IMG/VR virus record: IMGVR_UViG_3300043313_000750
Location: 1 to 49,506 of that record
Direction: 5' to 3' (one strand)
From: a virus
DNA: 49,506 nt
Shown here: positions 1 to 49,506 of the stretch, piece after piece
Numbering within the stretch: position 1 is the stretch's first letter
How the letters are laid out: every line of letters starts with the position of its first letter
Notes under the pieces: model-generated
What the model saw: the letters and a program-made list of their open reading frames with translations, nothing else
Databases searched by the model: none
Told to the model about the DNA's origin: nothing
Translations under genes and position numbers: made by a program

Positions 1-69
1 TCGGCCTGACCCTCCGCCCCGAGACCGCAAAGACCCTCAACGAAGCCATACGGAAGGAGCAACATGCTC
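1..69. repeat. Terminal direct repeat, left copy
   Basis: These 69 bases are identical to 49438-49506. A gene reads in frame through the overlap from the right end into the left end, so this is the overlap of a circular assembly (a circular or circularly permuted molecule) rather than two separate copies. A true short terminal repeat cannot be excluded, but it would have to fall inside a coding sequence. Confidence 0.95.
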
Positions 70-92
70 GGAAGCAGCAAAGCAGAGCGTAA
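1..92 (+). CDS. Small charged protein, C-terminal part (gene continues from 49317 across the junction)
   Basis: This is the 3' part of a gene whose start lies at 49317. In the frame whose codons begin at position 3 it reads ...LTLRPETAKTLNEAIRKE and ends with TAA at 90-92. It overlaps the start of the next gene (ATG 64) by 29 nt. The tail is rich in Lys, Arg and Gln. No family is recognised. The coding status follows from the uninterrupted frame across the closed circle and the tight packing with both neighbours. Confidence 0.7.
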   Translation, partial: GLTLRPETAKTLNEAIRKEQHARKQQSRA

Positions 93-303
93 GGTCGCCG
101 CAGCCCTGCGCGCGAAGAAAGCCCTGGAGGACGCGTGGAGCCGGATCGACTACGCCCTCGACGTGGTCAAGCCAGGCGTGCTCGAAGTCCGGGAGCTCGA
201 GCGGACGAACACGGTCGAGCTGACTGAGTCCGATCTCGTGTCCCTCCTGACGACGGGGCGCCTCCCCATCGAGGCGGGTGACGCGGGTGAAGGTCTCGCC
301 TAA
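64..303 (+). CDS. Hypothetical protein, 79 aa
   Basis: A small soluble protein, not recognised. The N-terminal 30 residues are basic and helix-prone (AERKVAAALRAKKALEDAW); the C-terminal half is acidic. The ATG at 64 has the Shine-Dalgarno AAGGAG at 55-60, 3 nt before the start. The gene overlaps its upstream neighbour by 29 nt and the downstream exonuclease start (GTG 278) by 26 nt, so it lies in the same polycistronic early transcript as the nucleotide and DNA-metabolism genes on either side. Its role cannot be deduced. Confidence 0.7.
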   Translation: MLGSSKAERKVAAALRAKKALEDAWSRIDYALDVVKPGVLEVRELERTNTVELTESDLVSLLTTGRLPIEAGDAGEGLA

Positions 304-889
304 GCGCCTCCTCGCCCTCGACACCGAGGTGGCCAACCGCTGGTGGTGGTACGACGGCAAGTCCACCAACCGGCTCGGGGTGTTCGTCGGATCCTGGATC
401 GCCAACGACGAAGACGTGCAACTGCCCCCGTTCGGCTGGATCATCCTGCCGGACGTGCTCCTGCGCCACCGCGCGACGAGGGGCGAGTACCGCGGCCTGC
501 CGGTCGTCGACCGAGTCGGGGCGCTGCGCATGATCCGCTACACCATCGACGCGGCGGACGTGCTGGTCGGCCACAACCTGACCGGCTTCGACATCGGCAC
601 GATCAACGGGGAGTTGAAGCTCCAGAACATGCTCGCCCTCCCCGAGCGCCCGGTGATCGACACCCTCAAGAGCGCGGCCCCGGTGATCGGCCAGAGCATG
701 AGCCTGGCGAACCGCCTGAGCCGTCTGCCCGGCACGGTGGAGAAGCCACACGTCAACCCGGTCGTCTGGGAGGCGGCCCTCAACGAGTTCGACCCCGTCG
801 CGCTTCGAGAGGTCTGGGAGCGCGCGTGCACCGACGTGCAGGGGCACATCGACCTGTTCCGCAACGACCTGGAAAGGGGGTACGTGTGA
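278..889 (+). CDS. DnaQ-like 3'-5' exonuclease (RNase H fold)
   Basis: A 203-residue protein with the three motifs of DEDD exonucleases: Exo I LLALDTE (Asp15, Glu17), Exo II VGHNLTGFD (residues 96-104) and Exo III around ERACTDVQ near residue 185. This family removes 3'-terminal nucleotides and acts in proofreading or DNA processing. The Exo III motif is less standard because the usual Tyr or His is not obvious, so activity is an inference. The start is GTG 278 with GAGG upstream; GTG 287 is an alternative. The gene overlaps both neighbours. The family A polymerase at 45719 already carries its own exonuclease domain, so this would be a second, free-standing nuclease. Confidence 0.8.
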   Translation: MTRVKVSPKRLLALDTEVANRWWWYDGKSTNRLGVFVGSWIANDEDVQLPPFGWIILPDVLLRHRATRGEYRGLPVVDRVGALRMIRYTIDAADVLVGHNLTGFDIGTINGELKLQNMLALPERPVIDTLKSAAPVIGQSMSLANRLSRLPGTVEKPHVNPVVWEAALNEFDPVALREVWERACTDVQGHIDLFRNDLERGYV

Positions 890-1008
890 GAACCGTCCCG
901 TTCTTCGTCATTGCCACTCTCGTCACGGCCACGTTCGCCGTGAGCGTGTGGTTCATCGTCCCGCTCGCCGTCCTGACCATCCTCTCGATCGCGTTGGACG
1001 CGGAATGA
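886..1008 (+). CDS. Small membrane protein, 40 aa
   Basis: Nearly the whole peptide is hydrophobic (PFFVIATLVTATFAV, then WFIVPLAVLTILSIAL), fitting one or two membrane segments with a short charged tail LDAE. The start is GTG 886, overlapping the stop of the exonuclease gene (GTGTGA), with AAAGGGGG about 6 nt upstream. Its own stop overlaps the next ATG (ATGA at 1005-1008). The coupling on both sides supports a real gene. No function can be assigned; host-membrane modulation is possible. Confidence 0.7.
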   Translation: MRTVPFFVIATLVTATFAVSVWFIVPLAVLTILSIALDAE

Positions 1009-2018
1009 CCGAGGTGGCCATCACACTCCGTTCCGCCTACCTGGCGGGCCCGATGCGCGGGTACGACCACTACAACTTCCCGGAGTTTCACAAGCAGGCC
1101 GCCTGGCTCCGGGACAACGGCTGGTTGATCTTCTCGCCCGCCGAACGCGACGAGGCAGACCCGGACATCGACCATCAGGAGGACATCGCCGGGTGGACAG
1201 GCACACGAGGCCTGGACTACTTCATGGCCTTCGATCTCAAGGCCGTGTGTGAGACCGACGCCGTGATCCTCATGAAGGGCTGGCAGGAGAGCCAGGGAGC
1301 TCGGCTCGAGGCCATGGTGGCCGTCGAGATCGATCATCCGGTCTTCGAGATCGTGCGTCGAGACACGGGTCGGTTTCGTCGGCGTCTGGAGTCGGTCGAC
1401 CCGACCCGAGTCTCGGCGGAGTTCATCGCCGGGACGCGGGCCAACGACTTCCTGGCGACGGTGGAAGCCTTCGAGCCGGTTACGATTGAGACCGAAGAGT
1501 CTCAATTTTCTACGCTGACGGGGAGAGTGGCCCGGGCGATGAGTCGGGGCAACCCGTTCAGCAACGACCCTGAGCCTTGGCTCGAAGACCCCCCGTTCGC
1601 CGAGAACTGGGACGTGGATCAGGTGACCGGGGCCACGGCGCTCCCGACTGACTCGGCCGGTCGCAAGGCCGTCCCGATCACCTCGGGCGTGCTCGACTAC
1701 TTCCCGGCGGCGCTGGTCGAGGTCGCCCGGGTGTCCAAGGCTGGGAACGACAAGCACAACCCCGGCGAGCCCCTGCATCACGCGAGGGGCAAGAGCACCG
1801 ACCACGCCGACTCCCTGCTCCGGCACCTGATCGATCGTGGCAAGATCGACGCGGAGACGGGGATGCGGCACAGTGCGGAGGTCGCGTGGAGGGCGCTCGC
1901 CCTTCTCCAGCAGGAGCTCGAAGACGAGGGCCTGGCCCCGCTGCCACGCGGAGCTCGGCTCGACGGCCAATCCGAAGTCGACAAGATCATCGCCCGCATG
2001 GGCGGAGAAAGGGACTGA
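1005..2018 (+). CDS. DUF4406 / MazZ-like dATP-dGTP diphosphohydrolase fusion
   Basis: A 337-residue two-domain protein. Residues 11-115 match the DUF4406 pattern related to nucleoside 2-deoxyribosyltransferases (YLAGPMRG at 12-19, NFPEF at 24-28, then a SQGARLEAMVA stretch near 97-106). A linker (about 120-220) leads to a C-terminal domain (about 220-310) with HNPGEPLHHARGKSTDHADS and a later HSAEVAWRALALLQQE helix. That pattern belongs to the domain named after phage dATP/dGTP diphosphohydrolase MazZ, related to the MazG helical NTP pyrophosphatases. The likely role is reshaping the deoxynucleotide pool. ATG 1005 overlaps the previous stop by 4 nt. MazZ supports 2-aminoadenine genomes in some phages, but no PurZ-like gene is visible here, so that role is not claimed. 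Confidence 0.75.
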   Translation: MTEVAITLRSAYLAGPMRGYDHYNFPEFHKQAAWLRDNGWLIFSPAERDEADPDIDHQEDIAGWTGTRGLDYFMAFDLKAVCETDAVILMKGWQESQGARLEAMVAVEIDHPVFEIVRRDTGRFRRRLESVDPTRVSAEFIAGTRANDFLATVEAFEPVTIETEESQFSTLTGRVARAMSRGNPFSNDPEPWLEDPPFAENWDVDQVTGATALPTDSAGRKAVPITSGVLDYFPAALVEVARVSKAGNDKHNPGEPLHHARGKSTDHADSLLRHLIDRGKIDAETGMRHSAEVAWRALALLQQELEDEGLAPLPRGARLDGQSEVDKIIARMGGERD

Positions 2019-2020
2019 GC

Positions 2021-2665
2021 ATGAAGAGGATCATCCTGACCGTCAGCGTTGCCGCGCTGCTTCTGGTGGGGGGAGTCGCGGCCTCGGCCGTCGCCTCGTC
2101 CGCCGACAAGCCGCCAGCACCGCCCGGACAGGGTGAGTGTGAGCACGGCAACAGCGGCAAGCCATGCAAGGACGACCCGCAGCCCACGCACGGCCAGGAC
2201 TGCGACGAGCATGGCCCGAAGAACGGTGGGCAGAACGAAGACCACTGCAAGACCGAGACGACCACGGAAGAGACGACCACCGAGGAGACGACGACGCAGG
2301 AGACGACCACCTCGGGGACAACCACGGAAGAGACGGTGACGACATCGACACCCCAGACCGAAAGCCAGACTACGACCGAGGCAGGGAGTGGCACTACGCC
2401 TTCTGCCCCAGCCCCGGCCGCTGGCTCGTCGACTACAACAGCTACGGCATCGTCCGAGCCTGGCGTCTTGCCGACACGGAAGAGCCTGGAGAAGCAGCTC
2501 CAGAAGCAGGCCCCGAAGACGAGCGCGGCGACGAGTTCCTCACCGACCGCGACTACCGCGGCTGAGCTGCCGTACACCGGCCTCCCCCTCGGCGCGTGGG
2601 TTGCGCTGGGCCTGGGCCTGGTGACCGGCGGCGTCGGCCTGCGGCGGAGGTTCCCGCAGGCGTAG
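2021..2665 (+). CDS. Thr-rich cell-surface protein with LPYTG sortase signal
   Basis: A 214-residue protein with the full layout of a sortase substrate: a signal peptide (KRIILTVSVAALLLVGGV, cleavage expected near AxA at 21-27), a Cys-containing segment (Cys40, 49, 61, 76), a Thr/Glu-rich stalk at about 78-125, a second Ser/Thr/Ala region, LPYTG at 183-187, a hydrophobic stretch to about 206 and a basic tail LRRR. It should be exported and covalently attached to the host cell wall. ATG 2021 has AAAGGGA upstream and lies 2 nt after the previous stop. It is the last gene of the plus-strand block. Altering the host surface, for example to block superinfection, is an inference. Confidence 0.8.
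   Translation: MKRIILTVSVAALLLVGGVAASAVASSADKPPAPPGQGECEHGNSGKPCKDDPQPTHGQDCDEHGPKNGGQNEDHCKTETTTEETTTEETTTQETTTSGTTTEETVTTSTPQTESQTTTEAGSGTTPSAPAPAAGSSTTTATASSEPGVLPTRKSLEKQLQKQAPKTSAATSSSPTATTAAELPYTGLPLGAWVALGLGLVTGGVGLRRRFPQA
2253..2342 (+). repeat. 15-bp coding microrepeat (Thr/Glu stalk)
   Basis: Tandem imperfect copies of a 15-bp unit close to GAGACGACCACGGAA, encoding E-T-T-T-E blocks in the LPYTG protein. Such repeats can change copy number by slippage, which would vary stalk length. Confidence 0.8.
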
Positions 2666-2670
2666 GGCAT

Positions 2671-2755
2671 GCCGCGTACGCGGCCGGGCAGGGCGCACCT
2701 TGGCCTGGGAACAGAACGAGTGCGGATCCGAGAACGGGTGGGATACGGCCCCACC
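2671..2755. other. Palindrome and hairpin in the convergent intergenic gap
   Basis: The gap between the converging gene blocks (2666-2872) has no credible ORF. It begins with a perfect 14-bp palindrome GCCGCGTACGCGGC (2671-2684) and a hairpin with arms GGTGGG (2737-2742) and CCCACC (2750-2755). Neither is followed by a T-run. They may add to transcription arrest or bind a protein. Confidence 0.45.
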
Positions 2756-2761
2756 AACGGA

Positions 2762-2787
2762 AAAGGCCCCCATCGCTGGGGGCCTTT
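2762..2787. terminator. Bidirectional rho-independent terminator
   Basis: A perfect 10-bp stem, AAAGGCCCCC (2762-2771) and GGGGGCCTTT (2778-2787), with a 6-nt loop. T-rich sequence follows on the plus strand and the A-rich arm supplies U residues on the minus transcript. It lies between the convergent ends of the early block (stop at 2665) and the late block (last stop at 2873), where a terminator for both is expected. Confidence 0.85.
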
Positions 2788-2857
2788 CCTTTGCCTGGGG
2801 AGGGTGTCAGCACCCGAAGCCCGGGCTCAATGCCACCGTTGGGTTACAAGGCGATCA

Positions 2858-2875
2858 TGACACCTGACGGTGTCA
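2858..2875. terminator. Hairpin over the last late-gene stop codon
   Basis: Arms TGACACC (2858-2864) and GGTGTCA (2869-2875) pair with a 4-nt loop. The right arm contains the stop codon of the holin-like gene on the minus strand. There is no clear U-run, so it could be a weak terminator or a 3'-end stabiliser preceding the main terminator. Confidence 0.45.
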
Positions 2876-3070
2876 AGCGTTGGCGTCGCCTCCGTCCCTG
2901 AGCAGCTTGTCGATCGCGAGCAGCGCCGGAGCAACGATCAGGACTACGAGGTTGTCGTACGCGTCCGGGATCAGGTTCAGGACGTCAGGGCTGACGATGA
3001 AAGCCGCCAGGAACCCGAGCGCCACGGCCGCGAGGCCGCGGACAGCTCGAAGCAGAATGACCTTGTTCAT
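2873..3070 (-). CDS. Holin-like small membrane protein, 65 aa
   Basis: Two hydrophobic segments (about residues 10-27, AVRGLAAVALGFLAAFIV, and 38-55, DNLVVLIVAPALLAIDK) separated by a short polar turn, with a charged C-terminus KLLRDGGDANA. This size and topology suit a class II holin, which forms membrane holes that release or activate endolysins. It is the last gene of the late block, 13 nt downstream of the M15-like lysin gene, so position also supports lysis. The start ATG at 3070 has GAGGTG upstream on the minus strand. A second holin candidate lies at 28620-28781. Confidence 0.65.
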   Translation of the reverse strand: MNKVILLRAVRGLAAVALGFLAAFIVSPDVLNLIPDAYDNLVVLIVAPALLAIDKLLRDGGDANA

Positions 3071-3083
3071 GGTTCACCTCCTC

Positions 3084-3521
3084 TCAAGGGCGACCGGGCC
3101 AGTGCCCGGAGACGTGGATGTGGAAGGAGTGGCTCCCCGTCGAGTCGTCGTACGGGTTCCACTCAGGGTGGTGCCTCGAGATGATCTTCTTCCCGAGGAT
3201 GATGTACTCGATGTCGAGGGCCTGGTGGTTCGCCCAGAGCAGCTTGGCGAAGCGCCGAGCCACGAGGTAGTCCCACCCGAGGAAGCGGAAGCGGTTCTTG
3301 CGCCCGAGGTCGAACGCCCAGGCGGGCGGCCCACGGTGGTCGTACGTGCCCCCGTGGTCGAGCGCCTTGTCGACGTACGTCCCCAGGTCAGTGAAGCCTC
3401 GGGCGATGCCCATGCTGTAGGGCAGCCAGAGCACGGCGGCCAGGCTCGACCACCCCTGCCGGGGCTGGATGAGGGCCTTGTGCTTCTCGAGGTACTGCTT
3501 GCGGATCTCAGCGCGGGTCAT
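3084..3521 (-). CDS. M15-like peptidoglycan peptidase (second endolysin)
   Basis: A 145-residue protein. The C-terminal half has the metal-binding pattern of phage M15-type (D-Ala-D-Ala/L-Ala-D-Glu) peptidases: His62 and Asp71 in DHRGPPAWAFDLG, then HIHVSGH at 134-140 supplying the final His. These zinc enzymes cut cross-linking peptides of the wall. The ATG at 3521 overlaps the NlpC/P60 lysin stop by 4 nt. Two adjacent hydrolases with different predicted chemistries suggest a split lytic system. The family call rests on motifs only; the sequence between the ligands is divergent. Confidence 0.65.
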   Translation of the reverse strand: MTRAEIRKQYLEKHKALIQPRQGWSSLAAVLWLPYSMGIARGFTDLGTYVDKALDHGGTYDHRGPPAWAFDLGRKNRFRFLGWDYLVARRFAKLLWANHQALDIEYIILGKKIISRHHPEWNPYDDSTGSHSFHIHVSGHWPGRP

Positions 3522-4468
3522 GGCATCACTCTCCTGATCGCGACGGGGTTCTTGAACTGGTTCACGTCCTGGTACTGGACGAACGTGCCGGTGTGCGGGG
3601 CGGCGATGACCTTGCCGTGGCCCACGTACATGACGACGTGGTGGCCGGTGGGGAAGATCAGGTCGCCGGGCTGGAGCTGCTTCCAGCTCACGGCGCGGCC
3701 CACCTTGATCTGGTCGTAGGTGGTGCGAGGCAGGCTGATCCCGATCTGCTTGTACGTCCACTGGATCAGGTCGGAGCAGTCGAACGACTCGGTGCTCGGG
3801 CCAGAGCCGAAGACGTACGGCTTGCCAATCTGACTGCCCGCGATCTTGGCGACGCGCGCCTGGTTCCCGCTGAACCCCCCGAGCTCGAGCGGCTGCAGTG
3901 AGCCGCCGGGGGAGACGGCCCCGACCTGTCGAGCGATCTTGTCGTCCATGGCGGCGAGCATGTGGGCGAGCTCGGGGTCGTCGTCGAAGATCTGCATCAT
4001 GGCGAAGTTCCACTTCGGGTCGCCGACGCTCGTCGGCCACTTCGACTTGAAGCCCTGCACCGCCGCCGCTGCCCGAGCGTGTACGGGAGCAGCGACGTGG
4101 CCCCCGAGGATCTTCGCGGCGTACCCAGGGTTGCCGTCGGGGCGTCCGGACACCCACACCTGGAGGCCCGCGCCGACGTTCCCCGCGTACGGGTTGCCGG
4201 AGGCGAGGCCGTCGAGGATGTCCCCGTACCGGCCGTTCTGCAGAGTCTCCGCCAGGCTCTGGATCCCCTGGTTGAAGGAGTTGAACCGCTTCACCCCGAC
4301 GCTGTTGATCGACGTGCCGGGGCCGTGCGTCGTGTTGAGCCAGTTGAACCGAGCGCTGTTGTTGGTGTGGCCACCCTCCCAGCGCTGCCAGGTCTCGAGG
4401 AAGCGTAAGTTTGGCCCCGTTGGCTTATACCCAAGGTTATGGAGGAGAGCGGTGCGCCAGTCGGTCAT
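3518..4468 (-). CDS. Endolysin: lysozyme-like domain plus NlpC/P60 peptidase
   Basis: A 316-residue protein. The C-terminal domain (about 205-316) is NlpC/P60: catalytic Cys231 in SFDCSDLIQW, His277 in GHHVVMYVGH and His292. It should cleave the wall stem peptide. Residues 1-125 resemble a muramidase-like domain seen in phage lysins: WQRWEGGH with candidate acid Glu31, NWLNTTHGP, GIQSLAETLQNGRYGDIL. The middle (125-200) is a linker with no known fold. ATG 4468 overlaps the giant virion gene stop by 4 nt, and the M15-like gene follows. It might instead act in the virion to open the wall at entry; the position next to a holin-like gene favours lysis. Confidence 0.8.
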   Translation of the reverse strand: MTDWRTALLHNLGYKPTGPNLRFLETWQRWEGGHTNNSARFNWLNTTHGPGTSINSVGVKRFNSFNQGIQSLAETLQNGRYGDILDGLASGNPYAGNVGAGLQVWVSGRPDGNPGYAAKILGGHVAAPVHARAAAAVQGFKSKWPTSVGDPKWNFAMMQIFDDDPELAHMLAAMDDKIARQVGAVSPGGSLQPLELGGFSGNQARVAKIAGSQIGKPYVFGSGPSTESFDCSDLIQWTYKQIGISLPRTTYDQIKVGRAVSWKQLQPGDLIFPTGHHVVMYVGHGKVIAAPHTGTFVQYQDVNQFKNPVAIRRVMP

Positions 4469-7400
4469 GGTGTCGCCGTCCTCTGGGCGCGCTGCGCCTC
4501 GCCGATCTTGTTGTTGAGGTGAGCGAGCTGAGACAGGCCCAGCGCCTCACGCCCGGCCTCGTACACCGCCTGCGCCGTGTCGTCGTCCAGCTTCATGGCC
4601 TGCTCGGCCTTGCCGTTCCAGTAGTCGGCGTTGTCCGGGTGGAGCTCGGCCTGCGTCTTGCACAGGATCGCGACGCGCTCCTGGTCGGTCGACTCGCCCT
4701 CGATCTCGTTCTCCTTGCGGTACGCCCGGTACTGCTGCGAGAAGACCTGGTCGTTCTGCTTCCACTGCACCACCTCGGGCGGCGGAGCGGAGCCGGTGAT
4801 CTCGGTCACCTTCTTCACCCAGGCGTCGCGGCTCTGCCCGAGGCTCGGGGTGCCACGCTGGAGGGTGGCCTGCGCCGCGGCCTTCTCCGAGTCGATGTTG
4901 ATCGGCGCGAGGGAGCCGAGGAAGAGGCGGAGCCAGTTCTGCGTCTGCGTCGTGTCGTAGATCCCCTTGTGCGTCTGGTGATCCATGATCCTCTTGAGGC
5001 GCGTCCAGGAGGCCCACCGCTCGCGCGGGTCGAGGATGCGAAGGAAGAGGTCGGGGAGCCCAGTCGAGACCTGCTGCTGGGTGAACGAGTCCCAGCCGGT
5101 CACGGTCTTCTCGATCTCCTCGGCCAGCGGCCCGAGCATGGACGCAGCGCCCTCCTCGTTCGAGCCCCAGGGCAGGTTGGCGTGCCCACCGGAGCTCCAG
5201 TCGACGAGCATGGAGGCCAGATCCAAAGTCTGGAGTGGCGTGGCGAGCTGATCCATGCGGAAGCCGTACGGGTTCTCTCCGTCCTTCGGGGTGTCAAGCG
5301 GGAAGTACCACTTGAGGTAGCCCGGGTGCCCGCCGGGCAGCGCCTTCTTGAGCCGGTTCTGCTGCCAGTACACGAGCCCGGCGAAGGCCGCCGCCTGGAT
5401 CGGGTGGTCGAAGGGGAACTGGGCGGCGTACCGGCTCGAGCCGCGCAGCCAGGGGTACACGAAGATGAGACGCGTCACCACGTCGCGTTCAAATTTGTTG
5501 AGGTTGCCGTAGTCGACCATCGAGTGGTTCACCCGGTCGTGCACCTTCATCAGGTCGTCGATGTTGTCGACGTCGTTGACGAGGCGGTGGATGTCGGCCT
5601 CTGTCTTGTACCCGATGCGGCGCGCCTCGTGGAAGAACGAGGCCCGGCGGGGGTACTTGTCGATCAGGACGGTGCCGACCTTCCCGACCGCGTCGGTCGC
5701 GCGCTGGCCGAGGCCCCCCTTCGAGAGCATCTGGCTACCGGCGAAGCCGATGTCGGCGAAGCGGTCGATCAGGGCGAGGTCTTCCCCGCTCATGTTCTTC
5801 CACTGCCGAACGCTTCGGTACACCGAGAAGGGCGTCGACCACCCGAGTTGGGAGCCCAGCATGATCATCTGCCCCGCCATGTTCATCGGGTAGTACGCCG
5901 GGTTCAGGGACAGGGTCATCATCTTCATGAGGTTGTTGAGCGTGTCGGCCGTCCCGACTCCGTACTTGAAGAGGGCCCCGTGCGGAGCTCCGCCGTCGAA
6001 CAGGCCGGTCTTCTTGAGCAGGCTCCGGGGCACCCAGACCACCTCGGGGATGGGCTCCTTCATGGCCTGCTTCGCGATCTTCGCCACCTCGGCGCTCGCG
6101 GAGTCGGCCAGGCCGGGGAACATGTAGTCCTTGACGGCCTCGATCGCCTGGGCGTCGACCTTCGAGAGCTGCTGCGCGTCGATCGCGTCGCCCGCGTCCA
6201 TCGCGTCGAGGATGTCGGCCATGTTCCGGGCCTGCGACCGGGTCTGGTCGCTCCACTTCTGCGGGTGGACGGGGATCATCACGTCGTCCACGTTCTCCGG
6301 GATGTTGCGGCCGATCGCGATCATCTGGTCGCGGACGCCCACCATCTTCTGGATCTGGTGAGCCTTGAGCAGGCCCTCGAGAGGCCCGGCGATGACGCTC
6401 TTCTCCCAGCGGCCGGAGCGCAGGAGGTCGCCCTTGAAGGCGCGGGACAGGTGCTCGTCCGTGGGCGTCAGGGTGACCACGCGCTTGCCCCCGAGCAGCC
6501 GTGCCCAGTGCGTCGCCATGCGGCGCGGGGCGAGCGGGTTGCCGAACTTGAAGGGGAGCCCCAGCTTCTCGGGGATGTACGTACCAGGCTTCTCCTCGAA
6601 GCCCGCCGTGAAGTGGTCACCCTGCTCCTCGTTGAACTTGAAGATGTCCTCCATCATGATGCGTTCGTCCTCCGGCAGGCGCTCGAGCATGGCCTTCTCC
6701 CGATGCCACTTCCGGTCGGACTTCTTCATCGCCTTCCGCATCTTCACGAGGGCGCGCTTCACGTCCGTGGGCAGCGACGACTTCTCAGGCTCGAAGCCCA
6801 GCATCATCGCGCCGACGACGTCCGCGACGTCCTCGCTCTGGTCGTGGGTGAGCTTCTCCCCGGGCTGGGCACCGACGAAGTCCCAGAGCCAGGTCTTGAC
6901 GTGGGGCGGGAAGGCGTCGGCACTCTCGGTGGCATGGATGAACTCGTGGATCCAGTCCGCGGGGTGCGCCTCCTTCGAGACGTAGAGCTTCCGGGTCTCC
7001 CCCTCCCACAGGCCTGCCAGGATCAGCTTCTCGGGGAACATGCGGTCGGCCCCGGGGATGTCAGGGAAGTCTCGGCCGCGGAGCCCGCCACCCGCGATCG
7101 AGTCGAGGTGGCGACCGATGGCCGTCTTGTCGTAGATGTGCATGGGGCTGTTGGCCACGTCGCGGATGAAGTCGACGGGGATCTCCTGCCGCTGGAGCTG
7201 CGTCACGGCCTCCTCGTAGCCCGCGATGTCGCGCGCAAGCGACGCGCCCTTGCCCTGGAGCACGGCCTCGGCGGCGTCGCTGAGCGCACCGGGCTCGCCA
7301 GTCATGGAGAACCGAGCCCAGTCCGGGTACGACTCCTCGCGCTTGGCCCGGAGGGCCGACAGCTCGTCCATCTTCTTCGCGATCGGGCCGCCCTCGTCGA

Positions 7401-10400
7401 TGAGCTCCTGCTCGGCGGCGTCCTTCGCGTTCTGCCACCCGCTCTTGAATCCCTTCTGCGCCCGCTGCGGCTGGTTCTCGAGGTACCGGCCAGGCCGTCC
7501 CCCGATGGCTCCCCGTCGCCCGACGCCGGGCTCCCACTCCCGCGTCGGCCGTCGGATCTTGCCGCCGGTCGACTGGAAGGAGTCGGTGCCCCCGAGAGCT
7601 CGAGCGCGATCCTTGACCGCCTTGTCGATCTCCCGCTCGAGGCGGTCGATGGCCTTCTGGGTGTCGGCTACCTCCCCGGATTGCTCGAAGAGAGCGGCGT
7701 GGAGGTTGGAGCCGCCGATGGTGCGCCGAAGAGTTCGGCGGACTCGGGCTGCAGCGGGATCGAGATCTGCCACACGCTTGATGCCTCCGACGGTGCCGAA
7801 AGCGTCGGTGTACTTGGCTGGGCCATGTTGACTCCCTATCAGTAGCTGGAGGTTGTCCGCCCGGACGCTGCCCTCGCCGATGCCCATGTCCGCTTCGATC
7901 TTGCGGATGGCGGGCTCGTACTTGGCAGCCCAGGCGGCCTTGCTGTCGGCAGTGAGGTTCCCACGGTCGGTGCGGCTGACGATGCCCGGCACGTTCGGAT
8001 CGGGGCCAGCGGTGTACCCCCCGAACTCGGGGTGCGCCTCTGAGAGGGCCTCGAAGAACTGCTGCTTGGCGGCCGGATCCTTGAACGCCGGGTTCTCCAC
8101 GATGAGGGCGGCCTTGCTCGGGTACTCGCCCTTGCCCACGGTCACCCAGCGCGAGGCCTGCACGAGCTCCTGGTCGAACGCCTGCGCGACCTTCGTGATC
8201 AGCGGCATGACGTTTTCCTCGAGTCCGAGCACCTCCATGTTGATCGTCGCGTTGTGGCCTTGCGCCCAGCCCCCGGTGTCGACGAACACGTTGCGGACGG
8301 TGACGCCCGGCGTGTCCTCCGCCAGCTTCACGGCGTGCTCCTGCATCGTCCGGGCGACGGCCGTGGCCTGCTCGGGCGTGAGGTCGGCGCCGAGGCCCAG
8401 CGGCCCCTGCGTCACCTCGAAGTCGAGGCGGCGGGTCTCGCGGTCGAGGGCGAACTTGAGATCCTCGGGCTCGACGCCCCAGTACCGCTGGATCGCGGCC
8501 CAGTCCATGGCCTGCACCTCGATGTTCGTCCAGTCGCTGCGGCCGTCGAAGTTGATCGCCCGGAGGTGGTCGGCGAACGCCTCGTAGGACTTGCGGATCG
8601 ACTCGTACTGCCCGAGGGACGGGCCCGCGCTCACGTCCGGCACGGCGTCGATCCCCCAGCGCTGCTTGATCTGCGTCAGGGCAGGCTCGTCCACGCCGCC
8701 GTTGGCCCGGAGGCCCCAGCGGTCGATCACGAACGGCTCGCCCCCGGCCGGGTCGTTGCCTACCCACTGGCGCGTAGTCTTGAGGAGGGCGCTGTCGATG
8801 AAGTCTGAGATCTTCGCCTTCGCGCCGCGGGTCAGCCCGGTCTCGCCCTTGAGGATGGACTCCATGGCCTTCGCGGCCAGGCCGATGTCGTTCGGCCCGA
8901 TCGTCTTGCCGTCGGCGATGCGCTGCTTCACCTTGAGGAGGTCGAGCACGCCTCGGCTCGGGGAGGCTCCGACCTGGGAGGCCAGCCACGCCATGATCTC
9001 CTCGTCCGCCATGACGCGGCCGAACACCTGGTCGAGGTTGTGGTAGAAGCGGGCGTCGTGCAGCCGCTGCTCGGCGTCGGGCGTCCCGAGCAGGAGGCGC
9101 TGCGTCATCTCCTCCGGCGTGATGGTGCCCACGACGGGGATGCCGTTGTCGTCGAGGACGCGGGGGTTCTTCGGCTCGAAGGGCTTCGCCGCGATGGCCC
9201 GCTTGAGGTTCGTCGCCTCGACCTTGCTGCCGAAGGTGAACGGGTGAGTCTGGTCGACGATCGAGAACTGCCAGTCGCGGCCGAACTCGCCGTAGTCCTC
9301 CGACATCTGGGCGACCACCTCCGGGTCGAGCGTGTCACTCACCTCGGCGATGTGGTCGTAGAAGGTGGCCGGGTCGAGCTGCTCCTTGTCCGCCTGCAGC
9401 CGCGCGATGTCGACGCGGTGCCGGTTGGCCAGGATCCCGTTCGGGTCGCGGTCGATGGCCCGCTGGAGACGGGCGATCTCCTCGTCGTGGTAAGAGAGGG
9501 CGTCCTCGTAGATCCGGCGCGCGTTCGCGTCCTGGATCGTGAGGCCCATGTTGACGGACTTCGGGTTGTGGGCGGCGAGCATCCTCCCGAGCTCCTGCCG
9601 TACGGGGTGCTCTCGAAGCCGTTGCGCGATCCAGTCGTCCTTCGGAATGCGCAGCGCGTCCGCGTAGTGGAGCTGCTCTTTCAGGATGCGCCCTCGAGCT
9701 CTCTCGTCGGACAGCATCCCGAGGTCGTCCAGGATCTTCTCGCGGCCCGCGGAGACCTTGCCGATGGCGTCGCGCAGCGCCTGGAGCTCCGGCGGGGCGT
9801 CGGCGGTGAACACCGGGTGGCCCTTGGCGTCGGTCGTGACGTACTGGGCTGCCTTCTTGAAGAGCGCGAGGTGGACGCGGTTGGCCTCCGCCCCGAGCCA
9901 GTCACCGTTCTCGACGGCGTCGGCGAGGGCGCGCTCCGTACCGGCGATGGAGTCCTCGATCGGGACGCCCTTCGCGACGGTGCGGACGGCGTAGATGCCC
10001 GGCCAGTTCTGGCGCCAGCCTGAGGGCAAAGCCTTGTCGAGGGTATACAGGAGCCCCGTCGCCCTCTTCTCCACTTGCACGGCCTTGCGACCGACGGCTC
10101 GAGCGAACATCGTCTCGGTGTTCCGGAGGGGGACGAAGCGGGAGTCGCGCGTGGCGTCCATCACTCGGCGGGCCAGCTTCCCGATGCGGGCGAGGTCGGC
10201 CGGAGTCTCGACGGTGGCATCCCCGACGGTGAACTTGCGCGTGGCCCTCACGTCGTTCCGGATGAAGTTGGCGATGCGGCTCTGGCTGGAACCGGCGAGC
10301 GCCCCGGCGACGCGGGACGAAGGGATCGGGCCCTTGATCGTCTCGTCCGCGGCCTGGCTCAGCAGACGCGCACGGCGCTCCGCTTTCACCACCGCGATCG

Positions 10401-11310
10401 GCTTCGTCAGCGTCTCGGCCACCTCGGCCACGGTAAGACCCGCGCGCGTTCCCGCGGCGAGCTTTTGTGCTCCTACGAGGGAGCGAAGAGCCAAGGAGAT
10501 CGGCGTGGGCAGCCCCTTGATCGGCACGGCGAGGAGCGCGAGCTCCCCGGCCAGCATGTAGGGGTTGAACTCCTTGCCCTGCGCGGCCTTCATGATGTTC
10601 GGGCCGAGGGCAAGGTCGCCGGTCGTCTTCATCCAGTCGGGAACGTCCTCCGGCGGACTCTCCCGACCCTGCAGGCCCTGACTGAGGTGCGTCTGGAACC
10701 CCTGGACATGGGACTGCTCCCAGTTGATCAGGCGTCCAGGGACGTCGGGGGCCCCATGTAGGGCGGCCGAGCCGAGGGCCTTCATGATGTCGAACGCGCC
10801 AGGGTGTTGGGCGTGCGGCCCGTTCTGGACGTACTCGCTGATCGCGTGGTGTCCCAGCATCCGCCGCGTGTCGACGGGGAGGCGGCGGATCTCGTCGGCC
10901 CGCGCCTGGCGCTGGGCTCGAGCCACCGCAGCGTCGGCCCGGCGCTCGCGCTCCCGCTGCTGGTTGTACGCCCGGATGGCCTGCTGCCGCTGCCTCGAGA
11001 CGTTCTTCTCTCCGAGGGCCAGGTCAGCCGGGTCGAGGTACTCGTAGATCTGCGGCTTGTGTCCCCCGTGCGGCGTCTTCGGCTGCGGGTGCCTGTCCAT
11101 CATCGTGGACGTAGTCGGCTGCTGCGCCTTCGGCTTCGGCGAGGGCTCAGGGGTGTATGCCGCCTCCAGCGAAGGGACGGGGATCGGCGGGGCCTTCTTC
11201 TTTACGACCTTGACCTTCTTCGGCGGCTTCGGGGCGGAGTGCGGGGCCGTAGAGCCTTTCACCACAGGCTGAGGCGAGAACGCGCTGCCCGGGGGGAGTC
11301 TCCCTGGCAT
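4465..11310 (-). CDS. Giant internal virion (DNA-ejection type) protein, 2281 aa, with HExxH motif
   Basis: The longest gene in the genome. The N-terminus (1-100) is Pro/Lys-rich and basic; a charged coiled-coil-prone section follows (about 95-135); most of the rest is helix-rich. HEFIH at 1455-1459, in ADWIHEFIHATESADAF, is a zinc metallopeptidase signature, with possible further ligands downstream in DHFTAGFE. Near 1950 the segment LNKFERDVVTRLIFVYPWLR, with aromatic and hydrophobic residues after it, is typical of the C-terminal part of very large podovirus virion proteins. Position after the tail and internal protein genes, with no tape measure, supports a role in the ejected trans-envelope conduit, as T7 gp16 does. 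The start at 11310 is ATG, next to the preceding stop. Confidence 0.75.
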   Translation of the reverse strand: MPGRLPPGSAFSPQPVVKGSTAPHSAPKPPKKVKVVKKKAPPIPVPSLEAAYTPEPSPKPKAQQPTTSTMMDRHPQPKTPHGGHKPQIYEYLDPADLALGEKNVSRQRQQAIRAYNQQRERERRADAAVARAQRQARADEIRRLPVDTRRMLGHHAISEYVQNGPHAQHPGAFDIMKALGSAALHGAPDVPGRLINWEQSHVQGFQTHLSQGLQGRESPPEDVPDWMKTTGDLALGPNIMKAAQGKEFNPYMLAGELALLAVPIKGLPTPISLALRSLVGAQKLAAGTRAGLTVAEVAETLTKPIAVVKAERRARLLSQAADETIKGPIPSSRVAGALAGSSQSRIANFIRNDVRATRKFTVGDATVETPADLARIGKLARRVMDATRDSRFVPLRNTETMFARAVGRKAVQVEKRATGLLYTLDKALPSGWRQNWPGIYAVRTVAKGVPIEDSIAGTERALADAVENGDWLGAEANRVHLALFKKAAQYVTTDAKGHPVFTADAPPELQALRDAIGKVSAGREKILDDLGMLSDERARGRILKEQLHYADALRIPKDDWIAQRLREHPVRQELGRMLAAHNPKSVNMGLTIQDANARRIYEDALSYHDEEIARLQRAIDRDPNGILANRHRVDIARLQADKEQLDPATFYDHIAEVSDTLDPEVVAQMSEDYGEFGRDWQFSIVDQTHPFTFGSKVEATNLKRAIAAKPFEPKNPRVLDDNGIPVVGTITPEEMTQRLLLGTPDAEQRLHDARFYHNLDQVFGRVMADEEIMAWLASQVGASPSRGVLDLLKVKQRIADGKTIGPNDIGLAAKAMESILKGETGLTRGAKAKISDFIDSALLKTTRQWVGNDPAGGEPFVIDRWGLRANGGVDEPALTQIKQRWGIDAVPDVSAGPSLGQYESIRKSYEAFADHLRAINFDGRSDWTNIEVQAMDWAAIQRYWGVEPEDLKFALDRETRRLDFEVTQGPLGLGADLTPEQATAVARTMQEHAVKLAEDTPGVTVRNVFVDTGGWAQGHNATINMEVLGLEENVMPLITKVAQAFDQELVQASRWVTVGKGEYPSKAALIVENPAFKDPAAKQQFFEALSEAHPEFGGYTAGPDPNVPGIVSRTDRGNLTADSKAAWAAKYEPAIRKIEADMGIGEGSVRADNLQLLIGSQHGPAKYTDAFGTVGGIKRVADLDPAAARVRRTLRRTIGGSNLHAALFEQSGEVADTQKAIDRLEREIDKAVKDRARALGGTDSFQSTGGKIRRPTREWEPGVGRRGAIGGRPGRYLENQPQRAQKGFKSGWQNAKDAAEQELIDEGGPIAKKMDELSALRAKREESYPDWARFSMTGEPGALSDAAEAVLQGKGASLARDIAGYEEAVTQLQRQEIPVDFIRDVANSPMHIYDKTAIGRHLDSIAGGGLRGRDFPDIPGADRMFPEKLILAGLWEGETRKLYVSKEAHPADWIHEFIHATESADAFPPHVKTWLWDFVGAQPGEKLTHDQSEDVADVVGAMMLGFEPEKSSLPTDVKRALVKMRKAMKKSDRKWHREKAMLERLPEDERIMMEDIFKFNEEQGDHFTAGFEEKPGTYIPEKLGLPFKFGNPLAPRRMATHWARLLGGKRVVTLTPTDEHLSRAFKGDLLRSGRWEKSVIAGPLEGLLKAHQIQKMVGVRDQMIAIGRNIPENVDDVMIPVHPQKWSDQTRSQARNMADILDAMDAGDAIDAQQLSKVDAQAIEAVKDYMFPGLADSASAEVAKIAKQAMKEPIPEVVWVPRSLLKKTGLFDGGAPHGALFKYGVGTADTLNNLMKMMTLSLNPAYYPMNMAGQMIMLGSQLGWSTPFSVYRSVRQWKNMSGEDLALIDRFADIGFAGSQMLSKGGLGQRATDAVGKVGTVLIDKYPRRASFFHEARRIGYKTEADIHRLVNDVDNIDDLMKVHDRVNHSMVDYGNLNKFERDVVTRLIFVYPWLRGSSRYAAQFPFDHPIQAAAFAGLVYWQQNRLKKALPGGHPGYLKWYFPLDTPKDGENPYGFRMDQLATPLQTLDLASMLVDWSSGGHANLPWGSNEEGAASMLGPLAEEIEKTVTGWDSFTQQQVSTGLPDLFLRILDPRERWASWTRLKRIMDHQTHKGIYDTTQTQNWLRLFLGSLAPINIDSEKAAAQATLQRGTPSLGQSRDAWVKKVTEITGSAPPPEVVQWKQNDQVFSQQYRAYRKENEIEGESTDQERVAILCKTQAELHPDNADYWNGKAEQAMKLDDDTAQAVYEAGREALGLSQLAHLNNKIGEAQRAQRTATP

Positions 11311-12554
11311 CAGGGAGTCGCCTCGGGGCCCTTCCAGAAGTCACCAGCACCGGGCTTCGGACGCCACGAGCTCACGGCGAGGGCGATGGCCTTGCGGAGC
11401 GCCTTCTTCGCCGTCGGCGTGGTGCCGAGGTACTTGTACTTCTCCCAGAGCTGCCTCTTGAGGGTCGAGTTGGTGTTACCCGCCTGCGCCTGGGTTGCCC
11501 CGATCGAGGTGAGGAACTTGTTGACGTCGGCCTCGATGTGGGCCTGCGCTCCGCCTACGGCCTTGAGCTGCGACGCCTTCCAGGCCGGAGTGCCGGGTGT
11601 AGTCGAGCTCGTGGAGGGCTTCGGAGGCTTGACCGGCTTCGGGTTGCCCCACGCGTCGAGCCCCGCCGAGGCGTTGTTCAGCCGCACGGCGGTCTGCTGC
11701 GCCAGCTTGAGGTACTGGTTCGACCGGACGTCGTCCCCCTGAGCGGCGGCGAACGCCGCGCGCTTGAGGTACCACTCCCGCTCGTTCTGGAGGGCGTCGA
11801 GCTCGAACTTCTGTCGGGCGAGTTGCTGGCTCTGCTGGTCGCTCACCAGCTTCTGGCGCGCCCCGGGCAAGCCCTGGAGCACCTCCATCACCTGGTCGGA
11901 GAAGCCCTTGTCGGCGTCGCTCGCCCCGTGGATCAGATCCTTCATCATGAGCTGGGACTCGAGACTGGCCGTCTTCGGGAGCTGCGCCGCGGCGGTCGCG
12001 TACGCCCCGCCCGAGGCACGCATGAGATCGGCCTCGAGGCCACCCACTCCTGCGAGTACCCCTCCGGCGTCGCCCCCGGCGAGCTGCTGGCCCTCCGGAG
12101 CTCCGATGGAGTTGAGCACGGCGTTGGCCCCGGAGGCCTCGGCCGCCGAGTCCGCGTTGAGACGCCCGCCATAGCCCTGCGCCGACGACTGCACGCCCGC
12201 CGCCCCCTGCTGGTACGGGGCGTTGATCGCGCCCGGAACCTGCTGGAGGTAGGGCATGAGCGCCGTCGTGAAGCCGCCCAGGGTCTGCATGCGACGGTTC
12301 CAGAGGTCGGCCGTGCGCTTCCGCTCGGCGTCGATGCCGGTGAGCTGGGGCTGGAAGAGCGAGTAGACCTGGTTCTCCACCGGGTCGAAGGACTTGGCCG
12401 CAGTCGGGTGCTTACGTCCCCACTGGGCCGGGTTGATGCCGTGCTTCTTGAGGTAGGCCGAGAACGCGTCGTCGTCGCCCTGACCCCAGGAGCGTCCGCC
12501 CCACTTGAAGGTGGGGGAGAACTGGAGGTAGTCGGAGTAGGAGGGGTTCGCCAT
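11310..12554 (-). CDS. Putative internal virion protein, about 414 aa
   Basis: Not recognised by family. An N-terminal aromatic segment (YSDYLQFSPTFKWGGRSW) is followed by an Ala/Gly/Gln-rich helical middle (about 90-330), a Pro/Ser/Thr linker (KPPKPSTSSTTPGTP) and a basic C-terminus (KKALRKAIALAVSSWRPK). Composition and position, between a similar Gln/Ala-rich protein and the 2281-residue protein, fit a T7 gp14/gp15-like internal protein. The ATG at 12554 overlaps the preceding stop (TGATG); GTG 12557 directly before it is an alternative start. No catalytic motif is seen. Confidence 0.65.
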   Translation of the reverse strand: MANPSYSDYLQFSPTFKWGGRSWGQGDDDAFSAYLKKHGINPAQWGRKHPTAAKSFDPVENQVYSLFQPQLTGIDAERKRTADLWNRRMQTLGGFTTALMPYLQQVPGAINAPYQQGAAGVQSSAQGYGGRLNADSAAEASGANAVLNSIGAPEGQQLAGGDAGGVLAGVGGLEADLMRASGGAYATAAAQLPKTASLESQLMMKDLIHGASDADKGFSDQVMEVLQGLPGARQKLVSDQQSQQLARQKFELDALQNEREWYLKRAAFAAAQGDDVRSNQYLKLAQQTAVRLNNASAGLDAWGNPKPVKPPKPSTSSTTPGTPAWKASQLKAVGGAQAHIEADVNKFLTSIGATQAQAGNTNSTLKRQLWEKYKYLGTTPTAKKALRKAIALAVSSWRPKPGAGDFWKGPEATP

Positions 12555-13420
12555 CACATTGCCTTCGCGAAGCCGCCGCCGCCGCGCCGCCTGACCTTGG
12601 TCGGGCCGGTGACCTGCGGCTTGACCAGGCCGAACCTACTGGCGAGGGAGGTCTGGGAGGTGGCCGGAGCGCTCGGGTTGTCGAAGTACGAGTCACCCCA
12701 GTCCTGCGAGGCCTGCATGGCCGCCTGCATCTCCATGTCGGCGAGCTGGCGCTGGCGTTCACGCTCGGCGTTCTGGTAGCCACCGACCTGCCCGGTGATG
12801 CCCGAGAGCATCTCGTTGAGCATGTCGTAGCCCTGATTCTTGTAGAGCTGAGCCTGCTCGCCGAGGTCTGCCCCGGTCTGGCCGGAGTGCAGCATCCCGC
12901 GTGCGGCAAGCGCCGAGGGGATCTGGCGAGTCGCGACGTCGTTGGCGTGGGACAGCCGGGCGTGCGAGGACACGCCTTCGGCCTCCGCCTTCTGGGCGAG
13001 TGCCTGCGTGGCCGGATCCATGGCCTCCTGGAAGTAGCCCTGGGCGTCTCCGCCGAGCCCACCCATCTGGGAGAAGTCGGGGAGCGCACCGTACGAGATC
13101 GCGTACTTCCGGATGGCGTTGATCATGCTGCCCTTGTCGGCGAAGCTCGAGGCCCCCGCGTCGGCCCGCATCTGGTTCAGGTAGTCGGCGAGGATTCCCG
13201 CCTGCGGGTTGCCGCGCGGTGCCGGAGCCACCCCCTGCTGCGTTCCCTTGAGGATCCCACCAAGGTAGGGCATGGTGCTGTTGGGGTTCGCCTTCCCGTA
13301 CTGCGGTATGCCGTTGACCGGGGGCGTACCCCAGCCGGGCATGTTGGCGAACGGGTTGAACTTCGGCGGAGCCGGAGCCTTGCGCTGCGTCGGGTTGCCG
13401 GAGAAGGGGTTGTTGAGCAA
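12554..13420 (-). CDS. Putative internal virion protein, 288 aa
   Basis: A Gly/Ala/Gln-rich protein with a Pro-rich N-terminus (about 1-70), a helical middle containing NAERERQRQLADMEMQAAMQ, and a Gly-rich basic end (VRRRGGGGFAKAM). It shares composition with the next gene but no clear sequence match. The likely start is TTG 13420, with AGGAGA placed about 5 nt upstream; no in-frame ATG near it has a comparable site. The neighbourhood suggests an internal core or ejection protein, which is an inference from position only. Confidence 0.6.
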   Translation of the reverse strand: MLNNPFSGNPTQRKAPAPPKFNPFANMPGWGTPPVNGIPQYGKANPNSTMPYLGGILKGTQQGVAPAPRGNPQAGILADYLNQMRADAGASSFADKGSMINAIRKYAISYGALPDFSQMGGLGGDAQGYFQEAMDPATQALAQKAEAEGVSSHARLSHANDVATRQIPSALAARGMLHSGQTGADLGEQAQLYKNQGYDMLNEMLSGITGQVGGYQNAERERQRQLADMEMQAAMQASQDWGDSYFDNPSAPATSQTSLASRFGLVKPQVTGPTKVRRRGGGGFAKAM

Positions 13421-13429
13421 GTGGCTCTC

Positions 13430-13984
13430 CTAGAGCTCGATGCGGACGACGAGCATGTACGTGGTGCTGAACGAGTACGTAGCGGTGCCGTACTTGAACA
13501 CCTGGATCTTGATCGTGTTGCTGGCGCTGGGGAGGTCGACAAGCTGCGCCCTCGCTCCAGGAACCAGCAGAATGCCCGGAGACACACCCCTCATCCAGAT
13601 GGCCTCGTTCTGGTCGGGGGTAGCCCCGTTCACGCTGACCGCGCTGAGACAGGTGTCGAAGCTGGCGCCGTTCGGCGAGGAGGCGGACGTCCAGAACACC
13701 ATGGCCTTTCCCGGCCCCGGAACTGTCACGAAGTCGGAGGCGTTCATGTCTTCCCAGGTCTGGTCGGCGGACGTGGTCTTGCCGTGAACGAACACGAACT
13801 TGCCGAACAACGTGTTCGACTTGCGGGCCTGCTCGAGCGGGAGCTTGGCCCCCACCTCGGTGCGTATCTTCTCGGCGAGGTAGTCCTTGAAGGCGTCGGG
13901 GAAGAAGAGCGGGTTGCCCAGGAGCACCTCGAGGCGCTTCTTCTCCTCGGAGGTGAGCTCGTCGGCGGTCACCACGTCGGTCAT
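13430..13984 (-). CDS. Fibre/head-decoration-like protein, paralogue 3 of 3
   Basis: A 184-residue protein, last of three tandem related genes. An N-terminal helical module (LEVLLGNPLFFPDAFKDYL, about 18-36) is shared with the two upstream genes. The C-terminal part is beta-rich (NTIKIQVFKYGTATYSFSTT) and ends in VVRIEL, like the VRV ends of its paralogues. The middle DLATxGP motif of the other two is not preserved. It starts at ATG 13984, overlapping the previous stop by 4 nt. Such an anchor-plus-beta design suits a receptor-binding or head fibre; no enzymatic motif is present. Confidence 0.65.
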   Translation of the reverse strand: MTDVVTADELTSEEKKRLEVLLGNPLFFPDAFKDYLAEKIRTEVGAKLPLEQARKSNTLFGKFVFVHGKTTSADQTWEDMNASDFVTVPGPGKAMVFWTSASSPNGASFDTCLSAVSVNGATPDQNEAIWMRGVSPGILLVPGARAQLVDLPSASNTIKIQVFKYGTATYSFSTTYMLVVRIEL

Positions 13985-14508
13985 GTCACCCTCACGGCCG
14001 CCAGCCAGCGCATCCCGCAGTAGCTTGTCCGGTTGCCGGACAGGTTGTAGTACTTCAAGCGGATCTCGTGCCCTGCGGCGGGCTTACCGGTGAACACCTT
14101 GACGTGAGCTGCCATGACCTGCCCTTCGATGACCACCGAGTCTGGAAAGAAGCCAGCCACTCCGTCGTAGTAGAAGGCGTAGCCACGGCCGTTGGCCGTA
14201 CCATCCTTCGAGTACATCCCGCCGAAGACGGCGTAGGTGCCGTCCTCCAGGCCGGTCAGCAGTGGCCCCACGGTGGCGAGGTCGATCTGGTTGTTCCCGA
14301 TCCCGGTGCTGTCCAGGAGCTCGAAGGTGGTCACCGGATCGGCGACTCGGAACCGTCGCGTGCGGAACCCGGCCAGCTCCTCCACCTCGGGCATGGCGTA
14401 GAGGGTGGCGAACTGCTGGAGCCAGCCCCGGAACGAGTCCGGGATCAGGAGCGGGTTCTTGAGCAGCTTGTCGAGGAGCGCCCGGTCTTCGGCGGTCAGC
14501 TCAGACAT
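13981..14508 (-). CDS. Fibre/head-decoration-like protein, paralogue 2 of 3
   Basis: A 175-residue protein. It shares with paralogue 1 an N-terminal module (LLDKLLKNPLLIPDSFRGWL), a middle motif (IDLATVGPLLTGLEDGTY) and a C-terminal beta segment ending MRWLAAVRV. The shared order shows tandem duplication followed by divergence. The ATG at 14508 overlaps the upstream stop by 8 nt and the stop overlaps the next start by 4 nt, so the three are translated in series, directly after the gp12-like nozzle gene. A tail-tip adhesin or fibre is likely; the exact site in the virion is unknown. Confidence 0.65.
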   Translation of the reverse strand: MSELTAEDRALLDKLLKNPLLIPDSFRGWLQQFATLYAMPEVEELAGFRTRRFRVADPVTTFELLDSTGIGNNQIDLATVGPLLTGLEDGTYAVFGGMYSKDGTANGRGYAFYYDGVAGFFPDSVVIEGQVMAAHVKVFTGKPAAGHEIRLKYYNLSGNRTSYCGMRWLAAVRVT

Positions 14509-15037
14509 TCCCGACCCTCACTCCCACGAGCCAGCGGTGACGGAAGTTGGCCGTGCCCGAGAGCGCGGCGTACTTGGCCGTGACCGTGTTGTTGTCGTTG
14601 CCCAGGATGGAGATGAGCTGGGAGTGGACACCCGGAATGAAGTCACCGTTGACCTGACCGAAGGAGCGCGCGACGTGGTTGGCGTCGGCCCCTCCCCCGT
14701 TCACGTCCAGGCCCATGACTCCGATCGGCGTCCCGGTGACCGCCTCGGAGTTCATGCCCCAGAAGAAGAGCCAGCGCCCGTTCGAGAGGCCGGTGAGCTG
14801 GGGGCCTACGGTGGCGAGGTCGACGAAGGTGCCGCTGCTCGTGGACTGGTCGTTCGCGATGGTCGGAGCCGCGTGGAAGAAGAGCTGGGACGCTCCGCCG
14901 AGCTGGAGCACCGCCGGGCTGAGCTCGCCGACCAGCCACTCCACCACCCACGTCGTGAACTGGGAGGGGAGGGCGAGCGGGGAGCCAAGCATCTTGTCGA
15001 TGTCCGCGAGCTGGGCCTCGTCGAGCCCGTCGGTCAT
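14501..15037 (-). CDS. Fibre/head-decoration-like protein, paralogue 1 of 3
   Basis: A 178-residue protein. The N-terminal module (IDKMLGSPLALPSQFTTWV) and the middle motif (VDLATVGPQLTGLSNGRW) match the next gene closely; the C-terminus reads YAALSG, then RHRWLVGVRV. The ATG at 15037 overlaps the nozzle gene stop by 4 nt. Three diverged copies could form a hetero-oligomeric adhesin or offer alternative receptor specificities. This is inferred from duplication and position, since no known binding domain is recognised. Confidence 0.65.
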   Translation of the reverse strand: MTDGLDEAQLADIDKMLGSPLALPSQFTTWVVEWLVGELSPAVLQLGGASQLFFHAAPTIANDQSTSSGTFVDLATVGPQLTGLSNGRWLFFWGMNSEAVTGTPIGVMGLDVNGGGADANHVARSFGQVNGDFIPGVHSQLISILGNDNNTVTAKYAALSGTANFRHRWLVGVRVGNV

Positions 15038-16518
15038 CGCGACCGCTCCCTGGGCTGGAGGTCAGACTCGATGTCGTAGAGGCGCGTGTCCGACGAGGCG
15101 TTGGTCTGGGCGACCTTGAGCCCGAGGCCGCGGACGGACGCGTCGAGCAGCATCGTGGAGCGCTGATACGTGGTGGTCTCGACGAGCGTGGGCGTCAGCG
15201 CCGTGTAGCTCGAGCTCTCCGGCGAGGAGGTGTACGAGACCGTCAGGATCGGGTTGTCGGACGCGGCGTCCCGGATGTCGTACCCTAGGTAGACGCGCTG
15301 CGCCGTCTTGTCGCCGGGCTCGCCCATCCAGAAGGGGGTCTCCAGCAGGGGCTGCACCGCGGTGCCGTCGGCGTCGGCCTTGTTCGCCGAGGCGGGGACG
15401 AAGATGTCGGACAGCTTGGCGACGCGAGCCGCACCCCGTCGACCGAAGAAGAGCTCCTGCGGGTACCGGCGCTCGAAGAAGAAGACCGAGTCGATGTTGG
15501 CCAGCCGGATCCAGGAGAACTTCCCGAGGTCGATCATGCCGGAGTCGACGAGCGTCGACCCGTTCATGATGGTGTAGAAGTAGTAGTCGTCGAACACGCC
15601 CCCGGCGATGGAGAAGCCGGAGATCGTGTAGGCCGTACCCGTGGCGAAGCCCTCGCGCCCGGCCATCACGTCGCGCCACCAGCTCTTCATGCCGCAGAGC
15701 TTCGTGAGATCCTCGACGGCCACGCCGTCGGTGATGAAGAGGCCCTGGGCGTTGGCGAAGATCAGCTTGTCGCGCCAGTTGGCGATCGAGCGGTTGTCGG
15801 TGCACCCGACGTTGAACACCGGGTCGTCCACCTGGAAGTCTGAGTCCGGGGGAGGAACGGATCCGCGCACGCGCGTCGTCCGCTGCGTCGAGAAGATCAT
15901 CACGGCGTTGGCCAGAGCCCCGTACCCCGTCACGTCGTAGGAGTTGTCGATGTACTTGGTCGTCGTGTCCCAGCTCTCCGGGTTCCCGGCGACGGCGAAG
16001 TAGGTACGCCGGGGGAGGGCGGCCGTCGCGCCCAGCCAGAACACGTCCTTGTAGATGAGACCGTACGTGCCCGCCGGAGGCGAACCCGCGAGGTTGGCGA
16101 TCGTGTGGGTGGCGCCCGCGCGCGTGATCTTCTTCGGGCCCGCGGCTCCGGTGCCGTCGAGCACGAGAGTCTTGTCGGCGTAGAAGCGCACGTCGCGGGT
16201 CGCAAGTGCTGCCCCGATGTTCTCCGACCCCGTCAGGGACTCGATCTCGTAGGCCCGACCGTCCTCGTCGAAGGCGAGCACGGACTGGCCCGCGGAGTAG
16301 TCCGACACGATCCCGGCGTTGATCCAGGCGGCGCTCGACTGGATCGCGTGGATGTCCTCAGAGGCGTAGGTGTAGCCGCCGCGCTTGCGCAGACGGGCGT
16401 CCATGATCTCGGGGATGAAGTCGACGAGGTTCCAGAGCTTGCCCTTCGGCAGGCTCTCTCGAGCTCCGTCGCGCCTCATGCCGCTGTAGTCGCGCTGGAG
16501 GAGGGCGGGCTGGGCCAT
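15034..16518 (-). CDS. Tail nozzle protein, T7 gp12 (tubular B)-like
   Basis: A 494-residue, beta-rich protein. The N-terminal segment (GMRRDGARESLPKGKLWNLV, then ARLRKRGGYTYAS) is characteristic of podovirus tubular/nozzle proteins that complete the short tail below the adaptor. Repeated WxD/FxxG-like blades follow (for example VRFYADKTLVLDG, KLIFANAQGLFITDG). The chosen start is ATG 16518, which overlaps the adaptor stop (TGATG); a longer reading frame upstream lies inside the adaptor gene and has low-complexity, shadow-like sequence. It is paired with the gp11-like gene immediately upstream, as in other podoviruses. Confidence 0.75.
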   Translation of the reverse strand: MAQPALLQRDYSGMRRDGARESLPKGKLWNLVDFIPEIMDARLRKRGGYTYASEDIHAIQSSAAWINAGIVSDYSAGQSVLAFDEDGRAYEIESLTGSENIGAALATRDVRFYADKTLVLDGTGAAGPKKITRAGATHTIANLAGSPPAGTYGLIYKDVFWLGATAALPRRTYFAVAGNPESWDTTTKYIDNSYDVTGYGALANAVMIFSTQRTTRVRGSVPPPDSDFQVDDPVFNVGCTDNRSIANWRDKLIFANAQGLFITDGVAVEDLTKLCGMKSWWRDVMAGREGFATGTAYTISGFSIAGGVFDDYYFYTIMNGSTLVDSGMIDLGKFSWIRLANIDSVFFFERRYPQELFFGRRGAARVAKLSDIFVPASANKADADGTAVQPLLETPFWMGEPGDKTAQRVYLGYDIRDAASDNPILTVSYTSSPESSSYTALTPTLVETTTYQRSTMLLDASVRGLGLKVAQTNASSDTRLYDIESDLQPRERSR

Positions 16519-17219
16519 CAGTAGCCCGTGTCCACACCGGGCGGGGCCCAGCGGAACTTGCCGGGCTGGCGGCCGATGGTGGCTCGGGCCTGCTTGACTC
16601 CGGCCTTGCGGCTCTGGTTCAGCTTCGCGTCCATGAGGCCCTTCTCCCACTGCGCGGCGTAGAGCTGCCCGAACTGGGAGGGGCCGTCGTTGCTGTACTG
16701 GGCCGCCTTCCAGAGCACGTAGGACTCTAGGACGGGGTGGTACTCCTCGGGTATCTCACCCTTGCCGTCGTCCGACGGCGAGTCGGCCCCTGTTGCGATG
16801 GGGGCCGTGGGCTTCGGCACATAGACGAAGTGGAGGGTGTCACCCGTGGCGGGGGCCGGGTAGAGCAGCAGGAGGTTGCCCTCGTAGTCGTAGTAGCTCG
16901 GGGGGCCCGGGGTGGCCACGGCGACGAGGCGCATCTGCCGGATGTCCCAGGAGTCCATGCGCTCGAGCATGTACGACGTTCCGGTCGACGGCACGATGTA
17001 CGGATCCTCGAAGGCGAGGATCAGGGGGTCGACGGTGTAGTCGCCGACGCCGCCGGTCATGGCGAGGGAGGCCGTCTTCTTGACCGCCTTCGTCTTCACC
17101 AGGAACTGGAGCACGGCCTCGTTGAACCAGCCGTCGATGAGCGTCTGCTCGTTGCCCGCCGTGCCTCCGGCGAGCCCGACGCTGGTCTGCACGCGCAGTC
17201 GCAGGGTGGTCAGGTTCAT
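16518..17219 (-). CDS. Head-tail adaptor protein, T7 gp11 (tubular A)-like
   Basis: A 233-residue protein. Helical N-terminal blocks (EQTLIDGWFNEAVLQFLVKT) are followed by a beta hairpin region (YYDYEGNLLLLYPAPATGDT) and the common adaptor motif IPEEYHPVLESYVLWKAAQY. A basic tail (RKAGVKQARATIGRQPGKFR) ends it. Adaptors form the ring below the portal that receives the nozzle. The size is close to the usual 200-230 residues. ATG 17219 overlaps the upstream stop by 4 nt. The order adaptor-nozzle matches podovirus tail modules. Confidence 0.75.
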   Translation of the reverse strand: MNLTTLRLRVQTSVGLAGGTAGNEQTLIDGWFNEAVLQFLVKTKAVKKTASLAMTGGVGDYTVDPLILAFEDPYIVPSTGTSYMLERMDSWDIRQMRLVAVATPGPPSYYDYEGNLLLLYPAPATGDTLHFVYVPKPTAPIATGADSPSDDGKGEIPEEYHPVLESYVLWKAAQYSNDGPSQFGQLYAAQWEKGLMDAKLNQSRKAGVKQARATIGRQPGKFRWAPPGVDTGY

Positions 17220-18250
17220 CCTTGTACCTCGTCTTTCCGGGTCAGGGTCTTGGAGTCCTCGGTCTTCTGAGTCAGGGTCTTCGAGAGCTCGGACTTCGCG
17301 GTGAGCGTGAGCCCGGTCTCAGACTTGGCGGTCAGGGCCTTCGAGTCCTCGCTCTTGCCGACGAGCGCTCGAGCGACTTCGGTCACGAAGTGGAGGAAAG
17401 GATGGAACACTGACCGGGAGAGTGTCCCGACCGGTGTGATCGAGCCGGAGAAGAACTTGCTCATGGTCTTCGTGAGCGTGCCGACCGGAGTGATGCTTCC
17501 GGCGAGGGCAAGAGTTTTCGCTACGGCCTTTGCCAACGTGCCGACCGGAGTGATGCTTCCGGCGAAGAGCTTCGTCATCATCTTCCCGAGCGTACCGATC
17601 GGAGTGATGGATCCCCCCACGAAGATCTGGGCCTGGCCGCTGATCTCGTATCCGATCACACCCACCTCGACGAACGTGCTCCAAGACGCGTCGATGGTGG
17701 GGTCGTTGATACTGTACTCCCCCATCGCGTTCTGGTTGTTCGACGCCCCGATGCTCCCGAGCGAGGTGAAACCGCTGCCGACCGTGAAGGTGTCGTTCGC
17801 GCCACGCCCCCAGAACCAGCCCACTCCCGCGTTCTGCGCGCTGGAGAATGCCGACAGGGTGAGGGTGGTCGGGGAGGCCCCGGAAGTCTGGCCGCGCTGC
17901 ACCACGACGCCGGAGGACGGCTGGCCGGTGATCTCCACGAGCTGCCATCCCACGGTCTGAGTGTTCGCCGTGGCGTCCCACGAGATCGTGCCCGTCTGCG
18001 TCGAGCTGCAGAGGAACGCCCAGGCCATCGAGTGATGGAAGGAGCCCGGGAAGTAGTAGCTGATGTCCGGAGCGCCCCACGTCCGAGACAGGCCCGAGAG
18101 CGTGGCGTCAGCGATGGGCAGCGGGTTCCCTCTCACCGTGAGGAACAGGATGTAGAACCGGCCTGCGGTGATCGTGACCGAGGCGGTGGCCCCAGTCTGG
18201 CTGCCCGAGTCGTCGCGCGCGGTCGTCAGCGCCGAGAGCGCGAGCGCCAC
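17216..18250 (-). CDS. Repeat-containing fibre-like structural protein, 344 aa
   Basis: Residues 1-210 form a beta-rich Gly/Ser/Thr domain of unknown family. Then come four copies of GSITPxGTL (at about 213, 231, 251 and 269) separated by basic helices, and finally five 10-residue repeats of the type KSEDSKALTA (about 299-341). The start is GTG 18250, with GGAG about 8 nt upstream. The globular head followed by periodic repeats suits a fibre or spike. The regular charge pattern of the last 40 residues suggests an oligomerising stalk. A virion role is inferred from position between capsid-proximal genes and the tail adaptor. Confidence 0.65.
   Translation of the reverse strand: MALALSALTTARDDSGSQTGATASVTITAGRFYILFLTVRGNPLPIADATLSGLSRTWGAPDISYYFPGSFHHSMAWAFLCSSTQTGTISWDATANTQTVGWQLVEITGQPSSGVVVQRGQTSGASPTTLTLSAFSSAQNAGVGWFWGRGANDTFTVGSGFTSLGSIGASNNQNAMGEYSINDPTIDASWSTFVEVGVIGYEISGQAQIFVGGSITPIGTLGKMMTKLFAGSITPVGTLAKAVAKTLALAGSITPVGTLTKTMSKFFSGSITPVGTLSRSVFHPFLHFVTEVARALVGKSEDSKALTAKSETGLTLTAKSELSKTLTQKTEDSKTLTRKDEVQG
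17222..17356 (-). repeat. Coding repeat, 5 x 10-residue module
   Basis: Five 30-bp units coding for KSE/KTE-x-SK-x-LTx-like decapeptides at the C-terminus of the fibre-like protein. Period is exactly ten residues. Confidence 0.8.
17414..17614 (-). repeat. Coding repeat, 4 x GSITP module
   Basis: Four imperfect tandem units of about 54-60 bp, each encoding GSITPxGTL plus a short basic helix. The plus strand shows the recurring string GTGCCGACCGGAGTGATG. Two units share a long identical run, indicating recent duplication. Confidence 0.85.
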
Positions 18251-18253
18251 GGC

Positions 18254-18943
18254 TTAGCTCCCGGAGTTGACGGTGAAGTCGTACGTGCTCTGGAGCGTTT
18301 CGCCGGACGCTGCCACCGGCACGCCCGTGAACTTCGAGCGGTCGAGCAGCACTCCCGCCGCGACCGTGGCTGAGGAGAAGATGCCGTGCTCCGCCACCGT
18401 GACCGCCGAGTCCGGGTCGAAGGAGGCCACCGTCTCGTAGACCTGGGAGCCGTTCTCCGTCTGCGTACCCGTCGGGCGCACGTTGTCCGTCGCGTACTCG
18501 GTGGTGTACTCGGTCTGGAGGCCGGTGTCGGACGCCGCCTCGGCGTTCGTGCCCGAGCCGAACCCGTGGAACTTCATCAGCTCGAGCTCGACGATGTTCT
18601 GGAAGGCGTCGACGATGAAGCCCGCGCCGTTGTTCGTCACGAGCCGTAGAGAGGCGAGCCCGAGTGGAACTCGGCCCTGCGGGGTGAACTTGTCGAGGTA
18701 GAGCGCCCCGTAGTGCGTGGGGATCCCTAGCGCCTGAGCCGCGAAGACCTTCTTGGCGCCGCGGAGCAGGTTGGGGAGGTTCTTCGCCCGCCACACGTTC
18801 ACCTCTCGGGACAGGCCGAGCTGCGGAGTGCCGTGCCGAAGCACGTCCTCCCAGGTGACGGCGGACGGCCACGCCCGGAACTTGACGAGCGTGAGCGTGC
18901 CGCTGGGGCCGATCTTACCTCCGGTGCTGGGGGCTACGGACAC
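18254..18943 (-). CDS. Conserved phage structural protein, 229 aa
   Basis: A soluble, beta-rich protein. The stretch MKFHGFGSGTNAEAASDTGL followed by TEYTTEY, NVRPTGTQTE and later AEHGIFSS and LLDRSKF is a pattern I know from structural proteins of many short-tailed phages of high-GC bacteria, though without an assigned function. The start is GTG 18943 with GAGGAG 5 nt upstream. It lies between the capsid genes and the tail adaptor, so head decoration, head completion or a tail component are all possible. Confidence 0.65.
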   Translation of the reverse strand: MSVAPSTGGKIGPSGTLTLVKFRAWPSAVTWEDVLRHGTPQLGLSREVNVWRAKNLPNLLRGAKKVFAAQALGIPTHYGALYLDKFTPQGRVPLGLASLRLVTNNGAGFIVDAFQNIVELELMKFHGFGSGTNAEAASDTGLQTEYTTEYATDNVRPTGTQTENGSQVYETVASFDPDSAVTVAEHGIFSSATVAAGVLLDRSKFTGVPVAASGETLQSTYDFTVNSGS

Positions 18944-19028
18944 GGTTTCTCCTCTTCTCTTTCTCGATGCCCCGGCGCTTCCGCTGCTTCCGTGAGCGCC
19001 AGGTCAGAAACCGGACTCTGCGGGGCAT
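18915..19028 (-). CDS. Arg/Lys-rich peptide, 37 aa
   Basis: A very basic peptide: MPRRVRFLTW, then RSRKQRKRRGIEKEKRR, with an equally basic end. The ATG at 19028 overlaps the stop of the zinc-ribbon gene (TGATG), the same coupling used by confirmed neighbours, and the ORF fills an otherwise empty 84-nt gap before overlapping the next gene by 29 nt. Packing argues for a real gene, and the charge suggests nucleic-acid or capsid-interior binding. The short length keeps confidence moderate. Confidence 0.45.
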   Translation of the reverse strand: MPRRVRFLTWRSRKQRKRRGIEKEKRRNRVRSPQHRR

Positions 19029-19438
19029 CAGAATCCTCGGGGGACGATGATGGACGGGGTGTAGGTCTCGATGCCGCGCGTCTCTCGAAGCCGCCGGGCG
19101 CGCATCTCCTGCATGATCAGGCGCTCGTCTTCGAGCGTGGTCGACGGGCCGACGTGCGTGGTGCCGACGAACTCCTTGGCGATGCGCTCCGACTGCCGGG
19201 TGGCCATCGGAAAGCGACACACCGGGCACTCGTCGGGGAAGGCGGTGTCGAGGTCTTCGAGGCAGTTCACGCAGACGTAGCCTGCGCGCATCCGGTGGAA
19301 GTCGTAGTCTTCGAGAGCGATCAGCGCGGCGGCCTTGGCTTCCGGGCGGCTCTCGTCTCGGCGTACGACGACGTGCTCCGGGTCGTTGTCGACGGCGCGC
19401 GGGATCACCGGGCGTCCTGTGGGCTTCGCGACGGTCAC
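19028..19438 (-). CDS. Zinc-ribbon structural-operon protein, 136 aa
   Basis: Contains a four-Cys metal knuckle: Cys-Val-Asn-Cys, then EDLDTAFPDE, then Cys-Pro-Val-Cys (about residues 55-72), followed by RFPMATRQSERIAKEFVG and a charged helical C-terminus. The start is GTG 19438, overlapping the glycosyltransferase stop by 4 nt; upstream sequence in this frame lies inside that gene. Similar small zinc-ribbon proteins recur in phage head modules, but their job is unknown. It may help virion assembly or bind DNA. Confidence 0.65.
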   Translation of the reverse strand: MTVAKPTGRPVIPRAVDNDPEHVVVRRDESRPEAKAAALIALEDYDFHRMRAGYVCVNCLEDLDTAFPDECPVCRFPMATRQSERIAKEFVGTTHVGPSTTLEDERLIMQEMRARRLRETRGIETYTPSIIVPRGF

Positions 19439-20523
19439 GGGTTGATCGCCCTCCTCCAGCGGTCGATGCTCTTGTAGATCACACGCTCGTTCTCGACGTA
19501 CGCCTTGGCCTCGGCGGCGGCCTGCTTGATTTGGCCGCGGTTCCGGACGAGCTCCTGGACGATAGCCATCCACTCGTCCTCGGTCTGGGCCACGTAGGGC
19601 CAGTCCATGTCGAGCCAGGGCTGGTACGGGACGCGTCGGGCGACGATCGGGAGCACGCCTGCCATCGCGTACTCGAGCGCCTTGAGGTCGGACTTGCCGT
19701 TCGTCCACTTCGCCGGGATGATCGGGCACACCCCCACGTCGAGCTTGGCGAGCGACTGGTGGTACCCCTTGATCGAGTCCGTCCAGGGCTCGTGGGTGCC
19801 GGTGAATCCTGTGGCGTGGAAGCCGATCAGGTGCACCTCGACGCCGGGCTGGCGCTGGGCCCACTTGAGGGCCTTCTTCACGAGGGCGTAGTCGAAGATG
19901 TGGGTGGGGGAGCCTGCGAAGCCGATGCGGAACACGCCGTCGTCCTCGGGCCGGGTGACGTCCGCCCAGTCGTTCAGGTCGATGCTGTTCGGGCAGACGA
20001 AGATGTTGTCGTTGTACTCGGAGTACCGGTCGGCGAGGTGCTCGGTCGTGACGATGATGCCGTCGACCAGGCGCGCCAGGTGCCGGTGCTGCTCGTGGGA
20101 GTGGCCCACGGTCGTGCCTCGGTTGGCCATAGCCTCGTCGTGCGTCTTCGCCCAGGGGTACCACTTGCCCGGCGACCAGAGGTAGTTGTCGTCCACCTCC
20201 ATGAGCGTCCGGACTCCGGCCTCCTGCTGCGCGAGAGCCACGCGTCCGCGTACGTCGTCCCCGAGGAACTGCCAGACGGCCGCGCCGCGCTGCCGCGGCA
20301 TGAACATCTGCTCACGCTCCTCGTCGTACTTGAGATCGGACATCTCGAATCCGATCATCTGGGCTGGCAGCCACCGCGCCGGGAGGGCGCAGCGGACGTA
20401 GCTCGTCCCGATGGATGCCTGACGCCAGAAGGTCGCCAGGCACCGCTCATCGGGAGTGCGAGACACGTCCGGGATGACCGACTCGATATGTCGGATCCGG
20501 GCCGCTGTTTCTGCGTGCCTCAC
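19435..20523 (-). CDS. GT-B glycosyltransferase (GT4-like)
   Basis: A 362-residue protein with a two-domain GT-B layout. The N-terminal half has an acceptor-type domain (LMEVDDNYLWSPGKWYP, then VDGIIVTTEHLADRYSEY and IFVCPNSIDL). The C-terminal half holds the nucleotide-sugar pattern: FRIGFAGSPTH near residue 200 and KSDLKALEYAMAGVLPIVA near 280. It should transfer a sugar from an activated donor. The GTG start at 20523 overlaps the upstream stop by 4 nt. Location inside the capsid/tail operon suggests modification of a virion protein, perhaps capsid or fibres, rather than DNA or cell wall; that target is an inference. Confidence 0.8.
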   Translation of the reverse strand: MRHAETAARIRHIESVIPDVSRTPDERCLATFWRQASIGTSYVRCALPARWLPAQMIGFEMSDLKYDEEREQMFMPRQRGAAVWQFLGDDVRGRVALAQQEAGVRTLMEVDDNYLWSPGKWYPWAKTHDEAMANRGTTVGHSHEQHRHLARLVDGIIVTTEHLADRYSEYNDNIFVCPNSIDLNDWADVTRPEDDGVFRIGFAGSPTHIFDYALVKKALKWAQRQPGVEVHLIGFHATGFTGTHEPWTDSIKGYHQSLAKLDVGVCPIIPAKWTNGKSDLKALEYAMAGVLPIVARRVPYQPWLDMDWPYVAQTEDEWMAIVQELVRNRGQIKQAAAEAKAYVENERVIYKSIDRWRRAINP

Positions 20524-21107
20524 GCGGTGACGATCTCCGTCTCGTCCTCAGCCTGGGCCGCCTCGAGGGCTTCGAGCACCTCGTCACGGTTCTGGTTCGC
20601 CTTCTCGTACGCGATCATCTGCGAGAAGTCCGCGTCGATAGCGATGGCCAGCTCCAGGATGCGGTCGGTGTCGGCGACGTCATCGTATCCACGCCATGGT
20701 CTCTCGACCGGCGCGGGGACAACTTCCACGAAGTGACGTCCGTAGGCCGGAGACTTGCGGAGGGTGTTCTCCACCAGCTCGCGCTCGCTGTCCGACCACC
20801 CGTTCTTGAGCTGTTCACGCTCCGAGTCGAAGAGCGCGAGCCGCGGCGTGATGTCGTACTCACGTCCCGCCTCGTTCTCCTGCATCCCGTGGAACGGGGC
20901 CTTGAGGGGATCCGGGTTGGCGAGTCCGCCCTCCGTGGTGGGCTTCTTCGCGATGAGGATCGCCTCGGCGTCCATCTGCTCGTGGACGAAGGCGGCCTCG
21001 AGGCCCATCTGCCCGGGAACGATCTTCCCGTCCAGGCCCATGTACGGCTCGCGCGCGTCCCGAACTCCGTGGGTGTAGCCTTTGTACTGCGAAACGAATC
21101 GCGCCAT
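20520..21107 (-). CDS. Head-proximal structural protein, 195 aa
   Basis: The gene immediately downstream of the major capsid gene. The N-terminus is conserved-looking (RFVSQYKGYTHGVRDAREPY); the middle is acidic and helical (SDSERELVENTLRKSPAYG); the C-terminal 40 residues are Glu/Ala-rich and probably helical. No family is recognised. The ATG at 21107 has AAGGAG about 11 nt upstream. Position and length suit a head-completion or minor head protein. Confidence 0.6.
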   Translation of the reverse strand: MARFVSQYKGYTHGVRDAREPYMGLDGKIVPGQMGLEAAFVHEQMDAEAILIAKKPTTEGGLANPDPLKAPFHGMQENEAGREYDITPRLALFDSEREQLKNGWSDSERELVENTLRKSPAYGRHFVEVVPAPVERPWRGYDDVADTDRILELAIAIDADFSQMIAYEKANQNRDEVLEALEAAQAEDETEIVTA

Positions 21108-21147
21108 GCGCGTTCACACTCCTTACGGTCGGTGCGTTGGGTTCGAT

Positions 21148-21183
21148 GGTGGGGGCCAATAGGGCCAGGCCCGTACCCCCACC
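21148..21183 (-). terminator. Stem-loop after the major capsid gene
   Basis: Arms GGTGGGGG (21148-21155) and CCCCCACC (21176-21183) enclose a nested GGGC/GCCC hairpin. It lies 20 nt downstream of the capsid stop on the minus strand. There is no U-run, so a processing or mRNA-stabilising hairpin, or partial attenuator, is more likely than a full stop. This would let capsid mRNA outnumber downstream genes. Confidence 0.5.
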
Positions 21184-21201
21184 ACCAGGACGCTCGGGTT
21201 A

Positions 21202-22386
21202 TTAGCCCGTGACGCCCCAGAAGACGCCGTGCGCTGACTCGTTCGCCAGCTCGAGCGACATCTCGGTCAGGTAGTCGAAGACCACCTTGTCCTCACCGTT
21301 CCCCTGCCGGTTCGGGAGCAGCCGCGTGTCGCGGTTCCTGAACGGTCGGCGAGAGAGCCGGTCGAGGTCGAGCACGAACACCGCTCCACCCAGCGAGAAC
21401 GCTGCGGGAGCGCCCGAGGATGCGAATGCACCCCACTCGCGCTTGACGATCACGGGCACGTCGGTGCCATAGGCACCGTTGACGAAGGCGTTGACCTTCG
21501 CGCCGTACTTCGTGGCGTCCTGCGGAGCCCGCACCCAGTTGTTCGAGAGCAGGCGGGACAGAGCTCCAGCGGCGGTCGGCGCGGCGAAGATCACCTTGTT
21601 CATCGACCCCTGCTGGAAGATCTGCTGCATCTTGAGGTCGAATGCCGAGAGCGAGATCGCACCGAACGCCGTGAAGACGTTCGAGACGAGGAACTCCGAC
21701 ACTCCACCCATGTAGCCGATGGAGCTGGGCGGGTTCGACGTGAAGTCGCGCCCACCAACCCAGAGGCTGGCTTCGAGGTGCCGACGATGCTCGACGGCCT
21801 TCTTCGCGGTCTCCCGCTCAGGGTCGTCAGCGCCGTACAGCTCCGCCTCGGCCTCCGTGCCCGTGAAACCGAACGGGTCGCGGAAGATCTGCGTGTAGTT
21901 GAAGCCCAACACACGCTTGGTCGCCTTGAGCGTGCCGGTGTCGGCACCCTGCGCAGCGGACGGCCCGAGGATCACGATCTGGCCACCAGAGGCAGCCGTT
22001 GCCGCGGCGACGCCACCAACCGAGCGAACGACGGTGAGAGCGTCTGCCGTCAACGACGTGACCGACAGCTTCTCCCCCGACTCGGCGACATACAGGATGT
22101 CACCCGCGCGGATGTAGGCACCTTCACCAGCGGCGACCGAAATCGCCGTCTGGCCCGTGGCCGTGATGGAACCGGAAGCGAGCGACGTGAGGACGGGCAT
22201 GTACTCGTCCTCGAGCCAGTTCACCTTGATCTGGGTGGCCGCCTTGGAGGGCAGCTTTCCCAGGATCGTCATGAACTGCGCCGTGTCGTCCTGCTTCATC
22301 TTGATCTGGTTGTCCATGTCGATGACGTGCTCGTCTGCGACGCCCGTCTCCGTGTCCTGGACTCCAGAAGCGATCGAAAGAGCCAT
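21202..22386 (-). CDS. Major capsid protein, HK97 fold, SU10-like (DUF5309-type)
   Basis: A 394-residue protein. The early segment QIKMKQDDTAQFMTILGKLP, then NWLEDEYMP, resembles the N-arm of SU10-type major head proteins. A beta-rich insertion (about 70-145, AAGEGAYIRAGDILYVAESG) follows, then the FNYTQIFRDPF, KKAVEHRRHLEASLWVG spine-helix segment (about 200-216) and an A-domain with VIFAAPTAAGALSRLLSNNW. The ATG at 22386 has a strong GGAGGAGGG upstream, the best ribosome site of the block, as expected for the most abundant virion protein. It lies between the scaffold gene and a stem-loop. Confidence 0.85.
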   Translation of the reverse strand: MALSIASGVQDTETGVADEHVIDMDNQIKMKQDDTAQFMTILGKLPSKAATQIKVNWLEDEYMPVLTSLASGSITATGQTAISVAAGEGAYIRAGDILYVAESGEKLSVTSLTADALTVVRSVGGVAAATAASGGQIVILGPSAAQGADTGTLKATKRVLGFNYTQIFRDPFGFTGTEAEAELYGADDPERETAKKAVEHRRHLEASLWVGGRDFTSNPPSSIGYMGGVSEFLVSNVFTAFGAISLSAFDLKMQQIFQQGSMNKVIFAAPTAAGALSRLLSNNWVRAPQDATKYGAKVNAFVNGAYGTDVPVIVKREWGAFASSGAPAAFSLGGAVFVLDLDRLSRRPFRNRDTRLLPNRQGNGEDKVVFDYLTEMSLELANESAHGVFWGVTG

Positions 22387-22444
22387 TTGGCCCTCCTCCG
22401 TTGAGTTGCGTGCCGCCGTCTGGGCGGCTCAGCGGAGGGGGTGT

Positions 22445-22460
22445 CGTCCCAGGAGGGACG
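22445..22460 (-). promoter_or_regulatory. Hairpin between scaffold and capsid genes
   Basis: CGTCCC (22445-22450) pairs with GGGACG (22455-22460) over a 4-nt loop, 6 nt past the scaffold stop and about 59 nt before the capsid start on the minus strand. It may serve as a processing or stabilising element that separates scaffold and capsid expression. No promoter could be made out. Confidence 0.35.
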
Positions 22461-22465
22461 GCCCC

Positions 22466-23566
22466 TTACTCGCCGATCTCGATCTCGTGACCGAAGATCG
22501 CCGAGAGTTCGCGCTGCAGCTTGTTCGTCGACAGCGACTGCTGCGTCTTCCCGAGGGGAATCCGCACGTCGTCGTCCACAACCGGCTGTGGCGCTCCACC
22601 CCCGCCCTTCGCGACTTGTGCCTCGCGTCGAGCCTGGGTGGCGTCCTCGCTTCGTCTGATAGCCACTCGGCGCAGAGCCTGCTGCGAGGTCTCGGAGGCT
22701 TTCCGGCCCGCAACTTCGAGATACAGATCCTTGAGGATCTGCACGCGCTCTGTCGTAGTGGCTTCCGCCAGCATCCGGCCGAGGGTGGGCCGTGCCTGCG
22801 CAAGAGCACCGATCTCCGCGTGGATCTCGGGCTTTTGGATCTCGGGGTACTCTGACACCAGGGCCGCCATCTGCGTCTCGAGCGGGGCCTCCTGTGTCGC
22901 GGCCGGAGCGGGTGTCTGCTCCTGGTCGCGGAGGAGTAGCTCGACGCGTTTGGCGTCCTTGAAGGTGGCAGCCCCGAGGGGATCTACCTGGTTCCACGCC
23001 TCCACCGCGTTGATGAAGGTCTGCGGATCCTCGTTACCGAACGCCGCCTCCGCGATCTGGCGGAAGCGAGGGACGGCCACTTCTGGCTCGTCGTACTCGT
23101 CCGGCCACTGCGCGTAGGGCTGCGGCGCGGGGCGCTCCAACGTCTCGCGGATCTGTTGCAGCTCCGCGCGGAGGTCGCCCAGCTCGTTGCCCTGGCGTCC
23201 GATCAAACTCTGGCTCTCCCCGAGGGCCGCGAGGGCCTTCCCGAGGTCGCCGCCGTACTTCTCGTTGACGAGCTTCTCGACTTCCGGGCTCAGCTCGAGG
23301 TACTCTTCCACCTCGGGCTCAGGCTCTACAGGGGCGGGCTCCTCCGGTTCCACTTCCGGCTCGATTCCGACAACTGCCGGAACCTCCTCTTCCGTGGAAT
23401 CCACGACGGGCTCCTGCACCTCTGCCGCCGTCTCGCTGGGGGAGTCCGTGTCCGACGGTTCGTCGGGGGACGTAGTGGCGTTCACTCGAGCGATCTCCGC
23501 CTTGACGAAGTCGAAGGTTCCGTCTTCGGCGAACTGCTCCATGAACGACTGTTCCAGCTCTGACAT
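22466..23566 (-). CDS. Capsid scaffold protein, 366 aa
   Basis: A very acidic N-terminal third (about 30-95) with Pro/Glu runs such as EVEPEEPAPVEPEPEVEEY, then coiled-coil-prone sections (GNELGDLRAELQQIRETLE), a helical middle and a C-terminus TNKLQRELSAIFGHEIEIGE. Scaffolds of this type direct shell assembly and then leave. Low sequence complexity, acidity and placement directly before the capsid gene support the call. ATG 23566 lies 4 nt after the preceding stop region. No protease is visible next to it, so the scaffold may exit intact. Confidence 0.75.
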   Translation of the reverse strand: MSELEQSFMEQFAEDGTFDFVKAEIARVNATTSPDEPSDTDSPSETAAEVQEPVVDSTEEEVPAVVGIEPEVEPEEPAPVEPEPEVEEYLELSPEVEKLVNEKYGGDLGKALAALGESQSLIGRQGNELGDLRAELQQIRETLERPAPQPYAQWPDEYDEPEVAVPRFRQIAEAAFGNEDPQTFINAVEAWNQVDPLGAATFKDAKRVELLLRDQEQTPAPAATQEAPLETQMAALVSEYPEIQKPEIHAEIGALAQARPTLGRMLAEATTTERVQILKDLYLEVAGRKASETSQQALRRVAIRRSEDATQARREAQVAKGGGGAPQPVVDDDVRIPLGKTQQSLSTNKLQRELSAIFGHEIEIGE

Positions 23567-23569
23567 ACG

Positions 23570-23917
23570 TTACTCAGCCTCCTCGGCTTGGTCGAGTTGG
23601 CGACGGCGGAAAGCCGCTGCCGCTTGGTGTGGGCCCGTGTGAGCGAACCAGTTCGCCCCGGCCCAGAATCCGCGCTTGTAGTCGATCTCGCGCTGGTCTA
23701 CCGGCTTGTGGCTGTTGGCGAGGCCTTCCGCCACGGTCAGAAAGAAGCGCGCGCGCTTGGACTTGATCCAGATCGCGAGGTGCTTGAACGCCTCGTTCTC
23801 CGTGAGGAGTGCCACGTTGGCGGTCACTGCCTCCCGCTGCTGCTCGTCGAGGATGTCGGCCGGGTCGAGCGGGGGCTCGAAGGCGAACACCCCGGCGTCG
23901 GCCATGTCGACGATCAT
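23570..23917 (-). CDS. Conserved portal-downstream protein, 115 aa (or 134 aa)
   Basis: Contains FAFEPPLDPADILDEQQRE, KHLAIWIKSKRARFFLTVAE and DYKRGFWAGANWF, a pattern I know from small podovirus genes found between portal and scaffold; function unknown. The first canonical start is ATG 23917, but the frame stays open upstream, with coding-like residues DRQALHSRLAALDTDELQ and no ATG, GTG or TTG. An ATC codon at 23974 sits about 9 nt after GGTGAGGGG and could start a 134-residue form. The portal stop lies at 24009. The C-terminus is Ala/Arg/Gln-rich. Confidence 0.65.
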   Translation of the reverse strand: MIVDMADAGVFAFEPPLDPADILDEQQREAVTANVALLTENEAFKHLAIWIKSKRARFFLTVAEGLANSHKPVDQREIDYKRGFWAGANWFAHTGPHQAAAAFRRRQLDQAEEAE

Positions 23918-24008
23918 CTGGAGCTCGTCCGTGTCGAGCGCGGCGAGTCTCGAGTGGAGGGCTTGGCGGTCGATCCGCGGGAAGATCCCCTCACCGAAGT
24001 CCTGATGC

Positions 24009-25943
24009 TCAGACGTTTACCCCACCCCCTCCGCCCGCGAGTGCCGCGGCGCTCTGCATGTTCTGGTCTGGAGACGCCGTGAGCTGAGAGCCCGGGGCGT
24101 TGCCGCCCTCGCCCGCCGTGATGCCCAGGGTCTGCTCCGGCGGAGCCTGGGGAGTACCCTGGCCCGGCGGCTGCATGGCCTGGCCCTGCTGGGGCGTCGG
24201 CTGCTTCGCGAGGAAGAACTGCTCCGTGTCCTCGATGTCGAGGCTCTTGAGGTAGTACTTGATGATCGCGTCGAAGTTGATCATCGACGCCATGCCCTGC
24301 GCGGCGAGCTGGAGCTGGATCGGGGCGAGGCCCTGGAAGATCTGCACCATGGCCTGCGCGCTCGCCTGGTTCTGCTGCTTCATGACGGCGTCAGGGATCG
24401 GCTCGAGCTCGAACTTGTAGTCCCCGGCCAGGAGCTCCGGCTCGATCGCATGCACCTCCTCGACCCCCTCGAGGCCGAGCGTGGTGACGAGCGTGGTCTC
24501 CCGGATGAACTGGTTGTTGAGGATCAGGCGCTGGTCGCCTATGTCCTCCCAGGCGTCGTACACCGGCTGCTTCGCCATGTCGATGGAGCGCTGGGCGAGC
24601 TGCGTGACGATGGACGCTCCGGTCGCCGTCTTCTGGTCGACCGTCTGGGACTCCGCCCCCGAGGAGAACGGGAAGCCGCCCGCGAGCTGCTGCATGTCGC
24701 CCTTGATCAGGCCCTCTCGGTTGAGGGAGATCTCGGCGGGCATGGGGTCGGGGCTCCACATCTTGACCTGCTCGGGATCCTCGACCGACCACATCTCGCC
24801 CGGCCCGAAGATCAGCGCGTCGGCGTCCTCGAGGTCGGGGCGGTACATGACGATCGCGTTGTTGATGAGCTCGAGGTTGTCCAGGGACTGGTTCTGGATC
24901 CTCCAGAGCATCGTCTGGAGGGCCTCGACCTTCTCGATCTGGGAGATGCCGACGATCTGGAAGAGGTCGGCCTGCGTGGTGCAGACCACGAACGGGGGGC
25001 GCTCGTGGAAGAACGGGAACTTGTCGGAGTAGGCGAGCAGCGAGCGTCTGTTGACGAAGGTGATCACCTCCTTGGTGAGGTTGTCGTACACCTCGACCAC
25101 CTCGAGCAGATCCTTGTCGTGCGTCTGCTCCTTCTCGCTCCAGCGGGGGCCCGAGTCCTTGTCGCCCACGCGCGACGTGCCCAGGTCGTTCGTCACGACT
25201 TTAAGCGTCCAGCCTCCGGCCTGCGGGCCGTAGGGGCCGCCATCCTTGAAGCCCTCTTCGAGCTCCTCACGGGAGATGCGGATCCGGTGGGCCACGTATC
25301 GGGCGTGGTCGACGGTGCGGGCGTTCTCCGGCCAGAAGAAGTCGTGTACGTCGATCACGTCGGTGACCGGGCCGTCGTAGACCGTGACCGCTCGAGCGTC
25401 CTCCTCGAGACTGGCGTACGTCACCGGCCCGGAGACGGGGTGCACGATCTGGACACCGTCGTCGTCGATCAGCGGGCGGTCGACGGAGATCACGCGACGG
25501 CGGCGCTCGAGGCGCTCCTCCCAGTACGTCTTCGCTACGGTGATGCCCGCGATGGCGTTCTGGAGGAGAAACGGGCGCTGCATGCGCGTGAACTTGCTCT
25601 GGCGGGACTGCCAGTCGAACAGGGCCTGGTGGGCCTCCGCGCCGATGCGCAGCCGCTTGGCGGCCTCGGGCTCCTGGAGGTCGGCCATCGTCATTCGCGG
25701 GCGGATCTTGAACCGGAACTTGTCCTCGACGAGCGAGGCCAGCGTGGTCTCCACGATGTGCATCGCGTACTTGCCGTAGACCTGGCTCCGCCACTCAGCC
25801 GCGCGGGAGTTCCGCTTGACCACGCCGTGGTAGGCGTCCGACCGGCGCTCGACGTCCTTGATCAGCTTGTCGTGGCTGGGGATGGACTCCTCGAGGAACT
25901 TGACCGCCCGGTCGAGCGACTCTTGGTTCTTCCTCTTCGCCAC
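24009..25943 (-). CDS. Portal protein, 644 aa
   Basis: The dodecameric DNA gate at one capsid vertex. An N-terminal helical domain (RSDAYHGVVKRNSRAAEWRS, VYGKYAMHIVETTLASLVED) leads to a wing region with FWPENARTVDHARYVAHRI, a clip/stem region around QIEKVEALQTMLWRIQNQSL and a C-terminal Gln/Pro/Gly-rich tail (about 575-644), typical of barrel or flexible ends. Length and order terminase-portal-scaffold-capsid support the call. The start is GTG 25943, two bases after the previous stop. No fused protease or MuF domain is seen. Confidence 0.85.
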   Translation of the reverse strand: MAKRKNQESLDRAVKFLEESIPSHDKLIKDVERRSDAYHGVVKRNSRAAEWRSQVYGKYAMHIVETTLASLVEDKFRFKIRPRMTMADLQEPEAAKRLRIGAEAHQALFDWQSRQSKFTRMQRPFLLQNAIAGITVAKTYWEERLERRRRVISVDRPLIDDDGVQIVHPVSGPVTYASLEEDARAVTVYDGPVTDVIDVHDFFWPENARTVDHARYVAHRIRISREELEEGFKDGGPYGPQAGGWTLKVVTNDLGTSRVGDKDSGPRWSEKEQTHDKDLLEVVEVYDNLTKEVITFVNRRSLLAYSDKFPFFHERPPFVVCTTQADLFQIVGISQIEKVEALQTMLWRIQNQSLDNLELINNAIVMYRPDLEDADALIFGPGEMWSVEDPEQVKMWSPDPMPAEISLNREGLIKGDMQQLAGGFPFSSGAESQTVDQKTATGASIVTQLAQRSIDMAKQPVYDAWEDIGDQRLILNNQFIRETTLVTTLGLEGVEEVHAIEPELLAGDYKFELEPIPDAVMKQQNQASAQAMVQIFQGLAPIQLQLAAQGMASMINFDAIIKYYLKSLDIEDTEQFFLAKQPTPQQGQAMQPPGQGTPQAPPEQTLGITAGEGGNAPGSQLTASPDQNMQSAAALAGGGGGVNV

Positions 25944-25944
25944 C

Positions 25945-26328
25945 TCAGTACCCGGCCTGACCCGCGGCCTTGCGCGTCGCGCCTGGGGTCATCTTGCCGC
26001 CCATCATGGAGTCCGCGTCCTTCTGGTTGTTCGCGAGCACGCCCTGCAGCTTGGTCTGGCACTGGAGCATGATCTGGATGTCGGCCTGGTCGGCCTCGGC
26101 GTCGATGGCCTCCTGGAGGGCGTCGATCGCGCGCGTCAGCGCGTCCTCACCACCACCATGGGAGCCGTCCTTGACGCCGGGCAGAGGGGCCTGGTCGCCG
26201 CCCTGGTCTCCGCCCTGGAGCGCCGCAAGGAGCTCGGGCGGGATTCCACCGCCTCCGGGGCCACCGGGGCCTGCGGGGGCACCACCACCTCCGCCTTGAA
26301 GCTGGGCCATCAGATCGGGTGGAAGCAT
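25945..26328 (-). CDS. Small conserved protein between terminase and portal, 127 aa
   Basis: The N-terminal half is a Gly/Pro-rich flexible segment (GGGGGAPAGPGGPGGGG); the C-terminal half is a helical, acidic domain (DALTRAIDALQEAIDAEADQ, then DIQIMLQCQTKLQGVL). Genes of this shape recur at this site in short-tailed phages without a known function; assembly or terminase-portal docking is possible. The ATG at 26328 has GGAGAGAGAC upstream on the minus strand. Confidence 0.6.
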   Translation of the reverse strand: MLPPDLMAQLQGGGGGAPAGPGGPGGGGIPPELLAALQGGDQGGDQAPLPGVKDGSHGGGEDALTRAIDALQEAIDAEADQADIQIMLQCQTKLQGVLANNQKDADSMMGGKMTPGATRKAAGQAGY

Positions 26329-26338
26329 GTCTCTCTCC

Positions 26339-28030
26339 TCAGTGTTGGAGCGGGTTGGTCACGGGGCGCTGCCGCGTGCTCTGCTGCTTGCGTCGGTCGA
26401 ACGCGTGGCCCGTGCCGTAGCGGGCGTATCCGGCGAGGGCGATCCCCCACGCCATGATCGAGTCGTCGTTGGCGCCGTCGTCGGCCGCCGGGCTCGGGCC
26501 CGTCGTGCGCCGGACGAACGTCCGGGCCTCCGTGCGGAAGCGCTTCGTGAGCCAGGGCCAGAGCTTCTTGTTCACCCACTCGTTGAGCTCCGAGATCACC
26601 ATGGCCCGGTTCGGGCGCGTCATGGGGAAGCCGTACTGCTTCTTCGTCTTCTGCCGGGGATCGTCGAACTGCCGGTGGCGGTAGAGCCGTGCGTAGGGCT
26701 TCCGCCCCTCGTGGCCGTCCCGGAGGTAGGCGATCACCACGTCTCCGTAGCCGCCGCCCTTCTCGGGAGCGATCCAGGCGTTGTTGTAGTACCGGCCGAG
26801 AAAGTGGAGGGAGCGGGTGAACTCGGTGTAGTCCGCCTTCATCCGCAGCTCGGCGCACGGGGCGCCGTCGCTCAGGTCGATTACCGCCGCCACCGAGTAG
26901 TCCTTGCCGTCGCCAGTCGCGCAATCAGCGCCGATGAAGTAGTGACCGGTATCGGTGGGGCGGCGGTAGATCTCCAGCGGCCCACCCTGCAGCTTCTGTA
27001 GTCGCGCGGCTGCGAGGTTGGTGCCGAAGGTCTTGAATTCGTACATCCCGAGGGGCTCGACCCGGGCCTCGCGGGCGTAGTAGTGGAGGGCCACCAGGTC
27101 GAAGAACGGGTTTCCGGTGAGGAGGAAGGCCTCGTCGTCGTCCCGGGGATACTGCTCCGCCATGCTCGCGGCGTCGAGGTTCTGGGCTGAGTACCAGCGC
27201 TCGTCGCGCAGAGGGTGGTGGAACACGTCGAGGAAGATCGACTTGACGTTCGGGTAGTCGATGCCCCCGGCCCCGGAGTAGAGCTCGTGGAAGAAGTTGC
27301 CGCCGCCTGAGCCGTCGGACATTCCGTTGGCCGTCGACACCGCCCCGATGTTTCCGCCTGAGTCCCCGGCCGCTGGGATGATCGCCTTCCAGATGGGCCG
27401 GGCGAACTCCTGATGGGCACCCTCGTCGAACAGGACGCGCCGGGCGACGCGGGAGTGCCCGGACTTCTTCGTCGCGGGCATGCCAGTGACGGTCGACATG
27501 CGGCCGTCGGGGTGCTCGATCTCGATGCGGTTGGACGGGCGAGCTCCGCCGAACGGCTTGTTGACGACGAGCCCGTACTTGAAGAAGTCGGGGAGGCTGA
27601 GCCAGAGATCCCAGATTCGGTTGATCTGCTCGATCGCGTCGTCCTCCTTGATCGAGTAGACGAGGTCGTCGATCCCGGCGAAGAACACGAGATCCCAGCA
27701 GATCGCGCCGTCCCAGATCCAGGAGACGCCGAGCTGACGGGCTTTGAGCGTGGCGGTGAAGGGGTTCTCGATGATGAAGTCGAGGTAGTCGCGCTGCCAG
27801 CCCCAGGAGGTCTCGCCGACGGGCTCCTTGCCGAGGTAGATGTCCTTCGCGTAGAAGGGCATCTCGAGCAGGGTCGCCTCCTCTTCCGTGATCGTCGCGA
27901 AGTGGAACGTCGTGCCCTCGCGCGAGTCGGGGACGGTCATGTGGGGGAGGAAGTAGCGGGGGTGCTGGCGAGCCATCTCCCAGCGGAGATGGTCGAGCGC
28001 CTCAGCTCGGCTGAGGTGCTTCTCGCTCAC
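26339..28030 (-). CDS. terL: Terminase large subunit
   Basis: A 563-residue DNA-packaging motor. The ATPase half has a Walker A-like LKARQLGVSW (95-104, Lys96), a Walker B VLFDEGA (199-205, Asp202-Glu203) and a coupling region near VSTANG. The nuclease half has the RNase H-type acid Asp369 in YFIGADCATGDGKDYSVAAV and late acids at 522-523 (ANDDSIMAWG). The chosen start is GTG 28030, preceded by GGAGGAG with a 4-nt gap; longer reading upstream overlaps another gene and is Arg-rich shadow. It overlaps the Cys-rich small gene by 29 nt. Headful or cos packaging cannot be told from sequence alone. Confidence 0.9.
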   Translation of the reverse strand: MSEKHLSRAEALDHLRWEMARQHPRYFLPHMTVPDSREGTTFHFATITEEEATLLEMPFYAKDIYLGKEPVGETSWGWQRDYLDFIIENPFTATLKARQLGVSWIWDGAICWDLVFFAGIDDLVYSIKEDDAIEQINRIWDLWLSLPDFFKYGLVVNKPFGGARPSNRIEIEHPDGRMSTVTGMPATKKSGHSRVARRVLFDEGAHQEFARPIWKAIIPAAGDSGGNIGAVSTANGMSDGSGGGNFFHELYSGAGGIDYPNVKSIFLDVFHHPLRDERWYSAQNLDAASMAEQYPRDDDEAFLLTGNPFFDLVALHYYAREARVEPLGMYEFKTFGTNLAAARLQKLQGGPLEIYRRPTDTGHYFIGADCATGDGKDYSVAAVIDLSDGAPCAELRMKADYTEFTRSLHFLGRYYNNAWIAPEKGGGYGDVVIAYLRDGHEGRKPYARLYRHRQFDDPRQKTKKQYGFPMTRPNRAMVISELNEWVNKKLWPWLTKRFRTEARTFVRRTTGPSPAADDGANDDSIMAWGIALAGYARYGTGHAFDRRKQQSTRQRPVTNPLQH

Positions 28031-28199
28031 AAGGCTCCTCCACCGGGTGCGCACCGCAGTGCAGCGTGATCTTCGGGCACCCACACTCCGGGCCTCCGGT
28101 GCAGCCCCTCCGCTTCACGGTGAAGCTGGGGGCGTCCGGCTGGCGAAACCTCATGATCTGGCCCTTGGCCCACTCAGGTGCTTCCCACCAGTTCTTCAT
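28002..28199 (-). CDS. Cys-rich small protein, 65 aa
   Basis: Holds four Cys and a His in CTGGPECGCPKITLHCGAH, a likely metal-binding knuckle, behind a Trp-rich start (MKNWWEAPEWAKG). ATG 28199 overlaps the upstream stop by 4 nt, and the gene contains the Shine-Dalgarno of the terminase gene, so its translation may influence terminase expression. Family not recognised. The coupling on both sides supports reality. Confidence 0.65.
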   Translation of the reverse strand: MKNWWEAPEWAKGQIMRFRQPDAPSFTVKRRGCTGGPECGCPKITLHCGAHPVEEPCEREAPQPS

Positions 28200-28501
28200 T
28201 GGCAGTTCAGGGACTCGAGGGAGGCGAGGGTGGCCTGCTGACGGGCGAGCGTCAGCCGGAGCTGGGCGGCGGAGATCAGGATCTCACCGTGGGACGTCGC
28301 CAGACCGTCCGGGTGCTCGACCAGAAAGACCTTGGTGTCGACCACCTGGGCCGCGAGGTTCGCCTGGTACGCGCAGAGCGCAGCGTGCGCCTGGTGGCCC
28401 TGGTGCACGGCGTAGGCGTTGACCGCCGTGAAGAGCACGATCCAGAGCGCGACGAGACGCCAGCGCCACTTGTGGAAGCCCTGCGTGGTTGCCGGGCTCA
28501 T
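28196..28501 (-). CDS. Membrane-anchored protein, 101 aa
   Basis: A short cytoplasmic start, one membrane segment (WRLVALWIVLFTAVNAYAV, about 14-32), then an extracellular helical part with two Cys (ALCAYQANLAAQV and the final SLNCQ) and QLRLTLARQQATLASLE. Single-span proteins with this layout are common near lysis genes of actinophages and could be spanin-like, antiholin-like or host-surface proteins. The start ATG 28501 overlaps the stop of the preceding 31-residue peptide by 4 nt; a longer in-frame reading upstream overlaps that gene. Confidence 0.6.
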   Translation of the reverse strand: MSPATTQGFHKWRWRLVALWIVLFTAVNAYAVHQGHQAHAALCAYQANLAAQVVDTKVFLVEHPDGLATSHGEILISAAQLRLTLARQQATLASLESLNCQ

Positions 28502-28593
28502 CGCCACGCCACCTGGAGAACGAGACTGACAGTCACGATCACGGCGACGTAGGGCAATGTCCATGGGTGGCGTGAGAGCCACGAGTATGCCAT
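28498..28593 (-). CDS. Membrane peptide, 31 aa
   Basis: A tiny protein: MAYSWLSRHPWTLPYVAVI followed by VTVSLVLQVAWR, one membrane span. ATG 28593 has AAGGAG 7 nt upstream and its stop overlaps the next start (ATGA), which is strong support for such a short gene. It sits in a run of small membrane proteins (28196-29166). A lysis-timing or host-membrane role is possible but not shown. Confidence 0.55.
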   Translation of the reverse strand: MAYSWLSRHPWTLPYVAVIVTVSLVLQVAWR

Positions 28594-28619
28594 CTTCTTG
28601 CTCCTTCGTATCTCGAAGA

Positions 28620-28781
28620 TCACTTCTCTCCCGTCCCTTTCAGGAAGAGGGGCAAGCCCATCATTCCTGCGAACACCACGAGCAGCGACGGATCCGCGGG
28701 GTGTACGAACACCGCCTCGTAGGCTACTCCCGCTAGTCCCCCGAAGAAGAGGATGATCGTTCGGAGGTGCGTCCACGTCAC
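28620..28781 (-). CDS. Holin-like membrane protein, 53 aa
   Basis: Translated from GTG 28781: TWTHLRTIILFFGGLAGVAY, a short loop EAVFVHPADPS, then LLVVFAGMMGLPLFLKG and the charged end TGEK. Two membrane segments with a small polar hairpin are the topology of small holins or antiholins. AAGGA lies 4 nt before the start. The stop at 28620 is 27 nt before the next small membrane gene. With the holin-like gene at 2873 this gives the phage two candidate pore proteins, one in a separate place from the endolysins. Confidence 0.6.
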   Translation of the reverse strand: MTWTHLRTIILFFGGLAGVAYEAVFVHPADPSLLVVFAGMMGLPLFLKGTGEK

Positions 28782-28806
28782 TGTCCTTCTCCTGTCGGAT
28801 TGGCGA

Positions 28807-28878
28807 TGGCGGAGGTGGGAATCGAACCCACGGAACCGGGCTTATGGGGCCGAGCAGCGTACCAACACGCTCTCCGCT
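28807..28878 (-). tRNA. tRNA-like gene, probable tRNA-Met (CAT), degenerate
   Basis: On the minus strand, 72 nt. The T arm is canonical: GTGGG, loop TTCGATT, CCCAC. The acceptor arms AGCGGAG and CTCCGCC pair at six of seven positions with an A-C mismatch at the first pair, and CA follows. A D arm AGCG/CGCT with TTGG in the loop is present, but the usual two linker bases before it are missing. The anticodon stem has a C-C mismatch; the loop CCCATAA gives CAT (28844-28846). The first-pair mismatch recalls initiator tRNAs. It may be functional, decayed, or a tRNA-like structure. Confidence 0.55.
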
Positions 28879-29066
28879 CAGAGGGTGATCTCACGACCAC
28901 CGTAGGCAAGCACGACGCTCTCGCCGTACTCGTTCTTGCGGATGAACACCTCGTCAGGGGGAACCATCCAGTCGTCGAACAGCTCCCAGGCTTGCTTCCC
29001 CCGGTCTTCGTTGGGGTTGTAGTCCGGGGGAAGCACCTTGATGCCGGTGGGACGGGGCTCAGGCAC
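28878..29066 (-). CDS. Hypothetical protein, 62 aa
   Basis: A small acidic soluble protein: IKVLPPDYNPNEDRGKQAW, then ELFDDWMVPPDEVFIRKNEY and a beta-like end VVLAYGGREITL. The GTG start at 29066 lies within the end of the preceding membrane-peptide gene and lacks a clear Shine-Dalgarno, so translation may be coupled. Its stop abuts the tRNA-like gene by one base. No family is recognised. Confidence 0.55.
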   Translation of the reverse strand: MPEPRPTGIKVLPPDYNPNEDRGKQAWELFDDWMVPPDEVFIRKNEYGESVVLAYGGREITL

Positions 29067-29166
29067 TGCGGGCAGCGCCCAGCAGGATCCGAGCCAGAGC
29101 GAGGACGAGCAGCGCGAGAATCACGCCGCACGCCACGTTGCCGATGAGGTCGAGGTCGGGGAACAT
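29059..29166 (-). CDS. Membrane peptide, 35 aa
   Basis: Sequence MFPDLDLIGNVACGV followed by ILALLVLALARILLGAARSA: one long hydrophobic span with a basic C-terminus. ATG 29166 follows AAGGAGG at ideal distance and overlaps the upstream stop (TGATG). Its stop overlaps the next GTG start region. Function unknown; it is one of a group of tiny membrane proteins. Confidence 0.55.
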   Translation of the reverse strand: MFPDLDLIGNVACGVILALLVLALARILLGAARSA

Positions 29167-29315
29167 CAGTCCTCCTTCTCCACCTTGACGGTGACCTTGA
29201 TCGTGCGCCCCTCTCCCGCGTCGGGGAGGAGGACGACCCTTCCGCCGTTCTGGAGCACGCTCTGCAGTTGCTCCTGCTCGTCGTTGGGGACTTCGCCGGG
29301 GATGTTGATCGCCAT
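29166..29315 (-). CDS. Hypothetical protein, 49 aa
   Basis: A small soluble protein: MAINIPGEVPNDEQEQL, then QSVLQNGGRVVLLPDAGEG and RTIKVTVKVEKED. The pattern helix then two beta strands is reminiscent of small phage modulators but is not matched to a family. ATG 29315 lies 2 nt after the upstream stop, and its stop overlaps the next ATG. The coupling supports expression. Confidence 0.5.
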   Translation of the reverse strand: MAINIPGEVPNDEQEQLQSVLQNGGRVVLLPDAGEGRTIKVTVKVEKED

Positions 29316-29317
29316 GA

Positions 29318-29638
29318 TCAGGCCCCGATCTGGTTCAGGATGTCGATCATCTCCTGGAGCCCCCGCTTGAGGCGAAACGCCTCGCGCTTGATCGGCGTCG
29401 AGAGGTCGACCGACGTGATGATGGTGTCGAGCAGGACGCCCGCGACCTGTGCGCGGTTCGCGTTCGAGCTCGCGTTCTTCATGACGGCCGTGGCCGCGTT
29501 GGCCTGCACTCCGGCCGCGCCCTGCGCGTCCGTGGTGAGGGCCGAAGACGCGAAGACGGTGCGCTTGGTCACGGTCTCCGTGCCACCCCCGTACGCGGCG
29601 ATGTCCGCGTCCGTGGCGTTGACGATGTCGATAGCCAT
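29318..29638 (-). CDS. Hypothetical protein, 106 aa
   Basis: Ala/Thr-rich with a helical C-terminus (REAFRLKRGLQEMIDILNQI). The N-terminal MAIDIVNATDADIAAYGGGT is compact and polar. ATG 29638 has AAGGGG 6 nt upstream. No family is recognised. It lies in the run of small genes before the terminase and may be a minor virion or assembly protein. Confidence 0.55.
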   Translation of the reverse strand: MAIDIVNATDADIAAYGGGTETVTKRTVFASSALTTDAQGAAGVQANAATAVMKNASSNANRAQVAGVLLDTIITSVDLSTPIKREAFRLKRGLQEMIDILNQIGA

Positions 29639-29714
29639 GAGCTACCCCTTCTGCACCGCGGCCGTCGACCGCATCTGGTGCGTATGCCCCGTGCGACGGT
29701 GGGGCGTCGGACGA

Positions 29715-29945
29715 TCAGTCGTCCGAGTCTTGGTCTCCCCAGTTCTCGTGGAGAGCGTTGTGGAGGAGGCCCTGGGCCGTCCACTCTGGGAGGCGGGTTC
29801 CGGAGGCGTCGCCGTCGTGGCGCGTCAGCCACCGCTGCCCCTCCATGTCTACCCACTCGGCCACCACGACGTAGTTCACGAGCAGCCGCTCGTCGGTGGT
29901 CTCGGGGATGAGGGCTTCGCTGAGAGCGTCGGCCAGGGAGTCCAT
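29715..29945 (-). CDS. Conserved hypothetical protein, 76 aa
   Basis: An acidic protein: MDSLADALSEAL, LLVNYVVVAEWVDMEGQRW, then LPEWTAQGLLHNALHENW. The VVVAEWVD-like strand and a following helix recur in small proteins of phages from high-GC hosts, without known function. ATG 29945 overlaps the metallopeptidase stop (TGATG). A 76-nt gap (29639-29714) after it shows nothing recognisable. Confidence 0.55.
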   Translation of the reverse strand: MDSLADALSEALIPETTDERLLVNYVVVAEWVDMEGQRWLTRHDGDASGTRLPEWTAQGLLHNALHENWGDQDSDD

Positions 29946-30403
29946 CAGGAGTCCTCGTAGCCGTACTTCGCTCGGTAGTCCCGGAAAGTCTTGTTGACGT
30001 GCCTGGCGTACCGCGGGTCGAGGCCGAGGGCCTGCACGATGCGCACCATGTTCTGCCGCCCCCAGAGGTCGGCCGCTTTCAGCTCCTCGTTCGGGTCAGG
30101 GTAGTCCGTGCCGCCCGTGGCGTTGGGGACGCCCTTGGAGCGGCCCCCGGTGGAGAAGTGGCCGAGCTCGTGCCCGAGGATGCCGAGCGCGAGGGCGAGC
30201 GTCGGGGTCTTCTGCGGCGCGCCCAGGAAGGCGTCGTACATGGGGCGCGTGAAGTGGATGTTCCCGGTCTTCACGGACATGTTCGCGTTGCCCGTCAGGG
30301 TCGGCCGCACCGAACTGCCCATGTACCCCAGGTTGACCCGACGCCCCATGAGCTGAGTCAGGGCGGCGTTCAGATCCTTCGGGGTGTACGCGGACTGGGC
30401 CAC
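29945..30403 (-). CDS. HExxH zinc metallopeptidase-like protein, 152 aa (or 174 aa with a signal peptide)
   Basis: GILGHELGHFSTGGR at 74-88 carries the HExxH zinc signature (His78, Glu79, His82). The remainder is helical with a GNIHFTRPMYDAFLG segment before it and ELKAADLWGRQNMVRIVQAL after it, consistent with a small gluzincin-like fold whose third ligand may be Glu in the latter stretch. The canonical start is GTG 30403, with AGGAG 5 nt upstream. In frame upstream, from ATT 30469, the sequence IRLLHPLVSLAAVAALALTG leads on to APVAQSA, a convincing signal peptide, but with no ATG, GTG or TTG. Secretion is therefore plausible yet unproven. Confidence 0.7.
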   Translation of the reverse strand: MAQSAYTPKDLNAALTQLMGRRVNLGYMGSSVRPTLTGNANMSVKTGNIHFTRPMYDAFLGAPQKTPTLALALGILGHELGHFSTGGRSKGVPNATGGTDYPDPNEELKAADLWGRQNMVRIVQALGLDPRYARHVNKTFRDYRAKYGYEDS

Positions 30404-30444
30404 GGGGGCTCCTGTCAGGGCGAGGGCCGCGACGGCGGCAAGGC

Positions 30445-30810
30445 TTACGAGAGGATGGAGAAGGCGAATGGGGTCTTCTTCCCTAGCTCTACGGCACGGT
30501 GAAGATCGATGGAGCGGTCGGCGGCCAGCACCTCGGCCTCACGGACGGCGTAGCCGCCCTCAAGGAGGAGCTGCCGGAAACGCCAGGAACCGACCTTGTC
30601 GTCCGCCTCGAGCGACGGGGCGGTGAGGAGCTTCACCGCGTACTCCCAGTCAGGGTCGGGCGGGGCGTTGGAGATGATCGAGGTCTGCTCTCCGCAGGCC
30701 TTGCAGGGGCCCATCATGGGGAAGCTGATCCCACACGTCGAGCACCGGTAGCTCCAGGTCTGCTCCGGGGGCTCAGGCGGATCCGGTTTGCGTTTGCCGC
30801 CCAGGCCCAC
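30445..30810 (-). CDS. Zinc-ribbon protein, 121 aa
   Basis: After a Pro-rich start (KRKPDPPEPPEQTWSYR) come Cys-Ser-Thr-Cys and Cys-Lys-Ala-Cys, separated by GISFPMMGP (about 23-38): a four-Cys ribbon. The C-terminal part is helical and acidic (RFRQLLLEGGYAVREAEVLA). The GTG start at 30810 has only a weak ribosome site (GGGTGA). Its end overlaps the putative signal-peptide extension of the next gene. It may bind nucleic acid or act as a structural scaffold; no partner is evident. Confidence 0.6.
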   Translation of the reverse strand: MGLGGKRKPDPPEPPEQTWSYRCSTCGISFPMMGPCKACGEQTSIISNAPPDPDWEYAVKLLTAPSLEADDKVGSWRFRQLLLEGGYAVREAEVLAADRSIDLHRAVELGKKTPFAFSILS

Positions 30811-30816
30811 GGCGGA

Positions 30817-31056
30817 TCACCCGTAGTAGTCGGGCAGCTTGGAGCCTGCCGAGCCGGAGGGCACGGGAGTCTCAGGGATGGGGGGCGGGGCGATGCCCGC
30901 GTTGCCCTTGCCGTCGGCGTGGCCCCAGCCAGCGCCCCTCATCTTGGCTCCACGATCGGCGTTGCTGATCGCGTCGCTCTGCGGCAGGCGGTCTGGGAGG
31001 GTGTCGTTCAGGCTCGGGGGTCGTACGACGACGCTCTGGTCGGCTTCGTCGGCCAT
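30817..31056 (-). CDS. Hypothetical protein, 79 aa
   Basis: A polar, probably disordered protein: MADEADQSVVVRPPSLND, a Gly-rich middle GAGWGHADGKGNAG and a Pro-rich end PPPIPETPVPSGSAG. ATG 31056 has AGGAG 7 nt upstream and is preferred over an upstream in-frame ATG at 31080 that lies inside the neighbouring gene. No family is recognised. Confidence 0.55.
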   Translation of the reverse strand: MADEADQSVVVRPPSLNDTLPDRLPQSDAISNADRGAKMRGAGWGHADGKGNAGIAPPPIPETPVPSGSAGSKLPDYYG

Positions 31057-31057
31057 G

Positions 31058-31252
31058 TCAGCTCTCCTGGTAGGACGCAAGCGCCCTGTTCGCGGTGGCC
31101 ACCACTCGGTCGGTGATGGAGCCCGTTACACGTCCGGGCTGGGCATGAAATTTTCTGAGATCCTGGGACGAGTTGATCGGGTGTCCCTGCTTCCGGAGGC
31201 GGTAGGCCTCCTGGCGATCGGCGTTGCTCTCGAACTTCCGTGGCTGGGGCAT
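31058..31252 (-). CDS. Hypothetical basic protein, 64 aa
   Basis: Begins MPQPRKFESNADRQEAYRLR, a motif like the NADRQ(A)AYR segments of small phage DNA-associated proteins, then KQGHPINSSQDLRKF and a helical end. ATG 31252 overlaps the upstream stop (TGATG). A similar ERQARWRARH segment occurs in the junction-spanning protein at 49317. DNA binding is a guess from charge. Confidence 0.5.
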   Translation of the reverse strand: MPQPRKFESNADRQEAYRLRKQGHPINSSQDLRKFHAQPGRVTGSITDRVVATANRALASYQES

Positions 31253-31425
31253 CAGGGCATCGTCTCCTTGCAGTCGAGGTGGAACTGGCCGAGCCAGCTC
31301 GAGACATAGCGCTCGCCTTCGCGGATCCACTTCCCGCAGCCGTAGCACTTGACGAGCTTCGGCGACGGCTTGGTGTCGCAGAGGGCGAGGAACTCGTCGA
31401 CGGTGGTGAAGTCGTACTCAGCCAC
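31252..31425 (-). CDS. Small zinc-finger protein, 57 aa
   Basis: Read from GTG 31425: MAEYDFTTVDEFLALCD, then KLVKCYGCGKWIREGE and RYVSSWLGQFHLDCKETMP. Cys-x-x-Cys followed about 17 residues later by His-x-x-Cys forms a treble-clef or LIM-like metal site. GAGG sits 7 nt upstream. The stop overlaps the next ATG and the start lies near the upstream stop, so it is embedded in a coupled series. Function unknown. Confidence 0.6.
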   Translation of the reverse strand: MAEYDFTTVDEFLALCDTKPSPKLVKCYGCGKWIREGERYVSSWLGQFHLDCKETMP

Positions 31426-31567
31426 GACTGGCCTCGGCCGTTCGAGCTCGGTGTACGAGCCAGCGAACGGCGATGTTGTAGAGCAGGATGTCGAGGAGTG
31501 CCCCCTCGGGGGCGTAGTACCAGCCCTCGAGCATCGTGTTGGCCGCGTGCTGGAACCAGAGGTTCAC
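31418..31567 (-). CDS. Hypothetical protein, 49 aa
   Basis: Reads MNLWFQHAANTMLEGW, YYAPEGALLDILLYNIA, then VRWLVHRARTAEASRG: aromatic and helical with a basic tail, perhaps membrane-peripheral. Two adjacent GTG codons (31570 and 31567) can start it, with GAGG just upstream. It begins 1-4 nt after the preceding stop and overlaps the next gene by 8 nt. Not recognised. Confidence 0.5.
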   Translation of the reverse strand: MNLWFQHAANTMLEGWYYAPEGALLDILLYNIAVRWLVHRARTAEASRG

Positions 31568-31571
31568 CACG

Positions 31572-31799
31572 TCAGCCTCTGAGGCTGTAGAGCTGGAGGA
31601 ACATCGACCACTCGCGCACGGCGAGGGCCATCAGCTCTATTCGGCGAAGGTCGTCAGGGTCAGGGAAGGCGAGGTACTCGGAGTGCTCGCGCTGTCTCTG
31701 CACCCACCCGAGGACTTGCTCGGCGAGCGGCTTGAGCTCGGCGGGCGTGCCCTCGAAGGGCGTGCGGTTGCGTCCTAGCGGGGAGGGCCTTGTGTCCAT
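31572..31799 (-). CDS. Hypothetical protein, 75 aa
   Basis: Two helices are evident: ELKPLAEQVLGWVQRQREH and DLRRIELMALAVREWSMFLQ. ATG 31799 has GAGGAG 5 nt upstream and overlaps the preceding gene by 25 nt. Soluble, mixed charge, no recognised family. Confidence 0.55.
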   Translation of the reverse strand: MDTRPSPLGRNRTPFEGTPAELKPLAEQVLGWVQRQREHSEYLAFPDPDDLRRIELMALAVREWSMFLQLYSLRG

Positions 31800-31969
31800 A
31801 CGAGCTCCTCGATCTTCTTCCGGCGCTCGAGAAGCGCCACCATGAGGGCGGTGAGCTGCTCCTCCTCGGCAAAGGGATCTCCGGAGCCGAACCCTAGACC
31901 CTTGAGCTGCTCCTCTTCGTGGGGCTCGATCGCGAAGATGGAGTTAGGGGTGTAGAGCAGGATCTGCAC
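31775..31969 (-). CDS. Hypothetical protein, 64 aa
   Basis: Starts MQILLYTPNSIFAIEPHEEE and continues with a C-terminal helix EEQLTALMVALLERRKKIEE. The start is GTG 31969, directly adjacent to the upstream stop, with a poor ribosome site, so coupling is likely. Acidic and helical; no family recognised. Confidence 0.5.
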   Translation of the reverse strand: MQILLYTPNSIFAIEPHEEEQLKGLGFGSGDPFAEEEQLTALMVALLERRKKIEELVWTQGPPR

Positions 31970-32191
31970 TCAGAACCCGTGCTCCGGCTTGCGCCCGCCC
32001 TTCGAGGCGAGGACGCCCTGGCTACCCACGACCTTGACGGTACCGACGTCCTTGCCGGTGTTGTCGGACACGCGCACCGTCGCGCCCTGCGCCGATGAGC
32101 GCGAGCCGATGGTGCGGTCGTCCGTGGTGACCACGAGGCCGCTCGAGGCTCCCGCCTGAGTGCCCTGGTTCCAGTTGGTCTTCTTCGCCAT
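31970..32191 (-). CDS. Small structural-type protein, paralogue B of a tandem pair, 73 aa
   Basis: Shares an ordered pattern with the gene just upstream: DDRTI-x-S, SSAQGATVRVSDNTGKDVGT, then LASKGGR. The N-terminus differs (MAKKTNWNQGTQAG). The pair is a tandem duplication. The predicted all-beta, Gly/Ser/Thr-rich fold suits a decoration or minor virion protein. ATG 32191 lies 1 nt after the preceding stop; a longer in-frame reading overlaps the paralogue. Confidence 0.6.
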   Translation of the reverse strand: MAKKTNWNQGTQAGASSGLVVTTDDRTIGSRSSAQGATVRVSDNTGKDVGTVKVVGSQGVLASKGGRKPEHGF

Positions 32192-32192
32192 G

Positions 32193-32417
32193 TCAGTACC
32201 CGCAGCCGATGGTCGCGGCGTTGGCGTCGCGGCCACCCTTCGAGACCAACGTGCCCGCGGTAAGGCGGTTGCGCTGGGTGCCCGTGTCACGGCCCGAGTT
32301 GTCGGACACGCGCGCCGTGGAGCTCTGGGTTGTGGAGCGGGCAGAGACGATGGTGCGGTCGTCGACCACGGCGAACGCCGAGCCTCCGAACGATGCCTTG
32401 GTGCAAGGGTAAGCCAT
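32193..32417 (-). CDS. Small structural-type protein, paralogue A of a tandem pair, 74 aa
   Basis: Carries DDRTIVSARST, QSSTARVSDNSGRDTGT and LVSKGGR, matching its downstream paralogue in order and spacing. It has three Cys, none forming a known motif. ATG 32417 has AAGGAGG 5 nt upstream, the stronger ribosome site of the two. A virion role is inferred from neighbours and beta-rich composition. Confidence 0.6.
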   Translation of the reverse strand: MAYPCTKASFGGSAFAVVDDRTIVSARSTTQSSTARVSDNSGRDTGTQRNRLTAGTLVSKGGRDANAATIGCGY

Positions 32418-32426
32418 GATCCCTCC

Positions 32427-32771
32427 TTATGAGAGCTGGACTACGTCGCCGTTGATGACGATGGTCAGGATGTTGTTCGTGCCCGCCTTGAGCTGGATCG
32501 TCTCGGTGGCCTCGAGCGGGAGGTAGACGAAGAAGTCCTTGACGGACTCGCGCTCGCCCGCGGCGGCAGCCGGGATGTTGAAGGCGTCCCAGAGGCGCGT
32601 TCCGGCCGCGTCTGCGCCTACGGACAGCGAGAAGGTCACGATGGAACCCGACGGGTTCTGGACGTGGATGTGGCGCACGACGGTGCGGGTGTTCGCCGGG
32701 ACGGTGTAGACCGTGGTGGGGCCGGTGGCCACCGCTGCGGGGCCTACGATTCGCTTCGGGATTCCGGGCAT
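32427..32771 (-). CDS. Virion-associated beta-sandwich protein, 114 aa
   Basis: The sequence TTVYTVPANTRTVVRHIHVQ, SGSIVTFSLSVGADAAGTRLW and ETIQLKAGTNNILTIVING follows a pattern common in small phage head or fibre-associated proteins with a jelly-roll-like fold. ATG 32771 has AAGGAG 6 nt upstream. Located just downstream of another structural gene and the collagen-like fibre. Exact role unknown. Confidence 0.6.
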   Translation of the reverse strand: MPGIPKRIVGPAAVATGPTTVYTVPANTRTVVRHIHVQNPSGSIVTFSLSVGADAAGTRLWDAFNIPAAAAGERESVKDFFVYLPLEATETIQLKAGTNNILTIVINGDVVQLS

Positions 32772-32780
32772 GTTATCTCC

Positions 32781-33455
32781 TTAGAAGACGGTGACTTCGG
32801 CCCACTGTATCGATACAGCGGCCGTCCAGGTTCCGGTGCCGGGGACGGCTACCGAGCGGATGACGAAGCCTTCGTTCGCGACGAGGGCGAGGGGGTGCTC
32901 GCCATCTCCGAGGTCGGGCTCCCAGAGGATGGTACCGGGGGCGATGATCTGCCCGTTGAGTGAAGCCGTGATCGGGCCGGGGGCGACGAGGGCCGCCATC
33001 GACAGCGTCTCGAGCGTCTTGGTTCCGGCGCCGAGCGCGGCCGTGGTGGCGATGCGGATGTCTCCCGAGCCGACGAGCGAGCTGCCCATCGAGGTACGGG
33101 CCTTGAGGAGTGCGGCGGGGGCGACGGACGTGCCGAGCGTGCCCTGGCCCGTCCAACCCGTGGCCTTCACGAGGTCGATCTGCACGGGGACTCCTGCGGC
33201 GAAGAACGTGGTCGAGACGACGGCGCTGATCTTGACCTTGAGGATCAGGGCGATCCGCGTCGCGTCCACCCAGCGGAACTGGAAGATCTCCGAGTTGGCC
33301 GCGAGAGCGGCCGGGAGGATGCCCGTGAAGCCACCGTACTTGTAGTGGCCGAGCGCGCCCGCGTCCACCGGCTTCGCCGAGACGTGGAAGCCCTTGGCCG
33401 CCTCCGCACCGACTCCGGCCAGTACTGCTGAAACACCGCCTTCGAGGACTGCCAT
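32781..33455 (-). CDS. Putative virion structural protein, 224 aa
   Basis: Beta-rich, Ala/Gly/Thr-rich, with the recurring segments GGFTGILPAALAANSEIFQF and RIALILKVKISAVVSTTFF, then FVIRSVAVPGTGTWTAAVSI. ATG 33455 has AAAGGAG 4 nt upstream. It is followed by the 114-residue beta protein and preceded by the collagen-like fibre gene, so a fibre-tip or decoration role is plausible. No catalytic motif. Confidence 0.6.
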   Translation of the reverse strand: MAVLEGGVSAVLAGVGAEAAKGFHVSAKPVDAGALGHYKYGGFTGILPAALAANSEIFQFRWVDATRIALILKVKISAVVSTTFFAAGVPVQIDLVKATGWTGQGTLGTSVAPAALLKARTSMGSSLVGSGDIRIATTAALGAGTKTLETLSMAALVAPGPITASLNGQIIAPGTILWEPDLGDGEHPLALVANEGFVIRSVAVPGTGTWTAAVSIQWAEVTVF

Positions 33456-33464
33456 GCCGCTCCT

Positions 33465-35183
33465 TTACGCGAACCGCTGGTAGGTGAACTTGAAGTTGCC
33501 GCGGACGAAGCCGACGCCGCGCGAGACGGCCGTCCAGTAGACCTTGGCAGACCCGGCGGCCGGGACGGCCACGCAGACGATCTGATCCATCGTGGACTCG
33601 TCGGCCAGCGTGCCCTTGGACGTGTATGGCCCGGGGGCCTGGGTGACGAGCACCTTGTCGGTCGCCTGGATCGCCGCGTCCGTGATGGTGAAGTTGCCCT
33701 GGTTGACCGCGGTCGCCGAAAGGTTCTTCTCGACGGTCGTAGCGGTGCCGCCCGCTCCTGCCGCTCCGGGGGCTCCGGCGGGGCCGGGGATCATGAAGGT
33801 GTCGCCGTCGTCTCCGGGGTCACCCTGCATTCCCATCGGGCCTGCGGGGCCTGCGACTCCGGGAGCACCGGGTGAACCGGCCACTCCGGTCGCTCCGACC
33901 GGGCCCGGCATGATGAAGTCTACGCCGTCCTCGCCGTCGGCCCCCCACGGGCCGGGTGCGCCTGCCGGGCCAACAGTTCCGGCGGTGCCGGGGTTGCCCT
34001 GGACGCCCTGGATGCCCTGGTCGCCCTTCGCTCCGGCTGGGCCGGGGAACAGAAAGTCTATGCCGTCTTCGCCGTCGGCCCCCCATGGGCCGGGAGCTCC
34101 GGGTGAGCCCGCGGCTCCTGCGGCACCGGGGGTTCCGGCCGCGCCGTCCTTGCCTGCCGGGCCGGGGACGATGAAGTCCAGGCCGTCCTCGCCGTCCGCG
34201 CCCCACGGCCCCATCGCTCCCGCGGGGCCTGCGGCTCCCGGGGAACCAGGGTTGCCCTGGATTCCCTGAGTGCCTGCGCCGGGCGGGCCGGGGATCATCC
34301 ACGACTCTCCGTCCTCGCCGTCCTGGCCGGGCATACCGGGCGGGCCGACGCCTCCGGGGATCGCGGTGCTCGGGCTCGCGGACGGGGTGATGTGGGCGAT
34401 GACGCCCAGGATCAGGTTGGAGTCGTTGAGGTCTGTTTCTGCGAGGGTGGAGGGGAGCGTCGTCCCTACGCCGTCGGGGTTCGCCGCGTACCAGGCGACC
34501 TTGGCGAGCGCGGCCTGCCCCATCTCGAAGCCCACGGGCAGATGTCCTCCGGGGAAGGCCGCCAGGCTCATCCCGGCGAAACCTGGCCCGTCCGTGAAGG
34601 TGATCGCGAAGTCGTACTGCTCGCCCTCGACCACGGACAGGTTCGGGTCGGCCAGGATCGTCCAGACTCCGTTCGCGGGGCACGCTAGGGCCCCGGTGTG
34701 GTAGAGACGTGAGCGAGTCCCGGCGGTGGAGTAGAGGCCCGCGTCGACGGTGCCACCCGAACCCCCGGTCACGAAGACGGACAAGTCGTGAAGAGTGCCC
34801 GTCGTGGGGATCACGACGCGGACGCCCATGATGTAGCCTCCGACCCCGAGGGCGACCTGTTCGCGCATCAGGCGCGGGTCGATCGGGGCCAGGATGTTCG
34901 GGAGGAGGATCGTGCCCCCGCTCCCTCCGCCGCCACCGCCCCCGGTCGACGCGATAGTGATGTCCACCTCGCCGTTGCCCGAGTCGTCCACCGCCGTGAT
35001 GGTGACGTTCGCGCCCTCGATGAAGTTCAGGGCTGCGCGGGTACCGACGTCGACCCCGGCCTTGCGGATCGTGGTCGTGCCCCCGCCGGGGTGATCCTGG
35101 ATCCACTGGAGGATGTACTCGACGAGAGCCTTCTGGGAGAAGTCTCGGATCGGGACGTGGGAGTCGAGCGGGTTGATCGTCAT
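33465..35183 (-). CDS. Collagen-like fibre protein, 572 aa
   Basis: Residues 1-80 form an N-terminal attachment region (EYILQWIQDHPGGG), then a Gly-rich hinge (GGGGGGGSGG), a beta domain (95-270), a collagen-like Gly-x-y region (about 276-479) and a beta-rich C-terminal domain (480-572). The collagen part is built of recurrent GPWGADGEDG blocks at about 326, 366 and 411, each followed by a hydrophobic triplet and PGP. Such trimers form flexible fibres, often on heads or tails. ATG 35183 overlaps the upstream stop by 4 nt. The C-terminal domain is a likely receptor or trimerisation tip. Confidence 0.8.
   Translation of the reverse strand: MTINPLDSHVPIRDFSQKALVEYILQWIQDHPGGGTTTIRKAGVDVGTRAALNFIEGANVTITAVDDSGNGEVDITIASTGGGGGGGSGGTILLPNILAPIDPRLMREQVALGVGGYIMGVRVVIPTTGTLHDLSVFVTGGSGGTVDAGLYSTAGTRSRLYHTGALACPANGVWTILADPNLSVVEGEQYDFAITFTDGPGFAGMSLAAFPGGHLPVGFEMGQAALAKVAWYAANPDGVGTTLPSTLAETDLNDSNLILGVIAHITPSASPSTAIPGGVGPPGMPGQDGEDGESWMIPGPPGAGTQGIQGNPGSPGAAGPAGAMGPWGADGEDGLDFIVPGPAGKDGAAGTPGAAGAAGSPGAPGPWGADGEDGIDFLFPGPAGAKGDQGIQGVQGNPGTAGTVGPAGAPGPWGADGEDGVDFIMPGPVGATGVAGSPGAPGVAGPAGPMGMQGDPGDDGDTFMIPGPAGAPGAAGAGGTATTVEKNLSATAVNQGNFTITDAAIQATDKVLVTQAPGPYTSKGTLADESTMDQIVCVAVPAAGSAKVYWTAVSRGVGFVRGNFKFTYQRFA
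33747..34358 (-). repeat. Collagen-like coding repeat region
   Basis: Imperfect tandem DNA repeats encoding Gly-x-y triplets, with three larger units of about 120-141 bp carrying GADGEDG. The plus strand shows the recurring string TCGCCGTCGGCCCCCCA. High identity between units suggests copy-number changes by recombination. Confidence 0.85.
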
Positions 35184-35527
35184 TCGGTGCCCTTAGGAGC
35201 CTTCGTCTTCTCGCTCTCCACCTCGCGCGGCTCTTCACCCCCTCGGAACTGGGGAAGGCCGCCGAAGTGCTCAGGCTCAGGGTCGGGCTCGTACACGATG
35301 GTCGCAGGAGCTCCGCCGTGCGGATCCGGTCTGTTCTCGGTGGTGAGCGGCTTCTGGAGGTAGGGGAGGGTCTCGCCGGGGCCTGCTTCGGCCTGGAGCC
35401 CGTACTGGGCGGCGAGAGACTTCACCGTCTCCTCGGGGATCTCCTCGACCGTGGCCACCTCGGGGATCCGCTCGAGGATGGTCTTGAGCATGTCCTCGAT
35501 GCGGTCGAGCTGGGACTTAGCCGCCAC
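35180..35527 (-). CDS. Hypothetical acidic protein, 115 aa
   Basis: An N-terminal helix with coiled-coil character (LDRIEDMLKTILERIPEVAT) is followed by a Pro/Glu-rich, probably disordered part (YEPDPEPEHFGG, EEPREVESEKTKAPKG). The start is GTG 35527, overlapping the first late gene by 11 nt, with no good ribosome site, so coupling is likely. It precedes the fibre gene and may act as a fibre chaperone or linker; this is speculative. Confidence 0.55.
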   Translation of the reverse strand: MAAKSQLDRIEDMLKTILERIPEVATVEEIPEETVKSLAAQYGLQAEAGPGETLPYLQKPLTTENRPDPHGGAPATIVYEPDPEPEHFGGLPQFRGGEEPREVESEKTKAPKGTE

Positions 35528-35750
35528 GGGGGCGCCGCTTCTGGGTGGGGTCGGGCGTGTAGGTCGTCGCCTTGGGGGAGCTCGAGCGGAAGCGCCGCAG
35601 GGGATCCTTGTGGCCGTGGAGCCTCACGTCTTCGAGCTGGGCGTGCATCTGGCGGTTGTGCTCGCTCTCGATGCGGTCGTAGGCGCGCATCGCCCGCTTG
35701 ACGGCGTGCGTGGCGTCCTTGGCGATGATCGAGATGACGGGATCGTCCAT
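35517..35750 (-). CDS. Hypothetical basic protein, 77 aa; first gene of the late block
   Basis: A helical, basic protein (KDATHAVKRAMRAYDRIESE, then RRFRSSSPKATT and a basic end TQKRRPRGG). ATG 35750 has AAGGAG 4 nt upstream. Everything to its left on the minus strand is tightly packed; to its right lies 600 bp of non-coding DNA, so the late promoter is expected there. No family is recognised. Confidence 0.6.
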   Translation of the reverse strand: MDDPVISIIAKDATHAVKRAMRAYDRIESEHNRQMHAQLEDVRLHGHKDPLRRFRSSSPKATTYTPDPTQKRRPRGG

Positions 35751-36352
35751 GGGGCTCCTTGAAGGGTGGGTGGGGGCCTCCGTCGGCTACTGTCCTCTCG
35801 GTATCAGGTCTAGGACATGACCGTCCCCGAGTACCACCGGTTTCCAGCCCCCACTCTTGCAGATGTTGCAACATGGTATGGTCGGCTTGCAGGGAAGGGG
35901 CTCGAGGCGCTCAGCGGGCTTCTGCCGAAAGCCCGGGCGCTCGAAGCCGTTCCGTAGGTCTCCGTTTTCCCCCGCAAACGGGGGGTTTTGGAGGAGGTCA
36001 AGAGTTTCGGAGGTGACAGAGCACTCCGGCCGAGTCCTCGCGTGGTCAGAGGGGCCCGCACGGCGCGATGGCGACGGCCTTCGAGACGCGGGGGGACACA
36101 GGCTATGGCGATGGGCTATGGCCATAGGGGGTACCATGCAAGTAGATCATGTTGGTGCGTTTGCAACTGGCTGAGGTCATTGCCCATTGCATTAGTCATC
36201 TTGCTTGGCTCTACGAGCGGGTTTGCGGGGCACCGGTCGGCGCGTCTACCATAGCACGTTGCACCTTCTGCAAGCGACTATAGCGCGCTGCCTAACCTGC
36301 TACGACCAGAGCACGTTGTTGTTACGGTTCCGACGCGTAACAGGTGATTCCG
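35751..36352. other. Non-coding control region with palindromes, candidate late promoter/origin
   Basis: No credible ORF. It contains perfect palindromes ATGTTGCAACAT (35863-35874) and CTATGGCCATAG (36116-36127), the hairpin CCCCCG/CGGGGG (35969-35984) followed by TTTT, repeated AGCACGTTG (36253-36261 and 36309-36317), and GTTACG (36321-36326) facing CGTAAC (36336-36341) with a further GTTACGG at 36352. TTGCA or TGCAA half-sites recur at least six times. The region is visibly less GC-rich than the coding DNA. A minus-strand TGCTATGGT resembles an extended -10 element. A promoter, operator cluster or replication origin fits; none is proven. Confidence 0.5.
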
Positions 36353-36985
36353 TTACGGATGGGCCGGGTGCAGATCCTGCGGACGAGAGGTACCAGCGGA
36401 GTCCCGGGCCGAGCTCGCTCGCGCGGAGGGATGGCCCCCCTCCTCCTTCTCTGCGCGCACGTCGCGCGCTGCCTCTTCCTGTCTCTCGAAGCCGTCGGCA
36501 CTGCCCGTCGTGCCATGCACCTCTTGCGTCAGGAAGGCGAGGCGCTGGTCGAGGGGTAGGAGCTCGAGGGCCTGAGCCCTTGCCCTCCACACCTCGGCTG
36601 CGGAGCTATGGCCATGGCTTCGAGCGTCCGGGTCTGCCTGCACCAGCAGCTTCCCGGCGGCGATCCGGCTCGTGTCGAGGGCGTCGGGGTCGTTCAGGAT
36701 GGCCAAGGCGACGGCGCGGACGGTGGCGGTGTCTCCGGTCTGCTGGGCAGAACCGCTCGAAGCCTGGGTTTGCCGTTCGCTCGAAGGCGTCGGCACTGCC
36801 AAGAGCCCGTGGCGCTCCTTCCAGGCCTTCACCAAGCGCATGTGGGCCGTCCGCTCGAAGCCTTGGGCCGCCGACCAGTCGCCCGGAAACACGGGGCGAG
36901 GATCGAGCTCGGCTCCCGCCTCGGCGAGGGCTTCGAGCGCCTGGATGTCCACGTCCTGGAGCTCGTCGTGCTCGTCGTCGGTCAC
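36353..36985 (-). CDS. Putative terminase small subunit, 210 aa
   Basis: Acidic N-terminus (DDEHDELQDVDIQALEALAE), a middle helix VKAWKERHGLL, then ATVRAVALAILNDPDALDTS and RIAAGKLLVQADPDARSH. The latter resembles the oligomerisation segment of many phage small terminase subunits (short helix, NDP, helix with AxxLL). The C-terminus is Ser/Arg-rich and probably disordered. The start chosen is GTG 36985, with GAGGAGG 4 nt upstream; TTG 37000 is an alternative. It stands alone between two non-coding regions, on the same strand as the late block. The terminase call is tentative. Confidence 0.5.
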   Translation of the reverse strand: MTDDEHDELQDVDIQALEALAEAGAELDPRPVFPGDWSAAQGFERTAHMRLVKAWKERHGLLAVPTPSSERQTQASSGSAQQTGDTATVRAVALAILNDPDALDTSRIAAGKLLVQADPDARSHGHSSAAEVWRARAQALELLPLDQRLAFLTQEVHGTTGSADGFERQEEAARDVRAEKEEGGHPSARASSARDSAGTSRPQDLHPAHP

Positions 36986-37530
36986 ATTGCCTCCTCGCAA
37001 AGCCGCATTCCCTCGTGGCCCTTCTCGAAGATCCCCCGTTTGGGGGACTTGACAGGAACCGGTGCATGTAGAAGATGAGCAGGCGCCACCGAAACACTCT
37101 CCCGCCAGTAGAAGGCGTCGCGCAGAGTCGGTAAGCGAATCGGGTGACGATCCCCCGGTCGCGACGGTCGAGCTCGAAGCTGAGCTCCCGGGTAAGGCGA
37201 GCCTGAGTCGGGAGAGCAGCCACCATCGGACAGCCCCGGCTCACCAGGGCGAAACGTCGCTTTCCGACATCCGCCTTGGAGCGAGGCACAAAGATTCCCC
37301 CTCCTGTTACGGGGAGGATCGAGGCGACTACCTGACGACCGCCTTGTGAGCGGGTGGCTTTCGAGCCACGGCCCACCTCGATCCGAGCAGTCCCCTTGGG
37401 GCCGAAACAACAGGCCGGAGACAGACCGGTGTTCAGGCGGGGGGTACGCAATGATCCGGACGTGCAGAGAAGTCACCGCCGCAAGGCATCCGACAGACTC
37501 ACCGAGCCGGGCCATCTGATGAGCGCCCCC

Positions 37531-37540
37531 CGTCGTAGTC
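37531..37540 (+). promoter_or_regulatory. Tag element 1, orphan (GTCGTAGTC)
   Basis: CGTCGTAGTC, followed 10 nt later by GGAGG (37551-37555) as in gene-linked copies, but then only a CTG codon and an early TAA. The upstream hairpin is weak. It looks like the leader of a lost or non-coding unit. Confidence 0.5.
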
Positions 37541-37772
37541 TTGTACCTCGGGAGGAACTGTCCAGCTAAGGCCTGGCCTGACGGCTAACGATCACCGTCC
37601 GGCGCACGATCGGCATGGCCCGCACCGGATGCGGTACGTCGAAGCGCTTGCACGCGCCGAGGCCCACCACGATCCGGGCGCTCCCAGCCGATGCCGGAGG
37701 ATCCCTGAATGAAGCCAGAACCGCCGAACGCGTACGGGCGAGTGAACCGAGCACTGCAAGACCAACGCGGGG

Positions 37773-37801
37773 GCGCCGTGCAAGGCGCTCTCGTCGTAGT
37801 C
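37773..37801 (+). promoter_or_regulatory. Hairpin-tag element 2, orphan
   Basis: Hairpin GCGCC/GGCGC (37773-37788) followed by CGTCGTAGTC (37792-37801) and TGGAGGGCAC. The ribosome-site part is present but no ATG follows at the expected distance; another hairpin (TCTCCC/GGGAGA) comes next. The post-tag string matches orphan 7 at 39938. Confidence 0.55.
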
Positions 37802-37959
37802 TGGAGGGCACTGATCTCCCGTCACTGGGAGACCTGAGGTAGACCACCACACGCCGACGAGCTGCAGCCATGGCCACGCTCGAAGGCAACGGCGGTACAT
37901 CCCTCTCTCGGTCTTCTCAACACGTACGGGCGACACCCGCTCCAGCCTCGACCCTCAGG

Positions 37960-38009
37960 GGGACGCAGACGGCCCGGCCGGACGTCGCGTCCCTCCGGTC
38001 GTAGTCAAC
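37960..38009 (+). promoter_or_regulatory. Hairpin-tag element 3, linked to gene at 38022
   Basis: Arms GGGACGC and GCGTCCC (37987-37993) with a structured 20-nt interior, then CGGTCGTAGTCAAC (37996-38009), AGGGAGG and ATG 38022. There are 15 nt between GTAGTC and ATG. Confidence 0.7.
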
Positions 38010-38021
38010 CAGGGAGGCACC

Positions 38022-38297
38022 ATGAACACGTACGCCGAGATCGCTCGCGACCTGAACGACCGCGAGATCGCCGCACGCCAGAAGGTGTGGAAGGCGTTCA
38101 TCGCAGGCGAGGCCGTCGAGCTCGACGCCGCCGAGTGCGGCGCGCTCTGGACGAGCATTCTCCAGACGGGCAAAGAGCTGAGCTGGTACCGCGAGCAGCT
38201 CCCGATCGCCACCGCCCGGATCGAGCCCTTCTTCTGCGACCACGAGGGGCCTGGGCCGCACGACTGCCGAGGCACCGCGTGGGAGCACGAGTCGTAA
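38022..38297 (+). CDS. Hypothetical early protein, 91 aa
   Basis: A helical acidic protein (YAEIARDLNDREIAARQKVW, ECGALWTSILQTGKELSWY) ending in a His/Cys-bearing tail (FFCDHEGPGPHDCRG) that could hold a metal ion. ATG 38022 has GGGAGG 5 nt upstream and is the first gene of the plus block, under tag element 3. Not recognised; small early phage proteins at such positions often act on host functions, which is only a possibility here. Confidence 0.65.
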   Translation: MNTYAEIARDLNDREIAARQKVWKAFIAGEAVELDAAECGALWTSILQTGKELSWYREQLPIATARIEPFFCDHEGPGPHDCRGTAWEHES

Positions 38298-38310
38298 TTC
38301 TGACCAGGCT

Positions 38311-38336
38311 GGGCCGCGAGGCCCGGTCGTAGTCAA
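38311..38336 (+). promoter_or_regulatory. Hairpin-tag element 4, linked to gene at 38351
   Basis: GGGCC, loop GCGA, GGCCC (38311-38324), then CGGTCGTAGTCAA (38324-38336), TGGAGG and ATG 38351, with 16 nt between GTAGTC and ATG. It lies 13 nt after the previous stop. Confidence 0.75.
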
Positions 38337-38350
38337 ACACTGGAGGAACC

Positions 38351-38656
38351 ATGAACCGCGTAGACCGCATCGCTGGCGTGCGCCTGGTCACCGATCGTCC
38401 GACCGTCGCACTCCCGCCCGTGTCCCCGCCGATCGACGTTGCGATCAACGACGACGACTTCGTCCCGAAGGGCCTGCGGGCCTGGGCTGGGCGGACGGCC
38501 GACGGCTTCCACGTCCAGGGGCTCGTCGACGCCGAGGGTCAGACGTTCGTGACCTGCTACCTCAACGGTGTCTGCGAGACACTGGAGATCCCGGTGGACA
38601 AGGCGCTCGACGCCTACCTCCACCCGTTCGCGTACGGCTTCACCCTTCCCCTGTAG
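38351..38656 (+). CDS. Hypothetical early protein, 101 aa
   Basis: A mixed beta protein (RIAGVRLVTDRPTVALPPVS, WAGRTADGFHVQGLVDAEGQ, TFVTCYLNGVCETLEIPVD). ATG 38351 has GGAGG 5 nt upstream. It is monocistronic between tag elements 4 and 5. No family is recognised. Confidence 0.65.
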   Translation: MNRVDRIAGVRLVTDRPTVALPPVSPPIDVAINDDDFVPKGLRAWAGRTADGFHVQGLVDAEGQTFVTCYLNGVCETLEIPVDKALDAYLHPFAYGFTLPL

Positions 38657-38661
38657 CAAGG

Positions 38662-38684
38662 CCCGGCATCGCCGGGTCGTAGTC
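38662..38684 (+). promoter_or_regulatory. Hairpin-tag element 5, linked to gene at 38724
   Basis: CCCGGC, loop ATC, GCCGGG (38662-38676), overlapping GGTCGTAGTC (38675-38684). Unlike other copies, 39 nt separate tag and ATG; a second hairpin CCGAGC/GCTCGG occupies the extra space before AGGAGG. Confidence 0.7.
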
Positions 38685-38723
38685 GTCCGAGCATCCCGCT
38701 CGGGCACAACAACAGGAGGAACC

Positions 38724-39761
38724 ATGCCTGCATTCTTCACCTACGGCTTCTCGGTTCGCGAGCTCCCTTGGCACGAGCTCGGTAGCGTTCCGATGGAGTA
38801 CCCCGGCCGCGACGAGGCGATTCTTCTCGCGGGCCACGACTTCGACGTGACGGCAGCTCCGCTGTTCGCCCGAGTCGGTAACCCAGAGGCTCCGGCCTTC
38901 ATCGAGGTTCCCGGCTGGCGCCAGCTCATCGCGACGTCGAACAGTGACCGCAAGTCGCCTGTTCACGGCAACCTGCTCCACATCGCCAAGGACTCGTACG
39001 CGGTGATTCAGAACACCGTCGCGTACGACTTCGCCGAGGCGCTGCTCGACCAGGGCTTCCTGTACGAGACAGGCGTGACTCTCAAGGACGGCGCGCTTTG
39101 CGCACTGACCCTGAGGCTCGACGAGCCGATCCAGATCACCGGAGACAACTCGGTCACGCTCCCGTACATCGGCCTGAGCTGGAGCCATGACGGCAGCGGT
39201 GCACTCCGCGGTCGCTCGACCAACGTGCGCATCGTCTGCGCCAACACCGAGTCTGCCTCGGAGGCCCAGGGCAAGCGCCTGGGCACCGACTTCTCGATCC
39301 GACACACGCAGAACTGGAAAGACCGTGTCGAGGACGCGAAGAAGGCGGTCACGGGAGCTCGCCGCGACATCGCTGAGTACCGCGAGGTCATGGAGGCGAT
39401 GGCCGCAATTCCGGTCACCGTCGCCGATCGCGAGCTCTTCGCGAGTGCGGTCGTGCTCGACCAGAAGGTCGCTTCGGTCTCGCGCTTCAAGGCCGACGTG
39501 GCCAAGGGCGCGTACTCCGCTCGTGTCCAGACCAACGTCGAGAAGGCCAAGACCGACGTTCTCGGTCTGTTCGGTGGGCCGACGATCCCGGACGAGCACA
39601 AGCTCACCGCGTACGGCCTGCAGCTCGCAGGGGTCGAGTACCTCGACCACATCCGCAAGGCACACAACGACGCCACGAAGGTCGGTCGTTCGTTGCTGCG
39701 AGACGAGCCCGCCAAGGGTCGCCTCACCCCGCTCATTCACGACATCGTGAACGCGCGGTAG
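38724..39761 (+). CDS. DUF932-family phage/plasmid-like protein, 345 aa
   Basis: The start (FFTYGFSVRELPWHELGS), VPGWRQLIATSNSD, the VIQNTVAYDFAEALLDQ segment and GLSWSHDGSGALRGRSTNVR, CANTESAS match the DUF932 (TIGR03299) family, common in phages and plasmids of actinobacteria, with no fixed function. The C-terminal third is helical (VEKAKTDVLGLFGG) and ends in a basic domain. ATG 38724 has AGGAGG 5 nt upstream; an upstream extension of the frame crosses tag element 5 and is not coding. It is the largest gene of the tagged early region, hence probably highly expressed early. Confidence 0.8.
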   Translation: MPAFFTYGFSVRELPWHELGSVPMEYPGRDEAILLAGHDFDVTAAPLFARVGNPEAPAFIEVPGWRQLIATSNSDRKSPVHGNLLHIAKDSYAVIQNTVAYDFAEALLDQGFLYETGVTLKDGALCALTLRLDEPIQITGDNSVTLPYIGLSWSHDGSGALRGRSTNVRIVCANTESASEAQGKRLGTDFSIRHTQNWKDRVEDAKKAVTGARRDIAEYREVMEAMAAIPVTVADRELFASAVVLDQKVASVSRFKADVAKGAYSARVQTNVEKAKTDVLGLFGGPTIPDEHKLTAYGLQLAGVEYLDHIRKAHNDATKVGRSLLRDEPAKGRLTPLIHDIVNAR

Positions 39762-39774
39762 TACGAGATCGAGG

Positions 39775-39806
39775 GGGGAGCCACGAGCTCCCCTCCGGTC
39801 GTGGTC
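39775..39806 (+). promoter_or_regulatory. Hairpin-tag element 6, orphan
   Basis: GGGGAGC, loop CACGA, GCTCCCC (39775-39793), then CGGTCGTGGTC (39796-39806), a one-base variant of the tag. No Shine-Dalgarno and usable ATG follow. The hairpin lies 13 nt after the DUF932 gene. Confidence 0.55.
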
Positions 39807-39885
39807 GAAGCATGAGACAGGCTCTAGATGCGCGGTCATGGGCGCCCCACTGACCGAGACGCCGGTTGGATCCCGGCCGTCCACA

Positions 39886-39937
39886 CCGGAGGTGGCCCGG
39901 GTGCGTTCAGAAGACCCGAAGCCTCCGGTCGTAGTCA
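39886..39937 (+). promoter_or_regulatory. Hairpin-tag element 7, orphan
   Basis: CCGGAGG (39886-39892) pairs with CCTCCGG (39922-39928), with an inner CGGGT/ACCCG stem; the tag CGGTCGTAGTCA (39926-39937) overlaps the right arm. TGGAGGGCACC follows, as in orphan 2, but no ATG comes at the expected place. Confidence 0.55.
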
Positions 39938-40018
39938 TGGAGGGCACCCGGCGCGAGGCGACAGAATCCTCGCGAGTGAGCGAAAGCACCGGGCCTTAGC
40001 CTGATCCTGAGCTACCAC

Positions 40019-40053
40019 ACCGGGGGCGTAGTCGCGCCCCGGTCGTAGTCAAC
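40019..40053 (+). promoter_or_regulatory. Hairpin-tag element 8, linked to gene at 40066
   Basis: ACCGGGG/CCCCGGT with an inner GCG/CGC extension (40019-40043), then CGGTCGTAGTCAAC (40040-40053), GGAAGGA and ATG 40066; 15 nt between GTAGTC and ATG. The loop itself contains CGTAGTCG, a second tag-like string. Confidence 0.7.
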
Positions 40054-40065
40054 GGAAGGAATGTC

Positions 40066-40344
40066 ATGACCGAGTACGTCACCAAGGCCGAGTTCACGGC
40101 CCAGAAGGCTCGTCTGACCCGGGCACTCCACAGCGACAACCCCGTCGCCGTGCTCGACGCAGTCGAGAAGACCCTCGCCGAGTGGCGCGGGAAGGCGTGG
40201 CCGGACGACTGGGCGCGCTGGCTCCGGTCGCTCGAAGACGCGTGGTACAAGTTCGCGAGCTCGGACGCGTACGACGACGACCAGGACATCAACGACTCGA
40301 AGATCTCCCGACGGTTCGTCGAGGCGATCAGAAGGATGCGATAG
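40066..40344 (+). CDS. Hypothetical early protein, 92 aa
   Basis: A helical protein (KAEFTAQKARLTRALHSDN, VLDAVEKTLAEWRGKAWPDD, then DDDQDINDSKISRRFVEAI). ATG 40066 has GGAAGGA 6 nt upstream. Isolated between tag elements 8 and 9. Not recognised. Confidence 0.65.
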   Translation: MTEYVTKAEFTAQKARLTRALHSDNPVAVLDAVEKTLAEWRGKAWPDDWARWLRSLEDAWYKFASSDAYDDDQDINDSKISRRFVEAIRRMR

Positions 40345-40345
40345 G

Positions 40346-40370
40346 CCCGGTTCGCCGGGTCGTAGTCAAC
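40346..40370 (+). promoter_or_regulatory. Hairpin-tag element 9, linked to gene at 40384
   Basis: CCCGG, tetraloop TTCG, CCGGG (40346-40359), then GGTCGTAGTCAAC (40358-40370), GAAGGAGG and ATG 40384, with 16 nt between GTAGTC and ATG. It follows the previous stop at once. Confidence 0.75.
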
Positions 40371-40383
40371 CGAAGGAGGCACC

Positions 40384-40623
40384 ATGAATCCGAACATCCT
40401 GACCATGCCGCTCATCGAGACCTTCGCCTGCGACGGCAAGGCCCCGAACGTGCTCGGCGCGCACAACCTGGCGCACGACGCACTCGAAGCGGCGCTCGGG
40501 ATCGACCCGCCTGCGGCCTGGACGCTCAAGGTCATGCAGCACTCGTACGACGTCACGTCGGGCGGTGTGGTCTTCCACGCCGAGTTCGCCCGCAACCCCG
40601 AGTTCGAGAGCGACGAGTCATGA
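40384..40623 (+). CDS. Hypothetical early protein, 79 aa
   Basis: Mixed composition (LIETFACDGKAPNVLGAHNL, HDALEAALGIDPPAAWTLKV, SYDVTSGGVVFHAEFARNPE). ATG 40384 has AAGGAGG 5 nt upstream. Its stop overlaps the next ATG by 4 nt (ATGA), so a three-gene coupled unit starts here. Family unknown. Confidence 0.65.
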   Translation: MNPNILTMPLIETFACDGKAPNVLGAHNLAHDALEAALGIDPPAAWTLKVMQHSYDVTSGGVVFHAEFARNPEFESDES

Positions 40624-40706
40624 GCAAGCGAAAGGCAGGGATGTGCGGCTGCTGCCTGATCGTCCACAAGGCCGGGCAGTGCCGCGGCGACAACTCCGGC
40701 TCATGA
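40620..40706 (+). CDS. Cys-rich mini-protein, 28 aa
   Basis: MSKRKAGMCGCCLIVHKAG then QCRGDNSGS: three Cys in CGCC, His16 and a later Cys, a plausible zinc knuckle. The ATG overlaps the previous stop and its own stop overlaps the next ATG (ATGA on both sides), strong evidence for translation despite the size. Function unknown; a nucleic-acid or protein-binding knuckle is possible. Confidence 0.6.
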   Translation: MSKRKAGMCGCCLIVHKAGQCRGDNSGS

Positions 40707-41014
40707 TCAGCGAGGCCCTCAAGGCTCGCGTTCGAGCTGAGATCGGAGACCCGCACGACCAGTGCTACACCGCGTCCGAGGCCTTGTACGTCCTGGCGGG
40801 CGGCAAGGCCGCGGGCATCACGCCGATGCACGGGGTGGTCGAGACCGAGCACACCCGTATCAGCCACTGGTGGCTCAGGGACGAGGACGGCTCGGTCGTG
40901 GATCTCACGGCCGACCAGTTCGACTTCCCGTGGCCCTACGCCGAAGGGCGTGGGCGCGGCTTCCAGACCCACATGAAGAGGGCGGCGCGCGAGCTCGTCG
41001 AGCGCCTGTCCTGA
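40703..41014 (+). CDS. Conserved phage hypothetical, 103 aa
   Basis: CYTASEALYVLAGGKAAGIT followed by SHWWLRDEDGSVVDLTADQF is a recurrent pattern in small proteins of diverse phages; the ordered Cys, His and Asp recall papain-like or transglutaminase folds, but no activity is known. ATG 40703 overlaps the mini-protein stop. Third and last gene of the coupled unit under tag 9. Confidence 0.65.
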   Translation: MISEALKARVRAEIGDPHDQCYTASEALYVLAGGKAAGITPMHGVVETEHTRISHWWLRDEDGSVVDLTADQFDFPWPYAEGRGRGFQTHMKRAARELVERLS

Positions 41015-41039
41015 CGAGCTCCGGCTCGTCGTAGTCAAC
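41014..41039 (+). promoter_or_regulatory. Hairpin-tag element 10, linked to gene at 41053
   Basis: ACGAGC, loop TCCG, GCTCGT (41014-41029), sharing bases with CGTCGTAGTCAAC (41027-41039), then GAAGGAGG and ATG 41053, 16 nt after GTAGTC. The hairpin includes the stop of the previous gene. Confidence 0.75.
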
Positions 41040-41052
41040 CGAAGGAGGATCC

Positions 41053-41307
41053 ATGGCAACGCTCACCCTCAGCACGAACGGCGCCCATCGCGGGCAGCCC
41101 GTTCACGACGTGGAGAAGGCCGAGCTGCATCGGTTCTTCGGGGACGTGACGGCAGACATCGCCATCGTGACCCTGAGCACCGAGCAGGCCCTCGCGGTCG
41201 CGTACGACCTGCTGTACCAGGCGGTCGACGCCGGGGTGCTCACGGGCTGGAACGTCCAGTTCCCCGAGTCCGACCAGTACCCCGATCAGCCCACGTCGTC
41301 CTCATGA
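41053..41307 (+). CDS. Hypothetical early protein, 84 aa
   Basis: An alpha/beta protein (HDVEKAELHRFFGDVTADIA, VTLSTEQALAVAYDLLYQAV). ATG 41053 has AAGGAGG 5 nt upstream. Its stop overlaps the next ATG. Not recognised. Confidence 0.65.
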   Translation: MATLTLSTNGAHRGQPVHDVEKAELHRFFGDVTADIAIVTLSTEQALAVAYDLLYQAVDAGVLTGWNVQFPESDQYPDQPTSSS

Positions 41308-41612
41308 AGACCAAGCCGAGCGGCCACTACCTGATGATCACGCTCCCGGCTCCGTTCGAGACCGTCGAGCGGGTGTACTTCCCGCTCCTGGCCCCGGAAG
41401 AGACCGTCGAGCAGGCGCTCGAGCGCTACGTGGCGGGGCACCCCGACATGAAGGACAGGGTGCGCAACCGCGACAAGACCGAGAGACGAATACGCGGCGA
41501 GATCATCGCCGCGCGTACGACTCACCCGACTAGCTGGCGACGCCAGCAGGCGGAGGATGCAGGACTTCCGTGGCCCGTGCCTACCGGCCGAGCCAGGAGG
41601 CGTGCGCGCTGA
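41304..41612 (+). CDS. Hypothetical early protein, 102 aa
   Basis: Begins HYLMITLPAPFETVERVYFP and continues with a helix EETVEQALERYVAGHPD, then a strongly basic C-terminus (PTGRARRRAR). ATG 41304 overlaps the previous stop (ATGA). The basic tail suggests nucleic-acid contact. The hairpin of element 11 overlaps its stop. Confidence 0.6.
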   Translation: MKTKPSGHYLMITLPAPFETVERVYFPLLAPEETVEQALERYVAGHPDMKDRVRNRDKTERRIRGEIIAARTTHPTSWRRQQAEDAGLPWPVPTGRARRRAR

Positions 41613-41627
41613 GCGCACGTCGTGGTC
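41602..41627 (+). promoter_or_regulatory. Hairpin-tag element 11, orphan
   Basis: GTGCGC, loop GCTGA, GCGCAC (41602-41618), then CGTCGTGGTC (41618-41627), the same A-to-G variant as element 6. No start codon with a ribosome site follows for 240 nt. It may end the upstream unit. Confidence 0.55.
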
Positions 41628-41717
41628 ACAACTTGGACAGGACTGACGGAAACTGCAAGACCCGTCCGTCTAGAGCCCACAGGTGTCCGCGCGTCCCGGC
41701 CGCTGCTATGCCGGTTT

Positions 41718-41733
41718 TCCGCGCCTACGCGGA
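41718..41733 (+). promoter_or_regulatory. Perfect hairpin in the 41.6-41.9 kb gap
   Basis: TCCGCG, loop CCTA, CGCGGA. It lies in a 253-bp non-coding segment (41613-41865), 25 nt before the long leader structure. It could be a terminator stem (no T-run follows) or part of the same leader. Confidence 0.45.
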
Positions 41734-41757
41734 CATATGAACAATGACCCTTCACCA

Positions 41758-41830
41758 TTAGAGGGCGAAGCAGCATCACATACGTCCCATTGGGTGGGTA
41801 CCCTGTAAGTGATGCCCCTCTGCCCTCTAA
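41758..41830 (+). promoter_or_regulatory. Two-part stem-loop leader of the HTH gene
   Basis: TTAGAGGGC (41758-41766) pairs with GCCCTCTAA (41822-41830); after a symmetric 6-by-6 internal loop, GCATCAC (41773-41779) pairs with GTGATGC (41809-41815). The 29-nt apical part contains the palindrome GGGTACCC. The structure ends about 22 nt before the Shine-Dalgarno of the gene at 41866. The symmetry fits an RNA switch or protein-binding leader, or a DNA operator with two half-sites. I match it to no known riboswitch. Confidence 0.6.
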
Positions 41831-41865
41831 GGTTGATGAATCAAACGAAAGACCGAAAGGACGAC

Positions 41866-42342
41866 ATGAACGTGACCAAGCTCCCCGACGCAAGTCGGGA
41901 GAACATGCTCGACGCCGCAGGTCTCGACGGCTCAGCCCGTTGGGACGGCGTGGCGCGCGCCGAAGGGTCGCCCGACGACCCCGTGACCACCGAGTTCATG
42001 AACGACGGTGGCTGGGGCATCGTGACGCCCGGCAACGAGAACCGTGACAGCGGGCTCGTCGCCCACCGAGGCGTGCTGACCGACGGCGAGTACGTGGACT
42101 TCTTTGTGCTCCGCGACGCCGTCGAGGCGGAGCTCGGCTTCACATACGCGGAAGTGTCCGCGGCCTACAGGATTGGCCGTCCAACGGCCGAGCAGCGCCA
42201 GCTACGGGCTCGCATCGACGCCCGCCTGCTGGCGCTTTCGCGTTCCGGGGGCAACATGGACGCCCTGGGCCGCGTGCTCAACATCGGCGAGGCGACGATC
42301 GACCGAGCTCTAGCCCGAGCTCGACTGCAGGAGCGGGCGTGA
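41866..42342 (+). CDS. HTH protein, putative transcription regulator, 158 aa
   Basis: The C-terminal 30 residues (GNMDALGRVLNIGEATIDRA, then LARARL) look like a helix-turn-helix; a second helical segment FTYAEVSAAYRIGRPTAEQR (92-111) precedes it and may also be HTH-like. The N-terminal half is acidic (PDDPVTTEFMNDGGWGIVTP). ATG 41866 has AAAGGA about 6 nt upstream; an upstream in-frame ATG at 41809 lies inside the leader stem and is rejected. It starts the coupled run of replication genes, so it may control them or itself through the structured leader. Confidence 0.65.
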   Translation: MNVTKLPDASRENMLDAAGLDGSARWDGVARAEGSPDDPVTTEFMNDGGWGIVTPGNENRDSGLVAHRGVLTDGEYVDFFVLRDAVEAELGFTYAEVSAAYRIGRPTAEQRQLRARIDARLLALSRSGGNMDALGRVLNIGEATIDRALARARLQERA

Positions 42343-42566
42343 ACCTCAAAGTCGCAGTGGAAGTAGAGACTGGCGAGCCGATGCGGCAGGCGAACGGCAC
42401 TGAGGCGTCGTGTCGGTACGCGGCGCTCAAGCTGAACGGGGTTACGATCTTCCGCGACCTGGTCTTCGACGTGGACAAGGATGGCAATCGCAGCGACTTC
42501 CAGGCGCGCCACAACCTCCTGCACGTCTTCGGCGAGAAGATGCGCCGCCTCCTGGAGGACGAGTGA
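42339..42566 (+). CDS. Hypothetical protein, 75 aa
   Basis: Mostly beta (NLKVAVEVETGEPM, YAALKLNGVTIFRDLVFDVD) with a C-terminal helix (NLLHVFGEKMRRLLEDE). GTG 42339 overlaps the regulator's stop by 4 nt. No family is recognised. Confidence 0.6.
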   Translation: MNLKVAVEVETGEPMRQANGTEASCRYAALKLNGVTIFRDLVFDVDKDGNRSDFQARHNLLHVFGEKMRRLLEDE

Positions 42567-42865
42567 CTCCAGCCGAGGCCCGGTACAAGCGTGCGGCGCG
42601 GCTCGTAGGCCTTCGGGCCGCCGAGCGGGCCTGCGCGATCGACTTCCTGCGCCACGGCGACGAGCGGGGGATCCACGCGAAGCGCTGCGTGTTCGGCGAG
42701 GCCGACGCGTGCTCTCGCGACTACGACCCCTACCCGACGGCCGAGGCGACGCCTGACCCCCGCATGTACGAGGGCACCGCGATCGGCGCGCTCTACGGAT
42801 TCGGAACCACCGCCGCTTGGCAGCTCGCCGGGTGGAACGTACGCAGACATAGGAGGAACGCGTGA
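42563..42865 (+). CDS. Hypothetical protein, 100 aa
   Basis: Starts at GTG 42563, overlapping the previous stop (GTGA). The N-terminal helix is basic (EARYKRAARLVGLRAAERA); two Cys follow (CVFGEADAC). The C-terminal part is Gly/Ala-rich with GTAIGALYGFGTTAAWQLAG, possibly one membrane segment. Its stop overlaps the nuclease start. Function unknown. Confidence 0.55.
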   Translation: MTPAEARYKRAARLVGLRAAERACAIDFLRHGDERGIHAKRCVFGEADACSRDYDPYPTAEATPDPRMYEGTAIGALYGFGTTAAWQLAGWNVRRHRRNA

Positions 42866-43707
42866 CCACCCCAGCCCTCGCGAAGACCACCAGCTCAGGC
42901 GACCGCACCTACGCGTGGCCGCCCCAGCCGCCCTACGAGTTCGAGGTGGCCTCGGTCACCTACTCGATCGGCAACGGGTATCCGAAGCCGTTCCTCATCC
43001 CCTGGGCCGCGAAGATCACGGCCGAGTGTGCGGTCGACAACCACGCCATCGTGGCGGCCATGCTGGAGAAGGACGACCAGCGCGGGGCGATCGACTACCT
43101 CAAGGGAGCTCGCAACCGCTCCGCTGGCGCCAAGGCCGATCGCGGCACGATCGTGCACGCCGCGCTCGAGTCGCACCTCACCGGGGAGAAGCTTGACCCG
43201 AAGGTGCTCGGGGCGCAGCTCGAAGAGGCCCGCGTTCCCCGCAGCCTCTGGAAGGGGGCCCACGGCATGGTCGAGGGCGTGCTCCTGTTCCTCGACGAGT
43301 GGAAGCCTGAGATCTTCCACTCCGAGCAGACGGTCTTCTCCCGAGCTCACGAGTACGGCGGGACGGCCGACGTCCTCGGGAGGGCGGGCATAGAGAAGAA
43401 ACCGACCAAGGCCCGCGAGAACGTCGTGATCGACGTCAAGACCGGGAAGAGCATCTACGACGACACCGCTATGCAGCTTTGTGCCTACGCGCGTGGCGAC
43501 TTCGTGGGGCTCAACGACGGTTCCGAGGTGGCGCTCACGCCGGACGGCAGCCCCATCGAGTGGGGCATCGTGATCCGCCCTACCGCCTCCGGCAAGTACG
43601 AGCGCGCCGTGTTCAACCTCAACGACGAGGTGTTCGAGATGTTTCTCCACTGCCAAGCAATCGCTGAGGGACGCAACGTCCTCAAGCGAAGTCGACGGCC
43701 CAGCTAG
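42862..43707 (+). CDS. Cas4/RecB-like PD-(D/E)XK nuclease, 281 aa
   Basis: The nuclease core is visible in order: RGTIVHAALE (His99), EYGGTADVLG (Asp170), VVIDVKTGKSI (Asp191, Lys193) and MQLCAYARG (Gln205, Tyr209). This is the GxxxH-D-DxK-QxxxY pattern of RecB/Cas4 nucleases, which resect DNA ends in recombination and replication. The usual iron-sulphur Cys cluster of Cas4 is not seen, so it is closer to phage RecB-type exonucleases. GTG 42862 overlaps the previous stop. With the SSB-like protein next to it, it may form a recombination module. Confidence 0.8.
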   Translation: MTTPALAKTTSSGDRTYAWPPQPPYEFEVASVTYSIGNGYPKPFLIPWAAKITAECAVDNHAIVAAMLEKDDQRGAIDYLKGARNRSAGAKADRGTIVHAALESHLTGEKLDPKVLGAQLEEARVPRSLWKGAHGMVEGVLLFLDEWKPEIFHSEQTVFSRAHEYGGTADVLGRAGIEKKPTKARENVVIDVKTGKSIYDDTAMQLCAYARGDFVGLNDGSEVALTPDGSPIEWGIVIRPTASGKYERAVFNLNDEVFEMFLHCQAIAEGRNVLKRSRRPS

Positions 43708-43729
43708 GGCCAGGAAGGGGATCCGAACG

Positions 43730-44092
43730 ATGGGATTCTGGGACGAGTACGTGGACGAGGGCGGCGGCGCGTACGTCACCGCCGACGAGAAGGCGAGCCT
43801 GATCGAGAACCAGGTGGCCTTCCAGATCGTGAAGGTCGAAGAGGACGACGAGAACCAGTACCAGGGGAAGAGCAACCCGCGCTTCCTCGCGACGGTGCTG
43901 CTCCCGAACCCGCTCACCGGGGACGACGAAGAGCGGTTCATCGGCTTCGCCAAGGCGTCGCCTCCGACGACTCGCGACCGCATGCTCGAAGCGCTCGTCG
44001 AGTACCTCGACGACGCCGACAACCAGGGCGAGCCGGTGCTCGTCCAGATGGAGAAGTTCGGCAACTTCATCGCCTTGAAGAAAGCCGAGTAG
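43730..44092 (+). CDS. SSB-like (OB-fold) protein, 120 aa
   Basis: Acidic N-terminus (FWDEYVDEGGGAYV), beta-strand segments (QVAFQIVKVEEDDENQYQG, RFLATVLLPNPLTGDDEERF) and a final strand with FGNFIALKKA. This layout is common in actinophage single-strand DNA-binding candidates placed between exonuclease and primase genes. The acidic tip usual in SSB C-termini is absent. ATG 43730 has AAGGGG about 9 nt upstream. The SSB role is inferred from context and fold-like pattern. Confidence 0.55.
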   Translation: MGFWDEYVDEGGGAYVTADEKASLIENQVAFQIVKVEEDDENQYQGKSNPRFLATVLLPNPLTGDDEERFIGFAKASPPTTRDRMLEALVEYLDDADNQGEPVLVQMEKFGNFIALKKAE

Positions 44093-44889
44093 TGCTCCAG
44101 GCCGCCCTGACCCTGGCCCGCTCCGGCGTCGCCGTGTTCCCCTGCGGGGTCGACAAGGCACCGTCGACGTCGCACGGGTTCCACGACGCCACCACCGACG
44201 CGGACACCATCCGCGCCTGGTCGTGGGACGGGATGATCGGGGCGGCCATCACACCGGGCACGTTCGTGCTCGACGTGGATCCCCGCAACGGGGGAGCCGA
44301 CACCATGGCTCTGCTCGTCAGTGTCACCCGCTGGCTCCCCCGGACGCGGCGCACGCGGACGAAGAGCGGAGGTTCTCACTTCTGGTTCCTTGTCCCGCCT
44401 GACCTGACGCTCCGGGGCTCGCTCGGGCCGGGGGTCGACGTGAAGAGGGCAGGCAAGGGCTACGTGATCGTGCCTCCGAGCCCGGGCTACGTCTGGGTTG
44501 TCGGCGGAGCTCCAGCTCGAGCGCCCGAGTGGCTGCTCGAAGAGCTCGTCGTCGAGACGCGCGCGAACGCCGACGAGGCCGCCGAGCCGAAGTTCTTCCC
44601 CTTCGAGGATGGCACCGCCTACGGGCAGGCCGCCCTCCGCAACGCCCTGGTCGAGCTCGCCGACGCTCCCGAGGGCGGGCGCAACGACGCGCTGAACAAG
44701 ATCGCGTTCGGGCTCGCCCAGCTCGAGGCCGGGGGCGAGCTGTCCCGGGCTGCGGCGCTCGAACGGCTGCTGACCGTGGCCGAGAGCATCGGGCTCCGCT
44801 CCGCCGAAGCCATGAAGACGATCGAGTCGGGCTGGCTGGCCGGGTACCAGATCCCGCGGCAGGCTCCGAAGCGTGAGGTGACGGCGTGA
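44092..44889 (+). CDS. Prim-Pol (archaeo-eukaryotic-type primase-polymerase), 265 aa
   Basis: The N-terminal bifunctional primase/polymerase domain (about 1-150) has SGVAVFPCGVDKAPS, the catalytic pair in FVLDVDPRNGG (Asp61, Asp63), the His motif in SGGSHFWFLV (His97) and GVDVKRAGKGYVIVPPSP (Asp116). Such enzymes start DNA chains and can extend them. Residues 160-265 form a helical accessory domain (GRNDALNKIAFGLAQLEAGG) of the PriCT type. There is no fused helicase, unlike many phage Prim-Pol proteins. GTG 44092 overlaps the preceding TAG (TAGTG). Confidence 0.8.
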   Translation: MLQAALTLARSGVAVFPCGVDKAPSTSHGFHDATTDADTIRAWSWDGMIGAAITPGTFVLDVDPRNGGADTMALLVSVTRWLPRTRRTRTKSGGSHFWFLVPPDLTLRGSLGPGVDVKRAGKGYVIVPPSPGYVWVVGGAPARAPEWLLEELVVETRANADEAAEPKFFPFEDGTAYGQAALRNALVELADAPEGGRNDALNKIAFGLAQLEAGGELSRAAALERLLTVAESIGLRSAEAMKTIESGWLAGYQIPRQAPKREVTA

Positions 44890-45152
44890 GCATGGTCTCG
44901 GACATCTGCAAGGCCCATCGCGCCCGCGTCGTGGAGCTGGAGGATCGCATCGCGATTCTCGAACAGGCTGCGCGTAAAGTCGAGGGCATCGCCTTTCGCC
45001 AGTACCTCGACTGGATGCACTTCCACGAGCTGGCCATGTCCGAGCCCTTCAAGGCCGAGGGCGAGGCGCAGGACTTCGCGCGTCGCGTCGGGTCGCTGCT
45101 CACCCTAGCGCTGGGCCCCGAGTCCGGCATCGAGATGGGGTTGAATGACTGA
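44886..45152 (+). CDS. Hypothetical protein, 88 aa
   Basis: A helical, acidic protein with coiled-coil potential (ARVVELEDRIAILEQAARKV) and a second helix (EAQDFARRVGSLLTLALG). GTG 44886 overlaps the primase stop; ATG 44892 is an alternative. It overlaps the next gene by 8 nt. It may be a small accessory of the replication complex, but nothing proves it. Confidence 0.55.
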   Translation: MSMVSDICKAHRARVVELEDRIAILEQAARKVEGIAFRQYLDWMHFHELAMSEPFKAEGEAQDFARRVGSLLTLALGPESGIEMGLND

Positions 45153-45501
45153 CGCGAACAAGGTCGTGAAGCTCCTGGCCGAGGCCTCGAAGCGTGGAAT
45201 TGTGACTCCGTCAATTCGCACCCTGGAACGGTACGGACTCGACGAATTCGAGTGGCTCCAATTGCTCGCCGACCAGGGCTGGCAGTGCCCCATTTGTCTG
45301 CAGACGCGGGGCAAGTGGAACACCGACCACGACCACGTCCCGAAGTGGAAGGCGATGTTGCCCGAACTGAGAAAGAAATACGTCCGAGGAATTCTCTGCT
45401 GGTACTGCAACCATCGACGCGTAAACAGCCGCATGAGTTCTGACGAGGCGCAGCGCATCGCCGACTACTTCCGCGCCTACGAACAGCGGAGGGACGCGTG
45501 A
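45145..45501 (+). CDS. Endonuclease VII-like HNH nuclease, 118 aa
   Basis: CPIC (48-51), NTDHDH (59-64) and GILCWYCN (82-89) form the zinc-bound His-Me finger of recombination endonuclease VII, which cuts branched DNA before packaging. N-terminal residues (IRTLERYGLDEFEWLQLLAD) are typical of the family. Codon use differs from neighbours: ATT, AAT, AGA and AAA codons cluster here, as in GTCCGAGGAATTCTC, suggesting recent transfer. ATG 45145 overlaps the preceding gene. It could also be a homing-type HNH, but the Endo VII spacing fits better. Confidence 0.8.
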   Translation: MTDANKVVKLLAEASKRGIVTPSIRTLERYGLDEFEWLQLLADQGWQCPICLQTRGKWNTDHDHVPKWKAMLPELRKKYVRGILCWYCNHRRVNSRMSSDEAQRIADYFRAYEQRRDA

Positions 45502-45722
45502 AGGTCATGGAGTTGAATTCGTTCCTCCCCCGCGGCCTGCGCTCAGGCTCGGTGATCCTCTTCTACGGCGACCGCTGGGCGCCCGCCCTCATTCCAGGAC
45601 GCTCGCCCTTCACGATCGGCATGACGAGCCAGGGCCCGATGGGCGTCGTGTACGCCGTCGGCGACCCGCGCGTCGCGCTCTTCGACTGGGACTTCCCCGT
45701 CGTGCCGGAGTCGCTGCGGTGA
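45498..45722 (+). CDS. Hypothetical protein, 74 aa
   Basis: A small beta-type protein (GLRSGSVILFYGDRWAPALI, FTIGMTSQGPMGVVYAVGDP). GTG 45498 overlaps the nuclease stop and its own stop overlaps the polymerase GTG. Not recognised. It could be an accessory to the polymerase by position only. Confidence 0.55.
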   Translation: MKVMELNSFLPRGLRSGSVILFYGDRWAPALIPGRSPFTIGMTSQGPMGVVYAVGDPRVALFDWDFPVVPESLR

Positions 45723-47608
45723 GCACCGCCGTCGTGTTCGACATCGAGACCACGGGCGACCTGCCCTGGCTCGGGGAGCTCGTGGCCGTAGGCATCGGTG
45801 GACGCGTCTACCGCCCCGACGAGGGTCGGAAGATGGCGCGACTGCTGATGCGCAAGGCCGGTGTCACGATCGTTGCCCAGACGAACTACGACCTGCGCTG
45901 GCTTCTGCTCGACGGCGCGACCCTCGGGCCCGGCGTCCAGTACCACGACACGAAGGTCATGGCCTGGCTGCTCGACGCCACCCAGGAGCTCGGGCTCGAG
46001 GCTCTCGCTCTCAACTACCTCGGACGCGCCATCTCGAAGCCCATCCGCAAAGTCCAGGGCCGGATCATGTTCGAGTCGAACACCCTCGGCCTCGTCCCCA
46101 TCGAGGACGTTCCGTGGCTGGAGATGGAGCAGTACAACATGTCCGACCTGATCACCGAGCGCGACCTGTACGAGGTGCTCAAGCAGTGCCTGCAGGCCGA
46201 GGGCCTTTGGAGCATGTTCCTGCGCGAAGAGGCCCCCTTCTCGAAGCTCCTGCTCGAGATGGAGGCCGAGGGGATGCCCTTCGACTCTGAGGCTGCGACC
46301 CGGCTGCTCCAGAAGAACGAGACGCGGCGCGAGACGCTGGGGCGCGAGCTCGTGGAAGCCACGCGAGCCATCGACTTCAACCCGGGCTCCGGCGACCAGG
46401 TTGCACGGTTCCTCTACACCGAGCTCTGGAGCCAGCCCGTCAAGTTCTCGATCCCTCGGCTGAACGGCATGACCCCCGAGGCGAAGCTGGAGAAGGTGCA
46501 GGGAATCGCGCCGACGGGCGTCCGGGTGACCAAGGTGGGGCGCGAGTACGCGTACGGCACGCAGTGGCTCGACGGGCTCGGGCTGGCTGTCCCGAAAGAG
46601 AAGCACCCCGGTCTGCGCCCGACGGTCTCCGGCAAGGTGCTCGACGTGCTCTACGGCGACCACCCGTGGATCGCGCGCTACATCGAGTGGAAGAAGCTCG
46701 ACAAGCTGCGCTCCTACCTCGTCGACTGGATTCGGAGGGAGCACGACGGCAAGCTGCACGGCCGCTTCGACCAGTCAGGCACCGCCTCGGGGAGGCTGGC
46801 CGGGCGCGAGCCGAACCTGCAGCAGGTCGCGAAAGAGTCGGACGTGCGCGGCCTGTTCCGCGGAGACCTGATCGTCGGCGACTACGCCGGGCTCGAGGCC
46901 CGCATCGCGGCGCACTTCTCCGAGGATCCAGTCATGCTCGACGTCTTCCGCTCAGGCAAGGATCTCTACGGGGTGCTCGCCGCCCGCGCCTGGGGAGGGC
47001 CCGAGACCAAAGAGAACGAGAACCGGCCCACCATGAAGATCGTGTGGCTGGCCAGCCAGTACGGGGCCCGAGGGGAGACCCTCGCCCAGACGATGGCGGT
47101 CAACGGCGTGCGCGGCTACGACGCCGGACAGGCCGACGAGCTCCTGCATGACATGATGGAGACCGTGCCGAGGCTCTTCGCCTGGCGGGACGAGGTGATC
47201 GCGCAGGCCCAGATCGACGGCCACGTCGAGACGCTGGCAGGCCGCAAGCGACACCTGGCCGATCTCAAGAGCGCGAACTGGATGCTCCAGTACAGCGCCG
47301 AGCGCCAGGCCGTAAGCCACAAGGTGCAGGGGAGCGCTGCGGACATAGTCCGCCGGGCGATGCTCGCCGCCCGCAAGCGCATTCCGCTCAGCGTGGCTCG
47401 CATCTGCCTCCAGGTGCACGACGAGATCCTGTGGAGGCCCGGTGCCGAGTGGTCGGACGACCGCCTCCCCGAGATCCGCGCCTTGTGCGAGCACGGCTTC
47501 GGCTTCGAGCTGATCGTGCCCCTCAGCTTCGAGCCTGTCGTGGCTGACAGTTGGGCCGCCAAGGAACCAGTTTTTCTGCCAGACGACTTGACAGCAACCG
47601 CAGCATGA
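45719..47608 (+). CDS. Family A DNA polymerase with 3'-5' exonuclease domain, 629 aa
   Basis: The replicative polymerase. Exonuclease: VFDIETTG (Asp8, Glu10) and QTNYDLRW (Asp58). Polymerase: FDQSGTASGRLAGREPNLQQ, motif A VGDYAGLEARIAAHF (Asp388), motif B with RPTMKIVWLASQYG (Arg436, Lys440) and motif C QVHDEIL (His567, Asp568, Glu569). The N-terminal 5' nuclease domain of cellular Pol I is absent, as usual for phage enzymes. Motif A reads DYAGLEAR in place of the common DYSQIELR. GTG 45719 overlaps the preceding stop. It works with the Prim-Pol upstream. Confidence 0.9.
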   Translation: MSTAVVFDIETTGDLPWLGELVAVGIGGRVYRPDEGRKMARLLMRKAGVTIVAQTNYDLRWLLLDGATLGPGVQYHDTKVMAWLLDATQELGLEALALNYLGRAISKPIRKVQGRIMFESNTLGLVPIEDVPWLEMEQYNMSDLITERDLYEVLKQCLQAEGLWSMFLREEAPFSKLLLEMEAEGMPFDSEAATRLLQKNETRRETLGRELVEATRAIDFNPGSGDQVARFLYTELWSQPVKFSIPRLNGMTPEAKLEKVQGIAPTGVRVTKVGREYAYGTQWLDGLGLAVPKEKHPGLRPTVSGKVLDVLYGDHPWIARYIEWKKLDKLRSYLVDWIRREHDGKLHGRFDQSGTASGRLAGREPNLQQVAKESDVRGLFRGDLIVGDYAGLEARIAAHFSEDPVMLDVFRSGKDLYGVLAARAWGGPETKENENRPTMKIVWLASQYGARGETLAQTMAVNGVRGYDAGQADELLHDMMETVPRLFAWRDEVIAQAQIDGHVETLAGRKRHLADLKSANWMLQYSAERQAVSHKVQGSAADIVRRAMLAARKRIPLSVARICLQVHDEILWRPGAEWSDDRLPEIRALCEHGFGFELIVPLSFEPVVADSWAAKEPVFLPDDLTATAA

Positions 47609-47618
47609 GAGGAACCGC

Positions 47619-47780
47619 ATGACCGTACAGGTGCAGTTCACGGACGGCAAGAAACAGACGTTCCGTGGCGTCAGGGACGTACTCAACCAGGATCGGGACT
47701 ACCGTCTCCCATTCGAGAAGGGCGGCGTTGTACTCATCCCGAAGCACGCCGTGCGCCTTCTCGAGATCGAGGGACGATGA
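47619..47780 (+). CDS. Hypothetical protein, 53 aa
   Basis: Reads MTVQVQFTDGKKQTFRGVRD, YRLPFEKGGVVLIPKHAV, then RLLEIEGR: a small beta protein. ATG 47619 has GAGAGGA 5 nt upstream, 10 nt after the polymerase stop; its stop overlaps the next ATG (ATGA). Small proteins with this strand pattern are frequent in actinophages; no function is known. Confidence 0.6.
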   Translation: MTVQVQFTDGKKQTFRGVRDVLNQDRDYRLPFEKGGVVLIPKHAVRLLEIEGR

Positions 47781-48013
47781 GCAAGACCGGAACGCGGAGC
47801 GACGCCCGAGCCACCGCCACGATCGCAGGCGCTGGGTGGACGCTGACCCGGATCCGCGAGAACGGCGAGGGGCGCTTCGTCGCCCGCAAGCGCATCACCG
47901 AGGCCGACGACTCCGAGACCAAGCGCTTCGAGTCGTCCTACACCCTCGAGCGGCTGGCTAAGCAGGTCGAGCGGCGTGAGCGCGAAGAGCGGTACAAGGG
48001 GGGACGATCATGA
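47777..48013 (+). CDS. Hypothetical basic protein, 78 aa
   Basis: Highly charged: a short beta part (TIAGAGWTLTRIRENGEGRF) followed by a long charged helix (LERLAKQVERREREERYKGG). ATG 47777 overlaps the preceding stop by 4 nt and its stop overlaps the next ATG. Possibly nucleic-acid binding; not recognised. Confidence 0.6.
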   Translation: MSKTGTRSDARATATIAGAGWTLTRIRENGEGRFVARKRITEADDSETKRFESSYTLERLAKQVERREREERYKGGRS

Positions 48014-48303
48014 GCGACGACGTGAACTTCGAGCTCGTGGACGTGTCGGACGCGGGGATCGACATCGAGTGGGCCGTAGACAGCAGCGAGCGTGCGGACG
48101 AGCTCCGCCGTCGGCTGCAGGAGTGCCAGAAGGGCTACTCTGCGCAGAAGGCCCGCGCCGATCGCTACGCCTTCGCTCGGGCGAACGAAGGCCTAGCCCT
48201 CGTGCTGGTGGACAGGCTCATCGACGACATGTCGCGCGGGGCTACGGCCTGGCCGCAGCGCGTGGAAGAGATCCGTGCCGCGCTTGTCCGGGGCCCCCGA
48301 TGA
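48010..48303 (+). CDS. Hypothetical protein, 97 aa
   Basis: An acidic N-terminus (DDVNFELVDVSDAGIDIEWA) and a helical remainder (ADELRRRLQECQKGYSAQKA, VLVDRLIDDMSRGATAWPQR). ATG 48010 has GGGGGGA 6 nt upstream. Coupled on both sides by 4-nt overlaps. No family recognised. Confidence 0.6.
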   Translation: MSDDVNFELVDVSDAGIDIEWAVDSSERADELRRRLQECQKGYSAQKARADRYAFARANEGLALVLVDRLIDDMSRGATAWPQRVEEIRAALVRGPR

Positions 48304-48518
48304 ACCCGCTCGAAGGCAAGTCCCTCGGCATCATCCGCGACCTGCTCAGCGCCCTCCCCTGGCGCTCCCTGAACGCCGAAGAGCTCGAGGAAGCCCAGAA
48401 GATCAACCCGAACCGCGCCATGAGGCGTGCCTACCAGTTCGGCCCCACCCGTCGCCTCACCGGCCCGGGATACACGAGAGCGATGCGCAAAGGGCGCACG
48501 CAAAGGGAGAGATCATGA
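48300..48518 (+). CDS. Hypothetical protein, 72 aa
   Basis: Reads MNPLEGKSLGIIRDLLSALP, LNAEELEEAQKINPNRAMRR, then a basic end TRAMRKGRTQRERS. ATG 48300 overlaps the previous stop (ATGA). A small helical, basic protein with no known relatives that I recognise. Confidence 0.6.
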   Translation: MNPLEGKSLGIIRDLLSALPWRSLNAEELEEAQKINPNRAMRRAYQFGPTRRLTGPGYTRAMRKGRTQRERS

Positions 48519-49147
48519 GGTACATCTGGACAGACGCAGGGGACGACCCGAGCTGGGACGTCGGCGACGCCTACGGCATCGACGGCTACTTCTTCCCGGC
48601 GTTCGACCCCGTCACCACCATCGGCCTTGTCACCGAGGCACGGACGCGCGCCAAGGCCCAGGGCATCTACGTGGGCCACGGCTGGATCGCAGGCACCCCG
48701 GCGCAGTACGCGCTGGCGGTGCGCAACTACCTCAAGCCGTTCATGACGGCGATCCCGACGGTTCGGCTCCAGGTCAACATGGAAGAGCATGACTCCGGGC
48801 TCATCGTCGCGAGGCTCACCGAGCTCCGGCGGCTGCTCCCGAAGATCGGCCTGAGCTGGTCGCTCGAGGGCATGCAGGGTGGCTGGTTCACCCCCAGCCT
48901 GGTCTCGGCGCTGAACCTGCTGAGCGTCCGCGTCGTCCCCGAGGCCTTCTCGGGCGCAGAGGGGCGCATGCAGTCCATCACCGACACGCGAGCCCTCGTC
49001 GCCGACCTGACGGCCCGGGGCATCCCGGACGCCCGTATCACGCCGATGATCGACGCCAAGTACGCGGGCCTGATCAACCTCTGGGACGGGTACGCCTTCA
49101 CCATGGGCCGTCTGCCCTGGCCGCCCCGGAACTGGGAGACCGCATGA
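48515..49147 (+). CDS. TIM-barrel-like protein, 210 aa
   Basis: Alternating strands and helices (YFFPAFDPVTTIGLVTEAR, GIYVGHGWIAGTPAQYALAV, VRLQVNMEEHDSGLIVARLT, IGLSWSLEGMQGGW, VRVVPEAFSGAEGRMQSITD, ITPMIDAKYAGLI) give the look of a TIM barrel, as in glycosidase-like folds. The conserved acids in NMEEHD and SLEGM could be active-site residues. Similar genes appear in actinophages without function. ATG 48515 has AAAGGGAGAG about 5 nt upstream; a longer frame upstream overlaps two genes. The next gene overlaps by 4 nt. Confidence 0.6.
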   Translation: MRYIWTDAGDDPSWDVGDAYGIDGYFFPAFDPVTTIGLVTEARTRAKAQGIYVGHGWIAGTPAQYALAVRNYLKPFMTAIPTVRLQVNMEEHDSGLIVARLTELRRLLPKIGLSWSLEGMQGGWFTPSLVSALNLLSVRVVPEAFSGAEGRMQSITDTRALVADLTARGIPDARITPMIDAKYAGLINLWDGYAFTMGRLPWPPRNWETA

Positions 49148-49332
49148 GCGTTACAGTTGAGACCCTGCCCAGTGAAATTCTGGCGCTGATCCGGCGGTAC
49201 GCCATGGATCGCAACGACTACGGGCTGCGCGAGGCGCTGGCGGCCGGGCTGCAGTACCCCGGCACGCCACTGCCGCGCCGCTACATCGAGAGCGTGCAGC
49301 TCCGGGTCGACGGCGTATGGGTATCGCTCTGA
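49144..49332 (+). CDS. Hypothetical protein, 62 aa
   Basis: Reads MSVTVETLPSEILALIRRYA, then a helical middle and a beta-like end ESVQLRVDGVWVSL. ATG 49144 overlaps the preceding stop by 4 nt; its end overlaps the junction-spanning gene by 16 nt. Not recognised. Confidence 0.55.
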   Translation: MSVTVETLPSEILALIRRYAMDRNDYGLREALAAGLQYPGTPLPRRYIESVQLRVDGVWVSL

Positions 49333-49506
49333 CCGGCGCCGAGCGGCAGGCCCGCTGGCGCGCACGACACCCGGAGAAGGCGAAGGCTCACAACGACGAC
49401 GTGAACACGCGGGCGGTCTGGGTTGGCAACATCTACGTCGGCCTGACCCTCCGCCCCGAGACCGCAAAGACCCTCAACGAAGCCATACGGAAGGAGCAAC
49501 ATGCTC
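49317..49506 (+). CDS. Small charged protein, N-terminal part (continues at position 1)
   Basis: ATG 49317 opens MGIALTGAERQARWRARHPE, then KAKAHNDDVNTRAV and WVGNIYVGLTLRPE; the frame continues through the closed junction to TAA at 90-92, giving about 72 residues in total. The AERQARWRARHPEK motif is frequent in small DNA-associated phage proteins. The C-terminal half is helical and basic. DNA binding is inferred from charge and motif only. Confidence 0.7.
   Translation, partial: MGIALTGAERQARWRARHPEKAKAHNDDVNTRAVWVGNIYVGLTLRPETAKTLNEAIRKEQHA
49438..49506. repeat. Terminal direct repeat, right copy
   Basis: Exact copy of bases 1-69. The unique genome length is therefore 49,437 bp. The repeat covers the C-terminal half of the small gene starting at 49317 and the Shine-Dalgarno of the gene starting at 64. 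Confidence 0.95.

Follow-up and report, generated by a model that had tools for sequence, protein, structure and literature searches.

A hairpin-tag element at early gene junctions of an uncultured podovirus-like phage

Described junction repeats and the hairpin-tag element

Descriptions of repeats at actinophage gene junctions go back more than ten years, and to our knowledge a mechanism is lacking. The SAS of cluster K mycobacteriophages, a conserved sequence of 13 bp, itself serves as the ribosome binding site, and the ESAS of these phages has inverted repeat arms with a conserved 17-bp sequence (PMC3203893). The element described here, a hairpin followed by the tag SGTCGTRGTC, lies in the early region of an uncultured, podovirus-like phage, the genome of which is 66% GC. 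The whole stretch of DNA analyzed, 49,506 nucleotides in length, is termed the window. Like SAS/ESAS, which are found in cluster K mycobacteriophages and cluster EF Microbacterium phages (PMC3203893, PMC7302621), the element is repeated and co-oriented among small non-structural actinophage genes and, in part of its copies, linked to starts, and some SAS/ESAS copies likewise have an inverted repeat upstream. However, the arms of the element are variable, its conserved tag is located between the hairpin and the Shine-Dalgarno sequence (SD), and stops are marked as well. These differences from a sequence that is the ribosome-binding site (SAS) and from conserved arms (ESAS) argue against reading the analogy drawn by the initial annotation as kinship (PMC3203893). 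Only 3 of 10 SAS sites of AnnaSerena have an abutting hairpin of at least 5 bp.

The repeated intergenic 18-mer of cluster EC Microbacterium phages (Quhwah) resembles the element in that it is asymmetric, co-oriented and located before the ribosome-binding site, 21-30 bp upstream of starts (PMC7302621). However, none of the 12 scanned 18-mer sites has an abutting hairpin (mean folding energy, -7.1 kcal/mol), and most of them resemble promoters, with a second conserved block upstream, which the element does not have. Clustered hammerhead ribozymes flank prophage genes, and it has been proposed that they process long phage transcripts to mRNAs the length of an operon or a gene (PMC3088659). Hammerhead cores are also located directly before four gene starts of the DUF932 phage L090, and two of these cores exceed the Rfam threshold. 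The phage hammerheads (PMC3088659; L090) are similar to the element as structured RNAs at successive early-gene junctions, right before the ribosome-binding site and by DUF932/ard-type genes. In contrast, the element lacks the CUGAUGA...GAAA core, and Rfam gives no match for it in the window at gathering or relaxed thresholds. We know of no self-cleaving ribozyme as small as a single hairpin with a tag.

Four other assignments were rejected. The element is not an intrinsic terminator, because the tag has no T-run and there is no U-tract, nor a sigma-70 type promoter repeat, because no promoter-like site is found at 36.5-43.5 kb and the copies share no conserved upstream block that might represent a -35 region or a second half-site. 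It is not an integron attC site, because the tag has no conserved counterpart on the 5' side, nor a REP/RAYT-type mobile repeat, because the stems differ rather than being copies of one another.

Placement relative to genes

The exact tag occurs 11 times on the plus strand of the window, every time within 37531-41627 and never on this strand outside this interval, and three times on the minus strand, at 2368, 42719 and 45325. The probability that at least 11 of the 14 exact tags fall on the plus strand of this interval by chance is ~2e-13 (binomial; interval picked post hoc). The observation made in the initial annotation is confirmed. Position -2 is C in all 11 copies, and the information per column is 1.5-1.6 bits in the tag, as compared with a mean of 0.18-0.19 bits upstream.

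Every copy reads in the direction of the genes, on the plus strand. Two copies with the tag CGTCGTAGTC are located in the leader and are followed by no gene, one at 37531..37540 with a weak hairpin only, and the other at 37773..37801 with the hairpin GCGCC-GTGCAA-GGCGC (37773-37788) and the tag at 37792-37801. The hairpin GGACG-TCG-CGTCC and its tag (37980..38006) precede by 15 nt the ATG at 38022 of a small gene (38022..38297, 91 aa) without a match in Pfam or PHROGs. The stop codon of this gene is 13 nt upstream of GGGCC-GCGA-GGCCC with its tag (38311..38334), and the ATG at 38351 of a 101-aa gene (38351..38656) is 16 nt downstream. The hairpin CCCGGC-ATC-GCCGGG, which overlaps its tag (38662..38684), is followed by a second hairpin, CCGAGC-ATCCC-GCTCGG (38687-38703), upstream of the SD, and by the ATG at 38724 of the DUF932 gene (38724..39761; Pfam PF06067). 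The hairpin GGGGAGC-CACGA-GCTCCCC with the tag GGTCGTGGTC (39775..39806) lies 13 nt past the DUF932 stop, the next gene not adjoining, and a gene-less copy at 39885..39936 has an outer stem, ACCGGAGG (39885-39892) paired with CCTCCGGT (39922-39929), an inner stem, CGGGT/ACCCG, and the tag. The hairpin GGGGCG-TAGTCG-CGCCCC and its tag (40023..40050) lie 15 nt before the ATG at 40066 of a 92-aa gene (40066..40344), part of which resembles an early ORF of Microbacterium phage Hendrix. The hairpin CCCGG-TTCG-CCGGG (40346..40367) overlaps its tag, adjoins the preceding stop codon and lies 16 nt before the ATG at 40384 of three ATGA-overlapping genes (40384-40623, 40620-40706 and 40703-41014; together 40384..41014), the internal junctions of which are without the element. 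The hairpin GACGAGC-TCCG-GCTCGTC (41013..41036) overlaps the stop codon and the tag and lies 16 nt before the ATG at 41053 of two small overlapping genes (41053-41307 and 41304-41612; together 41053..41612). The operon ends with GTGCGC-GCTGA-GCGCAC, which has the stop codon in its loop, and the tag CGTCGTGGTC (41602..41627), with no adjoining gene.

The element is present at all non-overlapping junctions of 38.0-41.6 kb and missing from the ATGA junctions. Recounting gives tag-to-ATG distances of 15, 16, 39, 15, 16 and 16 nt for the six gene-linked copies, the same values as before (15 or 16 nt in five of six), and the 39-nt interval is the one that contains the second hairpin. The stop-to-hairpin distances are 13, 5, 13, 1, -2 and -11 nt, so that the element hugs stop codons as tightly as starts. 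The description of the element as start-associated holds for the six copies that precede ATGs but is too narrow, because stops are equally close, 39797 and 41618 sit on stops with no gene next, and the latter lies beyond the last gene. The copies are confined to early genes, and 5 of the 11 precede no gene start. Their reported absence from the 42-49 kb genes is mostly due to the overlap of these genes (ATGA-type); only two gaps, of 22 and ~10 nt, are found there.

The even tag-to-ATG distances of 15, 16, 15, 16 and 16 nt with the SD between, and the short distance from the tag end to a separate SD (5-8 nt in the window and 6-11 nt in G006, a distant relative described below), would suit a translational operator, at which one phage or host RNA-binding protein bound to hairpin and tag by the SD switches all tagged cistrons and the ATGA-coupled genes follow via translational coupling. 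The T4/RB69 gp43 operator is likewise a hairpin with a sequence over the ribosome binding site, but it serves one autoregulated gene and has a conserved loop instead of a 3' tag (PMC3014915). Such a regulon is unlikely, because no gene follows 5 of 11 copies in the window and 1 of 8 in G006, the hairpin is as near to stops as the tag is to starts, and the G006 spacing is looser (16-23 nt to the start). A transcription-level signal is less probable still. A hairpin directly adjoined by a ~10-nt tag is laid out like a hairpin-stabilised pause site or a terminator with the tag in the RNA-DNA hybrid, and the polymerase paused at each junction might be the target of a phage factor; copies do lie just past stops and at the operon end. 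However, the U-tract is absent, a terminator scan detects none of these sites, strong termination would require a promoter in the few nucleotides ahead of each SD, and no known antiterminator gene is seen.

Pairing maintained in variable stems

In 9 of 11 copies, a hairpin with five or more contiguous Watson-Crick pairs ends at the tag, as compared with 13% of control positions. The mean folding energy of the tag copies is -16.9 kcal/mol, as compared with -10.1 kcal/mol for the region and -11.0 kcal/mol at 58 one-mismatch tags elsewhere. The copy at 39927 has a larger enclosing stem instead of a simple hairpin, and the stem at 37531 is weak. The ten structured copies of the initial annotation are thus nine simple hairpins and the outer stem at 39927; the copy at 37531 had been overlooked. 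The 5' arms are of 14 distinct kinds among 15 copies. Swapping arms between window copies destroys pairing, the observed value being reached in 2 of 5000 permutations (1 of 5000 for the relative), which bears out, in both phages, the claim that pairing is kept despite changing stem letters. The loops are 3-8 nt long and without consensus, and the opening letters of the tag belong to the 3' stem arm in several copies. Hairpin length and hairpin-tag spacing differ between copies, and automatic alignments misplace the stems.

The hairpin might also act without a specific factor. In an unrelated GC-rich phage (L064), a variable-stem hairpin precedes 14 of 20 SD-ATG starts, as compared with 30% of random positions, and an A/C-rich spacer follows, which would fit a local hairpin that, with such a spacer, simply keeps the SD unpaired in a 66% GC genome. 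As an account of the present element this insulation is very improbable, because it leaves the invariant 10-nt tag and the gene-less copies unexplained.

The kept pairing agrees with the earlier claim that RNA or cruciform structure matters. The difference between sense and antisense folding is slight: the sense strand is favoured in the window (-1.7 kcal/mol) but not in the relative (+0.5), and both folds are of similar strength overall. The element likely acts as RNA, rather than as a DNA cruciform. A DNA-level site, either an extruded-hairpin promoter for a phage RNA polymerase or factor or a recombination boundary for cassette exchange, would accommodate the similar fold strengths, the podovirus-like head genes (SU10-type capsid, portal/adaptor) with a large virion-region protein, and the wholly different early genes behind the same boundaries in the relative. 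The promoters of N4 virion RNA polymerase are short GC-rich hairpins in a podovirus early region, in which non-conserved stem bases are free if paired (PMC4496689). However, the N4 hairpin has a loop of three bases and itself contains conserved bases, and N4 has a recognisable RNA polymerase (PMC4496689), whereas loops and stems of the element have no conserved bases. The large window protein (2281 aa; genome end possibly missing) has no Pfam or PHROGs match, so that no RNA polymerase is recognised, a second conserved half-site upstream is absent, and the copies all point the same way and are positioned to fit SD and ATG. A DNA-level site is therefore improbable.

A distant relative and a proposed punctuation of the early operon

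The terminase of the relative G006/L116 is 42% identical to that of the window phage, and BLAST finds no match between the early proteins of the two. Its early junctions have the same order as those of the window, a variable-stem hairpin, a tag and an SD, but the tag is CTCGGTCACT. Seven copies are at gene starts and one is gene-less in the leader. The two phages share structure, position and the use of one tag per phage, but neither the letters of the tag nor the genes. The initial annotation would have been contradicted by relatives lacking joint conservation of stem and tag; this relative keeps pairing and position with a different tag, an outcome opposite to refutation. The same layout with another tag suggests an undescribed phage way to cut or control mRNA.

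A processing or combined terminator and leader role, as initially proposed, remains the best guess. With slightly less than even confidence, the element is assigned as a gene-junction RNA element that punctuates the early operon by cleavage or 3'-end formation at the tag. The early region would be transcribed into one long RNA, in which each true cistron gap has a short GC-rich hairpin predicted after or over the stop codon, then the single-stranded phage-specific tag and the next SD, in the order seen in the sequence. A factor recognising any hairpin with this tag would act at the junction, most likely by cleavage or 3'-end formation within or beside the tag, so that a protective hairpin would close the upstream cistron, and the downstream one would begin shortly before its own ribosome-binding site. 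ATGA-overlapping genes, which would not be separable by cutting, have no copy, and gene-less copies would mark off the leader, the end of the operon and the spacer that follows the DUF932 gene. Factor and tag would have drifted jointly between relatives. More tentatively, the two phages may represent a new class of RNA element, in which a co-evolving phage factor would recognise any stable hairpin with a phage-specific single-stranded tag at every separable junction and cut or terminate there; each lineage would have its own mark, and the genes between the marks would be exchanged freely.

Punctuation is favoured by the variable stems with kept pairing, the co-orientation, the presence at every true gap, the proximity to stops, the operon-end copy, the same layout with another tag and unrelated early proteins in the relative, the lack of a -35-like block, and the precedent of the clustered phage hammerheads. 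It is disfavoured by the gene-less spacers between copies, which show no folding excess or unusual structure, by the lack of a clear sense-strand preference in the relative, and by one element of G006 that is not preceded by a stop but lies within an open ArdC-like frame. The even 15-16 nt spacing in the window fits a translational role better than punctuation. Ordinary RNase III processing requires stems longer than the 5-10 bp seen here, and no nuclease or RNA-binding factor is identified in either phage, the proteins profiled being those of the window and the genome being possibly incomplete.

The logic of the element is testable, since structure is conserved, stem letters are free, and one invariant tag per phage is replaced in the relative. 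This replacement predicts a trans-acting factor, the specificity of which can be swapped along with the tag, and the element gives an orthogonal sequence to cut or control polycistronic RNA in GC-rich bacteria. Phages may thus have varied solutions for separating the cistrons of early transcripts, namely hammerhead ribozymes, terminator-promoter cassettes and a hairpin plus tag.

Exact tag-and-SD patterns in 2.9 million viral contigs give 12 stretches, none convincing; each occurs only once, in most cases with no hairpin next to it, and they are taken as chance. None of the 80 loci from a DUF932 profile search has the window tag or layout, the hairpin-linked tag is absent from Microbacterium phages Kozie, MementoMori, Akoni and Hendrix, and the layout is not found in a 19.7 kb fragment of a terminase relative (G012/L200). 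A search of bacterial genomes for prophage relatives yields distant terminases only. Single sequences of DUF932, terminase and DNA polymerase, used as queries, yield one relative of the structural half (L010), which ends before the element region. In a motif-agnostic scan of ~190 loci, the window and L116 take the top ranks.

Placement of the hairpin and tag in the early region

The window is an IMG/VR virus record of 49.5 kb with a GC content of about 0.66. Its structural genes, which encode an SU10-type major capsid protein, a portal/adaptor-like protein and terminase, point leftward; the predicted early operon, at about 38.0 to 41.6 kb, is read rightward, with replication genes for exonuclease, primase and DNA polymerase A beyond it. 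The early region has no close relative among 50,697 phage records. The tag, SGTCGTRGTC, is concentrated rather than spread at random: all 11 plus-strand copies lie within 37531-41627, and three minus-strand copies lie elsewhere. Nine copies have, immediately on their 5' side, a hairpin with five or more uninterrupted Watson-Crick pairs, as compared with 13% of control positions, and the mean folding energy is -16.9 kcal/mol for the tag copies and -10.1 kcal/mol for the controls. At copy 37531 the stem is only weak, and the stem at copy 39927 is a larger, enclosing one, formed by 39885-39892 and 39922-39929. The stem arms differ among all copies, C occupies position -2 in 11 of 11, and the first tag letters form part of the 3' arm in several. 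That pairing is kept despite these differences, as the initial annotation proposed, is borne out when the 3' arms are dealt to the 5' arms of other copies: the observed pairing is reached in 2 of 5000 permutations in the window and in 1 of 5000 in a distant relative (L116/G006), both tests comparing copies inside one genome, which may share ancestry, yet have mutually dissimilar stems. The junction element is real, statistically strong, structured and repeated.

At every non-overlapping junction between 38.0 and 41.6 kb, the order is stop codon, hairpin, tag, Shine-Dalgarno (SD) sequence and predicted ATG, and the element is absent from all three ATGA-type junctions (40620, 40703 and 41304). 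The hairpin starts 13, 5, 13, 1, -2 and -11 nt after the stop codon, which two hairpins overlap, and the tag ends 15, 16, 39, 15, 16 and 16 nt before ATG, in agreement with the 15 or 16 nt previously noted for five of six gene-linked copies. A second hairpin between the tag and SD sequence (38687-38703) accounts for the single long distance. Copies 39797 and 41618 lie at gene ends with no gene directly 3'. Because the hairpins adjoin stop codons and these two copies mark gene ends, the element is stop-associated as much as start-associated, and its earlier description as start-associated is too narrow. The genes at 42-49 kb do lack the element, mostly because almost all genes there overlap and leave no room. 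A hairpin without tag (43698-43712, GGCCC-AGCTA-GGGCC), whose loop contains the stop codon TAG, lies at their sole 22-nt gap.

A distant relative with a different tag

A search with a terminase profile built from four sequences identifies a clade at 38-54% identity. Among its members, L116/G006, a record of 44.6 kb whose terminase is 42% identical, is flagged by a motif-agnostic scan for k-mers that recur immediately 3' of unlike hairpins. At six early-gene junctions of this phage, each with a different hairpin, the tag CTCGGTCACT (CTCGGTCAAT in one copy) lies directly 3' of the hairpin; AGGAGG comes next, and ATG lies 16-23 nt away. At a seventh gene start the tag is diverged, TTAGGTCACT, and no hairpin is clear; in the gene-less leader copy, CTCGGTTACT, the outer stem is GAGCCCGG/CCGGGCTC. 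The element strand is opposite to that of the phage's own terminase, as in the window. The structural genes of the two phages are syntenic and mostly 26-42% identical, and their early proteins give no BLAST match to each other. Because the layout and the pairing are the same and the tag and early genes differ, the tag and genes are replaced and the layout and pairing conserved; conservation in this relative thus extends to pairing and layout, but not to the tag letters. The two tags may be related, when written as CTCG-TCGTA-GTCAACC and CTCG-GTCACTCACC.

A pattern search of all of IMG/VR with the relative's tag gives five matches in this phage and, beyond it, a single unrelated one. In a start-centred scan of about 190 loci, the window and L116/G006 rank first, and every other locus has at most three sites. 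The junction layout, shared by two phages that are distant relatives and differ in their tags, is known from only two records, both metagenomic and possibly incomplete. No stop codon closes an ArdC-like frame of the relative (4829-6124 in L198 coordinates) ahead of the element at 5696-5732, and the frame continues through the next gene into the following one; a lost stop, an error in assembly or translation up to the end of a cut mRNA may be the cause.

Possible action of the element

The early region is probably a single transcript, in which the hairpins would form and a tag-specific factor would act. Sense-strand folding has only a weak advantage in the window and none in the relative, and therefore RNA is argued for mainly by the co-orientation of the copies and their fit to stop codon, SD sequence and ATG, over a site acting in DNA, which is improbable. 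Our best guess, a tentative one, is that a long early RNA would be punctuated at the tag, through cleavage or formation of a 3' end, because copies are placed not just at starts but also at the ends of genes and of the operon, and because the element is missing at ATGA junctions, where cutting would do damage. The even tag-to-ATG spacing makes a regulon of translational operators the main rival to punctuation, although a rather unlikely one given the copies at gene ends. A transcription signal is less likely again, and an insulator is very unlikely.

Comparison with known systems and other phages

No description of a hairpin and tag junction element is found in the literature and databases searched, and no Rfam family matches it. 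SAS/ESAS, proposed as the nearest analogue, is rejected, since two defining features fail (PMC3203893, PMC7302621): its conserved sequence is the RBS and its arms are conserved in sequence, whereas the conserved tag is not an RBS and the arms here are not conserved. In two published Microbacterium phages taken for comparison, an abutting hairpin is found at none of 12 scanned sites of the Quhwah 18-mer and in only three of 10 AnnaSerena SAS. The published EC 18-mer of Quhwah (L209), a phage encoding a sigma factor, looks like a two-part promoter, because a second conserved block (CTAACC..GATTAGAC) often lies about 15-20 nt 5' of it at the 12 sites (e.g. 37868). An N4 promoter is ruled out by its loop type and its conserved hairpin bases, which have no counterpart here (PMC4496689), and no U-tract terminator is present. 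In function, the nearest known system is that of hammerheads clustered at junctions between phage genes, for which a role in processing long phage RNAs is proposed (PMC3088659).

The DUF932-bearing phage L090 (IMGVR_UViG_3300032303_000243) carries type II hammerheads in the corresponding position: hammerhead-type cores CTGATGAG at 4503, 5279, 6368 and 6999 lie directly 5' of four gene starts, and two of the hammerheads exceed the Rfam RF02276 threshold (5236-5300 and 6318-6385). In L064 (IMGVR_UViG_3300031942_000005, 3.0-11.3 kb), a variable-stem hairpin lies 10-45 nt 5' of 14 of 20 SD-ATG starts, followed by an A/C-rich spacer (GCAACAC) and AGGAGA; these hairpins, often with a 5-bp stem and a loop of 5 nt (AGACC, AGATC, AGACA or AAGTC), are boxB-like in geometry. 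In L065 and L066, intergenic hairpins with variable stems precede CTAGAACC and a promoter of TTGAC/TATAAT-like sequence (in L065, for example, at 9905, 11086, 11827, 13494 and 15452), and these are terminator-promoter cassettes.

In the window, a 39-nt imperfect inverted repeat (74%) at 41745-41843, just 5' of an HTH-like gene at 41866, is a possible operator/promoter region. A 2281-aa protein (4468-11310, minus strand) without Pfam or PHROGs match includes HEFIH, an HExxH stretch, shares one conserved stretch with L116/G006, and is possibly an ejection protein.
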